Part shown: positions 1-64,000 of the stretch, in pieces
Position numbering within the stretch: position 1 is the first letter of the stretch
Layout of the letters: every line of letters begins with the position of its first letter
NCBI GenBank assembly: GCA_030612765.1
Contig: JAUWNG010000003.1
Coordinates: forward strand, 1-64,000
Reading direction: 5' to 3'
Length of the DNA: 64,000 nucleotides
Origin: Planctomycetota bacterium
Lineage (GTDB): Bacteria > Planctomycetota > Planctomycetia > Pirellulales > Thermoguttaceae
Notes under the pieces: generated by a model
Databases searched by the model: none
What the model was told of the DNA's origin: nothing
Seen by the model: the letters and a program-made list of their open reading frames with translations, nothing else
Position numbers and translations under genes: made by a program

Positions 1-313
1 CCCGGGGCACCCCCCCGGGGGGCGGGTTGCCGCACAAGCGCCGGGGCGCCCCACCGGCCCACCCGTGCGCGGCGAGGCGCGGAGAATGTTGGGCCGGTTG
101 GGCCGACACGGGACGTTTGCGTTCTTTCACGCACCCTGGGCGATGCCCAGGGCTGGGAGAACGTGGCCCCTTAGGGGCGTCAATTCCGCCCCGTAATCCA
201 GTCGCCCCAACCACTTGAGGCCGCCAGAAAATCTTGCCGCACACGGCACTTGTTGCCGAACACAATAGCCGGTACAATTAATATAGTGGACAAGGTTGTC
301 CAGGGGTTCCGCA

Positions 314-556
314 ATGTCCTCTTACGAATTCATTTGGACCGATGAGGCAATCGGGCATCTTGACGAACACGATATCTCTCCCGAGGACTTCAAAAACGTG
401 GTTTGCCGGCCGATAGGCGTCGGCAAAAGCCGCTCTTCGGGATTGCCGGTCGCCTTTGGCTACACCGAGGACGGCCGATACTTTATTGCAGTCTACGAAA
501 TGTTGGATGAAACGACGGTGTTCCCCGTGACGGCCTACGAGGTCAACGAACCTTGA
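314..556 (+). CDS. Small toxin-like protein, paralogue of the 1961-2224 product (BrnT/DUF4258-like)
   Basis: MSSYEFIWTDEAIGHLDEHDISPEDFKNVVC...VYEMLDETTVFPVTAYEV; shares many residues with the protein at 1961-2224; followed by an HTH gene. Confidence 0.65.
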   Translation: MSSYEFIWTDEAIGHLDEHDISPEDFKNVVCRPIGVGKSRSSGLPVAFGYTEDGRYFIAVYEMLDETTVFPVTAYEVNEP

Positions 557-936
557 AGGCCGCGTCGATGTACCCCGGAGGCGGTTCCATGAACGATCGA
601 AAGAACGTCGCGGCACGACGGCCGGCGACTGCCGAAGAACGCCAAAAGGTGCAGGGGTACTGCCGGCAGGTCGAGAAGGACTTGCCGGAACTGCGTCGGC
701 AAGCGACCCGGACTGAACGCCAGAGGCGCGCCTCGGCCATGCGCGAACCGACCGTCAGCGGGCAACTGCGCCGCGCCATTTCTGAAAGCGGAATGGACCA
801 TCGAGAACTAGCCGATCAAACCGGGCTGCGGCCGAAGGCGCTTGCGGAGTTCCTGGCGGGCGCCGCCGCGCTGGATTCCGCGGCCATCGACAAGCTTGCG
901 GCATTTCTCAAACACCAGTTGAAGCCCATCGGCTAG
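553..936 (+). CDS. HTH (XRE-like) antitoxin-type protein
   Basis: C-terminal SGQLRRAISESGMDHRELADQTGLRPKALAEFLAG HTH-like; overlaps the toxin-like ORF. Confidence 0.6.
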   Translation: MKAASMYPGGGSMNDRKNVAARRPATAEERQKVQGYCRQVEKDLPELRRQATRTERQRRASAMREPTVSGQLRRAISESGMDHRELADQTGLRPKALAEFLAGAAALDSAAIDKLAAFLKHQLKPIG

Positions 937-974
937 TATGTTTTCGGCGTCGGGCGACCAGAGAACCGTGTACC

Positions 975-1214
975 TCATCTGTCGGCGAGGTTCTTCCAAA
1001 TTTCCGCCAACGGACGGCCGCCGGGAACCTGCTGGCGTCGGGCCAATTCCTCGTCGCCGAAAGGAGAGCGAAGCGGGCGTTGCCGGTCCTCCTCGCGCAC
1101 GGCAGCCGCGGGGTGAAAGTAGCCCGAGATGCGGCCCTGTGCGTCGCGTATCTCAATCGGCTCCTGAATTTCGCGGAGCCTGCCGCTAAGCTGGTCATCG
1201 ACAAGGACTTTCAT
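975..1214 (-). CDS. Small hypothetical / antitoxin-like protein
   Basis: 79 aa, MKVLVDDQLSGRLREIQEPIEIRDAQGRISGYFHP; resembles small antitoxin-like planctomycete proteins. Confidence 0.45.
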   Translation of the reverse strand: MKVLVDDQLSGRLREIQEPIEIRDAQGRISGYFHPAAAVREEDRQRPLRSPFGDEELARRQQVPGGRPLAEIWKNLADR

Positions 1215-1460
1215 TTCACGATACCTTACAGGGAACGGACCTTCTGGAAATCTCTTTCCATTTCATATTATAGTCTAAGTACCGTGTGCTTACCAGGGGC
1301 GAAGGGCGGGGGGTTCGGGGCGGGGTTCGAGGCTCGGGGCTCGGGGAATCCCGTTTAGCCGCCGCGTCCACGCGGCGTTATGGGAATCAGGGGTCATGGT
1401 TGAGGAGCGAGGGCTGGGCACTTCAGTGCCCAGTACGGAGGGCGGAGGGCGGAAAGGGAA

Positions 1461-1490
1461 ACAAAAAGAGCCGCCGGAGGTCGGCGGCTC
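1461..1490 (-). terminator. Rho-independent terminator for the minus-strand TA operon
   Basis: Minus strand reads GAGCCGCCG-acctc-CGGCGGCTC-TTTTTG downstream of the XRE gene stop at 1605. Confidence 0.6.
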
Positions 1491-1604
1491 GGGATTGGTC
1501 GAGCGGGTGATGCTAAATGGTCAACATGGGGCGCCGCGGGTGATGATCTCGTGGATCGCCTGGCGGTTCTCCGTCGACCAGGGCTGCCGGCCGCCGATTC
1601 ACGG

Positions 1605-1958
1605 TTACCTGAAGTTCACCACGACTTCCTTCCCGAGGGCTTCCGCATAACGGGTCAGAGTCACCACCGTGGGATTCAACTCGGCCTCGTTTTCCAACCG
1701 TGAGAGGGCCGTTCGACCGATGCCGGTCCTTTTCTCCACGTCGGATAGGCTCAGCCCTTGGGCCTGCCGCTCGCGTTTCAGGGCCTTCATGGCCTCGTGG
1801 ACCGCCGCGTTAACCTTCTTGCGGGCGGCCTTAATGCGGCGGGCCTTGGCAAGAATGTCCTCTTTTCGGCTCTCGGCGGCTTGGTTGGCCCGATCCCAAC
1901 GTTGCCGTTCCTCGGCGGTTAGCTCGCGATGAATACGTTTTGCTCGTCGTTTTGCCAT
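1605..1958 (-). CDS. XRE-family HTH antitoxin
   Basis: RERQAQGLSLSDVEKRTGIGRTALSRLENEAELNPTVVTLTRYAEALGKEV is a canonical XRE HTH. Confidence 0.8.
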   Translation of the reverse strand: MAKRRAKRIHRELTAEERQRWDRANQAAESRKEDILAKARRIKAARKKVNAAVHEAMKALKRERQAQGLSLSDVEKRTGIGRTALSRLENEAELNPTVVTLTRYAEALGKEVVVNFR

Positions 1959-1960
1959 TC

Positions 1961-2224
1961 TCAGTCCTCCACTTCAAAAGCCGTGACAGGCAGCACCGTC
2001 GTGTCGTCGAGCAACTCATAGACACAAGCGATAAACCTGCCGGTCGATGTCTCGCCGAACGCGATTGTTCGGTCGGACGACTGACTTTGATCCGCCTCGT
2101 CCGGATCGCACACTACCTCTTCAAACTCGTCGGGGGCGACGCCGTGTTGAGCCAGATGCTCCTCGATCCGGTCATTCCAAACGAAATAGTAGAAAGGCAC
2201 GAACCATCTCCCAAGGTGTTGCAT
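1961..2224 (-). CDS. Small toxin-like protein, paralogue of the 314-556 product
   Basis: FVWNDRIEEHLAQHGVAPDEFEEVVC...VYELLDDTTVLPVTAFEVED aligns with the 314-556 product; upstream of the XRE gene. Confidence 0.65.
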   Translation of the reverse strand: MQHLGRWFVPFYYFVWNDRIEEHLAQHGVAPDEFEEVVCDPDEADQSQSSDRTIAFGETSTGRFIACVYELLDDTTVLPVTAFEVED

Positions 2225-2289
2225 TATATTATAACATCCGGGAGACGGCAGTCAAGAAAAATCGTTTTGGGCGTTTCGGGCGGAAAAGA

Positions 2290-2317
2290 AAAGGGCCGCC
2301 CGCGTGGGAGGCCCTTT
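2290..2317 (-). terminator. Rho-independent terminator-like hairpin
   Basis: AAAGGGCC...GGCCCTTT stem; T-rich tail on the minus strand, downstream of the 2392-3624 gene. Confidence 0.5.
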
Positions 2318-2391
2318 GATTGGCTTTCGGATTGTAGTTGTTCAATGTTGGGGTGGCAGTTCAACTGCCACTCCAACTATGGTTTACGTTC

Positions 2392-3624
2392 TCAGCCCGC
2401 CCGTCTCCGCCGCCAAACGCCGTAGCCGGCGGCAACCAAGCCCAGCAGCCCCCAGACGAAGATCGTGCCCGGCTCGGGAATTGGCGCGCTTAGCGGATTA
2501 CTCCAATCTACGTAGTCGCTGACTGCATCGCCCAAACTTCCAGCCGCGCCGTAAACTCCGCTAGGACCGAGGGGATCGCCCCACCAGTTGCTGAGGGCTG
2601 ATACTTCTACGGTAGAATAGTTGTAACAGCCGTATCCCGTGTTATCGTAAATGTTGTTGTGGTATATGTTGATGTTTGACGGTGTTCCATCAATCCCGAT
2701 ACCATTGCCGGTTCCATTATAGCCGTTCCATGTACCGCTATTGTTGTAGATTGTATTTCCAAAAACATCTACATTGGAGCAACCATCCTTGAGACTCAGG
2801 GCACCTATCGAATAGCCCTCCCCAGCGACGTTGGTAACGGTATTGCCGCTGATGGTGGCGTTGTCTGACGCAACGAAGCTGATGCCACCCTCACGAGCGC
2901 CATCGATAAAATTACCGGTGATGATGGCGTCTGGACAAGATGGACCGCACCAACCGGCTCCACCTACCCAAATACCGTGATCTCCCGAGTTCAGGACCAT
3001 GTTGTCCGTAATTGTCGCGCCGCTGGATCCCTTGGCGATGAACATTCCATCAGACAGATTGTTCTGAATCAGGCAGTTATGAACTGTCAAGTTCTGGTTG
3101 CAGTTTGCATACATCGGGTAGCAGTTATTCTGCGACTTGATGTTCTCGGCCGTGCAGCCGGCGTAGTAGACAAAACCTTCGACTTCCGTATCGTGGGCAT
3201 AATCGCGGAACAGGACACCGTAGCCCCAATAATTCACCGCACCAAAATTCTGAACCGTAAGGTTTTGGATGGTAACATTATCTGCCGTGGTATGGATGCC
3301 TTTGGCCCAAGCAGTAGTGCTGAGGCCACTACCATCAAGAATAACCCCGTCCCGGCTTTGACCTATTAATGTCAGGGATTTTTCGATTCTGACAAATGGA
3401 CTGCTTGGGGCATTGTAGGTTCCATCAGCTACGTCGACCGTCCCACCGGCGTCAACCATGTCAACGCCTTTTTGGATCGTCGCGTAGGGCGATGAAGAAG
3501 TCCCATCGCCTGTAAGGTCGCTGCCCGTCGTAGAGACGTAAATGTAAATGGCAGCGCGTGCGTCTGTGCCGAGTAGCAGGACCACTCCCACAAGCCCAGT
3601 CACCGCAATTATAGAACGTTTCAT
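2392..3624 (-). CDS. PEP-CTERM right-handed parallel beta-helix protein
   Basis: Signal peptide MKRSIIAVTGLVGVVLLLGTDARA; NVTIQNLTVQNF/ATITDNMVLNSGDHGI repeats; C-terminal IPEPGTIFVWGLLGLVAAGYGVWRRRR. Confidence 0.85.
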   Translation of the reverse strand: MKRSIIAVTGLVGVVLLLGTDARAAIYIYVSTTGSDLTGDGTSSSPYATIQKGVDMVDAGGTVDVADGTYNAPSSPFVRIEKSLTLIGQSRDGVILDGSGLSTTAWAKGIHTTADNVTIQNLTVQNFGAVNYWGYGVLFRDYAHDTEVEGFVYYAGCTAENIKSQNNCYPMYANCNQNLTVHNCLIQNNLSDGMFIAKGSSGATITDNMVLNSGDHGIWVGGAGWCGPSCPDAIITGNFIDGAREGGISFVASDNATISGNTVTNVAGEGYSIGALSLKDGCSNVDVFGNTIYNNSGTWNGYNGTGNGIGIDGTPSNINIYHNNIYDNTGYGCYNYSTVEVSALSNWWGDPLGPSGVYGAAGSLGDAVSDYVDWSNPLSAPIPEPGTIFVWGLLGLVAAGYGVWRRRRAG

Positions 3625-4261
3625 CTCAGTCTCTCCTGATTCTTTTCGGGCTGTTTCCCAGTTGTGTTCGCCTCGCCGTCGTCCCGCAAAGACGTTTCCG
3701 CGGCTGTGATTACTCCGGGAGGCGATACTGCATTTGTCTACAAGCATATAGACCGCCGAAGGCCGATTCCTGACAAGCGGAATAAAAAAAATCTTCTAAA
3801 ACCAAGAAAGTTCCTCCAGAGCACCTCTGCGGTGGGGAAAAAGGCGGTTTTTTGCCACCAATAGGGCGGGGTTTACCCCACAATCCGTTTGACAATTATT
3901 TTTGCGCTGGTTAGGGTAGATATTTCTGCTACCGAGCCGCTGCTCAATGAGCCGGTTGCGTGGTTTCTGGTTTCCGCACTCCGCGTCGGTTCCTTGCAAG
4001 CGGGGGAACGTCTTGTCGAGATAGGCGAACTTGTCGGGATCGAGAAAATTTTCAATCGTTGAGAGATCAAGGGGCTATCCGAAAACTGTGCGCCACTGCT
4101 TGCGGGTAAGCGGCGGTACACGGTGGTGGATACGGTGAGTACTCGTAGATGCAGGGACGCCCATGATGGACGCGCACGGACGGGCATATTGGAATGTGGT
4201 TGTCGCACGTGCTTTTAGGCCGCGTGTGCCACCCACGGGAACGGAGTGCGCCCTGAGGTCA

Positions 4262-4350
4262 AAAAAGAGGTCAGAGATCGGAGGTCAGAGAATTTCTGAT
4301 TTCTGATTTGCCTTTCCTGCCCTCTGACCTCTGCTCTCTGACCTCTTTTT
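4262..4350. repeat. Inverted repeat built from GAGGTCA-type heptamers
   Basis: 29-nt arms AAAAAGAGGTCAGAGATCGGAGGTCAGAG and CTCTGACCTCTGCTCTCTGACCTCTTTTT, 2 mismatches. Confidence 0.8.
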
Positions 4351-4360
4351 CGTCGGCATC

Positions 4361-5551
4361 GTGAAGTTGCACCAACGCAAGAGAAAATACCGGCCACCGC
4401 AAAAAATGAGGGGCCAGAGGCCAGAGGTCGGAGGTCAGGGACCAGAGGTCGGAGGCCAGAGGTCAGAGGTCGGAGGCCAGAGGTCAGAGGTCGGAGGCCA
4501 GAGGTCAGAGATCGGAGGTCAGGGATTAGAGGCCGGAGATCGGCAATCATCAATCATCAATCATCAATCATCAATCTCCTGGCCCCCGGCCCCCGTCGTG
4601 CTGGGCGGCGCGATTCTGGCGGCGGCGTTTGTTTGGGCGTACTGGCCTACGCTGGTCAGTCTGGTCGCCACGTGGAACCGCGAGCCGGACTACTCGCACG
4701 GATTCCTCGTCGCGCCGTTGGCGGTCTATTTTCTCTGGGTCCGGCGCGACCGGTTTCCGGGCGGAAAAGGGGACAGGTCCAATTTGTGCGTAGCACCCTC
4801 CGGGTCGTTCCGGCAAATTGGACCTGTCCCCTTTTCGTGGCTGGACGTTGTCTTCGGATTGGGCTTGATCGCCGCCTGCGTCGCCGCCCGGGCGCTGAGC
4901 GCGCACTTCTATCTCGACGCGATCGACGGCTGGTCGATTCTTCCGTGGGTGGGTGGAGTGGTGTTGCTGCTGGCCGGGCGGAAGGTGTTTTGGTGGAGCC
5001 TGCCGTCGATCGCGTTTCTGTGGTTCATGGTGCCGCTGCCGTATCGTGTAGAGCGTTGGTTGAGCCTGCCGCTGCAGGGAGCGGCCACCAAGCTGAGTTG
5101 TTGGATTTTGCAGGCCCTGGGGCAGCCGGCCTTGGCCGAGGGACACGTCATCTTCCTCGGCGATCACCGGCTGGAAATCGAACAGGCCTGTTCCGGCTTG
5201 CGAATTTTCGTGGGGATCGTGGCCTTGGCGTTCGCCTACGTGATCGTGGCGCGCCGGGCCTGGTGGGAGAGGGCGCTGTTGCTGCTCAGCGCCGTTCCGA
5301 TCGCCTTGCTGGCCAACGCCGCGCGGATCGTCGCCACGGGCCTGCTCTATCAATATGTTTCGGGAGAGGCGGCGAGGAAATTCTCCCACGACGGGGCGGG
5401 CTGGGTGATGATCCTGTTGGCCGCCGGGATGTTCGGGCTGGTGTTGTGGTACTTGTGTCGGCTGGTGCAAGAAGTCGAGTTGGTCGGAGTCGGCGACGTC
5501 GTTCGCCGGGAACGAGTTGGGTCGGCGGTGCAACGGCCGACCCGGCACTAG
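4361..5551 (+). CDS. Exosortase (transmembrane EPS-associated sortase)
   Basis: PDYSHGFLVAPLAVYFLWVRRDR; catalytic motifs EQACSGLR, NAARIV, FSHDGAG; true start uncertain because of the 5' heptamer array (GTG at 4598 possible). Confidence 0.9.
   Translation: MKLHQRKRKYRPPQKMRGQRPEVGGQGPEVGGQRSEVGGQRSEVGGQRSEIGGQGLEAGDRQSSIINHQSSISWPPAPVVLGGAILAAAFVWAYWPTLVSLVATWNREPDYSHGFLVAPLAVYFLWVRRDRFPGGKGDRSNLCVAPSGSFRQIGPVPFSWLDVVFGLGLIAACVAARALSAHFYLDAIDGWSILPWVGGVVLLLAGRKVFWWSLPSIAFLWFMVPLPYRVERWLSLPLQGAATKLSCWILQALGQPALAEGHVIFLGDHRLEIEQACSGLRIFVGIVALAFAYVIVARRAWWERALLLLSAVPIALLANAARIVATGLLYQYVSGEAARKFSHDGAGWVMILLAAGMFGLVLWYLCRLVQEVELVGVGDVVRRERVGSAVQRPTRH
4408..4575 (+). repeat. Heptanucleotide tandem array, 24 units (CAGAGGT/CGGAGGY then CATCAAT)
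   Basis: 168 nt divide into 24 consecutive 7-mers with no slippage. Confidence 0.9.
4764..4836. repeat. 73-bp palindromic element inside the exosortase ORF
   Basis: GAAAAGGGGACAGGTCCAATTTG ... CAAATTGGACCTGTCCCCTTTTC, 23/23 bp arms, 27-nt loop. Confidence 0.9.
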
Positions 5552-5568
5552 GGCTGGAGTAAAATCGC

Positions 5569-7842
5569 ATGTCTGAATTACAACCGGTGCGGGGGAAGAG
5601 CGTCGCCCGACCGGCCACCATTCCGGAACAGAACCTTTCGCCCCAGTTCGTTCTGGACGCGCTGAGGCGCTGGTGGATGGTGGCCGCGCCGATCGGTTTG
5701 CTTCTGGCGGCCGCGGGCGGCGCGACGGTCTACCTGCTCTTCGAGCCGGTCTACGAAGCGGCGGCCTGGTTCAAGATCGAAGAACGCACGCCCTTCCTGG
5801 CGTTCGAGACCAAGAACGAGGGGCGATCGAAGCTGTTTTTCCAAACGCAGATCGAGACGATCCGCAGTCCCTTGGTGCTCGGGCCGGTGATCAAGCGTCC
5901 GGAGATCGCCCGCTTGCCGGAAATCGCCCGGCAGCCCAGCAAGGCGGCGTGGCTGGCCAGACAAATCCGCGTGACCTCCGTGGGGAAGTCGGAGTTGTTC
6001 CGCGTTCTTTACGCCGGCCCGGACCCGACGGACGCCGCCAGCGTGGTCAACGCGGTGACGGAATCGTATTTCAAGCTCCGCGATCAGAGCGACACCAAAC
6101 GGAACCAACGGATCATCGACCTGCTGGGGCGGGAGAAGAATAAGCGTTCGAGGGAAGTGCTGCGGTTGCGCGACAACCTGCGCGACTTGGCCAAGGAGGC
6201 GACCGGCAAGGATCCCTTCTCGGGCAGGCTGGAAGCGAATTCGCTCCAGAAACACCCGCTGGCCGACCTCGAAGGCCGGCTGATCGCGGCGCAGGTGGAG
6301 CGCACGGTGTTGGAGGCAAGGATCAAGGCGACCGAGGAGGAATTGGAGGCGAAGAGGCGGGAAGGGGATTCGTCCGACGGCGGGGAGGACGTGTTGGCGT
6401 CGAAGCACGAGGCCGTCTTCCGGGATGCGATGGCCAACAAGATCATCGAGGACAGCGCGGAAGTGCAGCAGCAAAAGGCCCTGATCGCCGTCAAGCGGTC
6501 GAGGCTGATGGATGTCGGAGAGAAATCGGCCCGGGGCAAAAAGGCCGCCGCGTACGTGCGGCTGGCCGACGAGATCCGCGGCGACGAGCAGGCGCTCGAC
6601 CAATTGCGCGAAGAGTTGAAGCCGCGGGCGCGCCGCGAGGCGGAACTGGCCATCATCGCCAGGCGGACCGAGATGGGAGCGGCCAAGATAGAAAGACGGA
6701 TGGAAGAACTCGCCAAGATGCGGTCGGACCGAGACGCCTACCGCGTGATGGAGGAAATGCTTGAGAAGCGTTACAACGAACAGCGGAAAAACATGGAGCA
6801 AAGCAGCGGCGACACCATGGAGTTGCGGTTCAGGAGCGATGAGTTGATCCGAGCGGAAAAGGTATTTGAACTGATTGCGCAGCGGGCGCTGCAGCTTCAG
6901 ACGGAGCGTGGGGCGCCCGCCCGGGTCACGCTGATGCAGTCGGCGGTCCCCCCCGGCGCTCCCGTGGTGGTGTTTCCTTACCGCAACGTGGCGCTGGCCG
7001 TTCTGGCATGTTTCTGCCTGCCGTTTGCTTTGGCGGTTTTCTGGGAACGGCTGGTCGGGCGAGTCAGCAACTCCCAATCGCTGGAACGGCAGTCGAGTCT
7101 TACCGTTCTCGGCGAGATCGCCCACTTGCCGGTGCGCACTCCCATCGTTCACGGTTCCACCAGCGCTCGGATCCGGCACGACTTGAGGCTTTTCGAGGAA
7201 AGCATCGACAGTTTGCGCACGAGTCTGGCTCTGTCGGAAGAGCTTGGGGGCATGAGGGTGCTGGCGATTACCAGCGCGGCCAGCCGCGAGGGGAAGACCA
7301 GCGTCGCCTCGCAGTTGGCGGTGAGCTTCGCCCGAGCCACGGGGCAGCCGCTGCTGTTGATCGACGGCGACATGCGCTGCCCAGACATCCATAACGTGTT
7401 TGAGGTTCCCTTGGAACCGGGTCTGGCTAAGGTGCTTGGCGGCCAGTGCAGTTTGGAAGAGGCGATTGTCACAAGTTGGAGCGACCTGATACACCTGCTC
7501 CCGGCGGGGAAACTGGAAGTCAGTCCGCACAGCCTGTTGGGGAACGGGGCGTGGCAGTCGATGCTGGAGAAGATTCCCTCCTGCTATCGGTACGTGTTGA
7601 TCGATACCCCGCCAATGCTGTCCGCCAGCGAAGCGTTGGTGTTGGCGAAGGCCGCCGACGCGTCGTTGGTGTGCGTGATGCGCGACGTGAGCCGGGTCGA
7701 CCAAATCCGCAAGATCCTCGATCGGCTGTCGGCTGTCGGCAGCCGCCCCGTCGGCCTGGTGCTCAACGGGGTTCCGGCGAGAGACTATTCATATCGCTGG
7801 GGTGACTACAGTTACACGCACGAGGAAAGGCAAGGAGCCTGA
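5569..7842 (+). CDS. Polysaccharide chain-length determinant / BY-kinase fusion (Wzz/GumC-CpsD type)
   Basis: Coiled-coil Wzz region; ITSAASREGKTSVASQLAVSFARATGQPLLLIDGDMRCPDIHNVF (Walker A/A'), DTPPMLSASEALVLA. Confidence 0.9.
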   Translation: MSELQPVRGKSVARPATIPEQNLSPQFVLDALRRWWMVAAPIGLLLAAAGGATVYLLFEPVYEAAAWFKIEERTPFLAFETKNEGRSKLFFQTQIETIRSPLVLGPVIKRPEIARLPEIARQPSKAAWLARQIRVTSVGKSELFRVLYAGPDPTDAASVVNAVTESYFKLRDQSDTKRNQRIIDLLGREKNKRSREVLRLRDNLRDLAKEATGKDPFSGRLEANSLQKHPLADLEGRLIAAQVERTVLEARIKATEEELEAKRREGDSSDGGEDVLASKHEAVFRDAMANKIIEDSAEVQQQKALIAVKRSRLMDVGEKSARGKKAAAYVRLADEIRGDEQALDQLREELKPRARREAELAIIARRTEMGAAKIERRMEELAKMRSDRDAYRVMEEMLEKRYNEQRKNMEQSSGDTMELRFRSDELIRAEKVFELIAQRALQLQTERGAPARVTLMQSAVPPGAPVVVFPYRNVALAVLACFCLPFALAVFWERLVGRVSNSQSLERQSSLTVLGEIAHLPVRTPIVHGSTSARIRHDLRLFEESIDSLRTSLALSEELGGMRVLAITSAASREGKTSVASQLAVSFARATGQPLLLIDGDMRCPDIHNVFEVPLEPGLAKVLGGQCSLEEAIVTSWSDLIHLLPAGKLEVSPHSLLGNGAWQSMLEKIPSCYRYVLIDTPPMLSASEALVLAKAADASLVCVMRDVSRVDQIRKILDRLSAVGSRPVGLVLNGVPARDYSYRWGDYSYTHEERQGA

Positions 7843-10800
7843 TGGAACATCCGTCGGATACGAATCAATCGCCGCCGGCCGCGCGCCGGCCCTCCGTCAG
7901 GTCGAAGACCATGCGGATTTTCAACACCCGGCTGTTGGTGAAGACGTTGATCGCGGCCGCCGTCATCGGACCAGCGGCCTATTTCTGGTATGCCGCGCAA
8001 GTGAAATGGACCGCGGAGGCCATGCTCGAGCGGGCCGAAAAACTCGTTGAAGAGAAAGACGACGCCTCCGCGGCACAATATTATTTCCAGTACTTGAAGC
8101 TGCGGCCCGACGACGCCGGCGTGCAAGTCCTGCTGGCGGAGACGTTCGACCGCGCCGTCAAGGACGCGCCGTCAAAGGTCCAGGCGGTCGAATACTATTA
8201 CCAGGCGATAGGGGTGGCCCCGGCCGATAAGCGGCGCCCTCTGCACCGCCGCCTGGCCGAATTGCTGATCGAACTGCGGCGATTCGTTCCGGCGGAGGAA
8301 GAAGCTCGAGAACTACTCGAACTGGACCAAAACGATCCCCAGGGACGGCGGCTGCTGGCCCTGGCGCTCTACGGACAATCCCGTAGCGGCGCGGTGGGCC
8401 GAGACAGGGATTCCGTGCTGGTGAGCGAGGCGCTGCAGCGGGCGCGCGAACTGAATCCGGGCGACGCGGAGATCGCCGGCATCCTGGCCAACGTCTACCG
8501 CCACCAGCCGCAACTGCTCGGCGAGGAACAACAGGGCCTCTCAGACGCCGAGCGGCGGAAGTTGGCCGATCAGGTGGTCGACAACCTGGTGGCGGCCAGC
8601 CCGGATGACGCGAAGGCCCTGCTGACCCGCTACCGTTACCGCACCCGCTACCGCTTACCCGAGGCCAAGAACGATTTGGCGGCGGCGCTCGATCACAATC
8701 CCGACGATTTGGAGGTCGTCCTGCAAGCGGCTTACCAGGCGCGGCGCGACGCGGAGTCGGCGCAGCGGGAAGGCGGCGAGGCGAAGGACGTCCAAGCATA
8801 TTTCGAGCAAGCCCGCAAACACTACGAACACGCCATCGAGATTTCGCCGTCGGAGGAACCGGCATACTTGTGGCTTGGAGAGTTGTACGCCAGGCAGGGC
8901 AAGCCCGACCGCGCCGTGGAAACGTGGCGCCGCGGCCTGGAAAAAGGGAACAAAGAGAGCATCGACCTGAACTCCCGATTGGCGGGCCTGTTGATTGCAC
9001 AAGGACGGTTGGACGAGGCCGATAAGACCCTCGGCGGGCTGGAACGGACGACCGAGAGAATCGGTCCGATGCTGCCTCCGCCCGCAAAGCTGGCCCTGAA
9101 ACGCTCGAACGATTCGCTGCGGGCGAAATGGCTGGTGCGCAAGGGACGGTATCTCGAGGCGATTCCCCTGCTGCGGCGCGTGGCGGTCGGTAGGCAGAGC
9201 GCGGCAGCCGAGGTGGCGCGAAGCCTGCAAGCATGGCAATGGTTGGGGGTTGCCTACTCCGCGATCGGCCAATGGGATCAAGCGGCGTTGGCCTATGAGC
9301 AGGCCACCGCATTGGGACCGAAAATGGTTTCGCCGCGTTTGCAGGCCGCAGCCGCTTGGGCCATGGCCGGTCGGCCCGACGCGGCCGAAACCTGCTACGA
9401 GCAGGCGCTGTCGCTCGACGCCGCCCCGGAGACGTGGATCGCCTTGGCCCGCGCGCGGTTCCAACGGGAGGTTCGCGCGCCAAGGGCGGCCAGAAACTGG
9501 GATTCGTTTGACAAGGCCCTGGTTGAAGCCAAAAAATCCCACGAAGAAAAACCGTTTGCCAACGCGTGGCGGCTGAAGTTGCTTGAGGCCGACTACCTCG
9601 TCGCGCGCGGCCGGCAGCGGGAGCAGCCCGACCAGGCGATCCGCGACGCCGTCGAGTTGTGCCGCGCCGCCGAACGAGAGTATCCCGATGCGGCGGGTCT
9701 ATGGCGGGCGCTGGTCGCGGCCTACGAGCGGATCGATCGGCCCGCCGACGCCGATCGGGTTCTGAAGCGGCTGGAAGGGATGAAGGGGCAAGCCGGGGTC
9801 GCCTGTCTGTTGCAGGCCAGACTCCAGACCGGCCGCGAACAGTATGAACGGGCGCGAAAGACGTTGACCGCGGGCTTGGAGACGTTGCCGGACGAGATGC
9901 GCCCCGCCCTGCGGCGTGAATTCGTCCGGGTTGCGCTCCGTGAAGGCCGGCCGGACCAGATGCGCGAGCAATTGCTCGAGCTTCACCAACAGGAACCGAC
10001 AAATCTGAAACCGGTGATCCGGCTCGTGGAACTGGCCTTTGAAGCGGGGAAGTTCCCCGAAATCGAACGGTGGGAAAAGGAGCTACGCAAGCTAGAAGGC
10101 CCGGACGGCCTGTTCTGGCGGTTTTATCAAGCCCGCCGCTTGTTGGCCGAGGCAAGAGGCCCCGACGACGCCAAGCTCATCCAAGCGTCCAAGCTGCAAA
10201 CATTCATTCAGAATCAGCGTCCGGCGTGGCCAAAAGCCTACTTGCTCCTGGGGCTGTTGTCGGAGGCCCGCGGCAAGTTTGAACGGGCGGCGGAAGCGTA
10301 TCAAGAGGCGGTCCGCCTGGGCGAGCGGCTGCCCTTGGCCTACCAACGGCTGGTCTCCTTGTTGCTGCAGATGGACCGGGTCGACGAGGCGGACCACTAC
10401 TTGCTGTTGATGCAAGATCAAATCGCGCCCTCGGAAACGCTGTCTTCTCTGGAAATGGTCGTCGCCGCAAGGCGCGGGCAGATCGATCGCGCGCTGGAAA
10501 CGGCCCGCCGCGGGGTACAGCAGCGTCCCGAGGATCCGATCGCACGCCTGTGGCTGGGCCAGATGCTGCTGGCCGGCGACAAGATCGAAGACGCCGAAAC
10601 CACACTGAAGAAGGCGGTTGAGCTGGCGCCCGGCGACACGCGCACCCTCGGCGGACTGTTTGGTTTCTATATCCGCACAAACCGGCCCACTCGAGCCCGC
10701 GAAACACTCCAAGAGATTATCGAGAACGAGAAACTAAGTGAAACTCAGCGGGCGTCGATCCTGGCGCGAGGGTACGAGTTGTTGGGCGACTGGGAGCAAG

Positions 10801-12287
10801 CCAAGGCCAACTACCGGAAGGCGGCGCGGCTGGATGCGGACGACGCGGCGGCCCAACTTCGGCTGGCCAGGTATCTGCTGCGAACCAGCGCCGGCGAGGA
10901 CCGCTCGGAGCCAGAGCAATTGCTCCGCGGCGTGCTCGAGCGTTGGCCCGATTCCAGCCCCGCGCGATGGATGCTGGCCGAGTTGCTGGTGGAGCGCGGC
11001 GGCGAACAGCAGTGGCAGGAAGCGCAGCGATTGGTAGAGGAGGCGGGCAAGGACCGCACCGTGCCGGAGGTCGGCCGCCGTGTGCAGGCGATGTTGTTGA
11101 CGCGACGCGGCGGAAAAGAAAATCTCGCCAAGGCAAAGCAAATCCTCGAGGAATTGGTCGTGAGCGCCAAGAAAGCCGTCGCCTCGGATCGGCAGTGGCT
11201 GGCCCGGCTTTACGAGATCGACGGCAAGGTGGAATCGGCCCGCCGGCAGTACTTGAAATTGGTGACTCGCGAGAACCCGAGCGCCGCCCACTTGGCTTCC
11301 TACGTCGAGTTGCTCCTGCGCCACGATCTGTTCGACGAGGCCGATCCGTGGCTGAAAAAGCTGGAGGCGCTCTTGCCCGACAAGTTGGGCACGACGACGT
11401 TGCGGGCCCACTGGCTCCGCGGCAAAGGCCAATCCGCGAAAATCGAGCCCCTGGTGGAAGCCCTGGCCGAGAAATTCTTAAAAGACTTGGCAAAGAACAA
11501 ACCACGGGAGGCGGAACTCTCCTTGAGGGTAGGCAATCTGTACTCCACGGTGGACCAGAATCAGGCGGCGGAGCGATGGTATCGCCGGCTGGTCGCACTG
11601 GCGCCGGAACGATACGAACCGCTGGCAAGTGCGCTGGCGCGGCAAGGTCGGACGCGGGAGGCCGTCGAACTTTGTCGCGGCGCGGCAATATCCGACACCT
11701 CCACGCGGCCTGCCCTGATCTTGGCGGTGGTACTGCTGACGGGTAATCCATCCGCGGAAGATTTCCAGCTCGCCGAGCCGATGTTGGCCAAAGCCGCCGC
11801 GGACCACAAAGACGACGTGGACCTGCTGTCGGCCTTGGCCGGCGTCCGAGTGGTCCAGCAGCGGATCGATGAGGCGACCGGCTTGTTCCGACGGGTTCTG
11901 ACGCTGAAACCAACGGACGTCGCCACGTTGAACAACCTGGCGACCTTGCTGGCGGAGCAACCCGGCAAGAGGCAGGAAGCGCTCGAATACATCGAGCGTG
12001 CGATACGGATTGTCGGGCCGCAACCGGGATTGCTGGACACCAAGGGAATGATCTTTGTGTTCGAGGACAAGCCGGACGAGGCCGTGCCGCTGTTGGAGGA
12101 GGCGGCCGCGACGCCCCAGGCCGATCCGCGATACCATTTTCATCTCGCGGTGGCCTACGATCGGGCCGGAGAGGCCGAGAAGGCCCGCGCCGCCTTCCTC
12201 GCTGCTCGCAAGGGAAATCTTACTCGCCAGGTGCTGACGCCGTTGGACCGGCAAATGTTGGCCGATTTGGAAAAGAAGTTCGACTGA
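7842..12287 (+). CDS. Large TPR protein of the exosortase/EPS locus
   Basis: 1481 aa; N-terminal TM segment and many TPR units (e.g. AYLWLGELYARQGKPDRAVETWRRGL). Confidence 0.85.
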   Translation: MEHPSDTNQSPPAARRPSVRSKTMRIFNTRLLVKTLIAAAVIGPAAYFWYAAQVKWTAEAMLERAEKLVEEKDDASAAQYYFQYLKLRPDDAGVQVLLAETFDRAVKDAPSKVQAVEYYYQAIGVAPADKRRPLHRRLAELLIELRRFVPAEEEARELLELDQNDPQGRRLLALALYGQSRSGAVGRDRDSVLVSEALQRARELNPGDAEIAGILANVYRHQPQLLGEEQQGLSDAERRKLADQVVDNLVAASPDDAKALLTRYRYRTRYRLPEAKNDLAAALDHNPDDLEVVLQAAYQARRDAESAQREGGEAKDVQAYFEQARKHYEHAIEISPSEEPAYLWLGELYARQGKPDRAVETWRRGLEKGNKESIDLNSRLAGLLIAQGRLDEADKTLGGLERTTERIGPMLPPPAKLALKRSNDSLRAKWLVRKGRYLEAIPLLRRVAVGRQSAAAEVARSLQAWQWLGVAYSAIGQWDQAALAYEQATALGPKMVSPRLQAAAAWAMAGRPDAAETCYEQALSLDAAPETWIALARARFQREVRAPRAARNWDSFDKALVEAKKSHEEKPFANAWRLKLLEADYLVARGRQREQPDQAIRDAVELCRAAEREYPDAAGLWRALVAAYERIDRPADADRVLKRLEGMKGQAGVACLLQARLQTGREQYERARKTLTAGLETLPDEMRPALRREFVRVALREGRPDQMREQLLELHQQEPTNLKPVIRLVELAFEAGKFPEIERWEKELRKLEGPDGLFWRFYQARRLLAEARGPDDAKLIQASKLQTFIQNQRPAWPKAYLLLGLLSEARGKFERAAEAYQEAVRLGERLPLAYQRLVSLLLQMDRVDEADHYLLLMQDQIAPSETLSSLEMVVAARRGQIDRALETARRGVQQRPEDPIARLWLGQMLLAGDKIEDAETTLKKAVELAPGDTRTLGGLFGFYIRTNRPTRARETLQEIIENEKLSETQRASILARGYELLGDWEQAKANYRKAARLDADDAAAQLRLARYLLRTSAGEDRSEPEQLLRGVLERWPDSSPARWMLAELLVERGGEQQWQEAQRLVEEAGKDRTVPEVGRRVQAMLLTRRGGKENLAKAKQILEELVVSAKKAVASDRQWLARLYEIDGKVESARRQYLKLVTRENPSAAHLASYVELLLRHDLFDEADPWLKKLEALLPDKLGTTTLRAHWLRGKGQSAKIEPLVEALAEKFLKDLAKNKPREAELSLRVGNLYSTVDQNQAAERWYRRLVALAPERYEPLASALARQGRTREAVELCRGAAISDTSTRPALILAVVLLTGNPSAEDFQLAEPMLAKAAADHKDDVDLLSALAGVRVVQQRIDEATGLFRRVLTLKPTDVATLNNLATLLAEQPGKRQEALEYIERAIRIVGPQPGLLDTKGMIFVFEDKPDEAVPLLEEAAATPQADPRYHFHLAVAYDRAGEAEKARAAFLAARKGNLTRQVLTPLDRQMLADLEKKFD

Positions 12288-12288
12288 T

Positions 12289-12954
12289 ATGAAACATCGT
12301 TGGTTCTTGTCGGGAATCGTTCTGATCGCCGCCGTGACGATCCTTTCCGGCGTCCTTCATGGACGCATGCGCAATCGCTGGGGACCGTCGCCCGATACAC
12401 TCTCCGCCGCCAACAAGCTGGCGGAGATACCATCTCAGTTTGGGGACTGGCGTTTGCAATCGTCCGGAGAATTGGGCGAGACGGCGTCGAACATGCTGGA
12501 GTGCGCGGGGTACATTATCCGCAATTACGAGAACCAGGCAACCGGCAACGTCGTTGGCTTAACACTCCTGCTCGGGCCCCCGGGGCCGATCTCGGTCCAC
12601 ATCCCCGAAGTGTGTTTCGGCACCAGAAACTACAAGAGCCTTGGTGAACGAAAGCGGGCGGTAGTCCCCCGCGAGGGAGGAGCGGACGACGAATTTTGGA
12701 CCCTGAACTACAAAGCCAACAACCTCCGTGGGGATTTGCTCCGGGTGTACTACGCGTGGACCACCGGCGACCGCTGGTCGGCCGTGAACGATCCTCGCTT
12801 CAAGTTCGCCGGGCAACCATATCTGTACAAGATTCAGCTTTCCTGTCGACTACAACCGGGGACAAACGTGCAGTCCTACGATCCCTGCCGCGAGTTCCTC
12901 GAAGAATTTCTGCCGGCGGCCGGGAAGTGTTTGATCGAGCCTTCGAGCAACTAA
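12289..12954 (+). CDS. epsI: EpsI-family exosortase-associated protein
   Basis: IPSQFGDWRL...ECAGYIIRNYENQATGNVVGLTLLLGPPGPISVHIPEVCF; located in an exosortase locus. Confidence 0.8.
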   Translation: MKHRWFLSGIVLIAAVTILSGVLHGRMRNRWGPSPDTLSAANKLAEIPSQFGDWRLQSSGELGETASNMLECAGYIIRNYENQATGNVVGLTLLLGPPGPISVHIPEVCFGTRNYKSLGERKRAVVPREGGADDEFWTLNYKANNLRGDLLRVYYAWTTGDRWSAVNDPRFKFAGQPYLYKIQLSCRLQPGTNVQSYDPCREFLEEFLPAAGKCLIEPSSN

Positions 12955-13000
12955 TACACGGTATACAGTCCACCAAGGTCATCATTGCGGGAGCACCATC

Positions 13001-13900
13001 ATGTCGGGCACGAACAGTAGCACAATCGCACGGAAACCCCGCCGCACCGTCGCCGCGCCCTCTTGGCGAGTACCGACGGCTGATCCTCTGCGTCCTCCGG
13101 CGTACTTTCGCTGGAAGGTAATTCTCGACCGCACGCTAGCGGCCTTACTGCTGGCGCCGGGGCTACCGATGATCGTTCTGATGGTTCTACTGGTCCGTTT
13201 GACTTCGCGAGGCCCGGGCATCTTCCGTCAGATTCGCGTCGGCCAGCGCGGCCGGAAGTTCAAGATGTACAAAATCCGCACCATGCGTCACGACGCCGAG
13301 TCCGCCAGCGGCCCGGTGTGGACCCAGGCGCGCGATCCGCGGGTCACACTGGTCGGTAGAGTGCTTCGCAAGTTCCATCTGGATGAGTTCCCCCAACTTC
13401 TGAACGTGCTGAAAGGGGAAATGTCGCTGATCGGGCCGCGCCCCGAGCGGCCGGAGTTCGTCCACGTGTTGGCCGAGGCGATTCCGGGCTATCTGAACCG
13501 GCTTGTCGTGCCGCCGGGCGTCACGGGGCTGGCACAACTCAATCTTCCTCCGGACACCGATCTGGATAGCGTGCGCCGCAAATTGGTGCTGGATTGCGAG
13601 TACATCCGTCGGGCCGGGCCGTGGCTCGATATTCGCCTCTCCTCGGGTACTTTGCTGCGGATGTTCAAAGTGCCCGAACGCTGGCTGCTGCTCGTTTTCG
13701 GCCTTCGCAGAGAGGTGACGATTCCGGCAATTCCAGAGGGTGTGTCGTCCGGCGGAAATGGCAACGGCTCGGATCATGCCCCTGCCACGCCAACGAGCGT
13801 CCTCATTCAGGCCGCCGCGAAGTCGACCGACGACAACGGCCATCACGGCCATCAACGCAAGGACGCCCATGCTCGTCATGTCCCAGTCAAGCCGCGTTAA
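13001..13900 (+). CDS. Undecaprenyl-phosphate sugar phosphotransferase (bacterial sugar transferase)
   Basis: FRWKVILDRTLAALLL...GRKFKMYKIRTMRHDAE...KFHLDEFPQLLNVLKGEMSLIGPRPERPEF. Confidence 0.92.
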   Translation: MSGTNSSTIARKPRRTVAAPSWRVPTADPLRPPAYFRWKVILDRTLAALLLAPGLPMIVLMVLLVRLTSRGPGIFRQIRVGQRGRKFKMYKIRTMRHDAESASGPVWTQARDPRVTLVGRVLRKFHLDEFPQLLNVLKGEMSLIGPRPERPEFVHVLAEAIPGYLNRLVVPPGVTGLAQLNLPPDTDLDSVRRKLVLDCEYIRRAGPWLDIRLSSGTLLRMFKVPERWLLLVFGLRREVTIPAIPEGVSSGGNGNGSDHAPATPTSVLIQAAAKSTDDNGHHGHQRKDAHARHVPVKPR

Positions 13901-13914
13901 AGGCCGCCTCAAAA

Positions 13915-14742
13915 ATGCTCAACGTCTTTACGGTCGATGTCGAGGACTACTTTCAGGTCTCGGCGTTCGAGAAACACGTCCGCCGCGACCAATGGGGCCA
14001 GTGGGAGAGCCGAGTGGTATCCAACACCCATCGCATCCTCCAATTACTCGACCGTCATCATGTCCGAGCCACGTTCTTCGTCCTCGGCTGGGTGGCCCAG
14101 CGCCATCCCCGGCTGGTGCGCGAGATTCACGCTTGCGGGCACGAGGTCGGTTCCCACGGCTACTGGCACCGTCTGGTCTATCAACAGACGCCGGAAGAGT
14201 TCCGCACCGACCTGCGGCGGTCGCGCGACGCACTGCAAGAGACCCTTGGCCGGCCGGTGACCGCGTACCGGGCCGCCAGCTTCTCAATCACCAGGCAATC
14301 GCTTTGGGCGCTGGAAATCCTGGTTGAGGAAGGATTTCTGGCGGACTCGAGCGTCTTTCCCATCCGCCACGACCGCTACGGCATCCCCGACGCCGAGCCG
14401 GGGCCGCACCGGCTCGAAACTCCGGCTGGCTCGCTGTGGGAGTTCCCGCCGTCGGTGGCGAGGTTTGCCGGGATGAACTTGCCGGTGGGCGGCGGCGGAT
14501 ACTTCCGCCTCTCTCCGCTGCCCTGGACCCTCTTCTGCCTTCGTCGGATCAACCGTGTCCGGCGACAACCGTTTGTGTTCTACGTGCATCCTTGGGAACT
14601 CGACCCCGAACAACCCCGCATCCGCGCGGCATCGCGAACGTCCCGCTTTCGACACTGCGTGGGGCTATCAAGGAACGAAGCCAAACTCGATGGCTTGCTA
14701 CGAAGTTTCCCCTTTGGACGATTGTGCGATGCTGTCTGTTAG
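13915..14742 (+). CDS. XrtA-type polysaccharide deacetylase (DUF3473)
   Basis: MLNVFTVDVEDYFQVSAFE...ATFFVLGW...EVGSHGYWHRLVYQQTPEEFRTDLRRSRDAL. Confidence 0.9.
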   Translation: MLNVFTVDVEDYFQVSAFEKHVRRDQWGQWESRVVSNTHRILQLLDRHHVRATFFVLGWVAQRHPRLVREIHACGHEVGSHGYWHRLVYQQTPEEFRTDLRRSRDALQETLGRPVTAYRAASFSITRQSLWALEILVEEGFLADSSVFPIRHDRYGIPDAEPGPHRLETPAGSLWEFPPSVARFAGMNLPVGGGGYFRLSPLPWTLFCLRRINRVRRQPFVFYVHPWELDPEQPRIRAASRTSRFRHCVGLSRNEAKLDGLLRSFPFGRLCDAVC

Positions 14743-15730
14743 TGTGATTATGCCCGTGCGGAACGAGGCCCAGTGGATCGAGCGCACCTTGAGTCAATTG
14801 ATCGCACAAGACTACGATCCCGACCGGTTTGAGATCCTCGTCATCGACGGCCAATCCACCGACGGCACGCCCGAGTTGATCGGGCGACTGGCCGCTTTGC
14901 ACGAAAACGTCCGTCTGTTGAACAATCCCCGGCGGCTCTCCAGCGCTGCCCGAAACATCGGCATTCGCCATGCCCGAGGAGACGTGGTGGTGATTGTCGA
15001 CGGCCACTGCGAGTTCGAGGACGATCGCTACTTGCGCAAGTTGGCGGCCGCCTTCGAGCGGAGCGGCGCCGACTGCATCGGCCGCCCGCAACCGCTGGAC
15101 ATTTCAGGCGCCAGTTCGCTTCAGCGGGCAATTGCCGCCGCCCGGTCGTCGCGGCTGGGCCATCACCCCGATTCCCACGTCTACTCGTCCGAGGAAGGTT
15201 TCGTACCCGCCGAGAGCGTGGCCGTGGCCTACCGCCGCTCGGTGTTCGATACTGTCGGCTATTTCGACGAGACCTTCGACGCCTGCGAGGACGTGGAGTT
15301 GAACCACCGCATCGACCGAGCCGGGCTGCGTTGTTTTTTCACACCCGAGGTTGCGGTCCGCTACGCCCCCCGCGACAGTCTCGGCGGCCTGTTCCGCCAG
15401 TTGGTCCGCTACGGCCGCGGCCGCGTGCGGCTGCTGCGAAAGCATCCAGCTACGTTTGCGGTGCGGAGTCTGATACCACTGCTATTCGTGGTGGGACTCA
15501 TCGTGGGTCTGCCGCTGGGCTTTGCCACGACCTGGTTGGCCCTCGTGTACATCGCGGCCTTGGGTACCTATACAACGGTTGTTCTGATGGGCGCCTCGTG
15601 GATCGGTTTCCGCTCAGGCAACAGTCGCCTCTGCCCCTGGTTGCCGCTGGTGTTTCTCGCAATCCATGTCGCCTCGGGGACGGGGATGCTTCTGGAACTG
15701 TTCCGACCAGCAGGACAGCGCCGTGGATAA
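14729..15730 (+). CDS. Glycosyltransferase family 2
   Basis: SVIMPVRNEAQWIERTLSQLIAQDY...EILVIDGQSTDGT; overlaps the previous stop. Confidence 0.9.
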   Translation: MLSVSVIMPVRNEAQWIERTLSQLIAQDYDPDRFEILVIDGQSTDGTPELIGRLAALHENVRLLNNPRRLSSAARNIGIRHARGDVVVIVDGHCEFEDDRYLRKLAAAFERSGADCIGRPQPLDISGASSLQRAIAAARSSRLGHHPDSHVYSSEEGFVPAESVAVAYRRSVFDTVGYFDETFDACEDVELNHRIDRAGLRCFFTPEVAVRYAPRDSLGGLFRQLVRYGRGRVRLLRKHPATFAVRSLIPLLFVVGLIVGLPLGFATTWLALVYIAALGTYTTVVLMGASWIGFRSGNSRLCPWLPLVFLAIHVASGTGMLLELFRPAGQRRG

Positions 15731-15743
15731 TGTGGAAAAACCA

Positions 15744-16979
15744 ATGCACGTCGTCATCGTTGACGAAGAGCTTCCGTATCCGCCGAACTCGGGCAAACGG
15801 ATTCGGACCTTGAATTTGATCCTTCCACTTGCTCGGCGGCACCAAATCACCTATCTCTGTTATCCCAGTGCCGACGCCGAAGAAACCCGACAGGCCGTCG
15901 CGTTCTTTCGGCAACGGGGAATCGAAACCATATTGGTGAACCGGACTCTGCCGGGCAAGTCGGGACCGGCGTTCTACGGCCGCTTGCTTTGGAACCTATG
16001 CTCACCGCTCCCCTATTCGGTTCAATTGCACAACAGCGCGGCCTTGCGGCGTGCGATACACAACTATGCGGCTGCCCACGACGTGGACCTATGGCATTGT
16101 GAATGGACTCCCTACGGCGAAAGCCTCCGCTCACTCGCTTGCGGGCCGTGGATAGTTATGGCCCACAACGTCGAGTCGCTCATCTGGCAACGTTATTGCG
16201 AGAATGAGGCCAACCCGTTGAAACGCTGGTACATCAAGCGTCAATGGCGCAAGTTCGAGCGATTCGAGAGGCGGATGTTTTCCACTGCTCCGCTGACGGT
16301 CGCCGTCAGCGAAAGCGATTCTCGGTTAATCCGCGAACAATTCGGCGCGGACCGCGTGGAGGTTGTCGACAACGGCGTGGACGTCGCATATTTCCAGCCG
16401 AATGGGGCAGTCCGCGATCCGTCGCATCTGCTGTTTCTCGGCAGCTTGGATTGGCGGCCCAATCTCGATGCCGTGGAACTGCTGCTGAACAGCGTGTTTC
16501 CGCGAGTCTTGGCCTTGCAACCATCTGCCCGGTTGTCCCTCGTAGGCCGCAAGCCGCCGGCATGGCTTTTCGAGCGAGTACGAGCGTGCCGTGGCGTGGA
16601 ACTGCATGCCGACGTGCCGGACGTTCGGCCGTTTCTCCACGAATGCGGATTGATGGTGGTTCCGCTTCGCATCGGCGGCGGCTCGCGGCTGAAAATTCTC
16701 GAAGCGCTCGCGGCCGAGTGCCCCGTAGTGTCGACCCGCATCGGCGCCGAGGGTCTCCGGCTGACGCCCGGCCGTCATTTTGTGCAAACGGAAACGGCCG
16801 ACGAGATGGCCGTCGCTCTCGTCGAGCATATCAGAAACCCGTCGCCAATCCGCCAAATGGCCCAGGCCGGCCGGCAAGTGACGGTCGATCAGTACGACTG
16901 GCCCTCGCTTTCGGCCAAACTCGAAGCAATCTGGATGAAACAGGCACAGACGAAGTCGGGCAGCCGCGGCACTCACTAG
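15744..16979 (+). CDS. Glycosyltransferase family 4 (exosortase-system type)
   Basis: MHVVIVDEELPYPPNSGKRIRTLNLI...VAVSESDSRLIREQFGADRVEVVDNGVDVAYF. Confidence 0.88.
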   Translation: MHVVIVDEELPYPPNSGKRIRTLNLILPLARRHQITYLCYPSADAEETRQAVAFFRQRGIETILVNRTLPGKSGPAFYGRLLWNLCSPLPYSVQLHNSAALRRAIHNYAAAHDVDLWHCEWTPYGESLRSLACGPWIVMAHNVESLIWQRYCENEANPLKRWYIKRQWRKFERFERRMFSTAPLTVAVSESDSRLIREQFGADRVEVVDNGVDVAYFQPNGAVRDPSHLLFLGSLDWRPNLDAVELLLNSVFPRVLALQPSARLSLVGRKPPAWLFERVRACRGVELHADVPDVRPFLHECGLMVVPLRIGGGSRLKILEALAAECPVVSTRIGAEGLRLTPGRHFVQTETADEMAVALVEHIRNPSPIRQMAQAGRQVTVDQYDWPSLSAKLEAIWMKQAQTKSGSRGTH

Positions 16980-17012
16980 ACAAGAGCACTTTACGAAGGC
17001 AAGGCACAAGCT

Positions 17013-17798
17013 GTGGGTGTAATAGGCGGGAGATTGGGCTACTGTTTGCTTCGAGCCGTGGCGCCAAAGCCGACGGATACGGGACGGGGAGTCCCTCATA
17101 TACCACGCACGGAACTTGGATTGCTGTTTGGACCAGAAATATGGGACGCAATCGCAGGCAAGGTCGTCATCGACTTCGGATGCGGTCGTGGGCGTGACGC
17201 GATTGAGATCGCAAAAAAAGGAGCACGCCGTGTTGTGGGAATCGACATAAGGCAGAGCATGATCCAAGCCGCAACCGAAGCGGCCCTAGAGGCCGGCGTG
17301 GCTGATCGGTGTAGTTTCATGCGGACCACCGATACTAAGGCGGACGTGATTCTGTCTGTTGATGCGTTTGAACATTTCGGCGATCCTCGTTCGATTCTGG
17401 AGTTGATGAGCGAAATGCTTGCTCCCAAAGGTAGCGTTTGGGTTTCTTTTGGGCCACCCTGGTATCATCCGCGTGGTGGGCATTTATTTTCGGTTTTTCC
17501 ATGGGCTCATTTGATCTTTACCGAATCCGCGTTGATCCGATGGCGTTCGGATTTTAAGACAGACGGCGCGAGACGGTTCTCTGAAGTGGACGGCGGCCTG
17601 AATCAAATGTCGGTGACTCGATTCCTCAATCTTGTGGCTGAAAGCCCTTTGTGCTTCAGCAATCTTGAACTGGTGCCTATTGGTGGGCTTCGTTTCTTTA
17701 CGAATACCTGCACGCGAGAGTTTATTACGTCAATAGTGCGGTGCAGGCTACTGCACAGGGAGGCAGACAGTCCGGTGCAGGGGAGTTCGCAGTCGTGA
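17013..17798 (+). CDS. Class I SAM methyltransferase
   Basis: KVVIDFGCGRGRDAIEIAKKGARRVVGIDI. Confidence 0.8.
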   Translation: MGVIGGRLGYCLLRAVAPKPTDTGRGVPHIPRTELGLLFGPEIWDAIAGKVVIDFGCGRGRDAIEIAKKGARRVVGIDIRQSMIQAATEAALEAGVADRCSFMRTTDTKADVILSVDAFEHFGDPRSILELMSEMLAPKGSVWVSFGPPWYHPRGGHLFSVFPWAHLIFTESALIRWRSDFKTDGARRFSEVDGGLNQMSVTRFLNLVAESPLCFSNLELVPIGGLRFFTNTCTREFITSIVRCRLLHREADSPVQGSSQS

Positions 17799-19126
17799 AA
17801 ACGGTCGTAGTTCATCTAACCGCCTCCCGTTTTTTCGGCGGACCGGAACGGCAGATGCTCGAACTGGGAAAGGCCCTGCCGCCGGAGATTCGGTCCGTAT
17901 TCGTCTCGTTTGCGGAAACAGGGCTGTGCCGGGCGTTCATCGAAAAGGTCCGCCAAGACGGTTTCGAGGCACTCGCCCTGCGATACGACACGCCGCGACT
18001 GCTGGCCGCTATGCGGGAACTCATGGGCGTTCTGCGCCGTGCGGGGGCCGACGTCATCTGCTGCCACGGATACAAAGCCGGACTGCTCGGACTCTTGGCA
18101 GCTCGACGGCTCGGAATTCCAGCTATTGCGGTATCGCGAGGTTGGACGGGTGAGAATTTCAAGGTGCGTCTCTACGAGGCCCTCGACCGCCGGGTGCTAC
18201 GCTGGATGGACAAGGTCGTCTGTGTATCGGAAGGCCAAGCCGCGAAGGTTCGCCGGGCAGGTGTTCGCGAGGACAAGATCACGGTGATCCACAACGCGAT
18301 TCGGCCCGAGCGGTTTGGAAACGCCGATCCCGTTTTTCGTGAACAACTGCGGCGGATGTTCGGTGCGGAAAAGTGGTCAGTGGTCAGTGGTCAGTGGTCA
18401 GAGCAGGCAGGCGGCAAATTTCCGACCGGCCCCGACATAATCGTCGGCGCGGCAGGCCGTCTCAGCCCGGAGAAGGGCTTCGATGTTTTGATCGACGCGG
18501 CCGCGGAGGTGCTTAAATGTAGTCGGCACACTCCGTGTGCCGAAACCCGGCAATGTAGTCCGCACACTCCGTGTGCGGTCCCCACTTCCCACGCCCCACT
18601 TCCCACTTCCCACGCCCCTCTTCCGTCGATTGGCTTCGTCCTCTTCGGCGACGGCCCCTTGCGCGAGTCGTTGGCCCGGCAGATTGAGGCCAAGGGACTG
18701 GAAGGCAAGTTCATTCTCGCCGGATTCCGTTCCGACTTGGACCAATTCCTACCGCACTTGGACCTCATGGTGCTCCCTTCCTTTAGCGAGGGCTTGCCGA
18801 ACGTGGCGTTGGAGGCGCTGGCGGCGGGCGTGCCGGTAGTGGCCACCGCCGTCGGCGGCACGCCGGAGGTGGTCGAGGACGGACTGACCGGCTACCTGGT
18901 TCCGCCGGGCGACCCGGCCGCGTTGGCCGAGCGAATGATTTTGGTCCTCTCCGATCGCACAATCCGCACACGATTCGCCGCCCAAGGCCGCGACTCCGTT
19001 GTCCGGCAGTTCTCCTTCAACACACAAGCAACACTGTACCAAGACCTGTTCGATCGTTTGTCGGCCAAAGTAACCACCCTCGCAACCGAGCCGGCACACG
19101 CCACTGAAACCGGCGCCGCATTGTAA
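17795..19126 (+). CDS. Glycosyltransferase family 4 with low-complexity in-frame insertions
   Basis: LTASRFFGGPERQML...GAAGRLSPEKGFDVLIDAA...FSEGLPNVALEALAAGVPVVATAVGGTPEVV; GTG start. Confidence 0.88.
   Translation: MKTVVVHLTASRFFGGPERQMLELGKALPPEIRSVFVSFAETGLCRAFIEKVRQDGFEALALRYDTPRLLAAMRELMGVLRRAGADVICCHGYKAGLLGLLAARRLGIPAIAVSRGWTGENFKVRLYEALDRRVLRWMDKVVCVSEGQAAKVRRAGVREDKITVIHNAIRPERFGNADPVFREQLRRMFGAEKWSVVSGQWSEQAGGKFPTGPDIIVGAAGRLSPEKGFDVLIDAAAEVLKCSRHTPCAETRQCSPHTPCAVPTSHAPLPTSHAPLPSIGFVLFGDGPLRESLARQIEAKGLEGKFILAGFRSDLDQFLPHLDLMVLPSFSEGLPNVALEALAAGVPVVATAVGGTPEVVEDGLTGYLVPPGDPAALAERMILVLSDRTIRTRFAAQGRDSVVRQFSFNTQATLYQDLFDRLSAKVTTLATEPAHATETGAAL
18373..18400 (+). repeat. (GTGGTCA)x4 heptamer array inside the GT4 gene
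   Basis: Four consecutive identical 7-mers. Confidence 0.9.
18516..18615 (+). repeat. Twin CTCCG hairpins plus (CCCACTT/CCCACGC)x5 array inside the GT4 gene
   Basis: CGGCACACTCCGTGTGCCG and CCGCACACTCCGTGTGCGG in a 36-bp period, then five 7-mers. Confidence 0.9.
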
Positions 19127-19278
19127 TGTCATCGCTGCTATTCCCTTCGCCAGAAAGCCTACTGCGGCGTGATGGAATGCGCGGGATTCCATTTCGCGTC
19201 GCATCGAATAGACAAGGATCTGGGATAATTGCAGGAAGAGAGTGTTAAACCGATGCGTAGCCATGGAGGACTGATTTG

Positions 19279-21192
19279 ATGTCGACAATTTTCGGCGTCG
19301 TCGATAGTCACGAAGTACCAAGGGATCTAATCGAGAGAATGGCAGTCACTCAGGGGGAACTGTCCGGCGACCATATCGTGCATCGTGGAACTATGGCGTT
19401 CGGAATAAAGGGGGATACCTATAGCAGCGGCCGTGTTGACGGTTATGGCTGCACCCCCGATCAGCAAATACATGTGGTGTTTTCGGGGGAGATTACTAAC
19501 CGCACCGATATAATTGCAGCCGAACCAGATCATTTACGAGCAACTACCGGCAACGCAGAAATCGTCGCTGTGCTTTTCCAGCAGCAATCCACCCGCTGCA
19601 TGAAACGGCTTAATGGCCAGTTCTGCGCTGCCATTTGGGATGCGACCAGGACACGCTTGCACCTGCTTCTAGACCGCGTGGGCGGAATCAAGAACCTGTA
19701 CTATGCTTGCTCCGACACGGGATTTGCTTTCGGATCCAGATTGGCCTCCCTTCTTGTAGTTCCAGGCATCCGGAGGGAACTGGATATTTCGGCCCTAATC
19801 GACCTCTTTGCCACCGGATATATCCTCCCACCTACAAGCCTGATGAGTAACATTAGGAAGATGCGTCCGGGTGAAGAGGTGGTGTACGAAAAGGGCCAAC
19901 TCTCCACGCGCATTATCGACCGCATCGATTTTTCCTCGCGGAAAGAACCGGCGGATGAGGCTGCCGCACTGGGGCAAATGGAGGAGAAGCTGGTCTCTTC
20001 GCTCAATCGTCTCACCTTAGATCATGCGTCGGAGTCTTGTTTCCTACTTAGCGGCGGCATCGATTCAAGCCTACTCGTAGCTCTGGCGGCTCAGCGCTTA
20101 GGGAGAACGGTTCGCACGTTTTCTGCATCCTTTCCTGGCTCGGACCTTGATGAGAGCAAGTATGCCGGGATAATCGCTAGTGCAAACCAATGCGAGCATC
20201 ATCAAGTGAATCTTGCCGAGCGCCACCTACTTGACAATCTGCCCGAAATTGTGTGGTACTTGGATGAACCGTTCTTGGACTACTCGGCTATTCCGACTTA
20301 TCATCTTTTCAAAGCGGTTCGGTCATTTACGCCGGTCGTAGTTGGTGGTGACGGGCCGGACCACCTTTTCGGCAGATATTACCCGTTGGCTGCGAAGCGA
20401 CATTGTGCGAATCGTGTTGGTCCAGCCGTACGGTTATTGGCTGCGATGCCGGTTGCTTTTATACAAAAAATAGCACGAGTGTCTGGTTGCTCCATTCCGG
20501 AGGCATACCGGGAACTGTTTGTAGTTCCGAACTGGGGTCTAGATCATACCTCGACCATGCTTTCCCTATTTACTCCTGAAGTGTTGCGGTTTGACAGCAG
20601 AATTCCATATTTTGCCCCCCCTAGCCAGTTCAAGGAGTCATTGTTTACCGAAGTCTTTGACTCGGTTTGCACTGTGGATTTCTATGTGGACGGCAGTTTC
20701 GGTGTCTTCTCCAAGGTCGGCAAGATGGCTGAAGCTCACGGCCTAGTGGTACAGGAACCATATCTTGACCGGGAAGTCGCTGATTTCATTGCCAGCTTGC
20801 CGATTTCGCAGAAGGTCAGAGGAACCAAGCTGGATTTTTTGCTCAGCAGGGCTGATTCAAAGTACCTCTTGAAGAATCGATTGGCTCCACAGGTCTTGCC
20901 GCTAGAGATTATCAACAGGAAGAAAGGTGGGTTTACCCCGCCTCTGGAAGGCTGGTTGCGCGAGACGGTCTGCAGCATCCCAGTGGAAAGGATTTTTTGT
21001 CGCAGCATACTCACTGGCGGGGTGTTTAATATTGACTGTATCAAACGGATCCTAGCAGAACATGGCCGTGGACAACGAGATTGGTCCACAATCATCTTCA
21101 TGTTGTTGTGTGTTGACCTATGGACCAGAATGTTTATTGAGTCTAACTGCGAGACACCTCCGCGATGGACTTTGGAACAAGTCTACCAGTGA
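19279..21192 (+). CDS. Asparagine synthase-like protein lacking the N-terminal Cys nucleophile
   Basis: MSTIFGVVD instead of MCGIxG; PP-loop LLSGGIDSSLLVALA; GGDGPDHLFGRY. Confidence 0.88.
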   Translation: MSTIFGVVDSHEVPRDLIERMAVTQGELSGDHIVHRGTMAFGIKGDTYSSGRVDGYGCTPDQQIHVVFSGEITNRTDIIAAEPDHLRATTGNAEIVAVLFQQQSTRCMKRLNGQFCAAIWDATRTRLHLLLDRVGGIKNLYYACSDTGFAFGSRLASLLVVPGIRRELDISALIDLFATGYILPPTSLMSNIRKMRPGEEVVYEKGQLSTRIIDRIDFSSRKEPADEAAALGQMEEKLVSSLNRLTLDHASESCFLLSGGIDSSLLVALAAQRLGRTVRTFSASFPGSDLDESKYAGIIASANQCEHHQVNLAERHLLDNLPEIVWYLDEPFLDYSAIPTYHLFKAVRSFTPVVVGGDGPDHLFGRYYPLAAKRHCANRVGPAVRLLAAMPVAFIQKIARVSGCSIPEAYRELFVVPNWGLDHTSTMLSLFTPEVLRFDSRIPYFAPPSQFKESLFTEVFDSVCTVDFYVDGSFGVFSKVGKMAEAHGLVVQEPYLDREVADFIASLPISQKVRGTKLDFLLSRADSKYLLKNRLAPQVLPLEIINRKKGGFTPPLEGWLRETVCSIPVERIFCRSILTGGVFNIDCIKRILAEHGRGQRDWSTIIFMLLCVDLWTRMFIESNCETPPRWTLEQVYQ

Positions 21193-21251
21193 TCGTTGCT
21201 CCGGCCCCGTCATTTCAGTCCGGTAGAACCTCGGGCGTCCCGATTCTCACT

Positions 21252-22397
21252 ATGCCCCGTCCAATCCGCGTTTGTTTTTTAATCGACAACCTGGAAGTTG
21301 CCGGGACTGAATCCCAACTGTTGGCTTTGATTCATGGCCTGGATCGGACAAAGGTGCAACCTTTTTTGTGTCTGCTGGATGGCCGGAGCGATCTTTCGCG
21401 TTCGCTGGAACCTGCCAATTGCCCGGTACTGCGGTTGGGAGTGCGGTCGTTATGCCGTCCCTCGACACTGGCCAAGGCGTGGCGCTTCGCCCGATTCCTC
21501 CGACGGAACAAGATCGATGTTGTGCATTGCTTCTTTCCCGACAGCACACGGTTCGCGGTTCCCGTTGCACGCTTGGCCGGGGTGCGACGGATCGTGGCGT
21601 CGCGGCGGAATCTGGGCCACTGGATGACTCCCTGGGACCGGCGACTGGCGCGATTCTACCGACGCTGGATCGACGTGACGGTAGCCAATTGCGAAGCCTG
21701 CCGCCGGGCGGTGATCGAGCAGGAAGGGGTTGCCCCGGAGTCCGTCGTCGTGATCCGCAACGGCATCGACCTGGACCGCTTCGCGCGGATCCCCGCCTAC
21801 ACGCCGAGCGTCAACGGCCGGCCGCGCCGCGTGGGCATGGTGGCCAACCTCCGGCCCGTCAAGGCCCCGGACGTCTTCGTCCGCGCGGCGGCGATCGTGT
21901 CCCAATCGCACTCAAACGTTGTCTTTCAGATTGCCGGCTCGGGCGACACCGAGTCCGTCCGCCGGCTCGCCCGCGAGTGTGGAATCGAGAATCGCCTGGA
22001 ACTCCTCGGCCAAGTGCAGGACATCCCGTCATTTCTGGCAGGGCTGGAAATTGCGGTGCTCACGTCCCATTCCGAGGGTCTTTCCAACTCGCTACTGGAA
22101 TACATGGCCGCCGGCCGCCCCATCGTCGCTACAGCGGTGGGTGGAAACATGGAACTTATCGAGCATGGCATTCACGGTCTGCTTGTGCCTCCAGGAGATT
22201 CAGAAGCTGTTGCAAGTGTCGTCAACTGTTTGCTCACCGAACCTGTCCTGGGAGGGATGCTTGGTGCGGCTGCCAGATGTCGTGTGGCCGAGCATTTCGG
22301 CAAAGAAATGTTGTTCAGCAGCTACGAGGGGCTTTATCTGGATATTGTCAGAGGAGATACTTGGCCAATCAGCCGCACAACGAGGCCGGCAGGATGA
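21252..22397 (+). CDS. Glycosyltransferase family 4
   Basis: IDNLEVAGTESQLLALIHGLD...TSHSEGLSNSLLEYMAAGRPIVATAVGGNMELIEHGIHGLLVPPGD. Confidence 0.9.
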   Translation: MPRPIRVCFLIDNLEVAGTESQLLALIHGLDRTKVQPFLCLLDGRSDLSRSLEPANCPVLRLGVRSLCRPSTLAKAWRFARFLRRNKIDVVHCFFPDSTRFAVPVARLAGVRRIVASRRNLGHWMTPWDRRLARFYRRWIDVTVANCEACRRAVIEQEGVAPESVVVIRNGIDLDRFARIPAYTPSVNGRPRRVGMVANLRPVKAPDVFVRAAAIVSQSHSNVVFQIAGSGDTESVRRLARECGIENRLELLGQVQDIPSFLAGLEIAVLTSHSEGLSNSLLEYMAAGRPIVATAVGGNMELIEHGIHGLLVPPGDSEAVASVVNCLLTEPVLGGMLGAAARCRVAEHFGKEMLFSSYEGLYLDIVRGDTWPISRTTRPAG

Positions 22398-23599
22398 TCT
22401 GGCTTCTCGGTGGTTACATGTGGTTGTTCATCCACCGGCCTTTCGAGGTCTGGCCGTGGCTGGGCGAACTGCGCATCGAGCGGATGTACATGATCGCGAC
22501 GATCCTCTACTGGGCCATCTGTGCGGACAAACGCTGGCTGTCGTGTCGTAGCAACGTGCCAGTGTTTCTATTGGCAGGAACCCTTTTTTTGGCTTCGCTG
22601 ACAAGCCCCTACGCCGATTTCGCGTATGTCGAAGACTGGTTCAAGATTCTCGTGTTTTACGTTCTTCTGATTACGTCCATCAAGAACGATCGCGAATTGG
22701 CAATTCTCGTGGCAGCCTTCGTCTGCATTACGGCGCTGTACGAACTCCATTCATTACGGGAATTCTTCTGCGGCCGCTACCAGTACGCAATGGGTGTGAA
22801 ACGCATGGTGGGCGTCGACGTGACCCTCAGTCATCCGAACTCCTTCGGGGCGTCGGTCGTTTATGCGCTGCCGTTTCTCTATCCCGTGTGGCCCTTGTCT
22901 GTGGAAAGATGGGAGAAGCTGGCCGTGGTCGGCGCATTCGCACTGGGCGTTGCTTGTGTCATGCTGACAGGTTCCCGCTCCTCGTTCGTCGGGTTGGTCG
23001 CGTTGGTTGCTGCCGGTGTCCTGATGTCGCGGTACAGGTGGCGAGTCCTGCTCGTGCTGCTCGTTGCAGCCCCGGTCGTCTGGATAAACCTCCGGCCGGA
23101 CCTTCAGAAGCGATATCTTACTATGATTGACCCCTCCTACGGTCCCGCGAGCGCGCAGCAATCGGCAGAAGGAAGGACCAAATCGTTTTGGGAAGGCATG
23201 GAGAACTTCGCCGAGAACCCACTTTTCGGTGCAGGCCTTGGCTTGCATCGCGCCAAGACGGGCATGGCCACACACAACGTCTATAGCGAAGCGATGGGCG
23301 AACTGGGGCTTCCCGGCCTGTTGGTGCTGATCGGATTCGCTTGGGCCTATGCGGCCGACTTCCTGGAGGCCCGCCGGCTGCGCGGCGACGCTTACGAAGT
23401 GGATGAGATCTTCCTGTATCGCATCTGCATTGCGGCAACCGGAACGTGTCTCATGCTATTCCTTCTTGGCTGGGGCGGCCACAACCTGATGCGGTACAAC
23501 TGGCTGTGGTGCGGGGCCTTTGCCGGGGCCGCCGTCCACTTCCTGCGGCAAAGAGTTTGCGACCGAAAGGAAGATAACTATGAAGACATCCACGCTTAA
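22394..23599 (+). CDS. O-antigen ligase / Wzy-like membrane protein
   Basis: Hydrophobic segments; TLSHPNSFGASVVYALPFL, LTGSRSSFVGLVALV, NPLFGAGLG, ATHNVYSEAMGELGLPGLL. Confidence 0.85.
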   Translation: MIWLLGGYMWLFIHRPFEVWPWLGELRIERMYMIATILYWAICADKRWLSCRSNVPVFLLAGTLFLASLTSPYADFAYVEDWFKILVFYVLLITSIKNDRELAILVAAFVCITALYELHSLREFFCGRYQYAMGVKRMVGVDVTLSHPNSFGASVVYALPFLYPVWPLSVERWEKLAVVGAFALGVACVMLTGSRSSFVGLVALVAAGVLMSRYRWRVLLVLLVAAPVVWINLRPDLQKRYLTMIDPSYGPASAQQSAEGRTKSFWEGMENFAENPLFGAGLGLHRAKTGMATHNVYSEAMGELGLPGLLVLIGFAWAYAADFLEARRLRGDAYEVDEIFLYRICIAATGTCLMLFLLGWGGHNLMRYNWLWCGAFAGAAVHFLRQRVCDRKEDNYEDIHA

Positions 23600-24617
23600 G
23601 GACTTCGGCTGGGGCTCAAGCATTGGGAGTGCGCTCAATCACCTCTCGCGCCACGGAGGCAGCTTGATACGGCACATGACCGCGGCACGGCTAACAAACC
23701 TGGCGTGTCTGTCGGCCGAGCTTGCGTTGCGTCGAACCGTTGTCCGTTCGAGGCCGGTCATTATCAAGATCGAGCCGACTAATATGTGCAACTTCAGGTG
23801 CCCTGGCTGTCGTACGGGCAGCGGCGAGGACACGTCGCCGAGAGGAATGATGAAGTACGAGGACTTCGCCAAGATTATTGATCGGGTCCATCGGCATGCC
23901 CTGAAGGTCGTTTTGTACATGTGGGGAGAGCCGCTTATCAACAAAGACATCTTCCGCATGATCGAGTATGCGAGAGAGAAGAATCTGGCGGTGCAGATTT
24001 CATCGAATATGAACGTGTTCCGCGACTCCTATGCCGAGAGAATCGTCGAATCGGGGTTGGAGCATCTCATCGTGGCCATGGACGGGGTGTCGCAAGAGGT
24101 GTACGAAACCTATCGCGTCGGAGGCGATATCCAGAAAGTGATTACCAACGTCGGCAACATTCTTCGGGTGCGAAAAGCAATGAAACGCAGGTTCCCCACG
24201 GTCGAATTGCAGTACATTGTGTTTCCACACAACCGGCATGAGATTCCAGCCGCCCAAGATTTGGCAGGACGCCTGGGAGTGGATCGGATGACGATTATCG
24301 ACAGCACCGTCAACACCGACAAGAAGAATGTTAGGTTGCGAAACGACAAACCAGCAGCTCCCGACAAGTGCAACGCTCTTTGGTCTTTGGCGTGCTTCAA
24401 CTGGGACGGCAGCTTCTCGCCGTGTTGCGACTCCGTTGACGATAGCTTCGGAAATATTTTCGAGCAAGAACTGGATGAACTCTGGAACAATACAAAGATG
24501 CAGGTGTCCCGATCCTTGCACACAAACCGCCCGATCCTCGACGGCCCGCCAACCAAGTGCAGCCGGTGCCGAATCTACGGGAATTATGTGACATTCGCCG
24601 ACGAAGTGAACCAGTAA
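23580..24617 (+). CDS. Radical SAM protein with SPASM-like C-terminus
   Basis: KIEPTNMCNFRCPGCRTG (CxxxCxxC-type); ACFNWDGSFSPCCDSVDDSFGNIFEQELDELWN. Confidence 0.88.
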   Translation: MKTSTLKDFGWGSSIGSALNHLSRHGGSLIRHMTAARLTNLACLSAELALRRTVVRSRPVIIKIEPTNMCNFRCPGCRTGSGEDTSPRGMMKYEDFAKIIDRVHRHALKVVLYMWGEPLINKDIFRMIEYAREKNLAVQISSNMNVFRDSYAERIVESGLEHLIVAMDGVSQEVYETYRVGGDIQKVITNVGNILRVRKAMKRRFPTVELQYIVFPHNRHEIPAAQDLAGRLGVDRMTIIDSTVNTDKKNVRLRNDKPAAPDKCNALWSLACFNWDGSFSPCCDSVDDSFGNIFEQELDELWNNTKMQVSRSLHTNRPILDGPPTKCSRCRIYGNYVTFADEVNQ

Positions 24618-24654
24618 TGCCATCCACGAAGCTGCAATAGGAAAGGGTGTCGCG

Positions 24655-25815
24655 ATGAGAGACGGAGTTCCAGCCGACGATCGGCGCGTGCTAGTTGTCA
24701 TCCGCTGGCCGGTTGGTGGACAGAAAACCTATCTTCGCTACAACTACCCAGCGCTTCTACGGGCAGGATATCGTTTTACGTTTGTTGGCCCGGGCGATGA
24801 TTGGTTTCGTGAAATGGCAAAGGAGTTCAAATCATGGGATGGTAGCGAATTCATTGAAGCGCCAGTCCACGGAAATTCATGCAAGTTGCGCCCTACAGTT
24901 CGGCACGCGTTGCGTCACAATCGGTTCGCGCTGATGCATTCAAACGGCCTGACTGCCGGCGTCCATGCGGTTCTCGCAAATATTGGAATCGGTGTTCCGC
25001 ACGTCATGACCCTGCATGACGTCATCCGTGCCGATCAGTTTCCGGGCGTTTTTGGCCGAGTCAAGCGTCGAGCGCTCGCGGAAGTTCTCCGTCGCGCGAC
25101 TGCCTTGATTGCTGTGGGAGACGATTGCCGCGAAAATCATTTGGAGTATTTTCCCGCGTCGGGACGAGGTCCGTGTCGAATTGTCACGATTCATAACGGA
25201 ATTGATGTCGAACGATTTTCTGAGCAGTCCCCGAGTTCCATCGAGCCACTTCGGCGTCGTTTGAATCTTGGCGAGGACGTCTTTCTAATGGGTTTTCTCG
25301 GCCGCTTCATGCCGCAAAAAGGGTTTTTGGTGCTCATTGACGCGTTGAATTGGCTCCTAGAAAATGGCATCGAGAAGGAATGCCATCTTGTGGCGGTGGG
25401 ATCGGACGACTGTTTGGGGAGATATCGGCGTGAGGTCAACCGCCGCCCACGACTTTCCGGTCGGGTTTCCTTTGTGGCACACGTGCCCGATGCAGCACCG
25501 ATCATCCGCGAACTCGATTTGATGGTCATGCCGTCGCTCTGGGAGGCTTACGGGTTACTTGCCGCTGAAGCACTGGTTTTAGGAATCCCGGTTGTGGGTT
25601 CTAATTGCATCGGTCTGCGCGAAGTCCTGCAAGGCACACCGTCCTTGACGCCGCCTGCCGGCGACGCCATAGCCTTGGCGGGGGCGTTGCTCAAGGCAAT
25701 AAACTCGCCGTGGAACGCCGAGGCTCGTGCATATCAGCCTTTGGCGAGGCAACGATTTGATGTGGCGGAGAGCGCGTTGCGCCTTCGGCGGCTATTCGAT
25801 GAATGTCTGTGTTGA
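24655..25815 (+). CDS. Glycosyltransferase family 4
   Basis: ALIAVGDDCRENHLEYF...VTIHNGIDVERF...GFLGRFMPQKGFLVLIDAL...MPSLWEAYGLLAAEALVLGIPVVGSN. Confidence 0.88.
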   Translation: MRDGVPADDRRVLVVIRWPVGGQKTYLRYNYPALLRAGYRFTFVGPGDDWFREMAKEFKSWDGSEFIEAPVHGNSCKLRPTVRHALRHNRFALMHSNGLTAGVHAVLANIGIGVPHVMTLHDVIRADQFPGVFGRVKRRALAEVLRRATALIAVGDDCRENHLEYFPASGRGPCRIVTIHNGIDVERFSEQSPSSIEPLRRRLNLGEDVFLMGFLGRFMPQKGFLVLIDALNWLLENGIEKECHLVAVGSDDCLGRYRREVNRRPRLSGRVSFVAHVPDAAPIIRELDLMVMPSLWEAYGLLAAEALVLGIPVVGSNCIGLREVLQGTPSLTPPAGDAIALAGALLKAINSPWNAEARAYQPLARQRFDVAESALRLRRLFDECLC

Positions 25816-25878
25816 GATGACCATTGCCCCGACCGGCATTACTTCCTCGATAGTCCTAGCCTTACAAGGATCGCTTCA

Positions 25879-26616
25879 ATGAAACCGATACCCGGCCTAG
25901 ACGGTTCCCGACGGCTAAATCCGCGAATATGGGATTACAACTGGTATCAGCTTCGCTTGATCCGCCGCGCTATCGAACACACCTTGTCCGTTGCACTCAA
26001 ACCTGACAAGTCTACAGTGGCAATCGATCTCGGATGCGGGGAACGACCGTACGAACCGCTCCTCTCCGATCAGGTCGCCCGGTATGTGGGCGTCGATCTC
26101 ATCGGGAATCCAAGAGCCGACGTGACGTTCGCCCCAGGGGAGCAGGTGCCGATGGAGGACGGTTGCGCGGATCTCGTCCTTTCATCCCAGGTACTGGAGC
26201 ACGTACTGGACGTAGACGCGTATTTGTTGGAATGCCGCCGCCTGCTTAAACCTGGCGGGCTTCTCCTACTGTCTACGCACGGATTCTGGGTGTACCATCC
26301 TTATCCGGTGGATGTCCGGCGATGGACTTGTTGGGGCCTGAAGTATGAGTTGGAGAGGCACGGGTTTCACGTTGAAGAACAAGTGGGCTGCATGGGCCCC
26401 CTCGCGTACACCACGCAGTTGCGACTACAATTGATTAGAGGAGTGCTTTGGCAAGTCGGACGCGGAATGATCCCCCTTATTGGCTTGCTCAGTATTTGCG
26501 CACAGGTTTGCATGATGTTGGAGGACTGGATTACGCCGCGAAAGGTGCGGCGTGAAAACTCGGCGGTCTATGTGGTAGCCGCTCGCAAGACGGCAGATTC
26601 TTCAATAACTCCATGA
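25879..26616 (+). CDS. Class I SAM methyltransferase
   Basis: TVAIDLGCGERPYEPLLSDQVARYVGVDL...DLVLSSQVLEHVLDVDAYLLECRRLLKPGGLLLLSTHG. Confidence 0.88.
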   Translation: MKPIPGLDGSRRLNPRIWDYNWYQLRLIRRAIEHTLSVALKPDKSTVAIDLGCGERPYEPLLSDQVARYVGVDLIGNPRADVTFAPGEQVPMEDGCADLVLSSQVLEHVLDVDAYLLECRRLLKPGGLLLLSTHGFWVYHPYPVDVRRWTCWGLKYELERHGFHVEEQVGCMGPLAYTTQLRLQLIRGVLWQVGRGMIPLIGLLSICAQVCMMLEDWITPRKVRRENSAVYVVAARKTADSSITP

Positions 26617-26647
26617 TCTTCGCGGTCTCCGACAGCAACCGAACGAC

Positions 26648-28045
26648 ATGCATGGACTTGCGATAGTCACCCGACACTTAATTGCCCCGGCCTGGGCAAT
26701 CTGGGAGCGGAGTCCGTACCTGCGGCACCATCGGCAACTGGTGCGGACGCAGTTCGATCCGCCCGAGACGATCCGCCGCCGGCAGTGGGAAATGGTCGAA
26801 TCGCTGCTGGTGCATGCCTATCTGACGACCCGTTTTTGGCGGTCGCGGCTGCAAGAGGCAGGGCTGGAAATAGGGCGGATACGCTCGTTCGACGATTTTC
26901 GCAAGATACCGCTGTTGACCAAGGCCGACCTCCGCAGCCGTCAGAACGACATGCTTTCGGACCAGTACAGAGATATTCCGCTAAATAGCAAAAAAACCTC
27001 TGGCTCGACCGGCGTCTCCGTGGAAGTCCTGGTCGATGAAGCTGCCCAACAGTTCAAGCGGGCCTGCACGCTGCGGGCCGACCAGTGGAGCGGCTGGCGG
27101 TTGGGCGAGCGGATTGCATCCATCTGGGGCAACCCGCAAATCAGAACGGATTGGAAGGGGCGTCTGCGCCGCGCACTGTTGGAACGGAATTACGCCTACC
27201 TCGACACGCTCAAGATGGATGAGGCGGCGATGGGCGATTTCGCCGACGCCCTGGTCAGCAAGCCGCCGTCGCTGTTGTTCGGTCACGCGCACTCGCTGCA
27301 CCTCTTCGCCACATACCTCAAGGCAAAACGCCCGAGCGTCGCCATTTGCCCGAGGGCCATTATCTCAACCTGCATGGTGCTGCACGATTGGGAACGCCGC
27401 ACGATCGAAGAGGTGTTCCAGTGCCCGGTGACTAATCGTTACGGGTGCGAAGAGGTCAGCCTCATCGCCTGCGAGTGTGAGCGGCACGACGGATTGCACG
27501 TCAACGCGGATGGCATCTACCTTGAGATCCTTCGCCCGGACGGCACACCCTGCCCGCCGGGCGAGCCGGGCACGATCGTCGTGACAGACCTGATGAACCG
27601 GGCCATGCCGATGATTCGCTACCAGGTGGGCGACATGGGCGTGCTGGCCGACCGGCAGTGCCCTTGCGGTCGAGGGCTGCCGCTACTGGAAAAGGTTGAA
27701 GGGCGCGTGGCCGACTACGTGGTCACTCCTCGCGGCAAGTTGATCTCGGGCATTTCGCTGACCGAGAACTTCGCCGTCAAAGTGCCGGGGCTTGCCCAAT
27801 TGCAGATTGTCCAGGAAGAGGTCGATCGGTTCCTGTTCCGCATCGTCCGGGGACCGGATTTCGGCCCGGCAAGCCTCGATACGATCGGCCGGCTGGTGGC
27901 CGAGCGGTTCGGCCCAGAGGTCCGTTACGAGTGCGAGTTCGTCGACCGCATCCCCCAAGAGCCTTCGGGCAAGTACCGATTTTGCATCTCGAAGGTGGAG
28001 CGACCATTTTTGTATGGTCTGAATTCACCAGGACGCGATGGCTAG
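26648..28045 (+). CDS. Phenylacetate-CoA ligase-like (CapK/adenylate-forming) protein
   Basis: KKTSGSTGVSVEVLVDE, NRYGCEEVSLIACEC, MPMIRYQVGDMG. Confidence 0.85.
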   Translation: MHGLAIVTRHLIAPAWAIWERSPYLRHHRQLVRTQFDPPETIRRRQWEMVESLLVHAYLTTRFWRSRLQEAGLEIGRIRSFDDFRKIPLLTKADLRSRQNDMLSDQYRDIPLNSKKTSGSTGVSVEVLVDEAAQQFKRACTLRADQWSGWRLGERIASIWGNPQIRTDWKGRLRRALLERNYAYLDTLKMDEAAMGDFADALVSKPPSLLFGHAHSLHLFATYLKAKRPSVAICPRAIISTCMVLHDWERRTIEEVFQCPVTNRYGCEEVSLIACECERHDGLHVNADGIYLEILRPDGTPCPPGEPGTIVVTDLMNRAMPMIRYQVGDMGVLADRQCPCGRGLPLLEKVEGRVADYVVTPRGKLISGISLTENFAVKVPGLAQLQIVQEEVDRFLFRIVRGPDFGPASLDTIGRLVAERFGPEVRYECEFVDRIPQEPSGKYRFCISKVERPFLYGLNSPGRDG

Positions 28046-29702
28046 CATTCCTTACGAAGAACCGACGCAGGATGTCTTGGCATCCGAGGCAGCAGACAGC
28101 GGCCTACCGTACGGCGTCCCCGCGGACATGGAATCGGCCGGGCGCGAGAAACGGCGCGTGTTGGTTAACGCCGCGGCCAATTGGCTGGGGTACGCCGTGG
28201 CCATCGCCGTGGCGTTCTTCATGTCGCCCATCCTGGTACACAGTCTGGGAGATAGCCGGTATGGGATCTGGGTACTGGTGGATTCGGTTCTGGCATATCT
28301 GGCGTTGGCTGACTTGGGGGTTGGGGCCGCGGTGCTCCGCTACGTGGCCCGATTCGAGGGGCTTCGCGATCGCGTGAACTTGAACCGCCTGTTCAGCACG
28401 AGTCTTGCGATCTTTCTTGCGGCGGGCATTGTTGCGCTCAGCACCACGTTGGCACTTGCGTTCCTTTTCTCCAATCCACTCGGAGTCGCCGACGAACTGG
28501 TCAGCGATACCCGTTGGCTGTTGGTTCTGCTGGGTGTGAACTTGGCGATGGGTCTGCCCCTGGGGATCTACGGCACAGTGCTATCGGCGCTGCGGCACTA
28601 TCCGTTGAAGAACGGCATCCATGTTGCGGTGCTCTTAGTGCGCAGCGGTCTTCTCTTGTTAGTGCTTTACTACGGTGGCGGCATTCCCGGCATCGCGATT
28701 GTGATCACCGCGTGTAGCCTCGGTGAGCACTTGCTCTATGCCTGGGCGGCTCACTGCTACCTTCCCGGACTGCGGTTTTCCCCCCGGTTGGCCAACCGCA
28801 CTACTCTAAAAAGCATTTTCGGCTACAGTACGTTTGTGTTCATCGCGCTGATTGCGGGCCGGGTTTCCTTCCAGTCAGACGCGATCGTGATTGCCGCGTT
28901 CCTTACGCCCGAGCACATCACCTATTTTGCCATCGCCGCTGGTCTTATGTCCCGGGCCCGCGACTGTGTGATAACTTTGACCGCTGTGCTCACGCCCACG
29001 ATCAGCAATTTGGAGGCGCTTGGCGACCAGGCCGGAGTTCGCACGGTGCTTGTGACCGGCACGCGTTATGTGCTGTATCTAGCGATGCCGATCCAGATTG
29101 GCGGCCTCCTATTTGGGTATTCATTCTTGTCGCTGTGGATGGGGCCACGCTACGCGGATATGTGCTATCTCACCTTGGCGATCCTTTTGGCGCCGCTCCC
29201 CATTACAATGTCAAAAAACGTGTCGTTACGGGTGCTGCACGGCTTGGGGCGCGTGAAGCTCTATTCCGCCTTTACTGTGGCCGAGGCGGTCGTGAACTTG
29301 CTCCTAAGCATCTTGCTGGTGCTATGGTTGAGGAGTATCGAAGGGCCGGCGTTGGGTACCGCGATTCCCGCGGTCGTCCAATCATTGGCCGTAACGGTTT
29401 TGGCATGTCGGGTGGTTGGGATTCACACCGGCATACATCTTGCACGGTCGTTCGCCCGACCGCTGTTGGCATCGGGCGCGCTCTTGTTGGTTTGGTTTTT
29501 CGTACTCCGTTGGATGCCGCCGCAAAGTTGGGGGACGTTAATCACGGCGGGCTTGTTGGGGATTGTGCCATACGCAGCCGTAGTTGTTGCTTTGGAGCCA
29601 CAAGTACGGAATGCGATTTTTCATTTTGCTGCTTTCTGGAGTTTAGGAAGGTCAGCCACAACCAATACTTCAGGAGTAGAATCTGCTTTTTTAGATAGTT
29701 GA
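28038..29702 (+). CDS. Polysaccharide flippase (Wzx/MATE-like)
   Basis: Many TM segments; N-terminal NAAANWLGYAVAIAVAFFMSPILVHSLGDSRYGIWVLV. Confidence 0.87.
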   Translation: MASIPYEEPTQDVLASEAADSGLPYGVPADMESAGREKRRVLVNAAANWLGYAVAIAVAFFMSPILVHSLGDSRYGIWVLVDSVLAYLALADLGVGAAVLRYVARFEGLRDRVNLNRLFSTSLAIFLAAGIVALSTTLALAFLFSNPLGVADELVSDTRWLLVLLGVNLAMGLPLGIYGTVLSALRHYPLKNGIHVAVLLVRSGLLLLVLYYGGGIPGIAIVITACSLGEHLLYAWAAHCYLPGLRFSPRLANRTTLKSIFGYSTFVFIALIAGRVSFQSDAIVIAAFLTPEHITYFAIAAGLMSRARDCVITLTAVLTPTISNLEALGDQAGVRTVLVTGTRYVLYLAMPIQIGGLLFGYSFLSLWMGPRYADMCYLTLAILLAPLPITMSKNVSLRVLHGLGRVKLYSAFTVAEAVVNLLLSILLVLWLRSIEGPALGTAIPAVVQSLAVTVLACRVVGIHTGIHLARSFARPLLASGALLLVWFFVLRWMPPQSWGTLITAGLLGIVPYAAVVVALEPQVRNAIFHFAAFWSLGRSATTNTSGVESAFLDS

Positions 29703-29812
29703 ACTGCCTGAGATCCTAGAAATGTGTATGTTGTATTTTGACGCAATCTTTAGAAAGCTTGTTATCTCATCTTTCCAGGAACATGAATAGGCACGCTTAA
29801 AACGAGCATGAT

Positions 29813-30925
29813 ATGAAAGTCTTTTACGCGAATTGTACTGCGCATGTTCCACACACGGGATGTCTTGCAGTTACCGACAGCCAGATACGAGCCCTTTTTC
29901 GTGCGGGATGCGAATTGACATTTATTGCGTACGGTGACGAAATTCTTCGGTTCTGGACCGGTCGCCGTGCCACTTCGGTGCCAGCGTTGCTTGAATCACA
30001 AATCGGTAAGAAATTGGAAGAATGCGATGTCGTTGTGGTCAATGGAGAGGGAACAATTCATCACGGACGTGGCTTGCACCTCCTCTGTCTGCTTGCAGCA
30101 GCTCAGCACATGGGTAAGCGAACTTTCCTCGTCAATGCCATTATGCAAGATACCGATGGTTTTGACGATGTGCTTCGTGCTTTAAATGATCTCAACGTAC
30201 GGGATCGATGCAGTGCAGAATATTTAGAGCGCAAGGGGATTCCACATCGGCTAGTTCCAGATTCAATTGTCGATGCGCAGTTCGCCGATAAGCCCGATGT
30301 GAATCTGGAAGGTTGCGTGATATGCACCGACTGGCACTTTTCTCAAGACCGTGTGGTGGGCAAGGTTATCTGGGATTACTATCAAACCCATGCAAACTGC
30401 TGGTTCTATCCGCTATACCACGGATACGAGGTGTTCCGTTGGCGGCACGCGGTGGCAAATTTCCGACAGGCCCAGGTGGTGATAACGGGACGGCACCATG
30501 GTATGTACCTAGCGGGGTTGGCCGGCGTGCCTTTCGTCTCGCTTCAATCAAATTCTCATAAGGTGGAAGGACTCATCAAATTATCTGGGCTGCCACTGCC
30601 TCTATGCCGCAAGGCGCAAGATATGGAAAAGGCATTAGCCTTCGCCCGGAAAAACGCAAATCTCTTTCGGGAGTTTCAACACTTCCTAATCTCCCAGCGA
30701 CCGCTTAGCACTCTCGATAAACTTGCCGAGCCTGTGTCGGCGTCCTCAAATGTTGAGGATAAGGTAGAAGCCTTCTTCTGTAGTGTTAGAGCAGACTACC
30801 TCATGCGACCTTGGATATACAATCCATATAATCGTTCCTTCTTCCGATCGCGGAGACTTCGTAAGAAATTAGTTCCCATGCTTACCTGCCCCTTGCGGTG
30901 GATCACCAGGTGGTTTCAGGAATAA
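29813..30925 (+). CDS. Polysaccharide pyruvyl transferase family protein
   Basis: DVVVVNGEGTIHHGRG and QAQVVITGRHHGMYLAGLAGVPFVSLQSNSHKVEGL. Confidence 0.82.
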   Translation: MKVFYANCTAHVPHTGCLAVTDSQIRALFRAGCELTFIAYGDEILRFWTGRRATSVPALLESQIGKKLEECDVVVVNGEGTIHHGRGLHLLCLLAAAQHMGKRTFLVNAIMQDTDGFDDVLRALNDLNVRDRCSAEYLERKGIPHRLVPDSIVDAQFADKPDVNLEGCVICTDWHFSQDRVVGKVIWDYYQTHANCWFYPLYHGYEVFRWRHAVANFRQAQVVITGRHHGMYLAGLAGVPFVSLQSNSHKVEGLIKLSGLPLPLCRKAQDMEKALAFARKNANLFREFQHFLISQRPLSTLDKLAEPVSASSNVEDKVEAFFCSVRADYLMRPWIYNPYNRSFFRSRRLRKKLVPMLTCPLRWITRWFQE

Positions 30926-30943
30926 TTGATGGTATCATCTCGT

Positions 30944-31223
30944 CTGCACTTTCTGAAAAACCACCTGGCTTACCCAGGTTACAATAGCCAAATTTCAAAG
31001 ATTTCGGAATTACTGTGTGTTCGGTGATCGAGGCCAAGAGTACGGAAAATGTGTGCCGAGCCTGTTGCACTGTAAGTACTTACGGCGTGGTTCATGTAAA
31101 TGACTTCAGCGACGGAACCTTGATTTTAGGGAACTTTGGGCCAGGACGAGCCGGTCTTGCCGACCTCCAGCGGCTAATCAACGCATAAGATGGGAAGATT
31201 GGGTGTTTTTTCAGAAAGTGCAG
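30944..31223. mobile_element. MITE-like element with perfect TIRs and a 7-bp TSD
   Basis: CTGCACTTTCTGAAAAA ... TTTTTCAGAAAGTGCAG (17/17 TIR); ATCTCGT at 30937-30943 and 31224-31230; no transposase ORF. Confidence 0.8.
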
Positions 31224-31287
31224 ATCTCGTCAACACGGCTTAATTATGTCTTGAGTTACTTCTGTATTATCGCATAAGTATTAGCCC

Positions 31288-32505
31288 ATGAACGTTCTCT
31301 TCACTCCTGGCAATCGTTCTCATGTGGCCAGTATGCTTCCCATTGCCGAAGAACTCCGGCGGCGCGGGCACGATTCCTCGTTTCTGACTCGCGACGCCGT
31401 CATCGAGCCTGAGTACCGCACCGCGGAGGCCGTAAAGGGGGCCGGCTTCCCCTGCTATGAATACTCAGGCTACTACGAGAGCGACGTCTCGCGACTACTG
31501 CCTAAGGTAGCATCCTATGTCCGGTCCAAACGCGAAGTTTTCGCCTTTCTGTCTTCGATCCCCTTCGACGTGGCCGTTTTCTGCAACGACAATAGCGCGC
31601 TGTTCGATCGTCTGGTGATTGCTTTCAGCCGCCGAGAACACAAGGAAGTCTTACTGGTCCAGGAGAGCGTTCGGCCCGCGCATCGACCGGCGTCGCTGGC
31701 CACTCAGATTCGGCGGCGAGGACTCTCGGCCGTCGCTGCTTGGGGCTCGCGCATCCTCGCGCGGTGCGCCCCGCCCGGGGCGTTTGTGCGGAGGGGATAT
31801 GGGCGGTCCGGTTGTACGATGATTGCGGCGGCGGGAGATCGGTTTCGACGACAATTGATGCGACAAGGGGTCGCGGGCAAGAATATTCGCGTGACCGGGC
31901 AACCACGCCTCGATGGTACGATGAAATCTACCCCGCGCCTCTCGGATAACGGCGACGGCAAGACGGAGCGCGTGTTGCTGTTCTGCAATCAGCCCATTCC
32001 CGAGTCGCACCTCCTGGACCGTCTCTTCGTGGACCTGGTGACCGCCTGCGACGCCTGCGACAACGTGCGATTGCTGGTGAAACTGCATCCCCGCGACCTG
32101 CCCGTCGATCATTGGCTACGGCTGCTGCCGGCCGACGCGGGCCACAGCCTTTTGGAGGTGACCAACAGTCGTAAGTTGGACGAGTGCTTCCAGCTTGCCG
32201 ATGCGATGATGACCGTGGCGTCAACAACGAGCCTGGAGGCCATGGCCGCCGGGCTGCCCGTGGCACTGGTGAACTATTTGCCCATCTCTTGGCACCTGCC
32301 CTACGACGAGCTAGGCGCAGCCCTGTCGATCGACTCAGCATGTACCCTAAAGGAATCGATCTTGCGTTTGTTGTTCGACTGCTCGGTTTGCGAGAGCCTC
32401 CGCGCGCGTGCGGAGACCGTTCTGCAGGACGAGCTATACTTGCGCGATGGAGGGAGCGCGAAACGAATCGTGGACTTTATCGAAGAGCGTTTGGAAAGGT
32501 CGTGA
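31288..32505 (+). CDS. GT-B-like glycosyltransferase / capsule-type polysaccharide biosynthesis protein
   Basis: FTPGNRSHVASMLPIAEELRRRGHDSSFLTRD...VTGQPRLDG...VKLHPRD...STTSLEAMAAGLPVALVNY. Confidence 0.75.
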   Translation: MNVLFTPGNRSHVASMLPIAEELRRRGHDSSFLTRDAVIEPEYRTAEAVKGAGFPCYEYSGYYESDVSRLLPKVASYVRSKREVFAFLSSIPFDVAVFCNDNSALFDRLVIAFSRREHKEVLLVQESVRPAHRPASLATQIRRRGLSAVAAWGSRILARCAPPGAFVRRGYGRSGCTMIAAAGDRFRRQLMRQGVAGKNIRVTGQPRLDGTMKSTPRLSDNGDGKTERVLLFCNQPIPESHLLDRLFVDLVTACDACDNVRLLVKLHPRDLPVDHWLRLLPADAGHSLLEVTNSRKLDECFQLADAMMTVASTTSLEAMAAGLPVALVNYLPISWHLPYDELGAALSIDSACTLKESILRLLFDCSVCESLRARAETVLQDELYLRDGGSAKRIVDFIEERLERS

Positions 32506-32518
32506 AGAAAGTGAAACG

Positions 32519-33487
32519 ATGAGTACGCCGATCGAGCTGGCACGAATCACAATCAGTAGGGAAATCGACGCGCTGCAGGCCGCCATGGGCCGGATCGACG
32601 CCAGCTTTGAGAAGGCGGTGGACATGCTTCTTGCCACTTCGGGCAAGGTGGTGACCACGGGCCTCGGCAAGTCGGGCCTCATCGCCCGCAAGATAGCGGC
32701 CACGTTGTGTGGGACCGGCACCGCCGCGGTGTTCGTGCATCCCGTAGACGCCATGCACGGTGATTTCGGCGCAGTGCAGAAGGGCGACATCATGATATTG
32801 CTCAGCAAGAGCGGCGAGACTGCCGAGATATTGACGTTTCTGAAACTCGTGAAGGCGGCGGATTGCAAAACAATTGGAATCGTGGGGCAGCACGGCTCAA
32901 GCCTGATGACCGGCTGCGACGTCGCCTTGGATGCCAGCGTCGAAAACGAGGCATGTCCGCTCAACCTTGCCCCCACCAGCAGTGCCATGGTTGCCATGGC
33001 ACTCGGTGATGCATTGGTTGCATGCCTCGTCGATCGCCGGGGATTCACGTCGGATGGGTTCAGCAAGCTGCATCCCTCCGGCTCGCTTGGCAAGAGACTC
33101 CTACTTCGAGTCAAAGACGTGATGCATCAGGGAACTGCGATCCCGATCATCAGCCCCGGAAGTTCGATGAAACAGGTGGTGCTTCTGTTGAGCGCCAAAG
33201 CGATGGGAATTGTCATTATTGCCAATCGCCAGCGGGATCTTCTGGGCATCTTTACCGACGGCGATTTGCGCCGTTGTCTGGAAAAACATGACGACGTTTT
33301 GCACAGGACGATCGACGAATTGATGACGCAGACTCCAATCGTATGTAGGGAAGACCAGATGGCCGTGGAAGCGGTTGAACTCATGGAAAATAGACCCTCG
33401 CAAATCTCGGTCCTTCCCGTGCTTGACGCGAACCGAAAGGTGGTTGGTGTTGTGCGTATCCACGATCTGGTGCGATCTGGTCTGTGA
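32519..33487 (+). CDS. kpsF: Arabinose-5-phosphate isomerase (KpsF/GutQ), SIS plus CBS domains
   Basis: GKVVTTGLGKSGLIARKIAATLCGTGTAAVFVHPVDAMHGDFG...LSKSGETAEIL; GIFTDGDLRRCLE. Confidence 0.93.
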   Translation: MSTPIELARITISREIDALQAAMGRIDASFEKAVDMLLATSGKVVTTGLGKSGLIARKIAATLCGTGTAAVFVHPVDAMHGDFGAVQKGDIMILLSKSGETAEILTFLKLVKAADCKTIGIVGQHGSSLMTGCDVALDASVENEACPLNLAPTSSAMVAMALGDALVACLVDRRGFTSDGFSKLHPSGSLGKRLLLRVKDVMHQGTAIPIISPGSSMKQVVLLLSAKAMGIVIIANRQRDLLGIFTDGDLRRCLEKHDDVLHRTIDELMTQTPIVCREDQMAVEAVELMENRPSQISVLPVLDANRKVVGVVRIHDLVRSGL

Positions 33488-33534
33488 ATAGCAGTCAATT
33501 CATCATTCCAACAAGGCTTGGTTCATCGAATGTG

Positions 33535-35433
33535 TCACTTATATCCCGGCAGGGCGAGGATGCGCTTCAGCAGCAACGCGCGCCGGCGAGATAAACGGGC
33601 GTCCGGAGGATAGCCGTAGCTGCCCACGAACTCGTTCCAGCCGATCCCTTCTTTCAATCCGCCCACCTCGGGCAGGAAATCCCCGACGGAAAAACTATCC
33701 TCCAGGCGGGATAGAGGTATCTTGCCTTTGCCGACGGCAACGGCAAACACGATGCCGGCCAGATCGGCCGACAAATCGGCGAAGCTGAACCCGCTGCCGC
33801 TGCGCATGTCGGCCAGTTCCTTGAGGATTCCGGCCCCTTCGGCGACCCGAGGGCCGACGAGAACCACCAGAGCGGCAGAGACCGCGAAATGCCGGAGCAA
33901 GTCGCGGCGGGCGTGCATGGTGGGGGCGCCGAGCACCGCCAGCCGCGCCGCCCGTTCGGAGGCCGACTCGAGCTGCGCCACGGAAGGGAACAGGGCCATG
34001 TCTTCGGCCCATCGTCTGTCCGCAAAAGGGGTTTCCACGCCGAAAAATGGACCAGTCCCCGACTGGTCCGGCAGCGGCGAATCGTTCAGGGCCACTCCCA
34101 ACCCCAGCAGAAATGCCGCTCCGGCAACCTCTCGGGGAAGTCGCCTGGCAGCAGCGGCAGCTTGGCGGACGTAGTACACGGTTAGCTCGTCCCCGTCCAG
34201 TCGGACTTGGCGCTCGGGGTCCAGGACGCCCTCACCCCCTGTTCCTTTCCCAGAGGGAGAGGGGAGTTTCTTGGGCAACTGCCGGTTTTTCTGGGCGGCC
34301 TTGGTCACTGCCCGCACCACGGTCCGCGCACCGGCGATCACGGCTTGGCAACGTCCGGGCAACTCCCCGGCCAATCCCAGCGACTGGTCGAGCATGGCCA
34401 AGTAGCGCGGCGCCGCCGAATCGCCCGGCATCGCGGCGGCGAGCGAGCGGTACACCGCCCGCAGGTGGTCCTTGGAGGCAGAGGGAAGCTGGCAAAGATG
34501 CATCAGCGGACGGGTACGGCTGCGAAGCTCTTCGCCCACCAGGAACATGGCGAGCGTGTTCGGGGCGTCGAACCCGATGCGGAAGGCGCGTGCCCGCGAT
34601 TGCCGGTCGCCGACATCGGGCCGCATCACGGACTGGTGCTCGGGCGAATGTACCGCGCCGAGGAAGTGCCCCAACTCGTGTACCAGCATCTCGAGCCGCT
34701 CCGGCTCGGCGAGTTGGCGGCCCCATTCGCGGATCAAGATGTGCGAGTGGAACGGGCCCCGTATCCCGCCCATGCGTTTCTCGTCTCGCAACGTATGGTA
34801 CTGGCCGGTGAAGCCGATCGCCAGCCGCGCCGGGGCCGGATTGACTTTTCGCTCGAACTCCTCGATGAACTGCCGCAACTCGCGGGCGCCGTCGTTGGAG
34901 GTCCAGACGCCGACCGCCACCACCTGAAAGCGAACCCGGCAATGTCGCTCGATGATCTCGGACGCCTCGGCCATCCGCTCCCGGTATCGCTTCTCCCACA
35001 CACGCCGCACCGTCGGCTCTTTGTCGTCGACCAGAATCTTGACCGGGATGGTACACAAGTCATCCCGCGGGCGGGAAAGCGGTTTCGGCATTGGCCGGTC
35101 GGCCGGAAGACCGGGAAGCGGATGTTGGACCAGATCGAGCTTATTGCCGTCGGTGTGGAAGTAGTAGATGCCGTTGGCCTGAAGCAGACGCCGTCGCGGC
35201 TCGCCACCGGCATTGAAAACGATGGTGACGGCGGCGGCAACGGGCACCGGAAGCACCTCGCCGCGATCCAAGCCGTGGCGGGTCTGCCGACCGTCTGGCT
35301 GGATGATGGTCAGCGCAACCTTGCCCTCCGCGCGGTTGGTCAGCACGACAACACCCGCACTGGCCGGCGACCAAAACGCCCCAGCCGCGACGACCAGTCC
35401 CATCGCGATCGGCAGCCCGCGGAGCATCATCAC
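33535..35433 (-). CDS. Secreted hypothetical protein with matrixin-like metalloprotease domain
   Basis: MLVHELGHFLGAVHSPEHQSVMRPDVG zinc motif; N-terminal signal peptide. Confidence 0.65.
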   Translation of the reverse strand: MMMLRGLPIAMGLVVAAGAFWSPASAGVVVLTNRAEGKVALTIIQPDGRQTRHGLDRGEVLPVPVAAAVTIVFNAGGEPRRRLLQANGIYYFHTDGNKLDLVQHPLPGLPADRPMPKPLSRPRDDLCTIPVKILVDDKEPTVRRVWEKRYRERMAEASEIIERHCRVRFQVVAVGVWTSNDGARELRQFIEEFERKVNPAPARLAIGFTGQYHTLRDEKRMGGIRGPFHSHILIREWGRQLAEPERLEMLVHELGHFLGAVHSPEHQSVMRPDVGDRQSRARAFRIGFDAPNTLAMFLVGEELRSRTRPLMHLCQLPSASKDHLRAVYRSLAAAMPGDSAAPRYLAMLDQSLGLAGELPGRCQAVIAGARTVVRAVTKAAQKNRQLPKKLPSPSGKGTGGEGVLDPERQVRLDGDELTVYYVRQAAAAARRLPREVAGAAFLLGLGVALNDSPLPDQSGTGPFFGVETPFADRRWAEDMALFPSVAQLESASERAARLAVLGAPTMHARRDLLRHFAVSAALVVLVGPRVAEGAGILKELADMRSGSGFSFADLSADLAGIVFAVAVGKGKIPLSRLEDSFSVGDFLPEVGGLKEGIGWNEFVGSYGYPPDARLSRRRALLLKRILALPGYK

Positions 35434-35547
35434 TTCGACCTCGATATGCGAAGATTCACGTAGCGTTCACGGGGTGTCCCTCTCGACACGCTTGGCGTCC
35501 ATTATACCATAGTTGCTTGGGGTCGTGGGCGGTGGTAGGCTGATGTC

Positions 35548-36612
35548 ATGAAGCCACGATTCCACCGCAACTCCGCGGCCCCTAAAAGCCCCGAGCGGCG
35601 GCGCTGGCCGGTCACGGCTGTGGTGATCTGCACCTGGTTGTACGTGGCGGCGGTGCTGGCCGTGTGGCTGCTGCTGTGGCTGGGCGGAGACCGGTGGTGG
35701 TTCCCCACAGTGATGCTCTTTGGGCCGAAGTGGCCCTACGCGGCGCCTTGGCTGGTGCTCGTGCCCGTGGCGGTCTGGGTGCAGCCGCGGATGCTTTGGC
35801 CGCTGGCGGGCGCGGCCATCGTGTTGCCGGGGCCGATCATGGGTCTGTGCCTGCCCTGGGCCAAACTGGTTGCGCATGACGGCCCGATGGTCCGGGTGCT
35901 GAGTTGCAACATCGATGGAACGGACGTGGACGCGCACCGCCTGGCGGCGCTGGTGGCCGCCACGAAGCCGGACGTAGTCGCTTTCCAGGAATGTCCGGCG
36001 GACCTCGCCTTAAGCTGGCCAAAGGAATGGCACGTGCTGCGTGCCGGGCAGTTGATGGTGGCCTCGCCGCACCCGCTGCGCAATATGGAATCTGCCCAGC
36101 GGCGTTACCCTCCCAGCCCTTGGCCACCCGTCAACGCGCTGCGGTGCATCGTGGAAATGCCGCAAGGTCCGGTCGGGTTCTGCTGTATTCACTTGCGCAC
36201 TCCGCGTGCGGGGCTGAGCAAGGTCCTTGATCGACGAACAGTCGTCAGCCCGACAAGAAGTATGGAACTGGCGACTGAAATCGTCGATCGCCGCCGGGAA
36301 TCGGAGGAACTCGTCGAGTGGCTGCGGGGCTGGTCGGCCGCGTGGATTGCAGCGGGCGATTTCAACATGCCGGTCGAAAGCACCATCTACCGCGCCTCTT
36401 GGGCCAGGTATCTCAACGCGTTCTCCGTTTCCGGGTTTGGGCTCGGCCACACCAAGTGGACGCCCGTCGGCGGTTGGCGATTCGGCCTGCGGATCGACCA
36501 CGTCTTGGCGACGCCGGGTTTGAAGGCTTGTCGCTGCTGGGTAGGGCCGGACGTCGGCTCCGACCATCTTCCGCTGTTGGCCGAACTTGCGCTGCCTCCG
36601 GCCGGCTCGTGA
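35548..36612 (+). CDS. Endonuclease/exonuclease/phosphatase family protein
   Basis: VRVLSCNIDGTDVDAHRLAALVAATKPDVVAFQE...AAGDFNMPVES...RIDHVLATPG...GSDHLPLLAEL; N-terminal TM segments. Confidence 0.88.
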   Translation: MKPRFHRNSAAPKSPERRRWPVTAVVICTWLYVAAVLAVWLLLWLGGDRWWFPTVMLFGPKWPYAAPWLVLVPVAVWVQPRMLWPLAGAAIVLPGPIMGLCLPWAKLVAHDGPMVRVLSCNIDGTDVDAHRLAALVAATKPDVVAFQECPADLALSWPKEWHVLRAGQLMVASPHPLRNMESAQRRYPPSPWPPVNALRCIVEMPQGPVGFCCIHLRTPRAGLSKVLDRRTVVSPTRSMELATEIVDRRRESEELVEWLRGWSAAWIAAGDFNMPVESTIYRASWARYLNAFSVSGFGLGHTKWTPVGGWRFGLRIDHVLATPGLKACRCWVGPDVGSDHLPLLAELALPPAGS

Positions 36613-36679
36613 CAAGCGACGGTTTCTGACCTTCCGACTGGTACTGGTCCACACGATCTGGTATGTTCTCTCGATTGGT

Positions 36680-36868
36680 ATGGCACACAAAATCGCCAAG
36701 CTCATGTTGGAACATGCGGGTACGTTCCTGGAGCGTGCCGAGGCGATACGGACCGCCCTGTCGCTGGGTATGCCCCTTCACGAAATCGAGGAATATCTCG
36801 ACTGGTTGGATGCGACCAGAGGCCCGATACCCGATTCGCCGGATGAAGACTCGAACGCCGAGGATTAG
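36680..36868 (+). CDS. Small conserved-looking hypothetical protein (62 aa)
   Basis: MAHKIAKLMLEHAGTFLERAEAIRTALSLGMPLHEIEEYLDWLD, acidic C-terminus. Confidence 0.5.
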   Translation: MAHKIAKLMLEHAGTFLERAEAIRTALSLGMPLHEIEEYLDWLDATRGPIPDSPDEDSNAED

Positions 36869-36974
36869 AGGTTGAATCCCGGAATCGTAAATCATTTACC
36901 TGCAAGTGGTTAGTGCAAACCGCCCCCCCGCCCCATCGTGACACACAACCCCCCCAAGAGTTTTATGGAAATGT

Positions 36975-37003
36975 TTGACAGACTTGTGCCGGCTCGCTAG
37001 ACT
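36975..37003 (+). promoter_or_regulatory. Sigma70-type promoter candidate
   Basis: TTGACA - 17 bp - TAGACT, 25 bp upstream of the 37028 ORF. Confidence 0.45.
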
Positions 37004-37027
37004 TAGAGGTGTGCCGGTCGCCACCTA

Positions 37028-37711
37028 GTGCTATCGCATTTTGCCCGTGAATTGACTGTGAAGAAAAAGCAATTGCCGATTGACGTGCTTGAGGAATCGC
37101 TTGCCGCGTCACTCGATGACGAAGGAGACATTCACTCCAGCGAAGGCGACATGGACAAGGCGGGCGTGCATGCCGATTCGCTGCTGGCCAAACGGTGCCT
37201 TGCCGGCGAAGTGGCCGCATGGGAACAGTTTTACACGCAGTGTCATGAACCGTTGCTGATGTCGGTCAGGATCATGCTCGGTCCTAAGAGCAGTGACGCG
37301 AACCTGGTGGACGAGATTGCCGCTCGGGTGTGGTATGCGCTGGTTGCCAACGACGGCAAGTTGCTGGCGCGGTACAAGTCCGACCGGGGCGCCAGGTTGA
37401 TCACGTTTATGCGCATACTGGCGAAGGATGAAAGCGTTCGCTACTTTCGCGCGGAAATCCGTCGCCGAAATCGCGAATTGACGGCACTGCGCGAAAGACC
37501 GCAGCATCGAAGCGAAAACGCCAGACAGCCGGTCAACCCCCTACCGGAATTCCTCGGCACTCTTACTCCTCACGAGAGAGTCTTTTGCAGCGACTACCTG
37601 TTGACCGAGCCGTCGGGCGCGGTGGAACAGAAATACTCCAAGGCGAATATCTGGCAGCTCAGCCACCGCATCCGCGGCAAGCTGCTCCAGTTTCTGGACC
37701 CCCGGTCGTGA
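37028..37711 (+). CDS. Divergent ECF-like sigma-70 factor
   Basis: DSLLAKRCLAGEVAAWEQFYTQCHEPLLMSVRIM...YSKANIWQLSHRIRGKLLQFL. Confidence 0.65.
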   Translation: MLSHFARELTVKKKQLPIDVLEESLAASLDDEGDIHSSEGDMDKAGVHADSLLAKRCLAGEVAAWEQFYTQCHEPLLMSVRIMLGPKSSDANLVDEIAARVWYALVANDGKLLARYKSDRGARLITFMRILAKDESVRYFRAEIRRRNRELTALRERPQHRSENARQPVNPLPEFLGTLTPHERVFCSDYLLTEPSGAVEQKYSKANIWQLSHRIRGKLLQFLDPRS

Positions 37712-37780
37712 TGTTCCGAGTTGAATGTGCTGAAATCATCCGGTACAAAGCCGGCCAAGAATACAGCAGAAAAAAACGGT

Positions 37781-38536
37781 CTATTCCGGCCCGCCCGCGA
37801 TTGTCCGGCCGCCGTCGATCGGCAGACAAACTCCGGTGACGTAGTCGTTTTCCACCAGGAAAAGTACGGCTTGTGCGACGTTCTCCGGTTTTCCGAGGCG
37901 TTTCAAGAGCGTGCCGGCCACCGCCCCTTTGACTTCGTGTTCCGAGAGGTTTTCGGGCAACATCACCGGTCCCGGCAGGATGCAGTTGACCCTTACCGCC
38001 GGGTTGCGCTGGGCCAATTCCACGGCAAAGACGCGGGTGATTGTTGGAATCGCCCCCTTGCCGGCGAAATAGGCCGCATAGTCGGCGTAGGGTCGGGCGG
38101 CGGCCCAGTCGCCGATCGTGACAATCGAGCCTCCTGAAGGCTGCTTTACCATAATCAAGCCCGCCCGCCGGCAGAAGAGGAACGTGCCGAGCGTGTTTAC
38201 CGAAAACTGCCGACGCACGTCGTCCGCGGTCACTTCCTCCAACCGTTTCCGCTCCCACACCGCGGCGGCAGTGACGAGCACGTCGAGCCGGCCGAAAGAA
38301 CCGAGCACCGCGTCGAAGAGCCGGTCGACCTCGGCTTCCTCCGTCACGTCGGCCTGAAACGCCTCGGCGCGGACCCCTTGCTCTTCCAATTGCCGCGCCG
38401 TTTGCCGCGCCTCGTCGGCCGAGCGGTTGTAGTGCAGGGCGACGTCGTAGCCGTGGGCGGCCAACGTCCGGGCAATGCAATTGCCCACGCGACGTTTGCC
38501 GCTGCCGGTTATCAGGGCAAGTTTCTTAATGGACAT
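37781..38536 (-). CDS. SDR-family oxidoreductase
   Basis: LITGSGKRRVGNCIARTLAAHGYDVALHYNRS...DYAAYFAGKGAIPTITRVFAVELA. Confidence 0.88.
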   Translation of the reverse strand: MSIKKLALITGSGKRRVGNCIARTLAAHGYDVALHYNRSADEARQTARQLEEQGVRAEAFQADVTEEAEVDRLFDAVLGSFGRLDVLVTAAAVWERKRLEEVTADDVRRQFSVNTLGTFLFCRRAGLIMVKQPSGGSIVTIGDWAAARPYADYAAYFAGKGAIPTITRVFAVELAQRNPAVRVNCILPGPVMLPENLSEHEVKGAVAGTLLKRLGKPENVAQAVLFLVENDYVTGVCLPIDGGRTIAGGPE

Positions 38537-38555
38537 GGTGGATAGTGGATAGTTG

Positions 38556-39425
38556 TTATTCGCCGCTTGCGGCTTCGCAAAAATACTCCGTCAAAGCCGC
38601 TTTCCAATCGGGCATTGGAGGACCGCCCAACCGACGGTAGGCCCCCGTGTCGAGCACGCTATACGACGGTCGCGGCGCGGGCGCGCCGTACTTGGCCGTG
38701 CCGATCGGCTGGACGGCCACTCGCATCTGGGCCAGCCGGAATATCTCGACGGCGAACTCGCGCCAGGTCGTTTCTCCGTCGTTGGTTACGTGGTACGTTC
38801 CCCATGGAACCGTCGCTTCGGCTTGGCCAAGCAAGAACAACACTGCTCGGGCAAGGTGCGGAACGTAGGTCGGCGTACAGCGTTGATCGTCGACCACGCG
38901 CAGTTCCGACCGAGTATCGCCAAGCCGGAGCATCGTGCGGACGAAGTTCGACGCCCGCCGATCGGAAGCCCGGGCATAGAGTCCGCAAGTGCGGATAATA
39001 AAATGCTTCGGGTGTCGGGCGGCGGCCCGCTCGCCCTCCAGCTTCGTCCGCGCATAGACCCCTTGCGGCGACGGCGGATCGTCCTCGCGCCACGGCCGCG
39101 GCAACGCGGGCGCAGTGCCGAACACGTAGTCGGTGCTGATCTGCACCAACGGGCAATCCAACTCGCCGCACGCCCGGACCAGGTGCTCGACGGCCGCGAC
39201 GTTTACCGCCCGGCATTTCTCCGGCTGCTCCTCGGCCTTGTCCACCAGCGTGTATGCTGCGCAATTGACGATCGCCTCCGGCCGCAGGGCGAGCATTCTC
39301 TCCAGCACCGCCCTACCGTCGGTCAGATCGAGTGAGTCGATGTCCAGCCCCTTTGCGCGGTCGCCGAGTTGCCGGCACAACTCGCTGCCCAACTGACCGT
39401 ATGCTCCGGTGACGACGATGCTCAT
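38556..39425 (-). CDS. rfbD: dTDP-4-dehydrorhamnose reductase
   Basis: IVVTGAYGQLGSELCRQLGDRA...VNCAAYTLVDKAEEQPEKCRAVNVAAVEHL...STDYVFGT. Confidence 0.88.
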   Translation of the reverse strand: MSIVVTGAYGQLGSELCRQLGDRAKGLDIDSLDLTDGRAVLERMLALRPEAIVNCAAYTLVDKAEEQPEKCRAVNVAAVEHLVRACGELDCPLVQISTDYVFGTAPALPRPWREDDPPSPQGVYARTKLEGERAAARHPKHFIIRTCGLYARASDRRASNFVRTMLRLGDTRSELRVVDDQRCTPTYVPHLARAVLFLLGQAEATVPWGTYHVTNDGETTWREFAVEIFRLAQMRVAVQPIGTAKYGAPAPRPSYSVLDTGAYRRLGGPPMPDWKAALTEYFCEAASGE

Positions 39426-39618
39426 GCGAATGATTGGGGGGTATAGGCTAGAGATTCAACTACAGGGATAAGCATATTGGACACGGCCGTTTTCGACAAG
39501 AACACAACCACCCCCATTCAGGGAAACGCTGCACTTTTTGCTCTCGCTTGTCTGGCTTAATAAGCAGCAGGAAAGTACAATATAATAGTGCTGTTCCATG
39601 TTTGGAGGAAGTGACGTT

Positions 39619-39873
39619 ATGTGTCCCATTGAGATCAAGTCGCGGGTTGGCGCCGACGGCGTACTGCTGATCTCCCTTCCTCTCGGTCTCGGCGAGGCCA
39701 ATCGGGAAGTGAAGGTCTTGGTGGAACCGGCCGACGCTTCCATGTCGCCGTCGCCTCCTAGTCGTGAGGAGTGGCGGGAGTTCGTCGATAGCATGGCGGG
39801 CTGCATCTCCGATTCGACCTTCCAGCGCCCGGATCAAGGAGAATACGAGAGACGTAGCGAGGCTTTCTCGTGA
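39619..39873 (+). CDS. VapB-like antitoxin
   Basis: Small ORF overlapping a PIN-domain toxin start; acidic, EEWREFVDSMAG. Confidence 0.6.
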   Translation: MCPIEIKSRVGADGVLLISLPLGLGEANREVKVLVEPADASMSPSPPSREEWREFVDSMAGCISDSTFQRPDQGEYERRSEAFS

Positions 39874-40277
39874 AGTGGTTGCTCGACACAAACGCCTGCG
39901 TCGATTATCTCCGTTCGGGAAGCGGATCGAGAATCGCCCAGCATTTGGCCGAAAGGAATGCCGAAGACGTTGTGTTGTGTTCCGTGGTGAGAGCGGAGTT
40001 ATTGTTCGGCGCGCTTAGAAGCCGTGACGCCGCCGAAAACTATGCCAAGGTGGGCCAGTTTCTATCCCGGTTTACGTCTCTTCCGTTCGACGACGCGGCT
40101 GCGGAAATATACGGACGAATCCGAACGGATTTAACGGGTCGCGGGCTGACCATCGGACCCAACGATTTATTTATCGCGTCGATTGCACGTGCCCGCGATC
40201 TTACGCTCGTCACTCACAATCTCAGTGAGTTCGGTCGCGTGGAGGGGTTGAAGATCGAGGATTGGGAGGCAGCTTAG
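39870..40277 (+). CDS. vapC: VapC PIN-domain toxin
   Basis: MKWLLDTNACVDYLR...GLTIGPNDLFIASIARARDLTLVTHNLSEFGRVEGLKIEDW. Confidence 0.92.
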   Translation: MKWLLDTNACVDYLRSGSGSRIAQHLAERNAEDVVLCSVVRAELLFGALRSRDAAENYAKVGQFLSRFTSLPFDDAAAEIYGRIRTDLTGRGLTIGPNDLFIASIARARDLTLVTHNLSEFGRVEGLKIEDWEAA

Positions 40278-40297
40278 GCATCGGACAAATTCAATCA

Positions 40298-41128
40298 ATG
40301 GTTCTCCACTGTCACACCAAAGTGCCCCGGTTTCCACCGGAACGACTGGAGGCAATTGCCAAAGTGCTTGGCAATACGGATAATGGTCTTACGGGAACCG
40401 AAATCGGTCACATACTTCGCCAGATCAACGTGAGTGATCCCACGCCTAATATTACAAAGTGGAAACGACTATACAACGCTTTGGCCGAATTTCAGAATGA
40501 GCATGCAGTTGGCAATCACGTTGTCGTCTTTGTCACCAGCGCGATGGATCCCGCGAAATACACCGCCAACATAGAAACGTTCCATTGGCGTCGAGAGCAA
40601 TTGAACCCGGTTCTCGCTTTTTGCGGCATGAATCTTGGCGAGAATGGGAAAGTACGTTACGTCCAAACGGCATCCAGTCTCGACGAAGCCCTCAAACGAG
40701 CGGATCGGTTTCAGGGGCAACTGCGTCAACGGAATGTTCACGCGGACATACTTCGCTTTTGCAGCGCCGAGATTCTTGCCAAGAACTATTTTCATGCCGT
40801 GTTCGAGGCAATGAAGAGCGTCACGGAGAAAATCCGTTCGCTATCTGGTCTTACAACGGATGGCGCCACACTTATCGATCAAGCCTTCGGCCTCGGAGGG
40901 AGCGGTTGCCCGCTACTTGCGATCAACGCGCTTGATACCGAGACGCTCAAAGGAGAGCAACGAGGCTTCGTAAGCCTATTGAAAGGACTCTACGGAACGG
41001 TACGCAACCCGCTTGCACACAACCCCAAGATTGAATGGGATATGTCAGAGCAAGACGCCTTGGATATTTTCACCATGTTTTCACTCATTCATAGAAAACT
41101 CGATCAAGCACATAAGGACCACCCATGA
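40298..41128 (+). CDS. TIGR02391 (Ymh-like) family protein
   Basis: C-terminal GTVRNPLAHNPKIEWDMSEQDALDIFTMFSLIHRKLD typical of the family. Confidence 0.75.
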   Translation: MVLHCHTKVPRFPPERLEAIAKVLGNTDNGLTGTEIGHILRQINVSDPTPNITKWKRLYNALAEFQNEHAVGNHVVVFVTSAMDPAKYTANIETFHWRREQLNPVLAFCGMNLGENGKVRYVQTASSLDEALKRADRFQGQLRQRNVHADILRFCSAEILAKNYFHAVFEAMKSVTEKIRSLSGLTTDGATLIDQAFGLGGSGCPLLAINALDTETLKGEQRGFVSLLKGLYGTVRNPLAHNPKIEWDMSEQDALDIFTMFSLIHRKLDQAHKDHP

Positions 41129-42114
41129 ACGTCATGGTTGCCGGCGGGGCCGGATACATCGGCTCGCACGCCGTCAGACAGTTGATCAAGGCCGGACACC
41201 GCGTCGTGGCCGTCGATAACCTCTACCGAGGACACGGACAGGCCGTCGATCGCCGGGCGGTATTCCACGAAATCGATCTGGCGGAGACCCGCCCCCTGGC
41301 CGATGTCCTGGCCAAAGAGAAGATCGACTGCGTGATGCACTTCGCCGCCTTGACCTACGTGGGCGAGTCGGTCACCGACCCGCTGGCCTACTACGACAAC
41401 AACACCGCCGGAACGATCAGCCTGTTGAAGGCCATGAAGACCGCCGGCGTGAAGCGGATGGTGTTCAGTTCGACGGCAGCCATCTACGGCGAGCCGGACT
41501 CGACGCCCATCGTCGAGACCGCCCGGCTCGAACCGGTCAATCCCTACGGCTGGTCGAAGTGGTGCGTCGAGCGGGTGTTGCGCGACTACGCCGCATCGGA
41601 CCGAGACTTCGCGTTCGTCGCCCTGCGATACTTCAACGTTGCCGGTGCCGCCGCCGACGGCGTCCTGGGCGAGGACCACGACCCGGAAACCCACCTGATC
41701 CCCATCCTGATGCAAACGGCCTTGGGCAAGCGCGACAAGATCACGGTTTTTGGGACCGACTATCCCACGCCGGACGGCACCTGCATCCGCGACTACATCC
41801 ACGTCGAGGACCTTTGCGCCGCCCACATCGTGGCGATGAACGCGCTTCGGCCCGGCGACACTCGTTGTTACAACCTCGGCATCGGCAAGGGCTATTCGGT
41901 GAAGGAGGTTATCGAATCGGCTCGGCGGGTGACCGGCCGTGACATTCCGGTCGAATACGGCCCTCGTCGGGCGGGCGACCCGGCCGTTCTGTTCGCCGAC
42001 GCGGATAAAATCCAACGAGAGCTTGGCTGGTCTGCCCGCCACACCGAGCTGGACGCCATAATAGCCACCGCCTGGAAGTGGTTCGAGAGGCATCCGGGCG
42101 GATATGAGACGTAG
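41125..42114 (+). CDS. galE: UDP-glucose 4-epimerase
   Basis: MVAGGAGYIGSHAVRQLIKAGH...VVFSSTAAIYGEP...NPYGWSK...RYFNVAGA...YIHVEDL. Confidence 0.95.
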   Translation: MNVMVAGGAGYIGSHAVRQLIKAGHRVVAVDNLYRGHGQAVDRRAVFHEIDLAETRPLADVLAKEKIDCVMHFAALTYVGESVTDPLAYYDNNTAGTISLLKAMKTAGVKRMVFSSTAAIYGEPDSTPIVETARLEPVNPYGWSKWCVERVLRDYAASDRDFAFVALRYFNVAGAAADGVLGEDHDPETHLIPILMQTALGKRDKITVFGTDYPTPDGTCIRDYIHVEDLCAAHIVAMNALRPGDTRCYNLGIGKGYSVKEVIESARRVTGRDIPVEYGPRRAGDPAVLFADADKIQRELGWSARHTELDAIIATAWKWFERHPGGYET

Positions 42115-42252
42115 GGTTGCGCGCAGGCCCTTTTCATCGGTTCACAGGGGACTGTCCCCCTGACGTCCGGAAAATTGCCGAATTGCCCGCGGGTGGTATC
42201 CACCATGTTTACCCACGGGGAGTTTCATGTTAGGATTGCTCGGATTGATTTT

Positions 42253-42325
<73 letters not shown>

Positions 42326-42335
42326 CTCGAACCTA

Positions 42336-42358
42336 CGGACTTACAATCCGTTGGTCCG
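42336..42358 (+). other. tRNA anticodon-arm fragment (degenerate duplicate)
   Basis: acggacttacaatccgttggtcc vs acggacttttaatccgtaggtcc in the adjacent tRNA (3 mismatches in 23). Confidence 0.6.
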
Positions 42359-42427
42359 CGCGATGAATGGAATACTTCGTTTCTGTCGCGGATGGGCAAG
42401 CGCAAATGATAAGCGCGGCTTATCGCA

Positions 42428-42458
42428 CATAACGCCGCGTGGACGCGGCGGCTAAACG
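42428..42458 (-). repeat. 31-nt repeat, exact reverse complement of 1352-1382
   Basis: CGTTTAGCCGCCGCGTCCACGCGGCGTTATG in both places. Confidence 0.9.
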
Positions 42459-42495
42459 GCTCACCCAACCCCCAGCCCCGAATCCCCCGCCCCGC

Positions 42496-43869
42496 TCATT
42501 TCAACAGATACCGGTTGGCGATGCTGATGCCGCTGATGATTGCGCCGACGATGCCGACCAGGCCCTGATCGTTGCCGCAGATGTAGAGATTCTTTAGATG
42601 CGAGGTGCCGTCGTGCCGCTTATCGGCCGCGCCGTAGACGGAACCGCCGGTATGGCCGGTGAAACGGTGGATCGTCAAAGGCGTGAACATGTCGCCGCCG
42701 ATCACCGAGTCGCTGAAATCGGGGACGAATCGGGCCGCCGACTCCATCATCCGCTTTCCCCAATCCTGCTTTGCGCGGCGATACGCCTCGGCGTCCAAGG
42801 CGGCCCAACGCTCGTAGTTGGCCAACGCCGAGATCCGCAAAATCCCCTCGTCCAACGGCTCGGGATAGGCGAAGTTGTTCGGCGAACAGATCATGCCGCT
42901 GCGCAGATCGACCAGGTCGTCCGGCTTCTCGTAGTGAAACTTATCCGAATCGTTGTAGAAGATGATCGTCTGTTCGTGGCCCAGGGCGTGGGGCTGCGAA
43001 TCGAGGACCGAGATCGACTCGACCACGGAAATCCGGTTCGGCGCCGTGGCATCTTCGGCGTGCCCGTCGTCGCAGAGCCGCATGGTTTCGGTCCAGCCGG
43101 CCGAGGAGAGTACGTTTTGGGCCTCCATTTCCGAGCCGTCTTCCAGGACGATCTTTTGCACCGTGTCCCGCTCGACGACGATCCGCGCCACGCCCGCCTT
43201 CAGCCGCAGTTCGCCCCCCTGTTCCTTGAAGCGGCGGGACAATATCGTCAGGATGCGTTGGATTCCGGCCAGCGGCCGGGCAAGCCCCTCCAGAAAGATC
43301 GAGCGGAAGAGGATGCTGAACTGATCGAAGTCGATGTCGTGTTCCCGCGAGCCGCCGTAGAACAGCACCGGGCAGAAGATCATCTCGACCAGCAGCGGGT
43401 CGTCGATAATCTCGGAGACCACCTGCCGGGCGGAACGGCCCGCGCCCGATTGGCCGAGTTGGTCGTAGTCGTGCAGCGAAGCGACCAGGCGGCGGAAGTT
43501 GTCCGTCTGGCGGGGGAACCGGCAGCGGACCTCCGATTCCAGCAGCGAGAAATCGTTCGAGAACCGCAAGCCGGCGGCGGGGAACATGATAACCGAGCCG
43601 AGCTGCGGCGCCAGCGCCCATTCGTCCCAGGCGAGGCGCAATTGGCGGAACAGCCGGGCCATCGGTCCGGTCCGGGCGCCCTTGACGGCGTAGTTGGTCA
43701 CGGCGTGCAGCCCGACGTCGTAGGTCCGGCCGCGTTGCCGATAGAAGGAGTTCAGCCCTCCGATCGCGCTATGGCGTTCGAGGATGCAGACCTTTCGTCC
43801 GAAGTGGGCCAAACGGACTCCGGCCGCCAACCCCGACATTCCGGCGCCGATGATAATCGTGTCGTACAT
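42496..43869 (-). CDS. NAD(P)/FAD-dependent oxidoreductase (phytoene desaturase/CrtISO-like)
   Basis: TIIIGAGMSGLAAGVRLAHFGRKVCILERHSAIGGLNSFYRQRGRTYDVGLHAV. Confidence 0.88.
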   Translation of the reverse strand: MYDTIIIGAGMSGLAAGVRLAHFGRKVCILERHSAIGGLNSFYRQRGRTYDVGLHAVTNYAVKGARTGPMARLFRQLRLAWDEWALAPQLGSVIMFPAAGLRFSNDFSLLESEVRCRFPRQTDNFRRLVASLHDYDQLGQSGAGRSARQVVSEIIDDPLLVEMIFCPVLFYGGSREHDIDFDQFSILFRSIFLEGLARPLAGIQRILTILSRRFKEQGGELRLKAGVARIVVERDTVQKIVLEDGSEMEAQNVLSSAGWTETMRLCDDGHAEDATAPNRISVVESISVLDSQPHALGHEQTIIFYNDSDKFHYEKPDDLVDLRSGMICSPNNFAYPEPLDEGILRISALANYERWAALDAEAYRRAKQDWGKRMMESAARFVPDFSDSVIGGDMFTPLTIHRFTGHTGGSVYGAADKRHDGTSHLKNLYICGNDQGLVGIVGAIISGISIANRYLLK

Positions 43870-43871
43870 GA

Positions 43872-43913
43872 GGGGTCAGGGGTCAGAGGTCAGAGGTCAG
43901 AGGTCAGAGGTCA
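43872..43913. repeat. Heptamer array (GGGGTCA)x2(GAGGTCA)x4 adjoining the start codon of the FAD oxidoreductase
   Basis: Six consecutive 7-mers starting 3 nt from the ATG at 43869. Confidence 0.9.
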
Positions 43914-44000
43914 GAGGGTAATGGGATTTTCCGCAACAGAAACAATATGGATATATTATCTCGACGGCGGCGATTCCGGCAAGAGTTGCAGGACGGGTTA

Positions 44001-44130
44001 GCAGCCTGTTGAAAAAGCCGGTTCCCGAGAGTTCGGGTGCCACTGCTGGCTTGTCCAGCAGTGTTTTTCCGGGTGTTTCTCCCCACACTGCGGGACAAGC
44101 CAGCAGTGGCACCCTTTTTCAACGGGCTGT
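44001..44130. mobile_element. 130-bp MITE-like element flanked by TA dinucleotides
   Basis: GCAGCCTGTTGAAAAAG ... CTTTTTCAACGGGCTGT (15/17 TIR), TA on both sides; carries two opposed CACTGCTGG hairpin repeats. Confidence 0.7.
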
Positions 44131-44511
44131 TAGGAAATCCGTCCTACGGATGATTTTTGGGCGGGAAAAACGGTTTTTGCGCCCGCCATAGCCCCATGCA
44201 AAAAAGACCGAAAATGCCGGCGGCCAGAAAACAGCCTTTTTATAGGCGTTTTCGGCTGGTAGAATGACCTCGTCGCACATACCTCGCAGGAGGGGTAATT
44301 GCATAGGATTTCGCGCCCGTCGCCGCAAGCCCATGTTGTTATTCATGTTACAGTCGATTTTCCGGCCTGAATTAACTGGAAAAGATTCCCGATTTCGCCA
44401 CTTAATTCTTGCGTCGATTCGCCGAGGGCCGACGATGCTCTCAAACCGCCTGAACCACGGGCTATTCATTTCGCATCGCGGCCGCGCTTTAGACGTAAGT
44501 GCGGTTAAACC

Positions 44512-44551
44512 CCAGGTTGATCAACCTGAAGCGCCAGGTTGATCAACCTGG
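44512..44551. promoter_or_regulatory. Twin palindromic sites CCAGGTTGATCAACCTGR, centres 22 bp apart
   Basis: CCAGGTTGATCAACCTGA and CCAGGTTGATCAACCTGG. Confidence 0.6.
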
Positions 44552-44908
44552 GGGCGCGGGGTTGAATTGACCCCTAAAAACCGATTTAGCGCTCAAAAAC
44601 CGGTTTGGATGATTTTCTGGAAAGTCAGCGCAAAACTGAGGCTGTCCGAGCATTTACCTTTTGTAGGAGGCGACTCCAGTCGCCGATTGTGGAGCTTCCC
44701 CAAAAGCCGCGAAGATTTCGACCCGGAGGGTCGTTTGACAATAGCCCAACGATTCATCGCTGGGGAGGAGGGAATACCAAAACCCATTCCGTTTCTACGG
44801 GACTTTTGGGAAGGATCGGACGTCCCGGCGACCCAACAGTAAACCGCCGGGCTATTTTCGGCTGCCCCTTCGGGACGAAATTGTGCCGATGCGTTCTGCT
44901 TTCCAGTG

Positions 44909-45706
44909 TTACGGTTGACGACGACGCCTGGCGAAAACCAAGACGCCGACGGCGCCGATGAACAACATAACGAGGGTCGAAGGCTCGGGGACCAGTTGGT
45001 ACCCATAAGCGAGTTGAAGCATGTCCAAGTCGGTAGTGCTGATGTCGCGACGGACGTTGTTAACCAGAGCGGGCACCATAAGGTCTCCCGCCGTTGAGCC
45101 GTCGTCCAACACGTGACTAAGGTTGTCGGCGGCCGCCATCGAGACATTCAGCCCACCGAGATCGAACGTGGTTCCCGTGATGTGCGACGTCCACTTGTCA
45201 ATTCCCCCACCCATAGAGGCATTGTCTACGAAAAAGTTTGTGGCGAATCCCAGAGCGTGCCCTAATTCGTGGCGAGCCACACTCAACGCGTCCCATGCCG
45301 CAAAAGGCTGGTCGCCGCTGGTTCCGGGAGTTGGATCCCACCACGTGTAGTTCGCACTGCTATCGTCAAAGTAGTCCACGTTAAAGTGAATCGTGTGAGT
45401 CACTCCCGATGTCCAGGGGTAGATGTCAGTGCCAGCCGGAATGTCATAATAAGAACCCGCCCACGTGGCCAAGTAACCGGAAGTCCCGGCGTTGGTAAAA
45501 TCGAACGTGATGTTGACCGTCTGGTCGTCCAAAATATTTGACTCCCAATCGTCGATTGACTGCTGGATGACGCCTATCCGATCCGAGGTCCAAGTCTGAC
45601 CGGCGCTATTGACATAATCGGGAACGATCGTCATTGCCTGCGAAGGCAGCGACAGCCACACAATACATAGAGCTACCACGATCGCGCGAGTCAAAGTTGT
45701 GTTCAT
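44909..45706 (-). CDS. PEP-CTERM metalloprotease-like protein (NF038122-like)
   Basis: SVARHELGHALGFATNFFVD; C-terminal VPEPSTLVMLFIGAVGVLVFARRRR. Confidence 0.82.
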   Translation of the reverse strand: MNTTLTRAIVVALCIVWLSLPSQAMTIVPDYVNSAGQTWTSDRIGVIQQSIDDWESNILDDQTVNITFDFTNAGTSGYLATWAGSYYDIPAGTDIYPWTSGVTHTIHFNVDYFDDSSANYTWWDPTPGTSGDQPFAAWDALSVARHELGHALGFATNFFVDNASMGGGIDKWTSHITGTTFDLGGLNVSMAAADNLSHVLDDGSTAGDLMVPALVNNVRRDISTTDLDMLQLAYGYQLVPEPSTLVMLFIGAVGVLVFARRRRQP

Positions 45707-46082
45707 CGTCCAATTTCTCCGGTTGAGTATGCAAAGCCGGTTGTGCCCTCTTTAGGCTAGTATATCCAATCGTTACAAATCAAGCAATATGCTCATGGCG
45801 GCTATCACGATACCCACAGCAACGAAAAACAGATTCGCCCGGCCGCCACTGCTGGCTTGTCCAGCAGTGACCGTTGTGGGTAAAACGGCGGACATGAAAC
45901 AGCGTCTGGGACATCGAAAACGAATTCGGAGGGGGCTTGGGGTCAGACCCCCACTCTGTCACCATTCACAGCCTGCCGGTCGAATGGCTGGATGCAACCG
46001 ATTAGCCCTCCGCACACGGGCACTGCTGGAGGGGCCAGCAGTGGCACCCAAACTCACACACCGTCGGCAATGTCACCCGCCG

Positions 46083-46817
46083 TCACGAAGGCGTCTCGGC
46101 CTTTGCGTTTTTGATCCACCAGATACCTCCCCAGGCGAACGAAAGCAGATAGCCGAGAAGAAAGGCCGCCGCGATCGGGGATACAAAGGCCGCCGCGATC
46201 AACGGCGGTGCGTATGAAACCAGCCAAGCCGCTATCAGTGACACATTGACCAGACAGATGGCGGTGGCCGACTTCGTCAGGCTTCGGATCAGCCAGGGCA
46301 TCCGGTACGGCACGAGCATCGACACGGTGTGCAACACGAACACCGCGATCAGCAGCGGCGCGGGGGCAAAGTCGAAAATCCGTGCCAATAGAAGGATGAA
46401 AAACAAATGGCGCGCCAACTCGTTGGTCGGCGAACCCGTGCCCGTGACGGCGGCCGGATCGAGCCGGGAGGCAACACGCAGGACGAGTGAGGTTGCCGCC
46501 ACGAGACTCAGCACGGCGCAGACGCCGCCGCACACACCGCCTTGCTCCGTCCAAACCTGCATCCCGACCACCATCACGAACACGGTATGTGCAAGCGCAT
46601 CGCAGACGTTGTCCAAAATGGCGCCGAACCGGCTCCTGATATTCAGCTTGTTAGCCAGGATGCCGTCCAGATCGTCCATAACGTTGTTGTATACGATCAA
46701 GGGAATCAGGTACTGGCAGCCGTCTTTCAGAAAGAGAATGGCGACCGGGAGGATTCCGAGAATCGACACGACGTTCGCCAGATTCTTGTAGACCGTCTTT
46801 CCCAGTGAATTCAACAT
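46083..46817 (-). CDS. CDP-alcohol phosphatidyltransferase family protein
   Basis: NNVMDDLDGILANKLNIRSRFGAILDNVCD matches D-D-G-x(n)-G-x3-D-x3-D; multi-TM. Confidence 0.85.
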   Translation of the reverse strand: MLNSLGKTVYKNLANVVSILGILPVAILFLKDGCQYLIPLIVYNNVMDDLDGILANKLNIRSRFGAILDNVCDALAHTVFVMVVGMQVWTEQGGVCGGVCAVLSLVAATSLVLRVASRLDPAAVTGTGSPTNELARHLFFILLLARIFDFAPAPLLIAVFVLHTVSMLVPYRMPWLIRSLTKSATAICLVNVSLIAAWLVSYAPPLIAAAFVSPIAAAFLLGYLLSFAWGGIWWIKNAKAETPS

Positions 46818-47623
46818 GTGCCGGCCTGAAGAACAAAGAAGTGGTTTGTCAATTCAGGAAAGGCACGGCCCAGCACGGCGGGAACCCGGGTCAGCCAGGG
46901 ATTGCCGAGTCGCAGCATCCAGTAGATCAGGCGGCCGACTACGGGGATGAACTGCAACCGGCGGGGAACGGTCGCCTTCCATTTTTTGACCAGCTCGCAG
47001 CCCATCTGCATCAGAACGTACGGCACGTTGGTTTCCACGTGCGTCACGGAAAGCCCGCACTGCTGGAAGATGCGACGGTACGTGGAAACGCATCGGTACA
47101 CCGCCTGATACTCGCCCTGGCGAGTGACGGTTCCTTTCCGCACGGTGGTTTCGCGGCAGAGGATGATACCTCCCGAGTCAAGGAAGGGGATGAGCTTCCG
47201 CAGCAGGGAAATCACGTCGCCCTCATTGAGATACATCAACATGCCGCCGAGGAACACCAGTTTATAGTGGTCCTCCGGCTCGAACGCCGGCACGTCGCCG
47301 TGAACGGCCGCGACATTAGGATAGGGAGTACATCGCCGCCGAGTGGCTTCGTACAGCGGCAGGCTCGCCTCGACGGCAACGACCTTGGCAAAATGCCGGG
47401 CGAAATACTCGGCCCAGTAGCCGACGCCGCAACCCAAGTCCAACGTGGTTCCGCCGCGATCCAACTTCCGGATCAACCGCGAGACGATTTTCGATTCGCC
47501 GTGGAAACGAAACCGGCCGGCGCCGGCGGGGAAACCGAAGCCGTCCATCATGTACGGTCCCAGGATCGAAGGCCGGGCCTTGCTCCAATACTGGTTGACT
47601 CCCGCATAATCGAGTTCAGCCAT
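46811..47623 (-). CDS. Class I SAM methyltransferase
   Basis: GTTLDLGCGVGYWAEYFARHFAKVVAVEAS. Confidence 0.82.
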   Translation of the reverse strand: MAELDYAGVNQYWSKARPSILGPYMMDGFGFPAGAGRFRFHGESKIVSRLIRKLDRGGTTLDLGCGVGYWAEYFARHFAKVVAVEASLPLYEATRRRCTPYPNVAAVHGDVPAFEPEDHYKLVFLGGMLMYLNEGDVISLLRKLIPFLDSGGIILCRETTVRKGTVTRQGEYQAVYRCVSTYRRIFQQCGLSVTHVETNVPYVLMQMGCELVKKWKATVPRRLQFIPVVGRLIYWMLRLGNPWLTRVPAVLGRAFPELTNHFFVLQAGTC

Positions 47624-48422
47624 GCTTTTCAACCAGTTGAGAAGTCGACGGCCCGAAACCATCCGAGAACAGGTGTTCGGCTTCATGCACGTCCGCGAGC
47701 GTGTCCACTTCGTACCAATGGCCGTCGTCGAAGAAGACGGGCTCGAAAGAGAGGCTTCCGTCGGCCACCATTTCGGCGAAGACGGTCTCATAGTAGTCGT
47801 TCACTCTGCCCGCCGAGATGCACCGGTCCAACCGCTCGACAACCCGCCGCCACGACGGCAGCGAAAGACTGTAGATGTTCACGGTCTTGTAGCGGGAGTC
47901 GTCGGGAATCTCGCCGTGGCCAATGCGGAAGTCCGAGATTCGCTGAAAACGATCGAGGCCCACCGTGGAGCCCATCATCCAGGGTTGCACGCGGGCAACG
48001 GCCATCTTGTCGGGAAGAAGCATGTCCGCGAGCAAGAACGGCTTGAAGACCAGATCGCACTCAAGCAGCAGGAAGGACTCGCGGATTTTCTTTCTGGCCA
48101 GCCACAGCGAATAGATATTGTTGGTCGTGCGGTATCGCGGATTGACGACGTATTCGATCCTCAGGCCGCCCGTCCATGCGTCGAGAAACTCGCGGATACG
48201 ATGCTCCATGTAGCCCACGACGACAACAAGCCGCTTGAAGCCCCATTGGCGGAGGCAGCGGATCTGTCGTTCCAGGATGGGTATCCCGTCGATCTCCGTG
48301 AGGCATTTGGGTGCGTCGTCGGTCAAGGGCTGGAGCCGGCTTCCCGTGCCGGCCGCAAGGAGTACTGCCGTCGTAACCGAAGCGCGTGGATGGTCACGAT
48401 GGTTGAAGTGGTTGATTTCCAT
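47616..48422 (-). CDS. Phosphocholine cytidylyltransferase-like nucleotidyltransferase
   Basis: TTAVLLAAGTGSRLQPLTDDAPKCLTEIDGIPILERQI...GYMEHRIREFL...NPRYRTTNNIYSLW. Confidence 0.82.
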   Translation of the reverse strand: MEINHFNHRDHPRASVTTAVLLAAGTGSRLQPLTDDAPKCLTEIDGIPILERQIRCLRQWGFKRLVVVVGYMEHRIREFLDAWTGGLRIEYVVNPRYRTTNNIYSLWLARKKIRESFLLLECDLVFKPFLLADMLLPDKMAVARVQPWMMGSTVGLDRFQRISDFRIGHGEIPDDSRYKTVNIYSLSLPSWRRVVERLDRCISAGRVNDYYETVFAEMVADGSLSFEPVFFDDGHWYEVDTLADVHEAEHLFSDGFGPSTSQLVEKHG

Positions 48423-49066
48423 AATTCTGATGATGTATCCCTTCTTTTCCTGAAACGAGGGACCGTCGGTAGACAAGTCCTGCCCTCGCTCGATAAACGT
48501 ATTCTTTTCAGAGATGATGCCGTTGTTGCGATCGATCCCGTCCAGGATGAGACCGGCAACCATCTCCCGGTTCGTGGCGTTGTCCTGCCGGCGCAACGCA
48601 CCGGTGGAAGTCCACGCACAAGTGCCGCTGCCGGATTGTCCAGCAGTGCCGTTCGGTAAGGCTAGTGGGACTCGTTCAGCTATTCGGCCGGCAAGCGATG
48701 GACGATTGACAAAGTGGCACACAAACTCAGCACCACCTGCCGACTCCCAACTACAAAAGCTCCTTTTGTCCCACGACCCTTTTCGACCAAAAAAAGAGCC
48801 GGGCCATCATTGAAGGCTCGGCGCAGTCACGATGTAGACCTTGGCCTTTTAGACAATGTGATTTTACACCAGCAACGGAAAAACGCAAGCGGTAAACCTA
48901 AACCCACTCACTTCCTCCCCCGCCTTTTTACCCCCCCTGATTGAAAATACTCGTAGCCCCCGTTTTTTTGCTTGCCTAAGCATAGCGCGCAACATAAGGG
49001 ATTTGAGATATTCAATTAAGATGCATGAATAGAGAAGGTGCTTGTGCAACCGTTCACGGGTCGATA

Positions 49067-49141
49067 GTCATCCTGAGCGTAGCGGAGGATGTCGCCCACA
49101 ACGCACCTTCATCCGAGATCCTTCGCTGCGCTCAGGATGAC
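49067..49141. repeat. Inverted repeat GTCATCCTGAGCGNAGCGRAGGAT
   Basis: 24-nt arms 49067-49090 and 49118-49141, 2 mismatches. Confidence 0.85.
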
Positions 49142-49148
49142 AGATACC

Positions 49149-49400
49149 CTACATATCCTTCATCTTCGGCTCGAGATATTTTACCGTGCTTGCCATGCTG
49201 GCCAGTTCGGTGTATTCCTCCTCGGGAATCTGGATGCGGTATCGCTTGCGGAGTTCCATCACGATGTCGAGGAAGTCCATGCTGTCCAGGGGGAGTTGAT
49301 CGCGGAGCGGGACTTCGTCCTTCAAACCGCTGAGGTCTTCGTCGGGGGCGATGTCGTGGAGGATTTCGAGGATGGCTTTTCTTATCTCATCAGCCGTCAT
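49149..49400 (-). CDS. Acyl carrier protein
   Basis: LRDQLPLDSMDFLDIVMELRKRYRIQIPEEEY (DSM phosphopantetheine site). Confidence 0.88.
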   Translation of the reverse strand: MTADEIRKAILEILHDIAPDEDLSGLKDEVPLRDQLPLDSMDFLDIVMELRKRYRIQIPEEEYTELASMASTVKYLEPKMKDM

Positions 49401-49419
49401 GGCGGGTCAGGGGTCAGGG

Positions 49420-49481
49420 GTAGGGTGCGTCCGCGACGCACCACAAAACCGGAATATCGGTGCGTCGCGGACACACCCTAC
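49420..49481. repeat. GTAGGGTG-type hairpin
   Basis: 23-nt arms GTAGGGTGCGTCCGCGACGCACC / GGTGCGTCGCGGACACACCCTAC, 1 mismatch. Confidence 0.85.
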
Positions 49482-49485
49482 TATG

Positions 49486-50733
49486 CTAAATTCGTTTCAC
49501 AATCACCACCGAGTTGATGCCCAACATCCCGAACGAATTGTTCAGGATCGTATTGATTGTTCCCACTTCCCGTGGCCGGTTGGCCACCAGGCCGGGCAAC
49601 GCGCACTGCTGGTCGAGCCGGTCGAGATTGATCGAGGCGTGGCAGACGCCGTCGTCGAAGGCGGGCAAGTTGCCGGCCAGTTCCAACGCGCCGGCCGCGC
49701 CCATCGCGTGGCCGATGAAACTCTTCGTGTTGTTCATCAGCGTGTGACAGCCGTTGTCGCCCCACACCCGCCGCAGAGCTTGGCACTCCTGGGCGTCGCC
49801 GGAGACGGTGCTCGTGGCGTGCGTGCTGACGATGTCGATATCCTCGGGGTTCATTCCCGCCCGACGCAACGCCAAATGAATGCACTCGGCCTGCCGGCCG
49901 GGGTCGGGCAGGACGAAATCGGTCGCGTCGCTGTTCATCGCGTAGCCGGCGATTTCGCCGTGGATTTTCGCCCCTCGGGCACGAGCCGCGTCGAGCCGTT
50001 CGAGCACGAACATGCAACCGCCCTCGGCCACCACGATGCCGTTGCGATCGGCGTCGAACGGCCGTGAGGCCCTCTCGGGCAATTCGTGCTTGGCCAGTGC
50101 CCCTTGGCTGTTGAAGCTGGCGAAGATGCCGAAGGAGTGGATGCTTTCCGACACTCCGCCGCAGAGCGCGACGTCGCACTCCTCGAGCCGAAGCATCTGC
50201 ACGCCCTGGATAATGCCGGCGTTTCCGGCGGCGCAGGCCGCGCCGAGCGTGTAATGCGGCCCGGTGACGCCGAGGTTCAGCGAGATTTCGCCCGCCGGGT
50301 TGTTGGCCACCGTACGGGGGTTGTGGTGGTGCGACCAGTATTGGGTGTCGTAGTCGAAACCCTTGATGAGAAAGATTTCGTTCTCGGTCTCGACGTTGCC
50401 GTGTTCGGTCACGCCGACGTAGATGCCGACGGTCGAGCGGTCGACGTTTTCCCAATCCAGGCCGGAGTCGGCCACGGCCTCACGGGCGCAGAAGATACCG
50501 ACGCTTCCGGCGCGGGTTCCGCGTCGGACTTCCTTTCGCTTCTGATGGCGGAGTTCGTCGAAGTCGCATACCCCCGCCACGGTAGGGCCGAAGTAGCGTG
50601 TCTCGAAGGCACTCACACCGCTACGGCCTTCCAACAGCGCGTGGCGGAACTCGGGCAGGGAGTTCCCGTTCGGCGCGGAAAGACCCACGCCGGTAATCAC
50701 GATTCGCTGATGATCCGGCCGCTCGGTTGCCAT
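49486..50733 (-). CDS. Beta-ketoacyl-ACP synthase
   Basis: IVITGVGLSAPNGNSLPEF; active site LGAACAAGNAGI; STHATSTVSGDAQE; KSFIGHAMGAAG. Confidence 0.92.
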   Translation of the reverse strand: MATERPDHQRIVITGVGLSAPNGNSLPEFRHALLEGRSGVSAFETRYFGPTVAGVCDFDELRHQKRKEVRRGTRAGSVGIFCAREAVADSGLDWENVDRSTVGIYVGVTEHGNVETENEIFLIKGFDYDTQYWSHHHNPRTVANNPAGEISLNLGVTGPHYTLGAACAAGNAGIIQGVQMLRLEECDVALCGGVSESIHSFGIFASFNSQGALAKHELPERASRPFDADRNGIVVAEGGCMFVLERLDAARARGAKIHGEIAGYAMNSDATDFVLPDPGRQAECIHLALRRAGMNPEDIDIVSTHATSTVSGDAQECQALRRVWGDNGCHTLMNNTKSFIGHAMGAAGALELAGNLPAFDDGVCHASINLDRLDQQCALPGLVANRPREVGTINTILNNSFGMLGINSVVIVKRI

Positions 50734-50926
50734 CGAAATCCCTTCTTTTGCCAAACTAGATAAGCTACCCGGTCGCCGACCGATTGACAAGCGGTCCCGT
50801 GGCGGATAGAAGGCGGTTCTCGCCGGGGGATACATTACCCGCCGCCGAGAAAGTTAAGAAAAAACCATCGCCCGGCGGCAAATCATCGGTCCCCGGCAAC
50901 GAATAGATGTTAAGGGCGCGATTTAC

Positions 50927-51601
50927 GTGTGCGAGGGGACAGTCCACAACCACATTGAGGAAGGGCAACGCGGATTGAACGCCAAAGACATCGAACTACT
51001 CGTTTGGAAGAACAACGTCCAACAAATCATCTTTGGGATAGCGATGGTGGCCGGATCGGTGATTCTTTGGCCGCTCTCGTATTGGATTTTTTACTTCCTG
51101 TTCCGCTTTTTCTTAGTACTGCTCGACGTTGGGAACTCCGGCACGATCAGTTGTTGCCTGGCCTGGGGAGGGATTATTCTCCTGGTTGTCGAGGGGTATT
51201 GGTACTATCGGGCCGGCCTTGATCTTCATGACTCCAGCCGATCGGAATATGCCCGAAACGCCACGGGGGGGATCGGTAGCGGGCAGACGGCCAGCCTCGC
51301 GATGTTCGGCATCTCCAACCCGATGGGCTTGGCTTTCATTGTCTCGCAGGTGCTCTTTTGCGCTCCGACGATGACTATTTCGGCCGTCAGGACATTCAAG
51401 TCGTTTATCCGAACGACGCCCGAGTCCTTTGAGCAGGCCGCCAGTGTGTATAGCGATCTGGCGCGGCATAGGAAGTGGATACCGGCTTCCGAATATCGCC
51501 AAAACATGGCGGGCGTAATGTTGCTCGATCGGCTGAAAATGATCTGGAAGGAATCGAAAGAAGGAACAATGCAACTCCGTATTCCGCCCGGCGAGGGATA
51601 G
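50927..51601 (+). CDS. Hypothetical membrane protein
   Basis: Two strongly hydrophobic segments (FGIAMVAGSVILWPLSYWIFYFLF; CLAWGGIILLVVEGYWYY); start uncertain. Confidence 0.55.
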   Translation: MCEGTVHNHIEEGQRGLNAKDIELLVWKNNVQQIIFGIAMVAGSVILWPLSYWIFYFLFRFFLVLLDVGNSGTISCCLAWGGIILLVVEGYWYYRAGLDLHDSSRSEYARNATGGIGSGQTASLAMFGISNPMGLAFIVSQVLFCAPTMTISAVRTFKSFIRTTPESFEQAASVYSDLARHRKWIPASEYRQNMAGVMLLDRLKMIWKESKEGTMQLRIPPGEG

Positions 51602-51643
51602 CAGCACGCCGGCTAAACATAGGCGAGAAACGCCGGTTGGATA

Positions 51644-52636
51644 TTACTTATCCAACTCGAAGCGGAACTGGCTGCCGGGATCCGACAGGTAACTGTCGTA
51701 TAGCGGCGAGTACGACTTGGCCTGGACCGTTTTGCCGTCTGGCAGGAACTCGAGGATCCGCAGGTATCCCTCGCCGCCGAGTTCCCGCGATTGGTAATCG
51801 ACCAGCATTTGGTGCGTTTTCTTTTCCTTGTCGTTAAGGCTGGTCAGAAACCCTCGGCCGCTGCCGATGTGGCCGCAGACGACCAGCGCGACGTTGTTCT
51901 TACGGACCAGTTTTTCCCAGAGCTCCTCGCCGTCGTTGGCCGAGGTGTTGCAGGGATAGCCGTGTGGAGAAGCCACCTGCTTTTTTTCCTTCTCGGCGAA
52001 GTTGTAGCGGGCGCCGTTCTGGTACAGATAGGCGTGGGTCACGAAGATCGCCTTCCGGTCGGGATGTTTCGCCAGCACTTCGTTGGCCCAGACGACGGTC
52101 TCGTCGCGGGGCGCCCATTCCAAGGCCAGCACGATCCAATCGGTCCCGCCGGCCGAGAAGAGGTGATAGCTGTTGCACATATCGTCGTTCATCGCCCCGC
52201 CGAAGGTCGGCCAATCCTTGTATTTCGAGAGCGGAAAATACTCATTCAATCTCGTGCGGCGGTCGGCCAGCGCGTGGTAGTCGTGATTGCCGGGAACCAG
52301 CGCGTAGGGCACCCGTCCGTCCAGTTCGCTCATGGCCTCTTGCGAACGTTGCCATTCAAACTTTTTGCTGTTGTTGGTGATGTCGCCCAAGTGCAGCACG
52401 TAGCGGATGTTGTACTTGTCCTTGTTTTTGGCGATCCAGTGCGTTTGCATCGTGAACAGCCCCGGATAATCCTCGGCGTACATCTGCGTGTCTGGCAGAA
52501 GCACCAAGGACCACGAACCGGGCACGAAATCGGGCGTCTTCCGCGGCGTTTGCCCGACGGCCACCGAAACGGCCAACAACGACACCGCCACGGTTAATAT
52601 CACCAGCCCATGCAGAAACTTGCGGTTGCGAAACAT
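51644..52636 (-). CDS. Secreted metallophosphoesterase
   Basis: Signal peptide; SLVLLPDTQMYAED...HLGDITNNSKKFEWQ...PGNHDYHAL...VTHAYLYQ...CGHIGSGRG. Confidence 0.9.
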   Translation of the reverse strand: MFRNRKFLHGLVILTVAVSLLAVSVAVGQTPRKTPDFVPGSWSLVLLPDTQMYAEDYPGLFTMQTHWIAKNKDKYNIRYVLHLGDITNNSKKFEWQRSQEAMSELDGRVPYALVPGNHDYHALADRRTRLNEYFPLSKYKDWPTFGGAMNDDMCNSYHLFSAGGTDWIVLALEWAPRDETVVWANEVLAKHPDRKAIFVTHAYLYQNGARYNFAEKEKKQVASPHGYPCNTSANDGEELWEKLVRKNNVALVVCGHIGSGRGFLTSLNDKEKKTHQMLVDYQSRELGGEGYLRILEFLPDGKTVQAKSYSPLYDSYLSDPGSQFRFELDK

Positions 52637-52833
52637 AAGTTGTTCTCCGTTTCCAATTGTGGCTTGCGCAATTATGGTCAACGCCGCGGTTGTCCCCCAG
52701 TTTACACGAACATGACGCCGTTTTCAACATACTGCGCGTCAAATCAATGTTTAGCGGCCGTCGGCACACGGCGGCCTGCGGCGGAACACGGATCGCCGTG
52801 CCGGCGGTCGCTAAACGAACACGTCATCGGCCG

Positions 52834-53277
52834 TCATTCCTCCGACAGGGTAACCACCGTGAACCAAAAATCCTTGATGGACTGGACCACTTTTATGAAT
52901 TGATTAAATTCCACCGGCTTGGTGATGTAGCAGTTGGCGTGTAGATTGTAGGTTTTCAGCACGTCCTCTTCGTTCTTGGAAGTGGTCAGGATTACCACGG
53001 GGATGCGTTTCAGCGAACCGTCGGTCTTGATTTCCCGCAGGACTTCGCGGCCGTCCTTGCGGGGCAGGTTGAGGTCCAGCAGGATCAGGTCCGGGCGCGG
53101 CACGTCGGCGTAATCGCCGCGCCGGTAGAGGAAATCCAAGGCCTCCACTCCGTCCTCGACCGCCCAGAGGCGATTCCGTATTTTCGCGTCGCGGAACGCT
53201 TCCTTCGTCAAGCGCACGTCCGGTTCGCTGTCCTCGACCAACAGAATCTCGATGGGCCTTGCCGATATGATGTCCAT
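52834..53277 (-). CDS. Single-domain response regulator
   Basis: [21 protein letters not shown]...[23 protein letters not shown]...[13 protein letters not shown]...ITKPV. Confidence 0.93.
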
Positions 53278-53292
53278 GGAACTCCTCCGGGA

Positions 53293-55656
53293 TTACCGAA
53301 TTGTGAAGTAGAAAGTGGTCCCTTGATCGGGTTGGGAATCGATCCAGATTTTTCCGTCGTGGCGTTCGACGATGCGTTTGCAGACGGCCAGCCCGATGCC
53401 GTTCCCCTTGTATTTTTGTCGCGTGTGCAGCCGTTGGAAGATCACGAAGAGTCGGTCCCAGTATTGCCGATCGATGCCGATGCCGTTGTCGCGCACGGCG
53501 AAGAGCCAATGGTCGTCCTCGCGTCGCGCCGAAACGTCGATCTCCGGGCGGCGATCGCTGCGGAACTTGACGGCGTTGCCGATCAGGTTCTGGAACAATT
53601 GGACCAATTGGGTTTCGTCGCCACGGACCTCCGGCAGCGAGTCGTGCGTGACGACCGCGCCGCTCTCCTCGATCACGGCATTCAGGTTCGACAACGCACA
53701 ATCCAATACCGCGCCCAGGCCGATATTACGAAATGGCTTGCCGCGGGTCCCCACGCGGGAGAAGTCCAGTAGATCGGTTATCAATTGCTGCATCCGCGTG
53801 ACGCCCTCGACGACGTAATGGATAAACTGGTCGGCGTCGGCGTCGAGTCGGTCCTTGTACCTCCGCTCGATCAACTGCACGTAACTGCCCACTACCCGCA
53901 GCGGCTCCTGAAGGTCGTGCGAGGCGACGTAGGCGAACTGTTCCAGCTCTTCGTTGGAGCTGGCCAACTGATCGGTCGTCCGGCGGAGCCCTTTCTCGGC
54001 TGCTTTGCGCTCGGCGATCTCCTTTTCCAATTCCCTGTTGACCGATTCCAATTCCGCCGTCCGTAGGGCTACCATTTCCTCCAAATGCTCGCGGTGCCTG
54101 GCCAGTTCTTCCTCGACTTGTTTCCGTTCGGTGATATCGGTGCAGGTTCCGATCCATTCGCGGGTATTGCCGTCATTGTCCATCACGGGTACGCCGCGGA
54201 CGGCGAAGGTGCGGAACTGTCCGTCGTGCCGTCTTATGCGGTATTCGGTGTCGTATAGGGTGCGTGTTTCGACCGCCCGCCGCCAGATTTCCCTGGCCCG
54301 CTGCCGGTCGTCGGGATGGAGCGAATCGTTCCATCCCGACCCCAACACTTCCTGCTTGCTCTGTCCGGTGAAGGCCCGCCACGAAGGAAGGTCCACGACT
54401 GCCTCGCCGTTGGCGTCGCTGGTCCACACGATTGACGTGGTGGCGATCGTCAGTGAGCGGTAGCGTTGTTCGCTTTCCTGCAAGGATCGTTCGGCGTGAA
54501 TCCGCTCGTGGGCCTCGTCTTCCAAACACCGAACGGTCGTCGCAAGTTCGGCCGTCCGCTCGCGGACGCGCCGATCGAGAGCCGCGTTGGCCGCTTCCAG
54601 TTCCCGCCGGGCGTATTGGAGCGAGGCGCCCATCTGATTGAAAGAGATCGCCAGATCGGCGAGTTCCCGGACTCCCGCCCCTTCGATAGAATGTCCCAAT
54701 TCCCCTTTGCCTATGGCGACGGCTTGTGTCTGCAAGCGTCGCAGTTGGCGGATCAGGCCGCCGCTGACCTTTGCCGCGATGAGCACCGAGCCGATCGCCA
54801 CCAGCAAGTTCAATCCGCCGGCGATCCACAGTCCCGTGTAGACGTCCGACATGGCCGTGCTTACCGGCAGGCCCGCGCCCGCCACCCAGCCGATGTCCCG
54901 AACGGGGACGCGAGCCGAAATGTACGCTTCGCCGTCGGTCGGCATCCGAAGCGTCCCCGACTTCGCCAAGTTGGTTTCGAGCGCGGCGGCCAGCAGCGGA
55001 TCCTTATCGCGCCGGTTTTCATGGCCGGTCGTTTTTGAGTTGGTGTCGTAGGCCAACACGCCTCGACGGTCGAACAGAGTAAAGACCGTGTCGTCGGTTT
55101 TACCGCGATGAAGCCCGGCAACGCGGTTCTTCAGGCTGCTGGCCGTGATAATGGCGCAGACCACGCCGTGAAGCGAGCCGTCGGGTTCGTCGACGCGGCA
55201 GGCGACAACAAAAGCCAGCTCGCCGCTGCCCCGGTCCCATAGAACGTTGCTAATCGCCCAGGGACGGCCCGCGAGCAATTCCTGGAAATATGGCCTGTCG
55301 GCAGTATCCACGCCGATCGCTTTTTCCTGACTCGACGCGAGAATCTTTCCCTCCGCGGAGACCCAATTTATCAAACGGACCGAGTGATACTGTTGGGCGG
55401 CGGTGGCGAGAAACGAGTTGGCCTGACGGGGATCGTAGGGCTTTAGGCCAAGCAGCGCCGCGCCGATCGCCGTCTCTTGTCGACGCACGTCAAAGACGTA
55501 CGCTTTGAAGGTCGCCGTCAACGCCCGGGCCTGCTCCAGGTTGGACTGTTCTTGCTGCGTCCAGCGGCTGAAGTACCAAGCCGTGTATATGCCCGCTTGC
55601 ACGGCCAGCAACGGCATAAGCACCACCAGCACCAGCAGTACCAGCGTGCCGCGCAT
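53293..55656 (-). CDS. Sensor histidine kinase (Cache-HAMP-PAS-HisKA-HATPase)
   Basis: YVASHDLQEPLRVVGSYVQLIERRY; DNGIGIDRQYWDRLFVIFQRLH; KGNGIGLAVCKRIVERHDGKIWIDS; start uncertain. Confidence 0.9.
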   Translation of the reverse strand: MRGTLVLLVLVVLMPLLAVQAGIYTAWYFSRWTQQEQSNLEQARALTATFKAYVFDVRRQETAIGAALLGLKPYDPRQANSFLATAAQQYHSVRLINWVSAEGKILASSQEKAIGVDTADRPYFQELLAGRPWAISNVLWDRGSGELAFVVACRVDEPDGSLHGVVCAIITASSLKNRVAGLHRGKTDDTVFTLFDRRGVLAYDTNSKTTGHENRRDKDPLLAAALETNLAKSGTLRMPTDGEAYISARVPVRDIGWVAGAGLPVSTAMSDVYTGLWIAGGLNLLVAIGSVLIAAKVSGGLIRQLRRLQTQAVAIGKGELGHSIEGAGVRELADLAISFNQMGASLQYARRELEAANAALDRRVRERTAELATTVRCLEDEAHERIHAERSLQESEQRYRSLTIATTSIVWTSDANGEAVVDLPSWRAFTGQSKQEVLGSGWNDSLHPDDRQRAREIWRRAVETRTLYDTEYRIRRHDGQFRTFAVRGVPVMDNDGNTREWIGTCTDITERKQVEEELARHREHLEEMVALRTAELESVNRELEKEIAERKAAEKGLRRTTDQLASSNEELEQFAYVASHDLQEPLRVVGSYVQLIERRYKDRLDADADQFIHYVVEGVTRMQQLITDLLDFSRVGTRGKPFRNIGLGAVLDCALSNLNAVIEESGAVVTHDSLPEVRGDETQLVQLFQNLIGNAVKFRSDRRPEIDVSARREDDHWLFAVRDNGIGIDRQYWDRLFVIFQRLHTRQKYKGNGIGLAVCKRIVERHDGKIWIDSQPDQGTTFYFTIR

Positions 55657-55882
55657 GGTAACCGGGAATCGTCGATGGCCGGCGGCGTGGATCACGAAAT
55701 ACCCCCCATTTGACCTCTCGATTCTCACAGTGTACCAAGTGACCGGAAATTTATTAGCCGGTATCCTCAATAATCCCGAGGATGTCCGAAATTTCGTCCA
55801 TTTCTCGACTTTTCACTGATTCCTGGTTCCCACGCTCTGAGGTTGTGAATTTTTCAAATTGGCGCCATCACGACCACAATTC

Positions 55883-55940
55883 GTAGGGTGCGTGAAACGC
55901 ACCATGTGCTACCGGTTGTGGTGCGTTTCACGCACCCTAC
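55883..55940. repeat. GTAGGGTG-type hairpin
   Basis: Perfect 22-nt arms GTAGGGTGCGTGAAACGCACCA / TGGTGCGTTTCACGCACCCTAC. Confidence 0.9.
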
Positions 55941-56068
55941 AAAAAATTCACAACCTCTCTGCGTCGCCTGTCGCTGGTTCCCTTGACCCGCTTATGTTGC
56001 TTTTTTCGGATGTGCGACTTGCTCTCCGAATGCCGATAAAAACGATATGCGGGATTACACATAGGCTC

Positions 56069-57613
56069 ATGAGCGTGTCGCAAAACAAAATGCGTAGTGC
56101 ATTTGCTTTATTTTTCGTTGTCTTGTTTGCCGTCGGGGGGTGTGTATCGCCCGGCGAGTATTTCCGCAACGACCTGAAGGTCGGCCCTAACTACTGCCCC
56201 CCCCAGGCAGCCGCCGCAAAGGACTGGATCGACGCCGCCGATAGCCACGTCAGCAGTGAGCCGGCCGATCTGGCCCGATGGTGGTCGATTTTCCACGACC
56301 CCAAGCTGGACGCCCTCGTCCAGACGGCCGTCCGGCAGAACCTCACGCTGCGCGAGGCGGGCTACCGTGTGCTCCAAGCCCGCGCGGCCAGGGCCATCGC
56401 CAGCGGAAACCTCTTCCCGCAACAGCAAGATGCCTTCGGTTCCCAGGCCCGAAACGCCGCCGGCATTGCCGCGGCCAACACCCAGTTTCTCACCGAGCGG
56501 TTCTACGATCAGTGGGACGCCGGATTCAATCTGGCCTGGGAACTCGATTTCTGGGGTCGCTTCCGTCGGGCGATCGAAGCGGCCGACGCCGACCTGGACG
56601 CACGGGTCGCCAACTACGATCAGGCGATGGTTACGCTTCTGGCCGATATCGCGTCCACCTACGTCGAAATCCGCACGCTACAGCAGCGAATCGTGCTGAT
56701 CCGGGAAAACGTAAAACTTCAACGGGAAACGTACATCATCGCCGACGCGCGGTTTCGCGGCGGTCAGGTGAGCGAGTTGGACGTGGATCAGGCCATCAGC
56801 ACGCTGTCCCAAAACGAGGCCCGTATCCCGAGGCTCAAATTGCAGCTCCGCGAGGCGTCGAACCGGCTTTGCGTGTTGCTCGGAGTGCCGCCGGTCGATT
56901 TGAGGGCGATGCTGGGCACCGGGCCGATCCCCGCCGCGCCGTCGGAGGTGGTCGTCGGCGTCCCCGCCGATCTGTTGCGGCGTCGCCCCGACGTTCGCCG
57001 CGCCGAACGCGAGATTCAGGCGCAAAGCGCGCGGGTCGGCATCGCCACCGCGGAACTCTATCCGCACATCGGCATCACCGGCACGCTCGACTATTCGGCC
57101 CAAAACTTCGACGACCTGTTCAGCAATCGCGCGTTTCAGGGTGGGATCGGTCCCTCGTTCCGATGGAACATTCTGAACTACGGCCGGCTGTTGAACTACA
57201 TCCGGCTGCAAGACGCCAAGCTGGCCGAGCGAATCGTTTCCTATCAGCACCTCGTATTGCAGGCCAACGCCGAGGCGGAAAACGGGATCGCGCGGTTTCT
57301 ACGCGGCCGGCAGCGCACGCAATGGCTCAACAAGAGCGTCGTCGCCTCGCAAAAGGCGGCGAAAATCGCCATCGCACAGTATAAAGGCGGACTGATCGAC
57401 TTCAATTGGGTCGCCATTGTCGAGCAGAACCTCGTCAACCAGCAAGAGTTGCTGGCCCAATCGCAAGGCGACACGACGCTGGGGCTGGTCCAGACATACC
57501 GCGCGCTGGGCGGCGGATGGCAGAGCGCCTACGAGTCGTCGTCGGTCATTCCGGCATCGGTCGTCGAACCGATTCCCGCGCCGCTCGAACGGTTGCCGCC
57601 GGTCGGGCCATGA
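56069..57613 (+). CDS. RND efflux outer-membrane lipoprotein (NodT/OprM-like)
   Basis: Lipobox FAVGGC; DLARWWSIFHDPKLDALVQTAVRQNLTLREAGYRVLQARAAR; GVPADLLRRRPDVRRAEREIQAQSARVGIATAELYPHIGITG. Confidence 0.92.
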   Translation: MSVSQNKMRSAFALFFVVLFAVGGCVSPGEYFRNDLKVGPNYCPPQAAAAKDWIDAADSHVSSEPADLARWWSIFHDPKLDALVQTAVRQNLTLREAGYRVLQARAARAIASGNLFPQQQDAFGSQARNAAGIAAANTQFLTERFYDQWDAGFNLAWELDFWGRFRRAIEAADADLDARVANYDQAMVTLLADIASTYVEIRTLQQRIVLIRENVKLQRETYIIADARFRGGQVSELDVDQAISTLSQNEARIPRLKLQLREASNRLCVLLGVPPVDLRAMLGTGPIPAAPSEVVVGVPADLLRRRPDVRRAEREIQAQSARVGIATAELYPHIGITGTLDYSAQNFDDLFSNRAFQGGIGPSFRWNILNYGRLLNYIRLQDAKLAERIVSYQHLVLQANAEAENGIARFLRGRQRTQWLNKSVVASQKAAKIAIAQYKGGLIDFNWVAIVEQNLVNQQELLAQSQGDTTLGLVQTYRALGGGWQSAYESSSVIPASVVEPIPAPLERLPPVGP

Positions 57614-57618
57614 TGACT

Positions 57619-57667
57619 CGTTCCCATGCTCCGCATGGGAACGCACTGCCCGGACGCTCCGCGTCCG
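57619..57667. repeat. Two TCC-triloop hairpins
   Basis: CGTTCCCATGC-TCC-GCATGGGAACG and CGGACGC-TCC-GCGTCCG. Confidence 0.9.
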
Positions 57668-57974
57668 CGGGATGTGGGTAACAACTGGGTAGCACGTCCC
57701 TAAGCGAAGCGAAGTCGAGTAGGGTGGGGCTTCGTTTCGCTCGACCCACCCTACGTTCCTTTCCTTGAGGCGTATCACAAGCCACTCAAGTCTGCCAATG
57801 GTGATGACCGAGTGGGTATCATGCTTCAGGGCGTCGATAAGGAGCGAATTCCATTGTCTGCGACTATCGAAGGCCGTAACGAATAGGATATAATAAGCGG
57901 CTCCTACGGACGCGCTATCGCGCGCCGCAGAACTGTGCCGTTATGTCGCAAAGGGAACTAGGATAAAAATAGAT

Positions 57975-58877
57975 ATGTTTGAAAATCGACCATCTGTGTT
58001 TATCGGTTCTTCAACCGAAGGTTTGCCGATTGCTGAAGCAATACAGGTAAACCTTGACCATGCCTGCGAAATCGTGATTTGGAGCCAAGGTGTCTTTGGA
58101 TTAAGCAGCAATACTTTGATATCGTTGGTTGAACGGCTGCCAGACTTCGATTTTGCGATCCTTGTCCTTACACCAGACGATCTGGTGCAGAGTAGGGGCG
58201 ATACTCAACAGTCACCACGCGACAATGTGCTTCTCGAACTTGGGCTCTGCATTGGTGCTCTTGGACGCCAACGGACGTTTGCCGTATTCGATAGGACATC
58301 AAATATCAAGATTCCCTCCGACTTGGCTGGTGTAACCCTTGCAAATTACCAACCGCACTCAGATGGAAATCTTCAAGCGTCGCTTGGCGCCTCCTGCACA
58401 ATAATCAAAGCAGCAATCCAGAAGCTTGGTGTTAAACCGCAGCGCTCGCCAGAAACCGAAATCAATCAAAACACGCAATTCCAAATTATCCACGATTTGC
58501 TGGACGATTCCATAGAACAGCTTTTCATATTGATGGACGAAAGGAACATTGTGGTACAACGTGACAACATGTTTGGACTGGGGCTGCGATACCAATTCAG
58601 CAAACATAACGGCAGCGCTGGTAAGGGATCTTTGTCCGTCAATGATATGTGCCGCAAGATGCCGGACGCAGGACTCTTGCAGCAAGACCTACGAAACAAC
58701 GTAAGCCTGACTGATCGTGGTAAACAATTCGTTGATTGGTTAATCGAACGCGGTCACAAGGCCGAGTATTTCAGTTCCGACATTGGTGGATGGGGCAATC
58801 CACCTGATGGTTGGCCCGACATGTGGAGTTTGTCACCGCCATTGGGACCTGGTGATGTGCCCGGTAAGTCGACATAA
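57975..58877 (+). CDS. TIR-like (PF10137-type) nucleotide-binding / putative NADase effector
   Basis: SVFIGSSTEGLPIAEAIQVNLDHACEIVIWSQGVFGLSSNTLISLVE...FAILVLTPDDL...SPRDNVLLELGLCIGALGRQRTFAVFD...KIPSDLAGVTLA; extra C-terminal domain. Confidence 0.82.
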   Translation: MFENRPSVFIGSSTEGLPIAEAIQVNLDHACEIVIWSQGVFGLSSNTLISLVERLPDFDFAILVLTPDDLVQSRGDTQQSPRDNVLLELGLCIGALGRQRTFAVFDRTSNIKIPSDLAGVTLANYQPHSDGNLQASLGASCTIIKAAIQKLGVKPQRSPETEINQNTQFQIIHDLLDDSIEQLFILMDERNIVVQRDNMFGLGLRYQFSKHNGSAGKGSLSVNDMCRKMPDAGLLQQDLRNNVSLTDRGKQFVDWLIERGHKAEYFSSDIGGWGNPPDGWPDMWSLSPPLGPGDVPGKST

Positions 58878-58895
58878 TAAATCGCTAGCGGGTGT

Positions 58896-58918
58896 CACTG
58901 CTGGCTTGTCCAGCAGTG
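58896..58918. repeat. CACTGCTGGCTTGTCCAGCAGTG dispersed hairpin repeat
   Basis: Exact copies also at 44041-44063 and 45847-45869; variants at 44086, 46021, 48626. Confidence 0.9.
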
Positions 58919-58988
58919 CCGTTCGGGACAGCGCATTGTTGCGGAGGATTGAACAAGTAATATCGAGCAAATCGTTGCTGGAAAACAG

Positions 58989-59320
58989 GCCCGTTCACGG
59001 GCGTTTCCGCGGCAGCGGTATTAGGCCCGGCATTTATGCCGGGTTGGTGAAGCGGCGTCCCGTTTGTTTTCTTTGTCACGCCCGTTCACGGGCGTCCTCG
59101 ATGTTGCGGCGGCATGGAGAGAGGAGCCCCGTGAACGGGGCTGACAACCGATGACCGTGGTGTTGCTCATCTCACCCGGCGTAAACGCCGGGCCTATTAC
59201 CGCCTTCGGCGGAAAGGGTCGTAAACGACCCTCTCGACTGGTCCTGACGTAATGTCGTCGAGCAATCGTAGGCCGGGTTGCAACCCGGCGATAATTATGC
59301 CGGGTCTTGACCCGGCCTAC
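58989..59320. repeat. Array of about nine short perfect hairpins
   Basis: GCCCGTTCACGGGC, CCCGGCATTTATGCCGGG, CGCCCGTTCACGGGCG, AGCCCCGTGAACGGGGCT, CCCGGCGTAAACGCCGGG, CCGCCTTCGGCGG, AGGGTCGTAAACGACCCT, GCCGGGTTGCAACCCGGC, GCCGGGTCTTGACCCGGC. Confidence 0.9.
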
Positions 59321-62300
59321 ATTGTTTCCGTCCCAGCCTCACCCGCATAATGACGTAGAAGAAAACGGGCGTCAGTATGACGCCGAAGAAGGTGACGCCG
59401 ATCATGCCGCTGAAGACGGCGGTGCCGAGCGAGTGGCGCATTTCGGCTCCCGCGCCCGTGCCGACCAACAACGGCACCACGCCCAGAATGAAGGCGAACG
59501 AGGTCATAATGATCGGCCGCAACCGGAGCCGGGCGGATTCCACCGTGGCCTCGTGGAGCGGCTTGCCTTCCTTGCGCAGTTGTTCGGCGAACTCGACGAT
59601 GAGGATCGCGTTTTTGGCCGCCAGCCCGACCAACACCAGGAACCCGATCTGCACGAAGATGTCGATCGGCAAGGAAGTGATCAACATGCCGGTGGCCGCG
59701 CAGAGCAGGCACATCGGGATGACCATGATGACGGCCATCGGCAGTTTCCAGCTTTCGTATTTCGCCGCCAGCACCAGGAAGATCAGGGCCGTGCCGATGG
59801 CGAAGATGTAGATGCCCACGTTGCCGGCCAGGATTTGCAGATACATGATCTCGGTCCATTCGTAGGTGGCGTCTTCCTTGTCGGCCAGATTCTGCATGGT
59901 GTCGATCACCTGGCCGGAGCTGATGCCCTCGGCTGGGTTTCCGATCACCGGCGAGGAGGCGTACATGTTGTAGCGCATGACCATCACCGGGCCGCCGATG
60001 CTTTCGGCCTTGAAGAGCGTGGCCAGGGGCACCATTTGGCCTAGCTTGTTGCGCACCTTCAGTTGCGAGAGTTTCGAGACCTGCGTGCGGTAATCTTCCT
60101 CGGCCAGCACGTTCACCTGCCAGGTGCGGCCGAACTTGTTGAAGAGGTTGACGAAGTATCCGCCCATGTATACTTGCAGGGTGTTGAAAACGTCGTTCAT
60201 GGCCACGCCCAGCGATTCGCATTTCGTGCGGTCGATGTCGAGGTAATACTGGGGCGTGTCGGCGCGGAACATGGTGAACACGCCGATCAGACTCGGATCG
60301 TCGTTGGCCTCGGCGACCAGTTTATCGGTGGATTTTTGCAGCTCGTCGAGATCGACGTATCCGCGCTGCTCGACTTGCAGTTTGAACCCGCCGCCGTTGC
60401 CCAGCCCTTGGATCGGCGGGGCGCGAAAGACCTGAATCTCCGCCTCGTCGATCTCGGCGGCGAACCGTTTCCGCAGCTTTTCGGCGATCACGGCGTCGTA
60501 CTCTTCGTGGCTGTGCCGATCCCCGAACGGTTCGAGGATGACGAAGCAGGAGCCGAAGTTCGAGCTGTTGGCGTTGAGCATAAACGACTGCCCGGCGACA
60601 GAAAGCGTATGGGCAACGCCGGGGATGCGGGGATAACGCTTCGGGTCGGACGGGTCGCCAAGCACGATCCGGTCGACCTGGGCCATCACTTCTTCGGTCC
60701 GTTGGACCGAAGCCGAGTCGGGCAACTGGACGTTGACCAGCAGATAGCCCTGGTCCTGCTCGGGAATGAACGCCTTGGGCGCTATGTTTATCGTCCAGCC
60801 GGTCAGCAGCAGCAGTCCGCCGTAGACCAGCAGGACGATGACGCACAGACGGACCAACCGCCCGATTGTCCGGCCGTAAAACTCCGTGAATATGTCGAAC
60901 AGCTTGTTGAACGCCTTGAAAAACTTCGACAGGACCGCGTTGACCGGCGAGACGATAAACCAACCGATCGCTCCGCCGAGCAGCGCGCCGGGCGTCGTCA
61001 CGGCGAAGAACATCGGCCAGGGCAGCCCGCCCCCTTCACCTCCGCCTTCGGTGTGCAAGCCGAGTTGGGCGGCAAAATACTTCTTCGCCGCCCAGACCGC
61101 CAGCACCCCGCCGATGATGCCGAATATCCACCAGGGCAACGCCTCGTGGATCGGGCGGCCGTGCTCGTCGAGCTTCTGCTTCTCGAAAATCGCCACCGCG
61201 CGAGACGGAGTGAGCGTCATCGCGTTGATGGCCGAGATAATCATCGCCGACGAAATGACCAGGGCGAACTGACGGAAAAACTGGCCCGTAACGCCGGGAA
61301 CGAACACGCTCGGCAGAAAGACCGAACAGAGCACCAGCGTGATGGCGATGATCGGCCCGGTGACTTCCGACATCGCCTTGATCGTGGCCTCCTTGGGCTT
61401 CAGGCCGAGCGACATCTGCCGCTCGACGTTTTCCAATACGACTATCGCGTCATCGACGACTATTCCGATGGCGAGCACCATTCCGAACAGGGTGAGGTTG
61501 TTCAGGCTGAATCCCATCACGGCCATCACCGCGAAGGTGCCGACCAGCGAGACCGGCACGTCGATCATCGGCAGGATCATCGCCCGCCAGTCCTGGAGGA
61601 ACAGCAGCACGACGATCGCCACCAGTATCACGGCGTCGAGGAGTGTTTTCAGCACCTCGTCGACCGATTCCTGAATGAACGGAGTGGTGTCGTAAACGAT
61701 GCGGTATTCGAGACCCGCGGGAAACGACTTGCTCAACTCGCGCATCTTGGCCTTGATCTTATCGGCCACGTCCAGGGCGTTCGAGCCGGGCAATTGGAAG
61801 ACGGCCAGGCCGACCGACGGTTGGCCGTCGAGCCGGCAGGTCTGGTCGTACATCTGGGCGCCGAGTTCGACGCGGCCCACGTCGCGAAGCCGGACAATCT
61901 GGCTCGACATGCGCCCCTCCGCCTCGTTTCCCTGGTCGGTCTTGATGATGATGTCGGCGAACTGATCGGGGTCGGCCAATCGCCCCAGCGTGCTGAGTGT
62001 GAACTGGAATACCTGGCCGGGCGGCGCCGGCGGCTGGCCGATCTGACCGGCCGCCACCTGCACGTTCTGGCTCTGGATCGCCTGAAGCACGTCTATCGTG
62101 GCCAGGTTGCGGGTAGCCATTTTCTGCGGGTCGAGCCAGACCCTCATGCTGTAGTCCCGCTGGCCGAGATAGGTCACGTCGCCCACGCCGTCGATCCGCG
62201 CGATTTCGTCCTTGATCTGAATGGTGGCGTAGTTCGACAGGTAGATGTCGTCGTAGCGTCCGTCGGGCGAGATCAAATTGACGCACAACAGGATGCTCGG

Positions 62301-62702
62301 CGATTTCTTCTTGGTGTTTACTCCTTGGACCTGCACCTCGCGGGGAAGCTGGGGCATCGCCAACGCCACGCGGTTCTGCACCAACACCTGGGCCATGTTC
62401 AGGTCGGTGCCCAACTCGAAGGTGACGGTCAGGTTGTATGCCCCGTCGTTGGTGCATTGCGACGACATGTAGAGCATTCGCTCGACGCCGTTGACCTGCT
62501 GTTCGATCGGGGCGGCGACGCTGTCGGCCACCACCTTGGCGCTTGCCCCGGGGTAACTGGCAGTGACCGAAACGGTCGGCGGCGTGATGTCGGGATACTG
62601 AGCGACCGGCAGCAGAAACGCCGTCACTCCGCCGGCCAGCAAAATGACCAGCGAGATGACCCAGGCGAATATCGGACGTTCGATGAAAAACTTGGCGAAC
62701 AT
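59295..62702 (-). CDS. RND (HAE1/AcrB-like) efflux permease
   Basis: MFAKFFIERPIFAWVISLVILLAGG...AQYPDITPPTVSVTASYPGAS...VLAIGIVVDDAIVVLENVER. Confidence 0.95.
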   Translation of the reverse strand: MFAKFFIERPIFAWVISLVILLAGGVTAFLLPVAQYPDITPPTVSVTASYPGASAKVVADSVAAPIEQQVNGVERMLYMSSQCTNDGAYNLTVTFELGTDLNMAQVLVQNRVALAMPQLPREVQVQGVNTKKKSPSILLCVNLISPDGRYDDIYLSNYATIQIKDEIARIDGVGDVTYLGQRDYSMRVWLDPQKMATRNLATIDVLQAIQSQNVQVAAGQIGQPPAPPGQVFQFTLSTLGRLADPDQFADIIIKTDQGNEAEGRMSSQIVRLRDVGRVELGAQMYDQTCRLDGQPSVGLAVFQLPGSNALDVADKIKAKMRELSKSFPAGLEYRIVYDTTPFIQESVDEVLKTLLDAVILVAIVVLLFLQDWRAMILPMIDVPVSLVGTFAVMAVMGFSLNNLTLFGMVLAIGIVVDDAIVVLENVERQMSLGLKPKEATIKAMSEVTGPIIAITLVLCSVFLPSVFVPGVTGQFFRQFALVISSAMIISAINAMTLTPSRAVAIFEKQKLDEHGRPIHEALPWWIFGIIGGVLAVWAAKKYFAAQLGLHTEGGGEGGGLPWPMFFAVTTPGALLGGAIGWFIVSPVNAVLSKFFKAFNKLFDIFTEFYGRTIGRLVRLCVIVLLVYGGLLLLTGWTINIAPKAFIPEQDQGYLLVNVQLPDSASVQRTEEVMAQVDRIVLGDPSDPKRYPRIPGVAHTLSVAGQSFMLNANSSNFGSCFVILEPFGDRHSHEEYDAVIAEKLRKRFAAEIDEAEIQVFRAPPIQGLGNGGGFKLQVEQRGYVDLDELQKSTDKLVAEANDDPSLIGVFTMFRADTPQYYLDIDRTKCESLGVAMNDVFNTLQVYMGGYFVNLFNKFGRTWQVNVLAEEDYRTQVSKLSQLKVRNKLGQMVPLATLFKAESIGGPVMVMRYNMYASSPVIGNPAEGISSGQVIDTMQNLADKEDATYEWTEIMYLQILAGNVGIYIFAIGTALIFLVLAAKYESWKLPMAVIMVIPMCLLCAATGMLITSLPIDIFVQIGFLVLVGLAAKNAILIVEFAEQLRKEGKPLHEATVESARLRLRPIIMTSFAFILGVVPLLVGTGAGAEMRHSLGTAVFSGMIGVTFFGVILTPVFFYVIMRVRLGRKQCRPGQDPA

Positions 62703-62722
62703 GCTGCTCGTACCCCGGACTG

Positions 62723-64000
62723 CTACTTAGACTTCTCGTTCCCGCGCTCTGAGTGTGAACCGGAAACAGCCGCTTGCGGTTTCGCAATGCGCGAAGTTGC
62801 CGGTTTGCTCTCGTTGCTCGATTCGTCCTTCTCGGCGGCGTCCGACTTTATCGGTCGCGGCTGCACGTGCATCCCCGAGTGGACAAACTGTAGCCCGTCG
62901 ACAATGACCCGCTCGCCGAGCTTTATGCTGTCGATTGTTTTCCCGCCGGATAACTCTTTTTCGTCCGCCTGCCGCAGACCGTCCTTCGTGCGGACCATCT
63001 TCACGGGTATCACGACTTGCAGCCCGTCGGGCTGTTGTGCGCCCAAAGTGACCGGACGATATTCGACGATGTCTTTGTCGTCAACGACTTTCAGATATTT
63101 CTTTCCCTGATCGGTCCCGATCGCCTTCTGGGGCACGAGAATCGCATCGTGCGGACTGCCGATCGGCAGCCGGATGCGGACGAACATACCGGGCGTCAAC
63201 AGGCGGTAGTTCTTGTAATCCAGCGAAGGATTGGCGAACGTGCCGCGGACCTGAAGCGTGCCGGTGCTGGGGTCGATGCGGTTGTTGATGAAATCGATCT
63301 TGCCCTCGTGCGGAAAACGGTCTTCCTCGTCGGACAACCCCATCTCGACCGGGAAACCCTTCTTTTCCTCTTTCCGATCGACGTCTCCCTTTTCGATCAT
63401 CCGTTGGATGCGGAGATAGGCGTGTTCGTCGATGTCGAAGTAGGCGTACATCGGGTTCTGCGAGACGACGGTGGTCAGCAGCGATTCGTCCTGCTTGACC
63501 AGATTGCCGATGGTCAGCAGGTTTCGCCCCACGACGCCGTCGATCGGAGAGATGATCCGCGTGAACTCGACGTTCAGCCGGGCGGCCTCCGAGTTGGCCT
63601 TGGCGGCGGCCACCGCCGCGCTGGCTTCGTCCCTTGCGGCGGCGTATTTGTCGACGTCCTGCTTGCTGATCGCGCCCGGGGTCTTGGCGATTTCCAACGC
63701 CCTGGCATAGTCGGCCTTGGTCAGCTTCAAGTGGGCTTCGGCCAAACGGACCCGGCCAAGCTCTCTGTCCAAGGCGGCTTTGTAGGGACGCGGATCAATC
63801 AGGAACAGCCGCTGATCGACCTTCACTTCGGCGCCCGGGGTGAAATCCACGGTATCGAGATATCCCGTCACTCGGGCTTGAATCTTGACCGACTCGGGCG
63901 CCTCGATACGTCCCGTAAAATACGCATAATCGGTAACTTTCCGCGCGGTCGGCTTAGTTACTCTGACTACGGGCCCGGCGTCTTTCGAGTCCGACTGCTC
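62723..64000 (-). CDS. RND efflux periplasmic adaptor (MFP), N-terminus beyond window
   Basis: IEAPESVKIQARVTGYLDTVDFTPGAEVKVDQRLFLIDPRPYKAAL...SPIDGVVGRNLLTIGNLV; open to the window edge. Confidence 0.93.
   Translation of the reverse strand, partial: EQSDSKDAGPVVRVTKPTARKVTDYAYFTGRIEAPESVKIQARVTGYLDTVDFTPGAEVKVDQRLFLIDPRPYKAALDRELGRVRLAEAHLKLTKADYARALEIAKTPGAISKQDVDKYAAARDEASAAVAAAKANSEAARLNVEFTRIISPIDGVVGRNLLTIGNLVKQDESLLTTVVSQNPMYAYFDIDEHAYLRIQRMIEKGDVDRKEEKKGFPVEMGLSDEEDRFPHEGKIDFINNRIDPSTGTLQVRGTFANPSLDYKNYRLLTPGMFVRIRLPIGSPHDAILVPQKAIGTDQGKKYLKVVDDKDIVEYRPVTLGAQQPDGLQVVIPVKMVRTKDGLRQADEKELSGGKTIDSIKLGERVIVDGLQFVHSGMHVQPRPIKSDAAEKDESSNESKPATSRIAKPQAAVSGSHSERGNEKSK

Follow-up and report, generated by a model that had tools for sequence, protein, structure and literature searches.

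The stretch of DNA analysed here (64,000 nucleotides, hereafter the window) comes from a planctomycete genome and carries an exosortase gene of the EpsH family (PF09721, E 2.9e-60) that is interrupted by a large palindrome (Table 1). The arms of this palindrome at 4764-4836, GAAAAGGGGACAGGTCCAATTTG and CAAATTGGACCTGTCCCCTTTTC, are perfectly complementary over 23 bp and separated by 27 nt, and the reading frame stays open through the whole segment, which bears out an earlier sequence-only reading that had placed exactly such arms and loop in frame within an exosortase. As single-stranded DNA the segment folds at -29.7 kcal/mol, as compared to -8.9 on average for shuffled sequences (z -10), and the paired form of its third mini-hairpin is found in the sister species, G002. 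The position of the gene start is uncertain: the GTG listed in Table 1 is the only in-frame start found between 4541 and 4640, and the longest open reading frame begins at 4361, within repeats where indels separate G000, the window's genome, from its sister species. Immediately upstream of the exosortase gene, minisatellite-like GGTCAGAGGTCGGAGGCCAGA and ATCATCA repeats at 4255-4580 vary between the two species. A repeat-rich secreted protein with a C-terminal PEPGTIFVWGLLGLVAAGYGVWRRRRAG, a PEP-CTERM-like tail, is encoded on the reverse strand at 2392-3747; it lies next to the exosortase gene and is a probable exosortase substrate.

Table 1. Features of the interrupted exosortase locus (positions in the window; residue numbers count from position 4595, window:4595-5548).
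Feature	Position	Strand	Remarks
Exosortase (EpsH family), interrupted in frame	4598..5551	+	Profile match; start GTG 4598
Family-I palindromic element, in frame	4764..4836	+	Phase 0 relative to GGGGACAG; peptide KGDRSNLCVAPSGSFRQIGPVPF
Left arm GAAAAGGGGACAGGTCCAATTTG	4764..4786	+	GGGGACAG within the arm matches the TIRYT-repeat motif GGGGWSAS
Mini-hairpin TGC-GTA-GCA	4787..4795	+	
Mini-hairpin CCC-TCC-GGG	4796..4804	+	
Mini-hairpin TCG-TTC-CGG	4805..4813	+	One mismatch vs family CCG-TTC-CGG
Right arm	4814..4836	+	Perfect complement of the left arm
Invariant Cys codon, C199 (ACSGLR), presumed catalytic	5189..5191	+	Homologue alignment
Invariant Arg codon, R244	5324..5326	+	Homologue alignment
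Invariant His codon, H265 (SHD)	5387..5389	+	Homologue alignment

The size of the insertion was read from the spacing between the Pro of the RR-R-P motif and the next aligned motif, which is 28 residues in 57 of 65 open homologues and 26-32 in nearly all homologues other than the window exosortase and its sister, whereas these two have 51. The net insertion is thus 23 aa (69 nt), and alignment with exosortases that lack the insert, whose loop is shorter by those 23 aa, trims the earlier estimate of about 26 aa. That the peptide is a native segment of the exosortase, palindromic in its DNA by chance, might be argued from its presence at the same place in two species, but none of the 65 other homologues in the comparison has it and the same DNA occurs at dozens of unrelated places, which already refutes the idea and leaves it a probability close to nil.

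The three conserved residues downstream of the insert, whose integrity had been noted from the sequence, are present and invariant across homologues, and the insert is distant from them along the sequence. In an AlphaFold2 model pLDDT falls below 50 only at about residues 59-74, between confident helices at 36-49 and 82-105, and the remaining fold is predicted with high confidence; the insert peptide is predicted to be disordered and to join two membrane helices as a loop, in line with the loop position first proposed, and the positive residues that flank this loop suggest that it is cytoplasmic. Insertion into a membrane protein could be taken to mean that the gene is a pseudogene or has been inactivated, but the sister species has the insert at the same place with an open frame, the two genes differ by 9 synonymous and 3 non-synonymous changes (dS 0.037, dN 0.0043, dN/dS ~0.12), the conserved Cys, Arg and His are intact, and the rest of the fold is confidently predicted, all of which make inactivation very improbable and leave little of the pseudogene-like character that would undermine the earlier reading. 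The interrupted exosortase is presumably fully active.

A dispersed palindrome family and its phase in genes

The window palindrome is one copy of a dispersed repeat family. A genome-wide BLAST search and frame count, as the sequence-only reading had proposed, found the element repeated across the window's own genome (G000; 4.0 Mb in 228 contigs, 88% complete and, like all genomes compared here, a draft assembly), mostly within genes and in frame: 40 full-length copies were scored, and the 12-mer GGGGACAGGTCC has 109 exact occurrences as compared to 1 for its reversed control. An Rfam search with the element returned sub-threshold chance matches only. Copies are laid out as AAAAGGGGACAG, a variable stretch of 6 nt, TTTG, three mini-hairpins and a return arm. 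Nearly all of 38 aligned copies have AAAAGGGGACAG at their ends and AAAA/TTTT at the hairpin foot, and GGGGACAG is invariant in all 38, which had been collected by using that motif. The variable 6-nt stretch covaries between the arms, with 99% of cells paired and slid versions failing, and the number of doubly changed cells (81, as compared to 24.7 in shuffles) is reached by none of 500 shuffles. Cores of 81, 84 and 102 bp occur alongside cores of 63 bp, and cores of 83 and 86 bp alongside cores of 65 bp, in steps that are multiples of three; a few 64-bp cores occur in two genomes of other genera, G028 and G024. Two inverted arms and a core are found together, and it is this architecture, setting aside whether each arm is a REP hairpin in its own right, that invites comparison with REPINs.

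For 44 G000 copies picked by sequence alone, the 300 nt on either side were scored for codon usage with a model trained on the window. In 36 of the 44, one frame wins on both flanks and is open through the element, with stops in none; flank scores are weak in 9 of these 36, and 27 of the 44 are securely in frame, defined as at least 10 bits on both flanks. Random G000 positions lie in one open coding frame 60% of the time, and the excess for the element has a p of 0.002, or of 2e-18 if length is unconstrained. Most copies are internal to their host genes rather than at gene ends. The hosts recognized by Pfam are UvrD/PcrA (three), PheT (two), HemD (two), AIRS/PurL-like, PurF-like, Mur ligase, Xer-type integrase, FGGY kinase, SMC, ApbE, glycosyltransferase, histidine kinase, sigma-factor and MutS genes, and some of these belong to the essential gene set of most bacteria. 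MutS is a weaker example, since in G000 its gene (L027, G000:C212, near 753-840) has a frameshift around a different repeat, CCCCTCTCCCGTTGGGAGAGGGGCCGGGGGTGAGG, immediately ahead of the ATPase part; the gene is open in the sister species, and the G000 frameshift reflects either a broken gene or an assembly error.

A second G000 family of ~75 bp, which carries the same GGGGACAGGTCC motif and lies mostly outside genes, provides a built-in control that avoids genes, with 2 of 21 copies securely in frame as compared to the 27 of 44 for the element (Fisher p 1e-4). The window itself has a copy of this second family (GGGAACAGGGCCATGTCTTCGGCC...CGAAAAATGGACCAGTCCCC) at 33980-34062, within a reverse-strand ORF (33541-35466) that has a weak metallopeptidase match.

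No stop interrupts any of the six frames of the element's consensus, and 85 of 107 copies are equally open; the corresponding figure for mononucleotide-shuffled palindromes is 1.6%. Phases 0, 2 and 1 are used by 18, 17 and 1 of the in-frame G000 copies, respectively (p 9e-6), and by 26, 21 and 2 copies when all genomes are taken together with shared sites removed (p 8e-7). Stops fail to explain the scarcity of phase 1, since this phase is open in ~95% of copies. The peptide encoded in phase 1 has a Gly/Pro/Ser/Asp/Asn fraction of 0.17-0.22, as compared to 0.43-0.48 for the others, and a charge of +4 to +5. We infer that selection acting on the encoded peptide accounts for the phase bias, the alternative being an insertion-phase preference of the transposase. 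The great stability of the hairpin and its perfect inverted arms might also suggest that it is excised from the RNA or bypassed by the ribosome, giving a protein without the peptide; this was rejected on frame and phase grounds and is extremely improbable, because triplet net insertions, stop-free used frames and avoidance of an open phase are none of them needed if the hairpin is skipped.

Relatives, empty sites and selection

Besides G000, the element is present in two congeners (G001 and G002) and in further genera of the family; the host does not belong to the Rickettsiales, its nearest named record being the Planctomycetota MAG JAUWPQ010000031.1 and its other relatives mostly Pirellulales. 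Copies are securely in frame in 44 of 73 cases within the genus, in 6 of 7 in G034 and in 3 of 4 in G004. Three other genera (G028, G024 and G014) together have 1 of 23 copies securely in frame, most of them lying outside genes, and therefore the in-frame habit is not general for the element, with the proviso that the codon model was trained on G000 and the low figure could in part be due to a poor fit. G081 and G089 have matches to GGGGACAG, none of which is an element dimer, and G092 has one dimer-like match only.

The predominantly extragenic copies of these three genera lend weight to the view that the element is an ordinary extragenic REP or REPIN, whose intragenic copies are mere survivors that have no particular suitability for coding, with the frame kept because broken genes have been lost. 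These copies are also largely open in six frames, so that openness need not reflect selection in genes, and ~60% of copies would be expected in frame from coding density alone. This view is nevertheless unlikely, though by no means negligible, as the in-frame share in G000 exceeds that of random positions, the second GGGGACAGGTCC family in the same genome keeps mostly outside genes, and the phase is strongly non-random.

Empty sites were sought by searching the joined flanks of 38 copies against G001 and G002, and many of these queries have an empty counterpart there. Of 20 comparisons made automatically for intragenic copies, 17 show a net gain divisible by three (57 to 99 nt; manual count), and entries in which the same locus is compared in two species are not independent; the non-triplet gains are 64, 68 and 88, and the alignment edges are soft in these cases. 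A clean insertion of a single fixed length was rejected in view of this range of gains and the altered flanks. The bases that flank AAAA/TTTT are complementary over longer runs than in shuffles (mean 5.7 vs 3.3, with a maximum of 3.95 in 500 shuffles), and insertion into pre-existing palindromic targets was for this reason considered; it was rejected because the empty sites have no such palindromes.

At one PcrA insert G000 has HHRSLKSEKGTGPICAQHPKGRSGKLDLSPFPANDGAA, as compared to HHRSVAADGAA in G002, where the insert is absent. Other G000 and G002 loci with agreeing flanks differ in the core itself: an 84-bp core is exactly inverted between L086 of G000 and L294 of G002, and core lengths differ, with 63 as compared to 84 bp (L020/L293 and L011/L297) and 65 as compared to 86 bp (L025/L249). 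Hairpin-templated repair or gene conversion could have given rise both to core exchange and to the complementarity of the flanks. The pheT (L249) and hemD (L297) genes of G002 contain further unrelated in-frame repeat-like peptides, e.g., CLAAVGTTAKSGCKAVVPTTAKQSS, so in-frame repeats may extend past one family.

The interrupted genes are under purifying selection, with dN/dS of ~0.12-0.39 across six of them between G000 and G002. The dS/dN values are 0.175/0.055 for PheT, 0.127/0.026 for MutS, 0.136/0.026 for PcrA, 0.100/0.017 for a response regulator and 0.118/0.046 for HemD.

A candidate transposase and comparable systems

Y1 genes of 220-245 aa lie between perfect inverted repeats, ~700-800 bp apart, that resemble the GAAAAGGGGACAGGTCCAATTTG arm; these repeats are GAATAAACGGGACAGGTCTAATTA in G000, GGAAAAGCGGGACAGGTCCGGT in G002, AAAAGGGGCCAGGACCCTATTTGG and AAAAGGGGCCAGGACCCTATTTGGTA in G024 and AAAAAAGGTGACAGTCACCAAAT in G028. 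The loci with such homologous flanking repeats are L034, L218, L221 and L234, and their repeats are similar, not identical, to the element arms. The Y1 proteins, which include those encoded at G000:C16 and G002:C272, hit NF047646 (REP-associated tyrosine transposase) with scores under its cut-off. Some arm subtypes share the inner letters of the Y1 ends in the same genomes, i.e., GTCCGG in G002, GACCCT in G024 and TCACC in G028. A search for exact GGGGACAG ends beside Y1 genes yielded no flanking pair, and it was the search for any inverted repeat that succeeded; the arms of the window copy recur exactly at none of the Y1 genes found, the nearest G000 ends differing from them by several bases, and the element core was not found in the ends of transposase genes.

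RAYT-like transposases flanked by inverted repeats, several of them with GGGGWSAS, are known as TIRYT (Di Nocera et al. 2013, PMC3733652), and most TIRYT fall in subclass 2.1 (PMC6006769). The resemblance of the arms to the terminal repeats that flank RAYT-like Y1 transposases is what leads us to a TIRYT element. Shared with the TIRYT/TIRtron system are GGGGWSAS, Y1 genes between such inverted repeats and repeats dispersed as singles and dimers; in contrast, the available text of PMC3733652 does not describe GGGGWSAS repeats as in-frame gene inserts, and in the element a conserved core of three mini-hairpins lies between the two arms. GT[AG]G, by which canonical REPs are recognized at the hairpin foot, is not what the element has there (AAAA/TTTT).

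The sequence-only reading had likened the palindrome to the Rickettsia palindromic elements (RPEs), and the likeness holds for behaviour and fails for sequence. RPEs are short repeated palindromes of several kinds, many of them in frame in unrelated genes with the peptide tolerated (Ogata et al. 2000, 2002; PMC10969869, PMC3733652). The planctomycete element is likewise a dispersed palindrome in frame in many genes, but its sequence is unrelated, with GGGGWSAS arms and no CGTC tag, it belongs to a planctomycete lineage, and it measures ~70-110 bp as compared to ~150 bp for the first RPE. CGTC repeats "apparently lack a dedicated transposase" (PMC3733652), whereas the arms of the planctomycete element resemble transposase ends. 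Also comparable are the intragenic GTAG REP dimers of Opitutus terrae and others, which encode 20-30 aa and whose hosts include a UvrD/REP helicase (PMC3733652). These too are REP dimers in coding genes of a PVC-superphylum bacterium, with a UvrD/REP helicase host, but they belong to another repeat class, with a GTAG foot and a short stem, and a good part lie at gene ends, whereas the element is mostly internal. Perfect inverted repeats are also embedded in protein-coding genes of Nematomorpha mitochondria (PMC6649704); those are animal mitochondrial genes, and a dispersed mobile family goes unmentioned in the abstract of that paper. The literature searched, with most subscription journals outside it, holds no report of GGGGWSAS elements in frame in planctomycetes.

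How the element may live in genes

The best reading, which we consider likely, is that a TIRYT transposase serves a non-autonomous hairpin element and that genes tolerate this element in frame. It acts like an RPE without sharing RPE sequence; it fits best among the hairpin elements of the TIRYT class, and its in-frame habit in the window's genus is unusual. The element would be a MITE/REPIN-like non-autonomous hairpin with two inverted arms of 18-22 nt and three 3-bp mini-hairpins with 3-nt loops, and a Y1 (HUH) RAYT-like transposase most likely moves it as folded single-stranded DNA. Its insertions would fall both in and between genes. Because there are no stops in six frames and the core steps are mostly triplets, a fusion protein would be possible in most phases and in either orientation; purifying selection would retain only the frame-preserving copies, mainly in the two phases whose peptides are rich in Gly and Pro (KGTGPICRNGPKGASHKLDLSPF or KGDRSNLPERPEGCFAQIGPVPF types), and the insert peptides are presumably translated.

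More tentatively, and with doubt outweighing confidence, the element may itself be adapted to intragenic life: it would be kept stop-free in six frames, change its length by triplets, encode peptides that are soluble and flexible in two of the three phases, and flip or exchange its core in place with the frame unbroken. If so, an element of this kind would let a transposase generate protein loops. In-frame palindromes have been described so far chiefly as a Rickettsia peculiarity, with no known transposase. The planctomycete case offers many genes, a candidate transposase, congeners that differ by site and a gene-avoiding control family, and this system makes the addition of segments to working proteins by mobile DNA open to test.

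Follow-up and report, generated by a model that had tools for sequence, protein, structure and literature searches.

The element lying between two putative polysaccharide genes at positions 30,944 to 31,223 of the window, the 64-kb stretch of DNA that was analysed, is very probably a type II MITE of 280 bp, the TIRs of which would be the sites for a DDE transposase of the IS701 family supplied in trans, inserted at a 7-bp staggered target, ATCTCGT. The features of the element and its borders are as follows.

30937..30943, no strand: left copy of the 7-bp target site duplication ATCTCGT (from the sequence)
30944..30960, + strand: left TIR, 17 bp, CTGCACTTTCTGAAAAA, extending to 22-23 bp if one mismatch is allowed (from the sequence; shared exactly by a multicopy IS of the congener G002 at its left end)
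30961..31206, no strand: interior of the putative MITE, unique, unlike the IS interior and unlike other MITEs (sequence comparison)
30963..30979, - strand: weak terminator-like hairpin, leftward out of the element (terminator scan)
31015..31188, + strand: GTG ORF of 57 aa that most likely arose by chance (ORF list, searches and random sequences)
31207..31223, - strand: right TIR, exact reverse complement of the left TIR (from the sequence)
31224..31230, no strand: right copy of the 7-bp target site duplication ATCTCGT (from the sequence)

The original prediction described a 280-bp non-autonomous transposable element with perfect 17-bp TIRs and a 7-bp target duplication, and it was borne out: CTGCACTTTCTGAAAAA at 30944-30960 is matched by its exact reverse complement at 31207-31223, the ATCTCGT copies adjoin the two ends directly, and the same ends recur elsewhere in many copies, both on full-length IS and on other MITEs. 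In the 64-kb window, this is the only place where an exact inverted repeat of at least 12 bp is flanked by a direct repeat of at least 6 bp, and twenty Markov windows contained no case of even a 12-bp inverted repeat with a 5-bp direct repeat. The combination of 17-bp TIRs and a 7-bp duplication is thus far beyond chance. The arms fold strongly (z -3.5), as would be expected if the structure were a chance or structural hairpin, such as an immobile terminator or RNA element. However, the duplication is exact, the ends are common to many mobile copies and an Rfam search of the element found no match, so that the probability of such a hairpin is close to nil; the ends shared with duplicated copies have in practice already refuted it. 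An RNA family reading was likewise rejected on the Rfam result. The scans found a single terminator-like site in the element, leftward and weak, where shuffled sequences average 0.6, and no promoter.

The intergenic position was also as predicted. The upstream neighbour is a polysaccharide pyruvyl transferase gene (PF04230), and the downstream neighbour is putatively glycosyltransferase-like, with a DUF6716 match just under the cut-off. Because the duplication starts 11 bp past the stop codon of the former and ends 57 bp before the latter, the element breaks no gene. Its G+C content is 48%, while that of the window is 59% and those of the two neighbouring genes are 50% and 61%. A recent insertion is plausible from the perfect ends and intact duplication. 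When flanks were compared for an empty site, no homologue of the locus was found at the DNA level in the congeners G001 and G002 or in seven further genomes.

The genome that carries the element has 64 matches to PF07596, a domain that is a planctomycete hallmark, vs. none in 14 control genomes, which indicates Planctomycetota. We searched this genome, an assembly of 228 contigs that is 87.6% complete, and found the 280-bp element in a single copy. The exact 17-bp end occurs only at this element, and two further places match it with one mismatch. One of these, on contig C42, is a single, partnerless end whose place is conserved with G002. The other, on contig C132, belongs to a deleted IS701, whose end it forms; a piece of IS701 transposase (a 167-aa frame) is joined to such an end, and the remnant shares 92-96% identity with one in G002. 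No intact IS701-type transposase was found in the assembled genome, only this deleted remnant; therefore, the mobilising transposase is either unassembled or lost. A copy of a REP-like palindrome stops 2 bp short of the remnant's end (L005 1431-1517; G000:C132:32249-32335).

A repeat of 137 bp that encloses this palindrome occurs in the window itself, at 55830-55966. The palindrome is GTAG-tagged (GTAGGGTGCGTGAAACGCACCA...), and the repeat is present in dozens of copies in this genome, G002 and G027. GTAG REPs are already known, Planctomycetes included (PMC3733652). The outer arms of the repeat, AGGTTGTGAATT with CTCTG repeats (55840-55956), resemble a second small element.

The search for further copies of the TIR and for a full-length IS, which had been proposed as a check, found both in other genomes, and these ends are therefore not peculiar to one genome. 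We scanned 119 genomes of the taxonomic family for the TIR, allowing one mismatch and using the reversed pattern as a control. Such ends are abundant in some of these genomes: there were 44 in G027, 51 in G011, 27 in G006, 22 in G070 and 14 in the congener G002, vs. 0-1 for the control. In G011, G006 and G070, such end pairs enclose small elements of 230-255 bp and of 58 bp. These sister MITEs are multicopy in all three genomes, and several have 7-8 bp duplications, some with one mismatch; their interiors differ from that of the window element. Each of the 58-bp elements at L056 379-436, L057 320-377 and L069 2312-2369 is a near-perfect palindrome in which two IS ends meet head to head. Two of the three have 7-bp duplications (one with a mismatch), and all can be described as minimal MITEs with the appearance of two-way terminators.

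No further copy of the 280-bp element itself was found in 396 genomes of the order, and a search of GTDB genomes for the two-ended TIR pattern at 252-282 bp gave no match, this being an exact pattern for which records near the source genome were possibly excluded. MITEs are usually multicopy, which is not strictly required of them; the single copy of the 280-bp element gives no sign that this sequence was amplified.

The IS family, which the original prediction had left unassigned, is IS701, as indicated by the transposase lying between nearly identical ends in G001. The IS in this congener is 1492 bp long and has a single intact ORF, whose 455-aa product scores 261 bits for NCBIfam NF049999 (IS701_3; cut-off 170) and contains the Pfam domains DDE_5 and DDE_Tnp_1. 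In G002, a multicopy IS shares all 17 bases of the MITE end at its left end and is one base off at its right end (CTGCACTTTCTGAGAAA). Copies with these ends have a full length of 1490-1492 bp, and both ends and length fit the published IS701 values (YACT; 1400-1550 bp; PMC2266710). It might be argued that the ends coincide with those of another family, for example the ISPepr1 subgroup of IS4, to which the duplication length and the CT end would correspond (PMC2266710). However, the IS4 models reach at most about 25 bits on the G001 transposase, below their cut-offs, vs. 261 bits for IS701_3, and its motif FADR...E......K is a YREK with F in place of the tyrosine, a residue missing in most IS701 (PMC2266710); membership of such a family is therefore very unlikely. 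From the shared ends, we infer that an IS701 transposase of the G001/G002 type moved the window copy.

In several IS copies, the stretch that separates the left IS end from the transposase start contains a conserved inverted repeat, GGCTCTTCCgTCA ... GGAGGAGCC AAGGATGG (L035 600-670, L036, L006, L076). If transcription reads through from outside, this repeat could mask the ribosome binding site and so guard against it.

The likeness between the element and the autonomous IS is confined to the TIRs. No match to the interior turned up in the 396 genomes of the order, and none among the fetched loci; against the fetched IS and MITEs there was no nucleotide match, and translation in six frames gave no similarity to a transposase. 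An origin of the interior as a fragment of a fetched IS was thus rejected. In principle, the element might still be a type I MITE, that is, an internally deleted IS701 copy whose undescribed parent IS had another interior. Its ends are IS ends, and internally deleted IS701 copies do exist in the same genome and in G002; nevertheless, the lack of any nucleotide match or transposase similarity in the interior makes this origin unlikely, and the type II reading is preferred.

The GTG ORF that had been noted inside the element (31015-31188, 57 aa) is present, and the statement that no transposase lies within the element held. This open frame takes up much of the interior, as it would if the element were a small mobile cassette in which a real passenger gene was moved by the ends. 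However, an ORF of this length or more turns up in 29% of random sequences matched for dinucleotide composition, the frame matched neither Pfam nor NCBIfam, and it had no relative in the 119 genomes of the family, the GTDB genome collection or plasmids. A passenger cassette is accordingly highly improbable, the candidate gene was rejected, and the ORF is most likely non-coding. The interior of the type II MITE presumably has no function of its own.

We examined whether a 7-bp duplication is a property of the IS that share these ends. Because contigs of G027 and G002 are interrupted at IS copies, flanks of left ends were matched to flanks of right ends. Eleven IS copies with identical repeats were recovered in this way, 7 of them with 7 bp, 3 with 8 bp and 1 with 6 bp; in G027, 21 x 16 / 4^7 = 0.02 chance pairs of at least 7 bp were expected vs. 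7 found. The CTGCACTTTC clade thus usually duplicates 7 bp, in line with the window element. No target duplication was present at the 1492-bp copy in G001, nor a clean one at the two further full copies that carry these ends, in G240 and G046. In a small set of 15 target sites, from IS as well as MITE copies, A or T occupied position 1 in 14 and position 7 in 14, with the 8-bp targets placed in a register that the analyst chose.

In addition, we compared IS of other genomes. A full IS in G039, from another family of the same order, has a transposase 70% identical and GTTTTAA at both sides; an IS in G282 (transposase 44% identical) has a 10-bp duplication, TTTTGGTCAA; and distant IS701 relatives (about 29% identical) have a 4-bp CTAG duplication. 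All of these transposases score as IS701_3. An IS701-type element of 1660 bp with this 10-bp duplication, TTTTGGTCAA, lies at L162 1425-3104 and has the TIR CTGCACTTTAGG. The published duplication is 4 bp for IS701 (PMC2266710) and 5 bp for ISDge5 (PMC6843628). The transposase places the clade in IS701, but its duplications are of another length, and we therefore describe the window element as having the ends of an IS701-type IS, not of a typical IS701. It seems rather probable that the stagger, fixed at 4 bp in the family, has lengthened in the clade with CTGCACTTTC ends to about 7 bp (W-N5-W targets) and, in a sister line, to as much as 10 bp. If this shift is true, these IS form a natural series on how a DDE transposase sets the spacing of strand transfer.

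The insertion may be pictured as follows. An IS701-family DDE transposase acting in trans would have recognised and cleaved the TIRs, either excising the MITE from a donor site or copying it from the donor. The MITE ends would then have been joined to the staggered 7-bp target ATCTCGT in the gap between the two polysaccharide genes, and gap repair would have produced the 7-bp direct repeats.

A literature search that was thin on subscription journals yielded no paper on IS701-ended MITEs, nor on any MITEs of the group that carry the present ends, and a review of prokaryotic MITEs (PMC10969869) does not mention the IS701 family. The element is an ordinary MITE whose ends can now be assigned to the IS701 type, and the 7-bp duplication of the IS clade is of modest interest. 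An orphan MITE thereby receives a named source, and an IS701 clade with MITEs and 7-bp duplications is documented as widespread in one family of what are probably planctomycetes. This should be of use in annotating draft genomes of the group, whose contigs these IS copies break, and as a comparison set on what sets target-duplication length.

Among known systems, the element resembles type II prokaryotic MITEs such as QMITE2 of Coxiella burnetii (7-9 bp DR, 23-29 bp TIR) and Chunjie of Geobacter (PMC10969869) in being shorter than 500 bp, having TIRs and direct repeats, lacking a transposase and resembling an autonomous element at its ends only. It differs from them in that it is single-copy, its interior is unique and its ends are IS701-type. 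The ISPepr1 subgroup of IS4 shares duplications of 7-8 bp and 5'-CT ends with the present IS (PMC2266710), whereas the transposase here scores as IS701 rather than IS4 and, without the tyrosine, has an incomplete YREK. The partner IS agree with the IS701 family (PMC2266710; NF049999) in their length of 1490-1492 bp, their YACT-fitting ends, their DDE_5 transposase and their YREK without the tyrosine, and depart from it in duplications of 7 bp (6-8 bp across the 11 full copies, 7 bp at the window element) instead of exactly 4, the relative in G282, of the same order, reaching 10 bp (TTTTGGTCAA).
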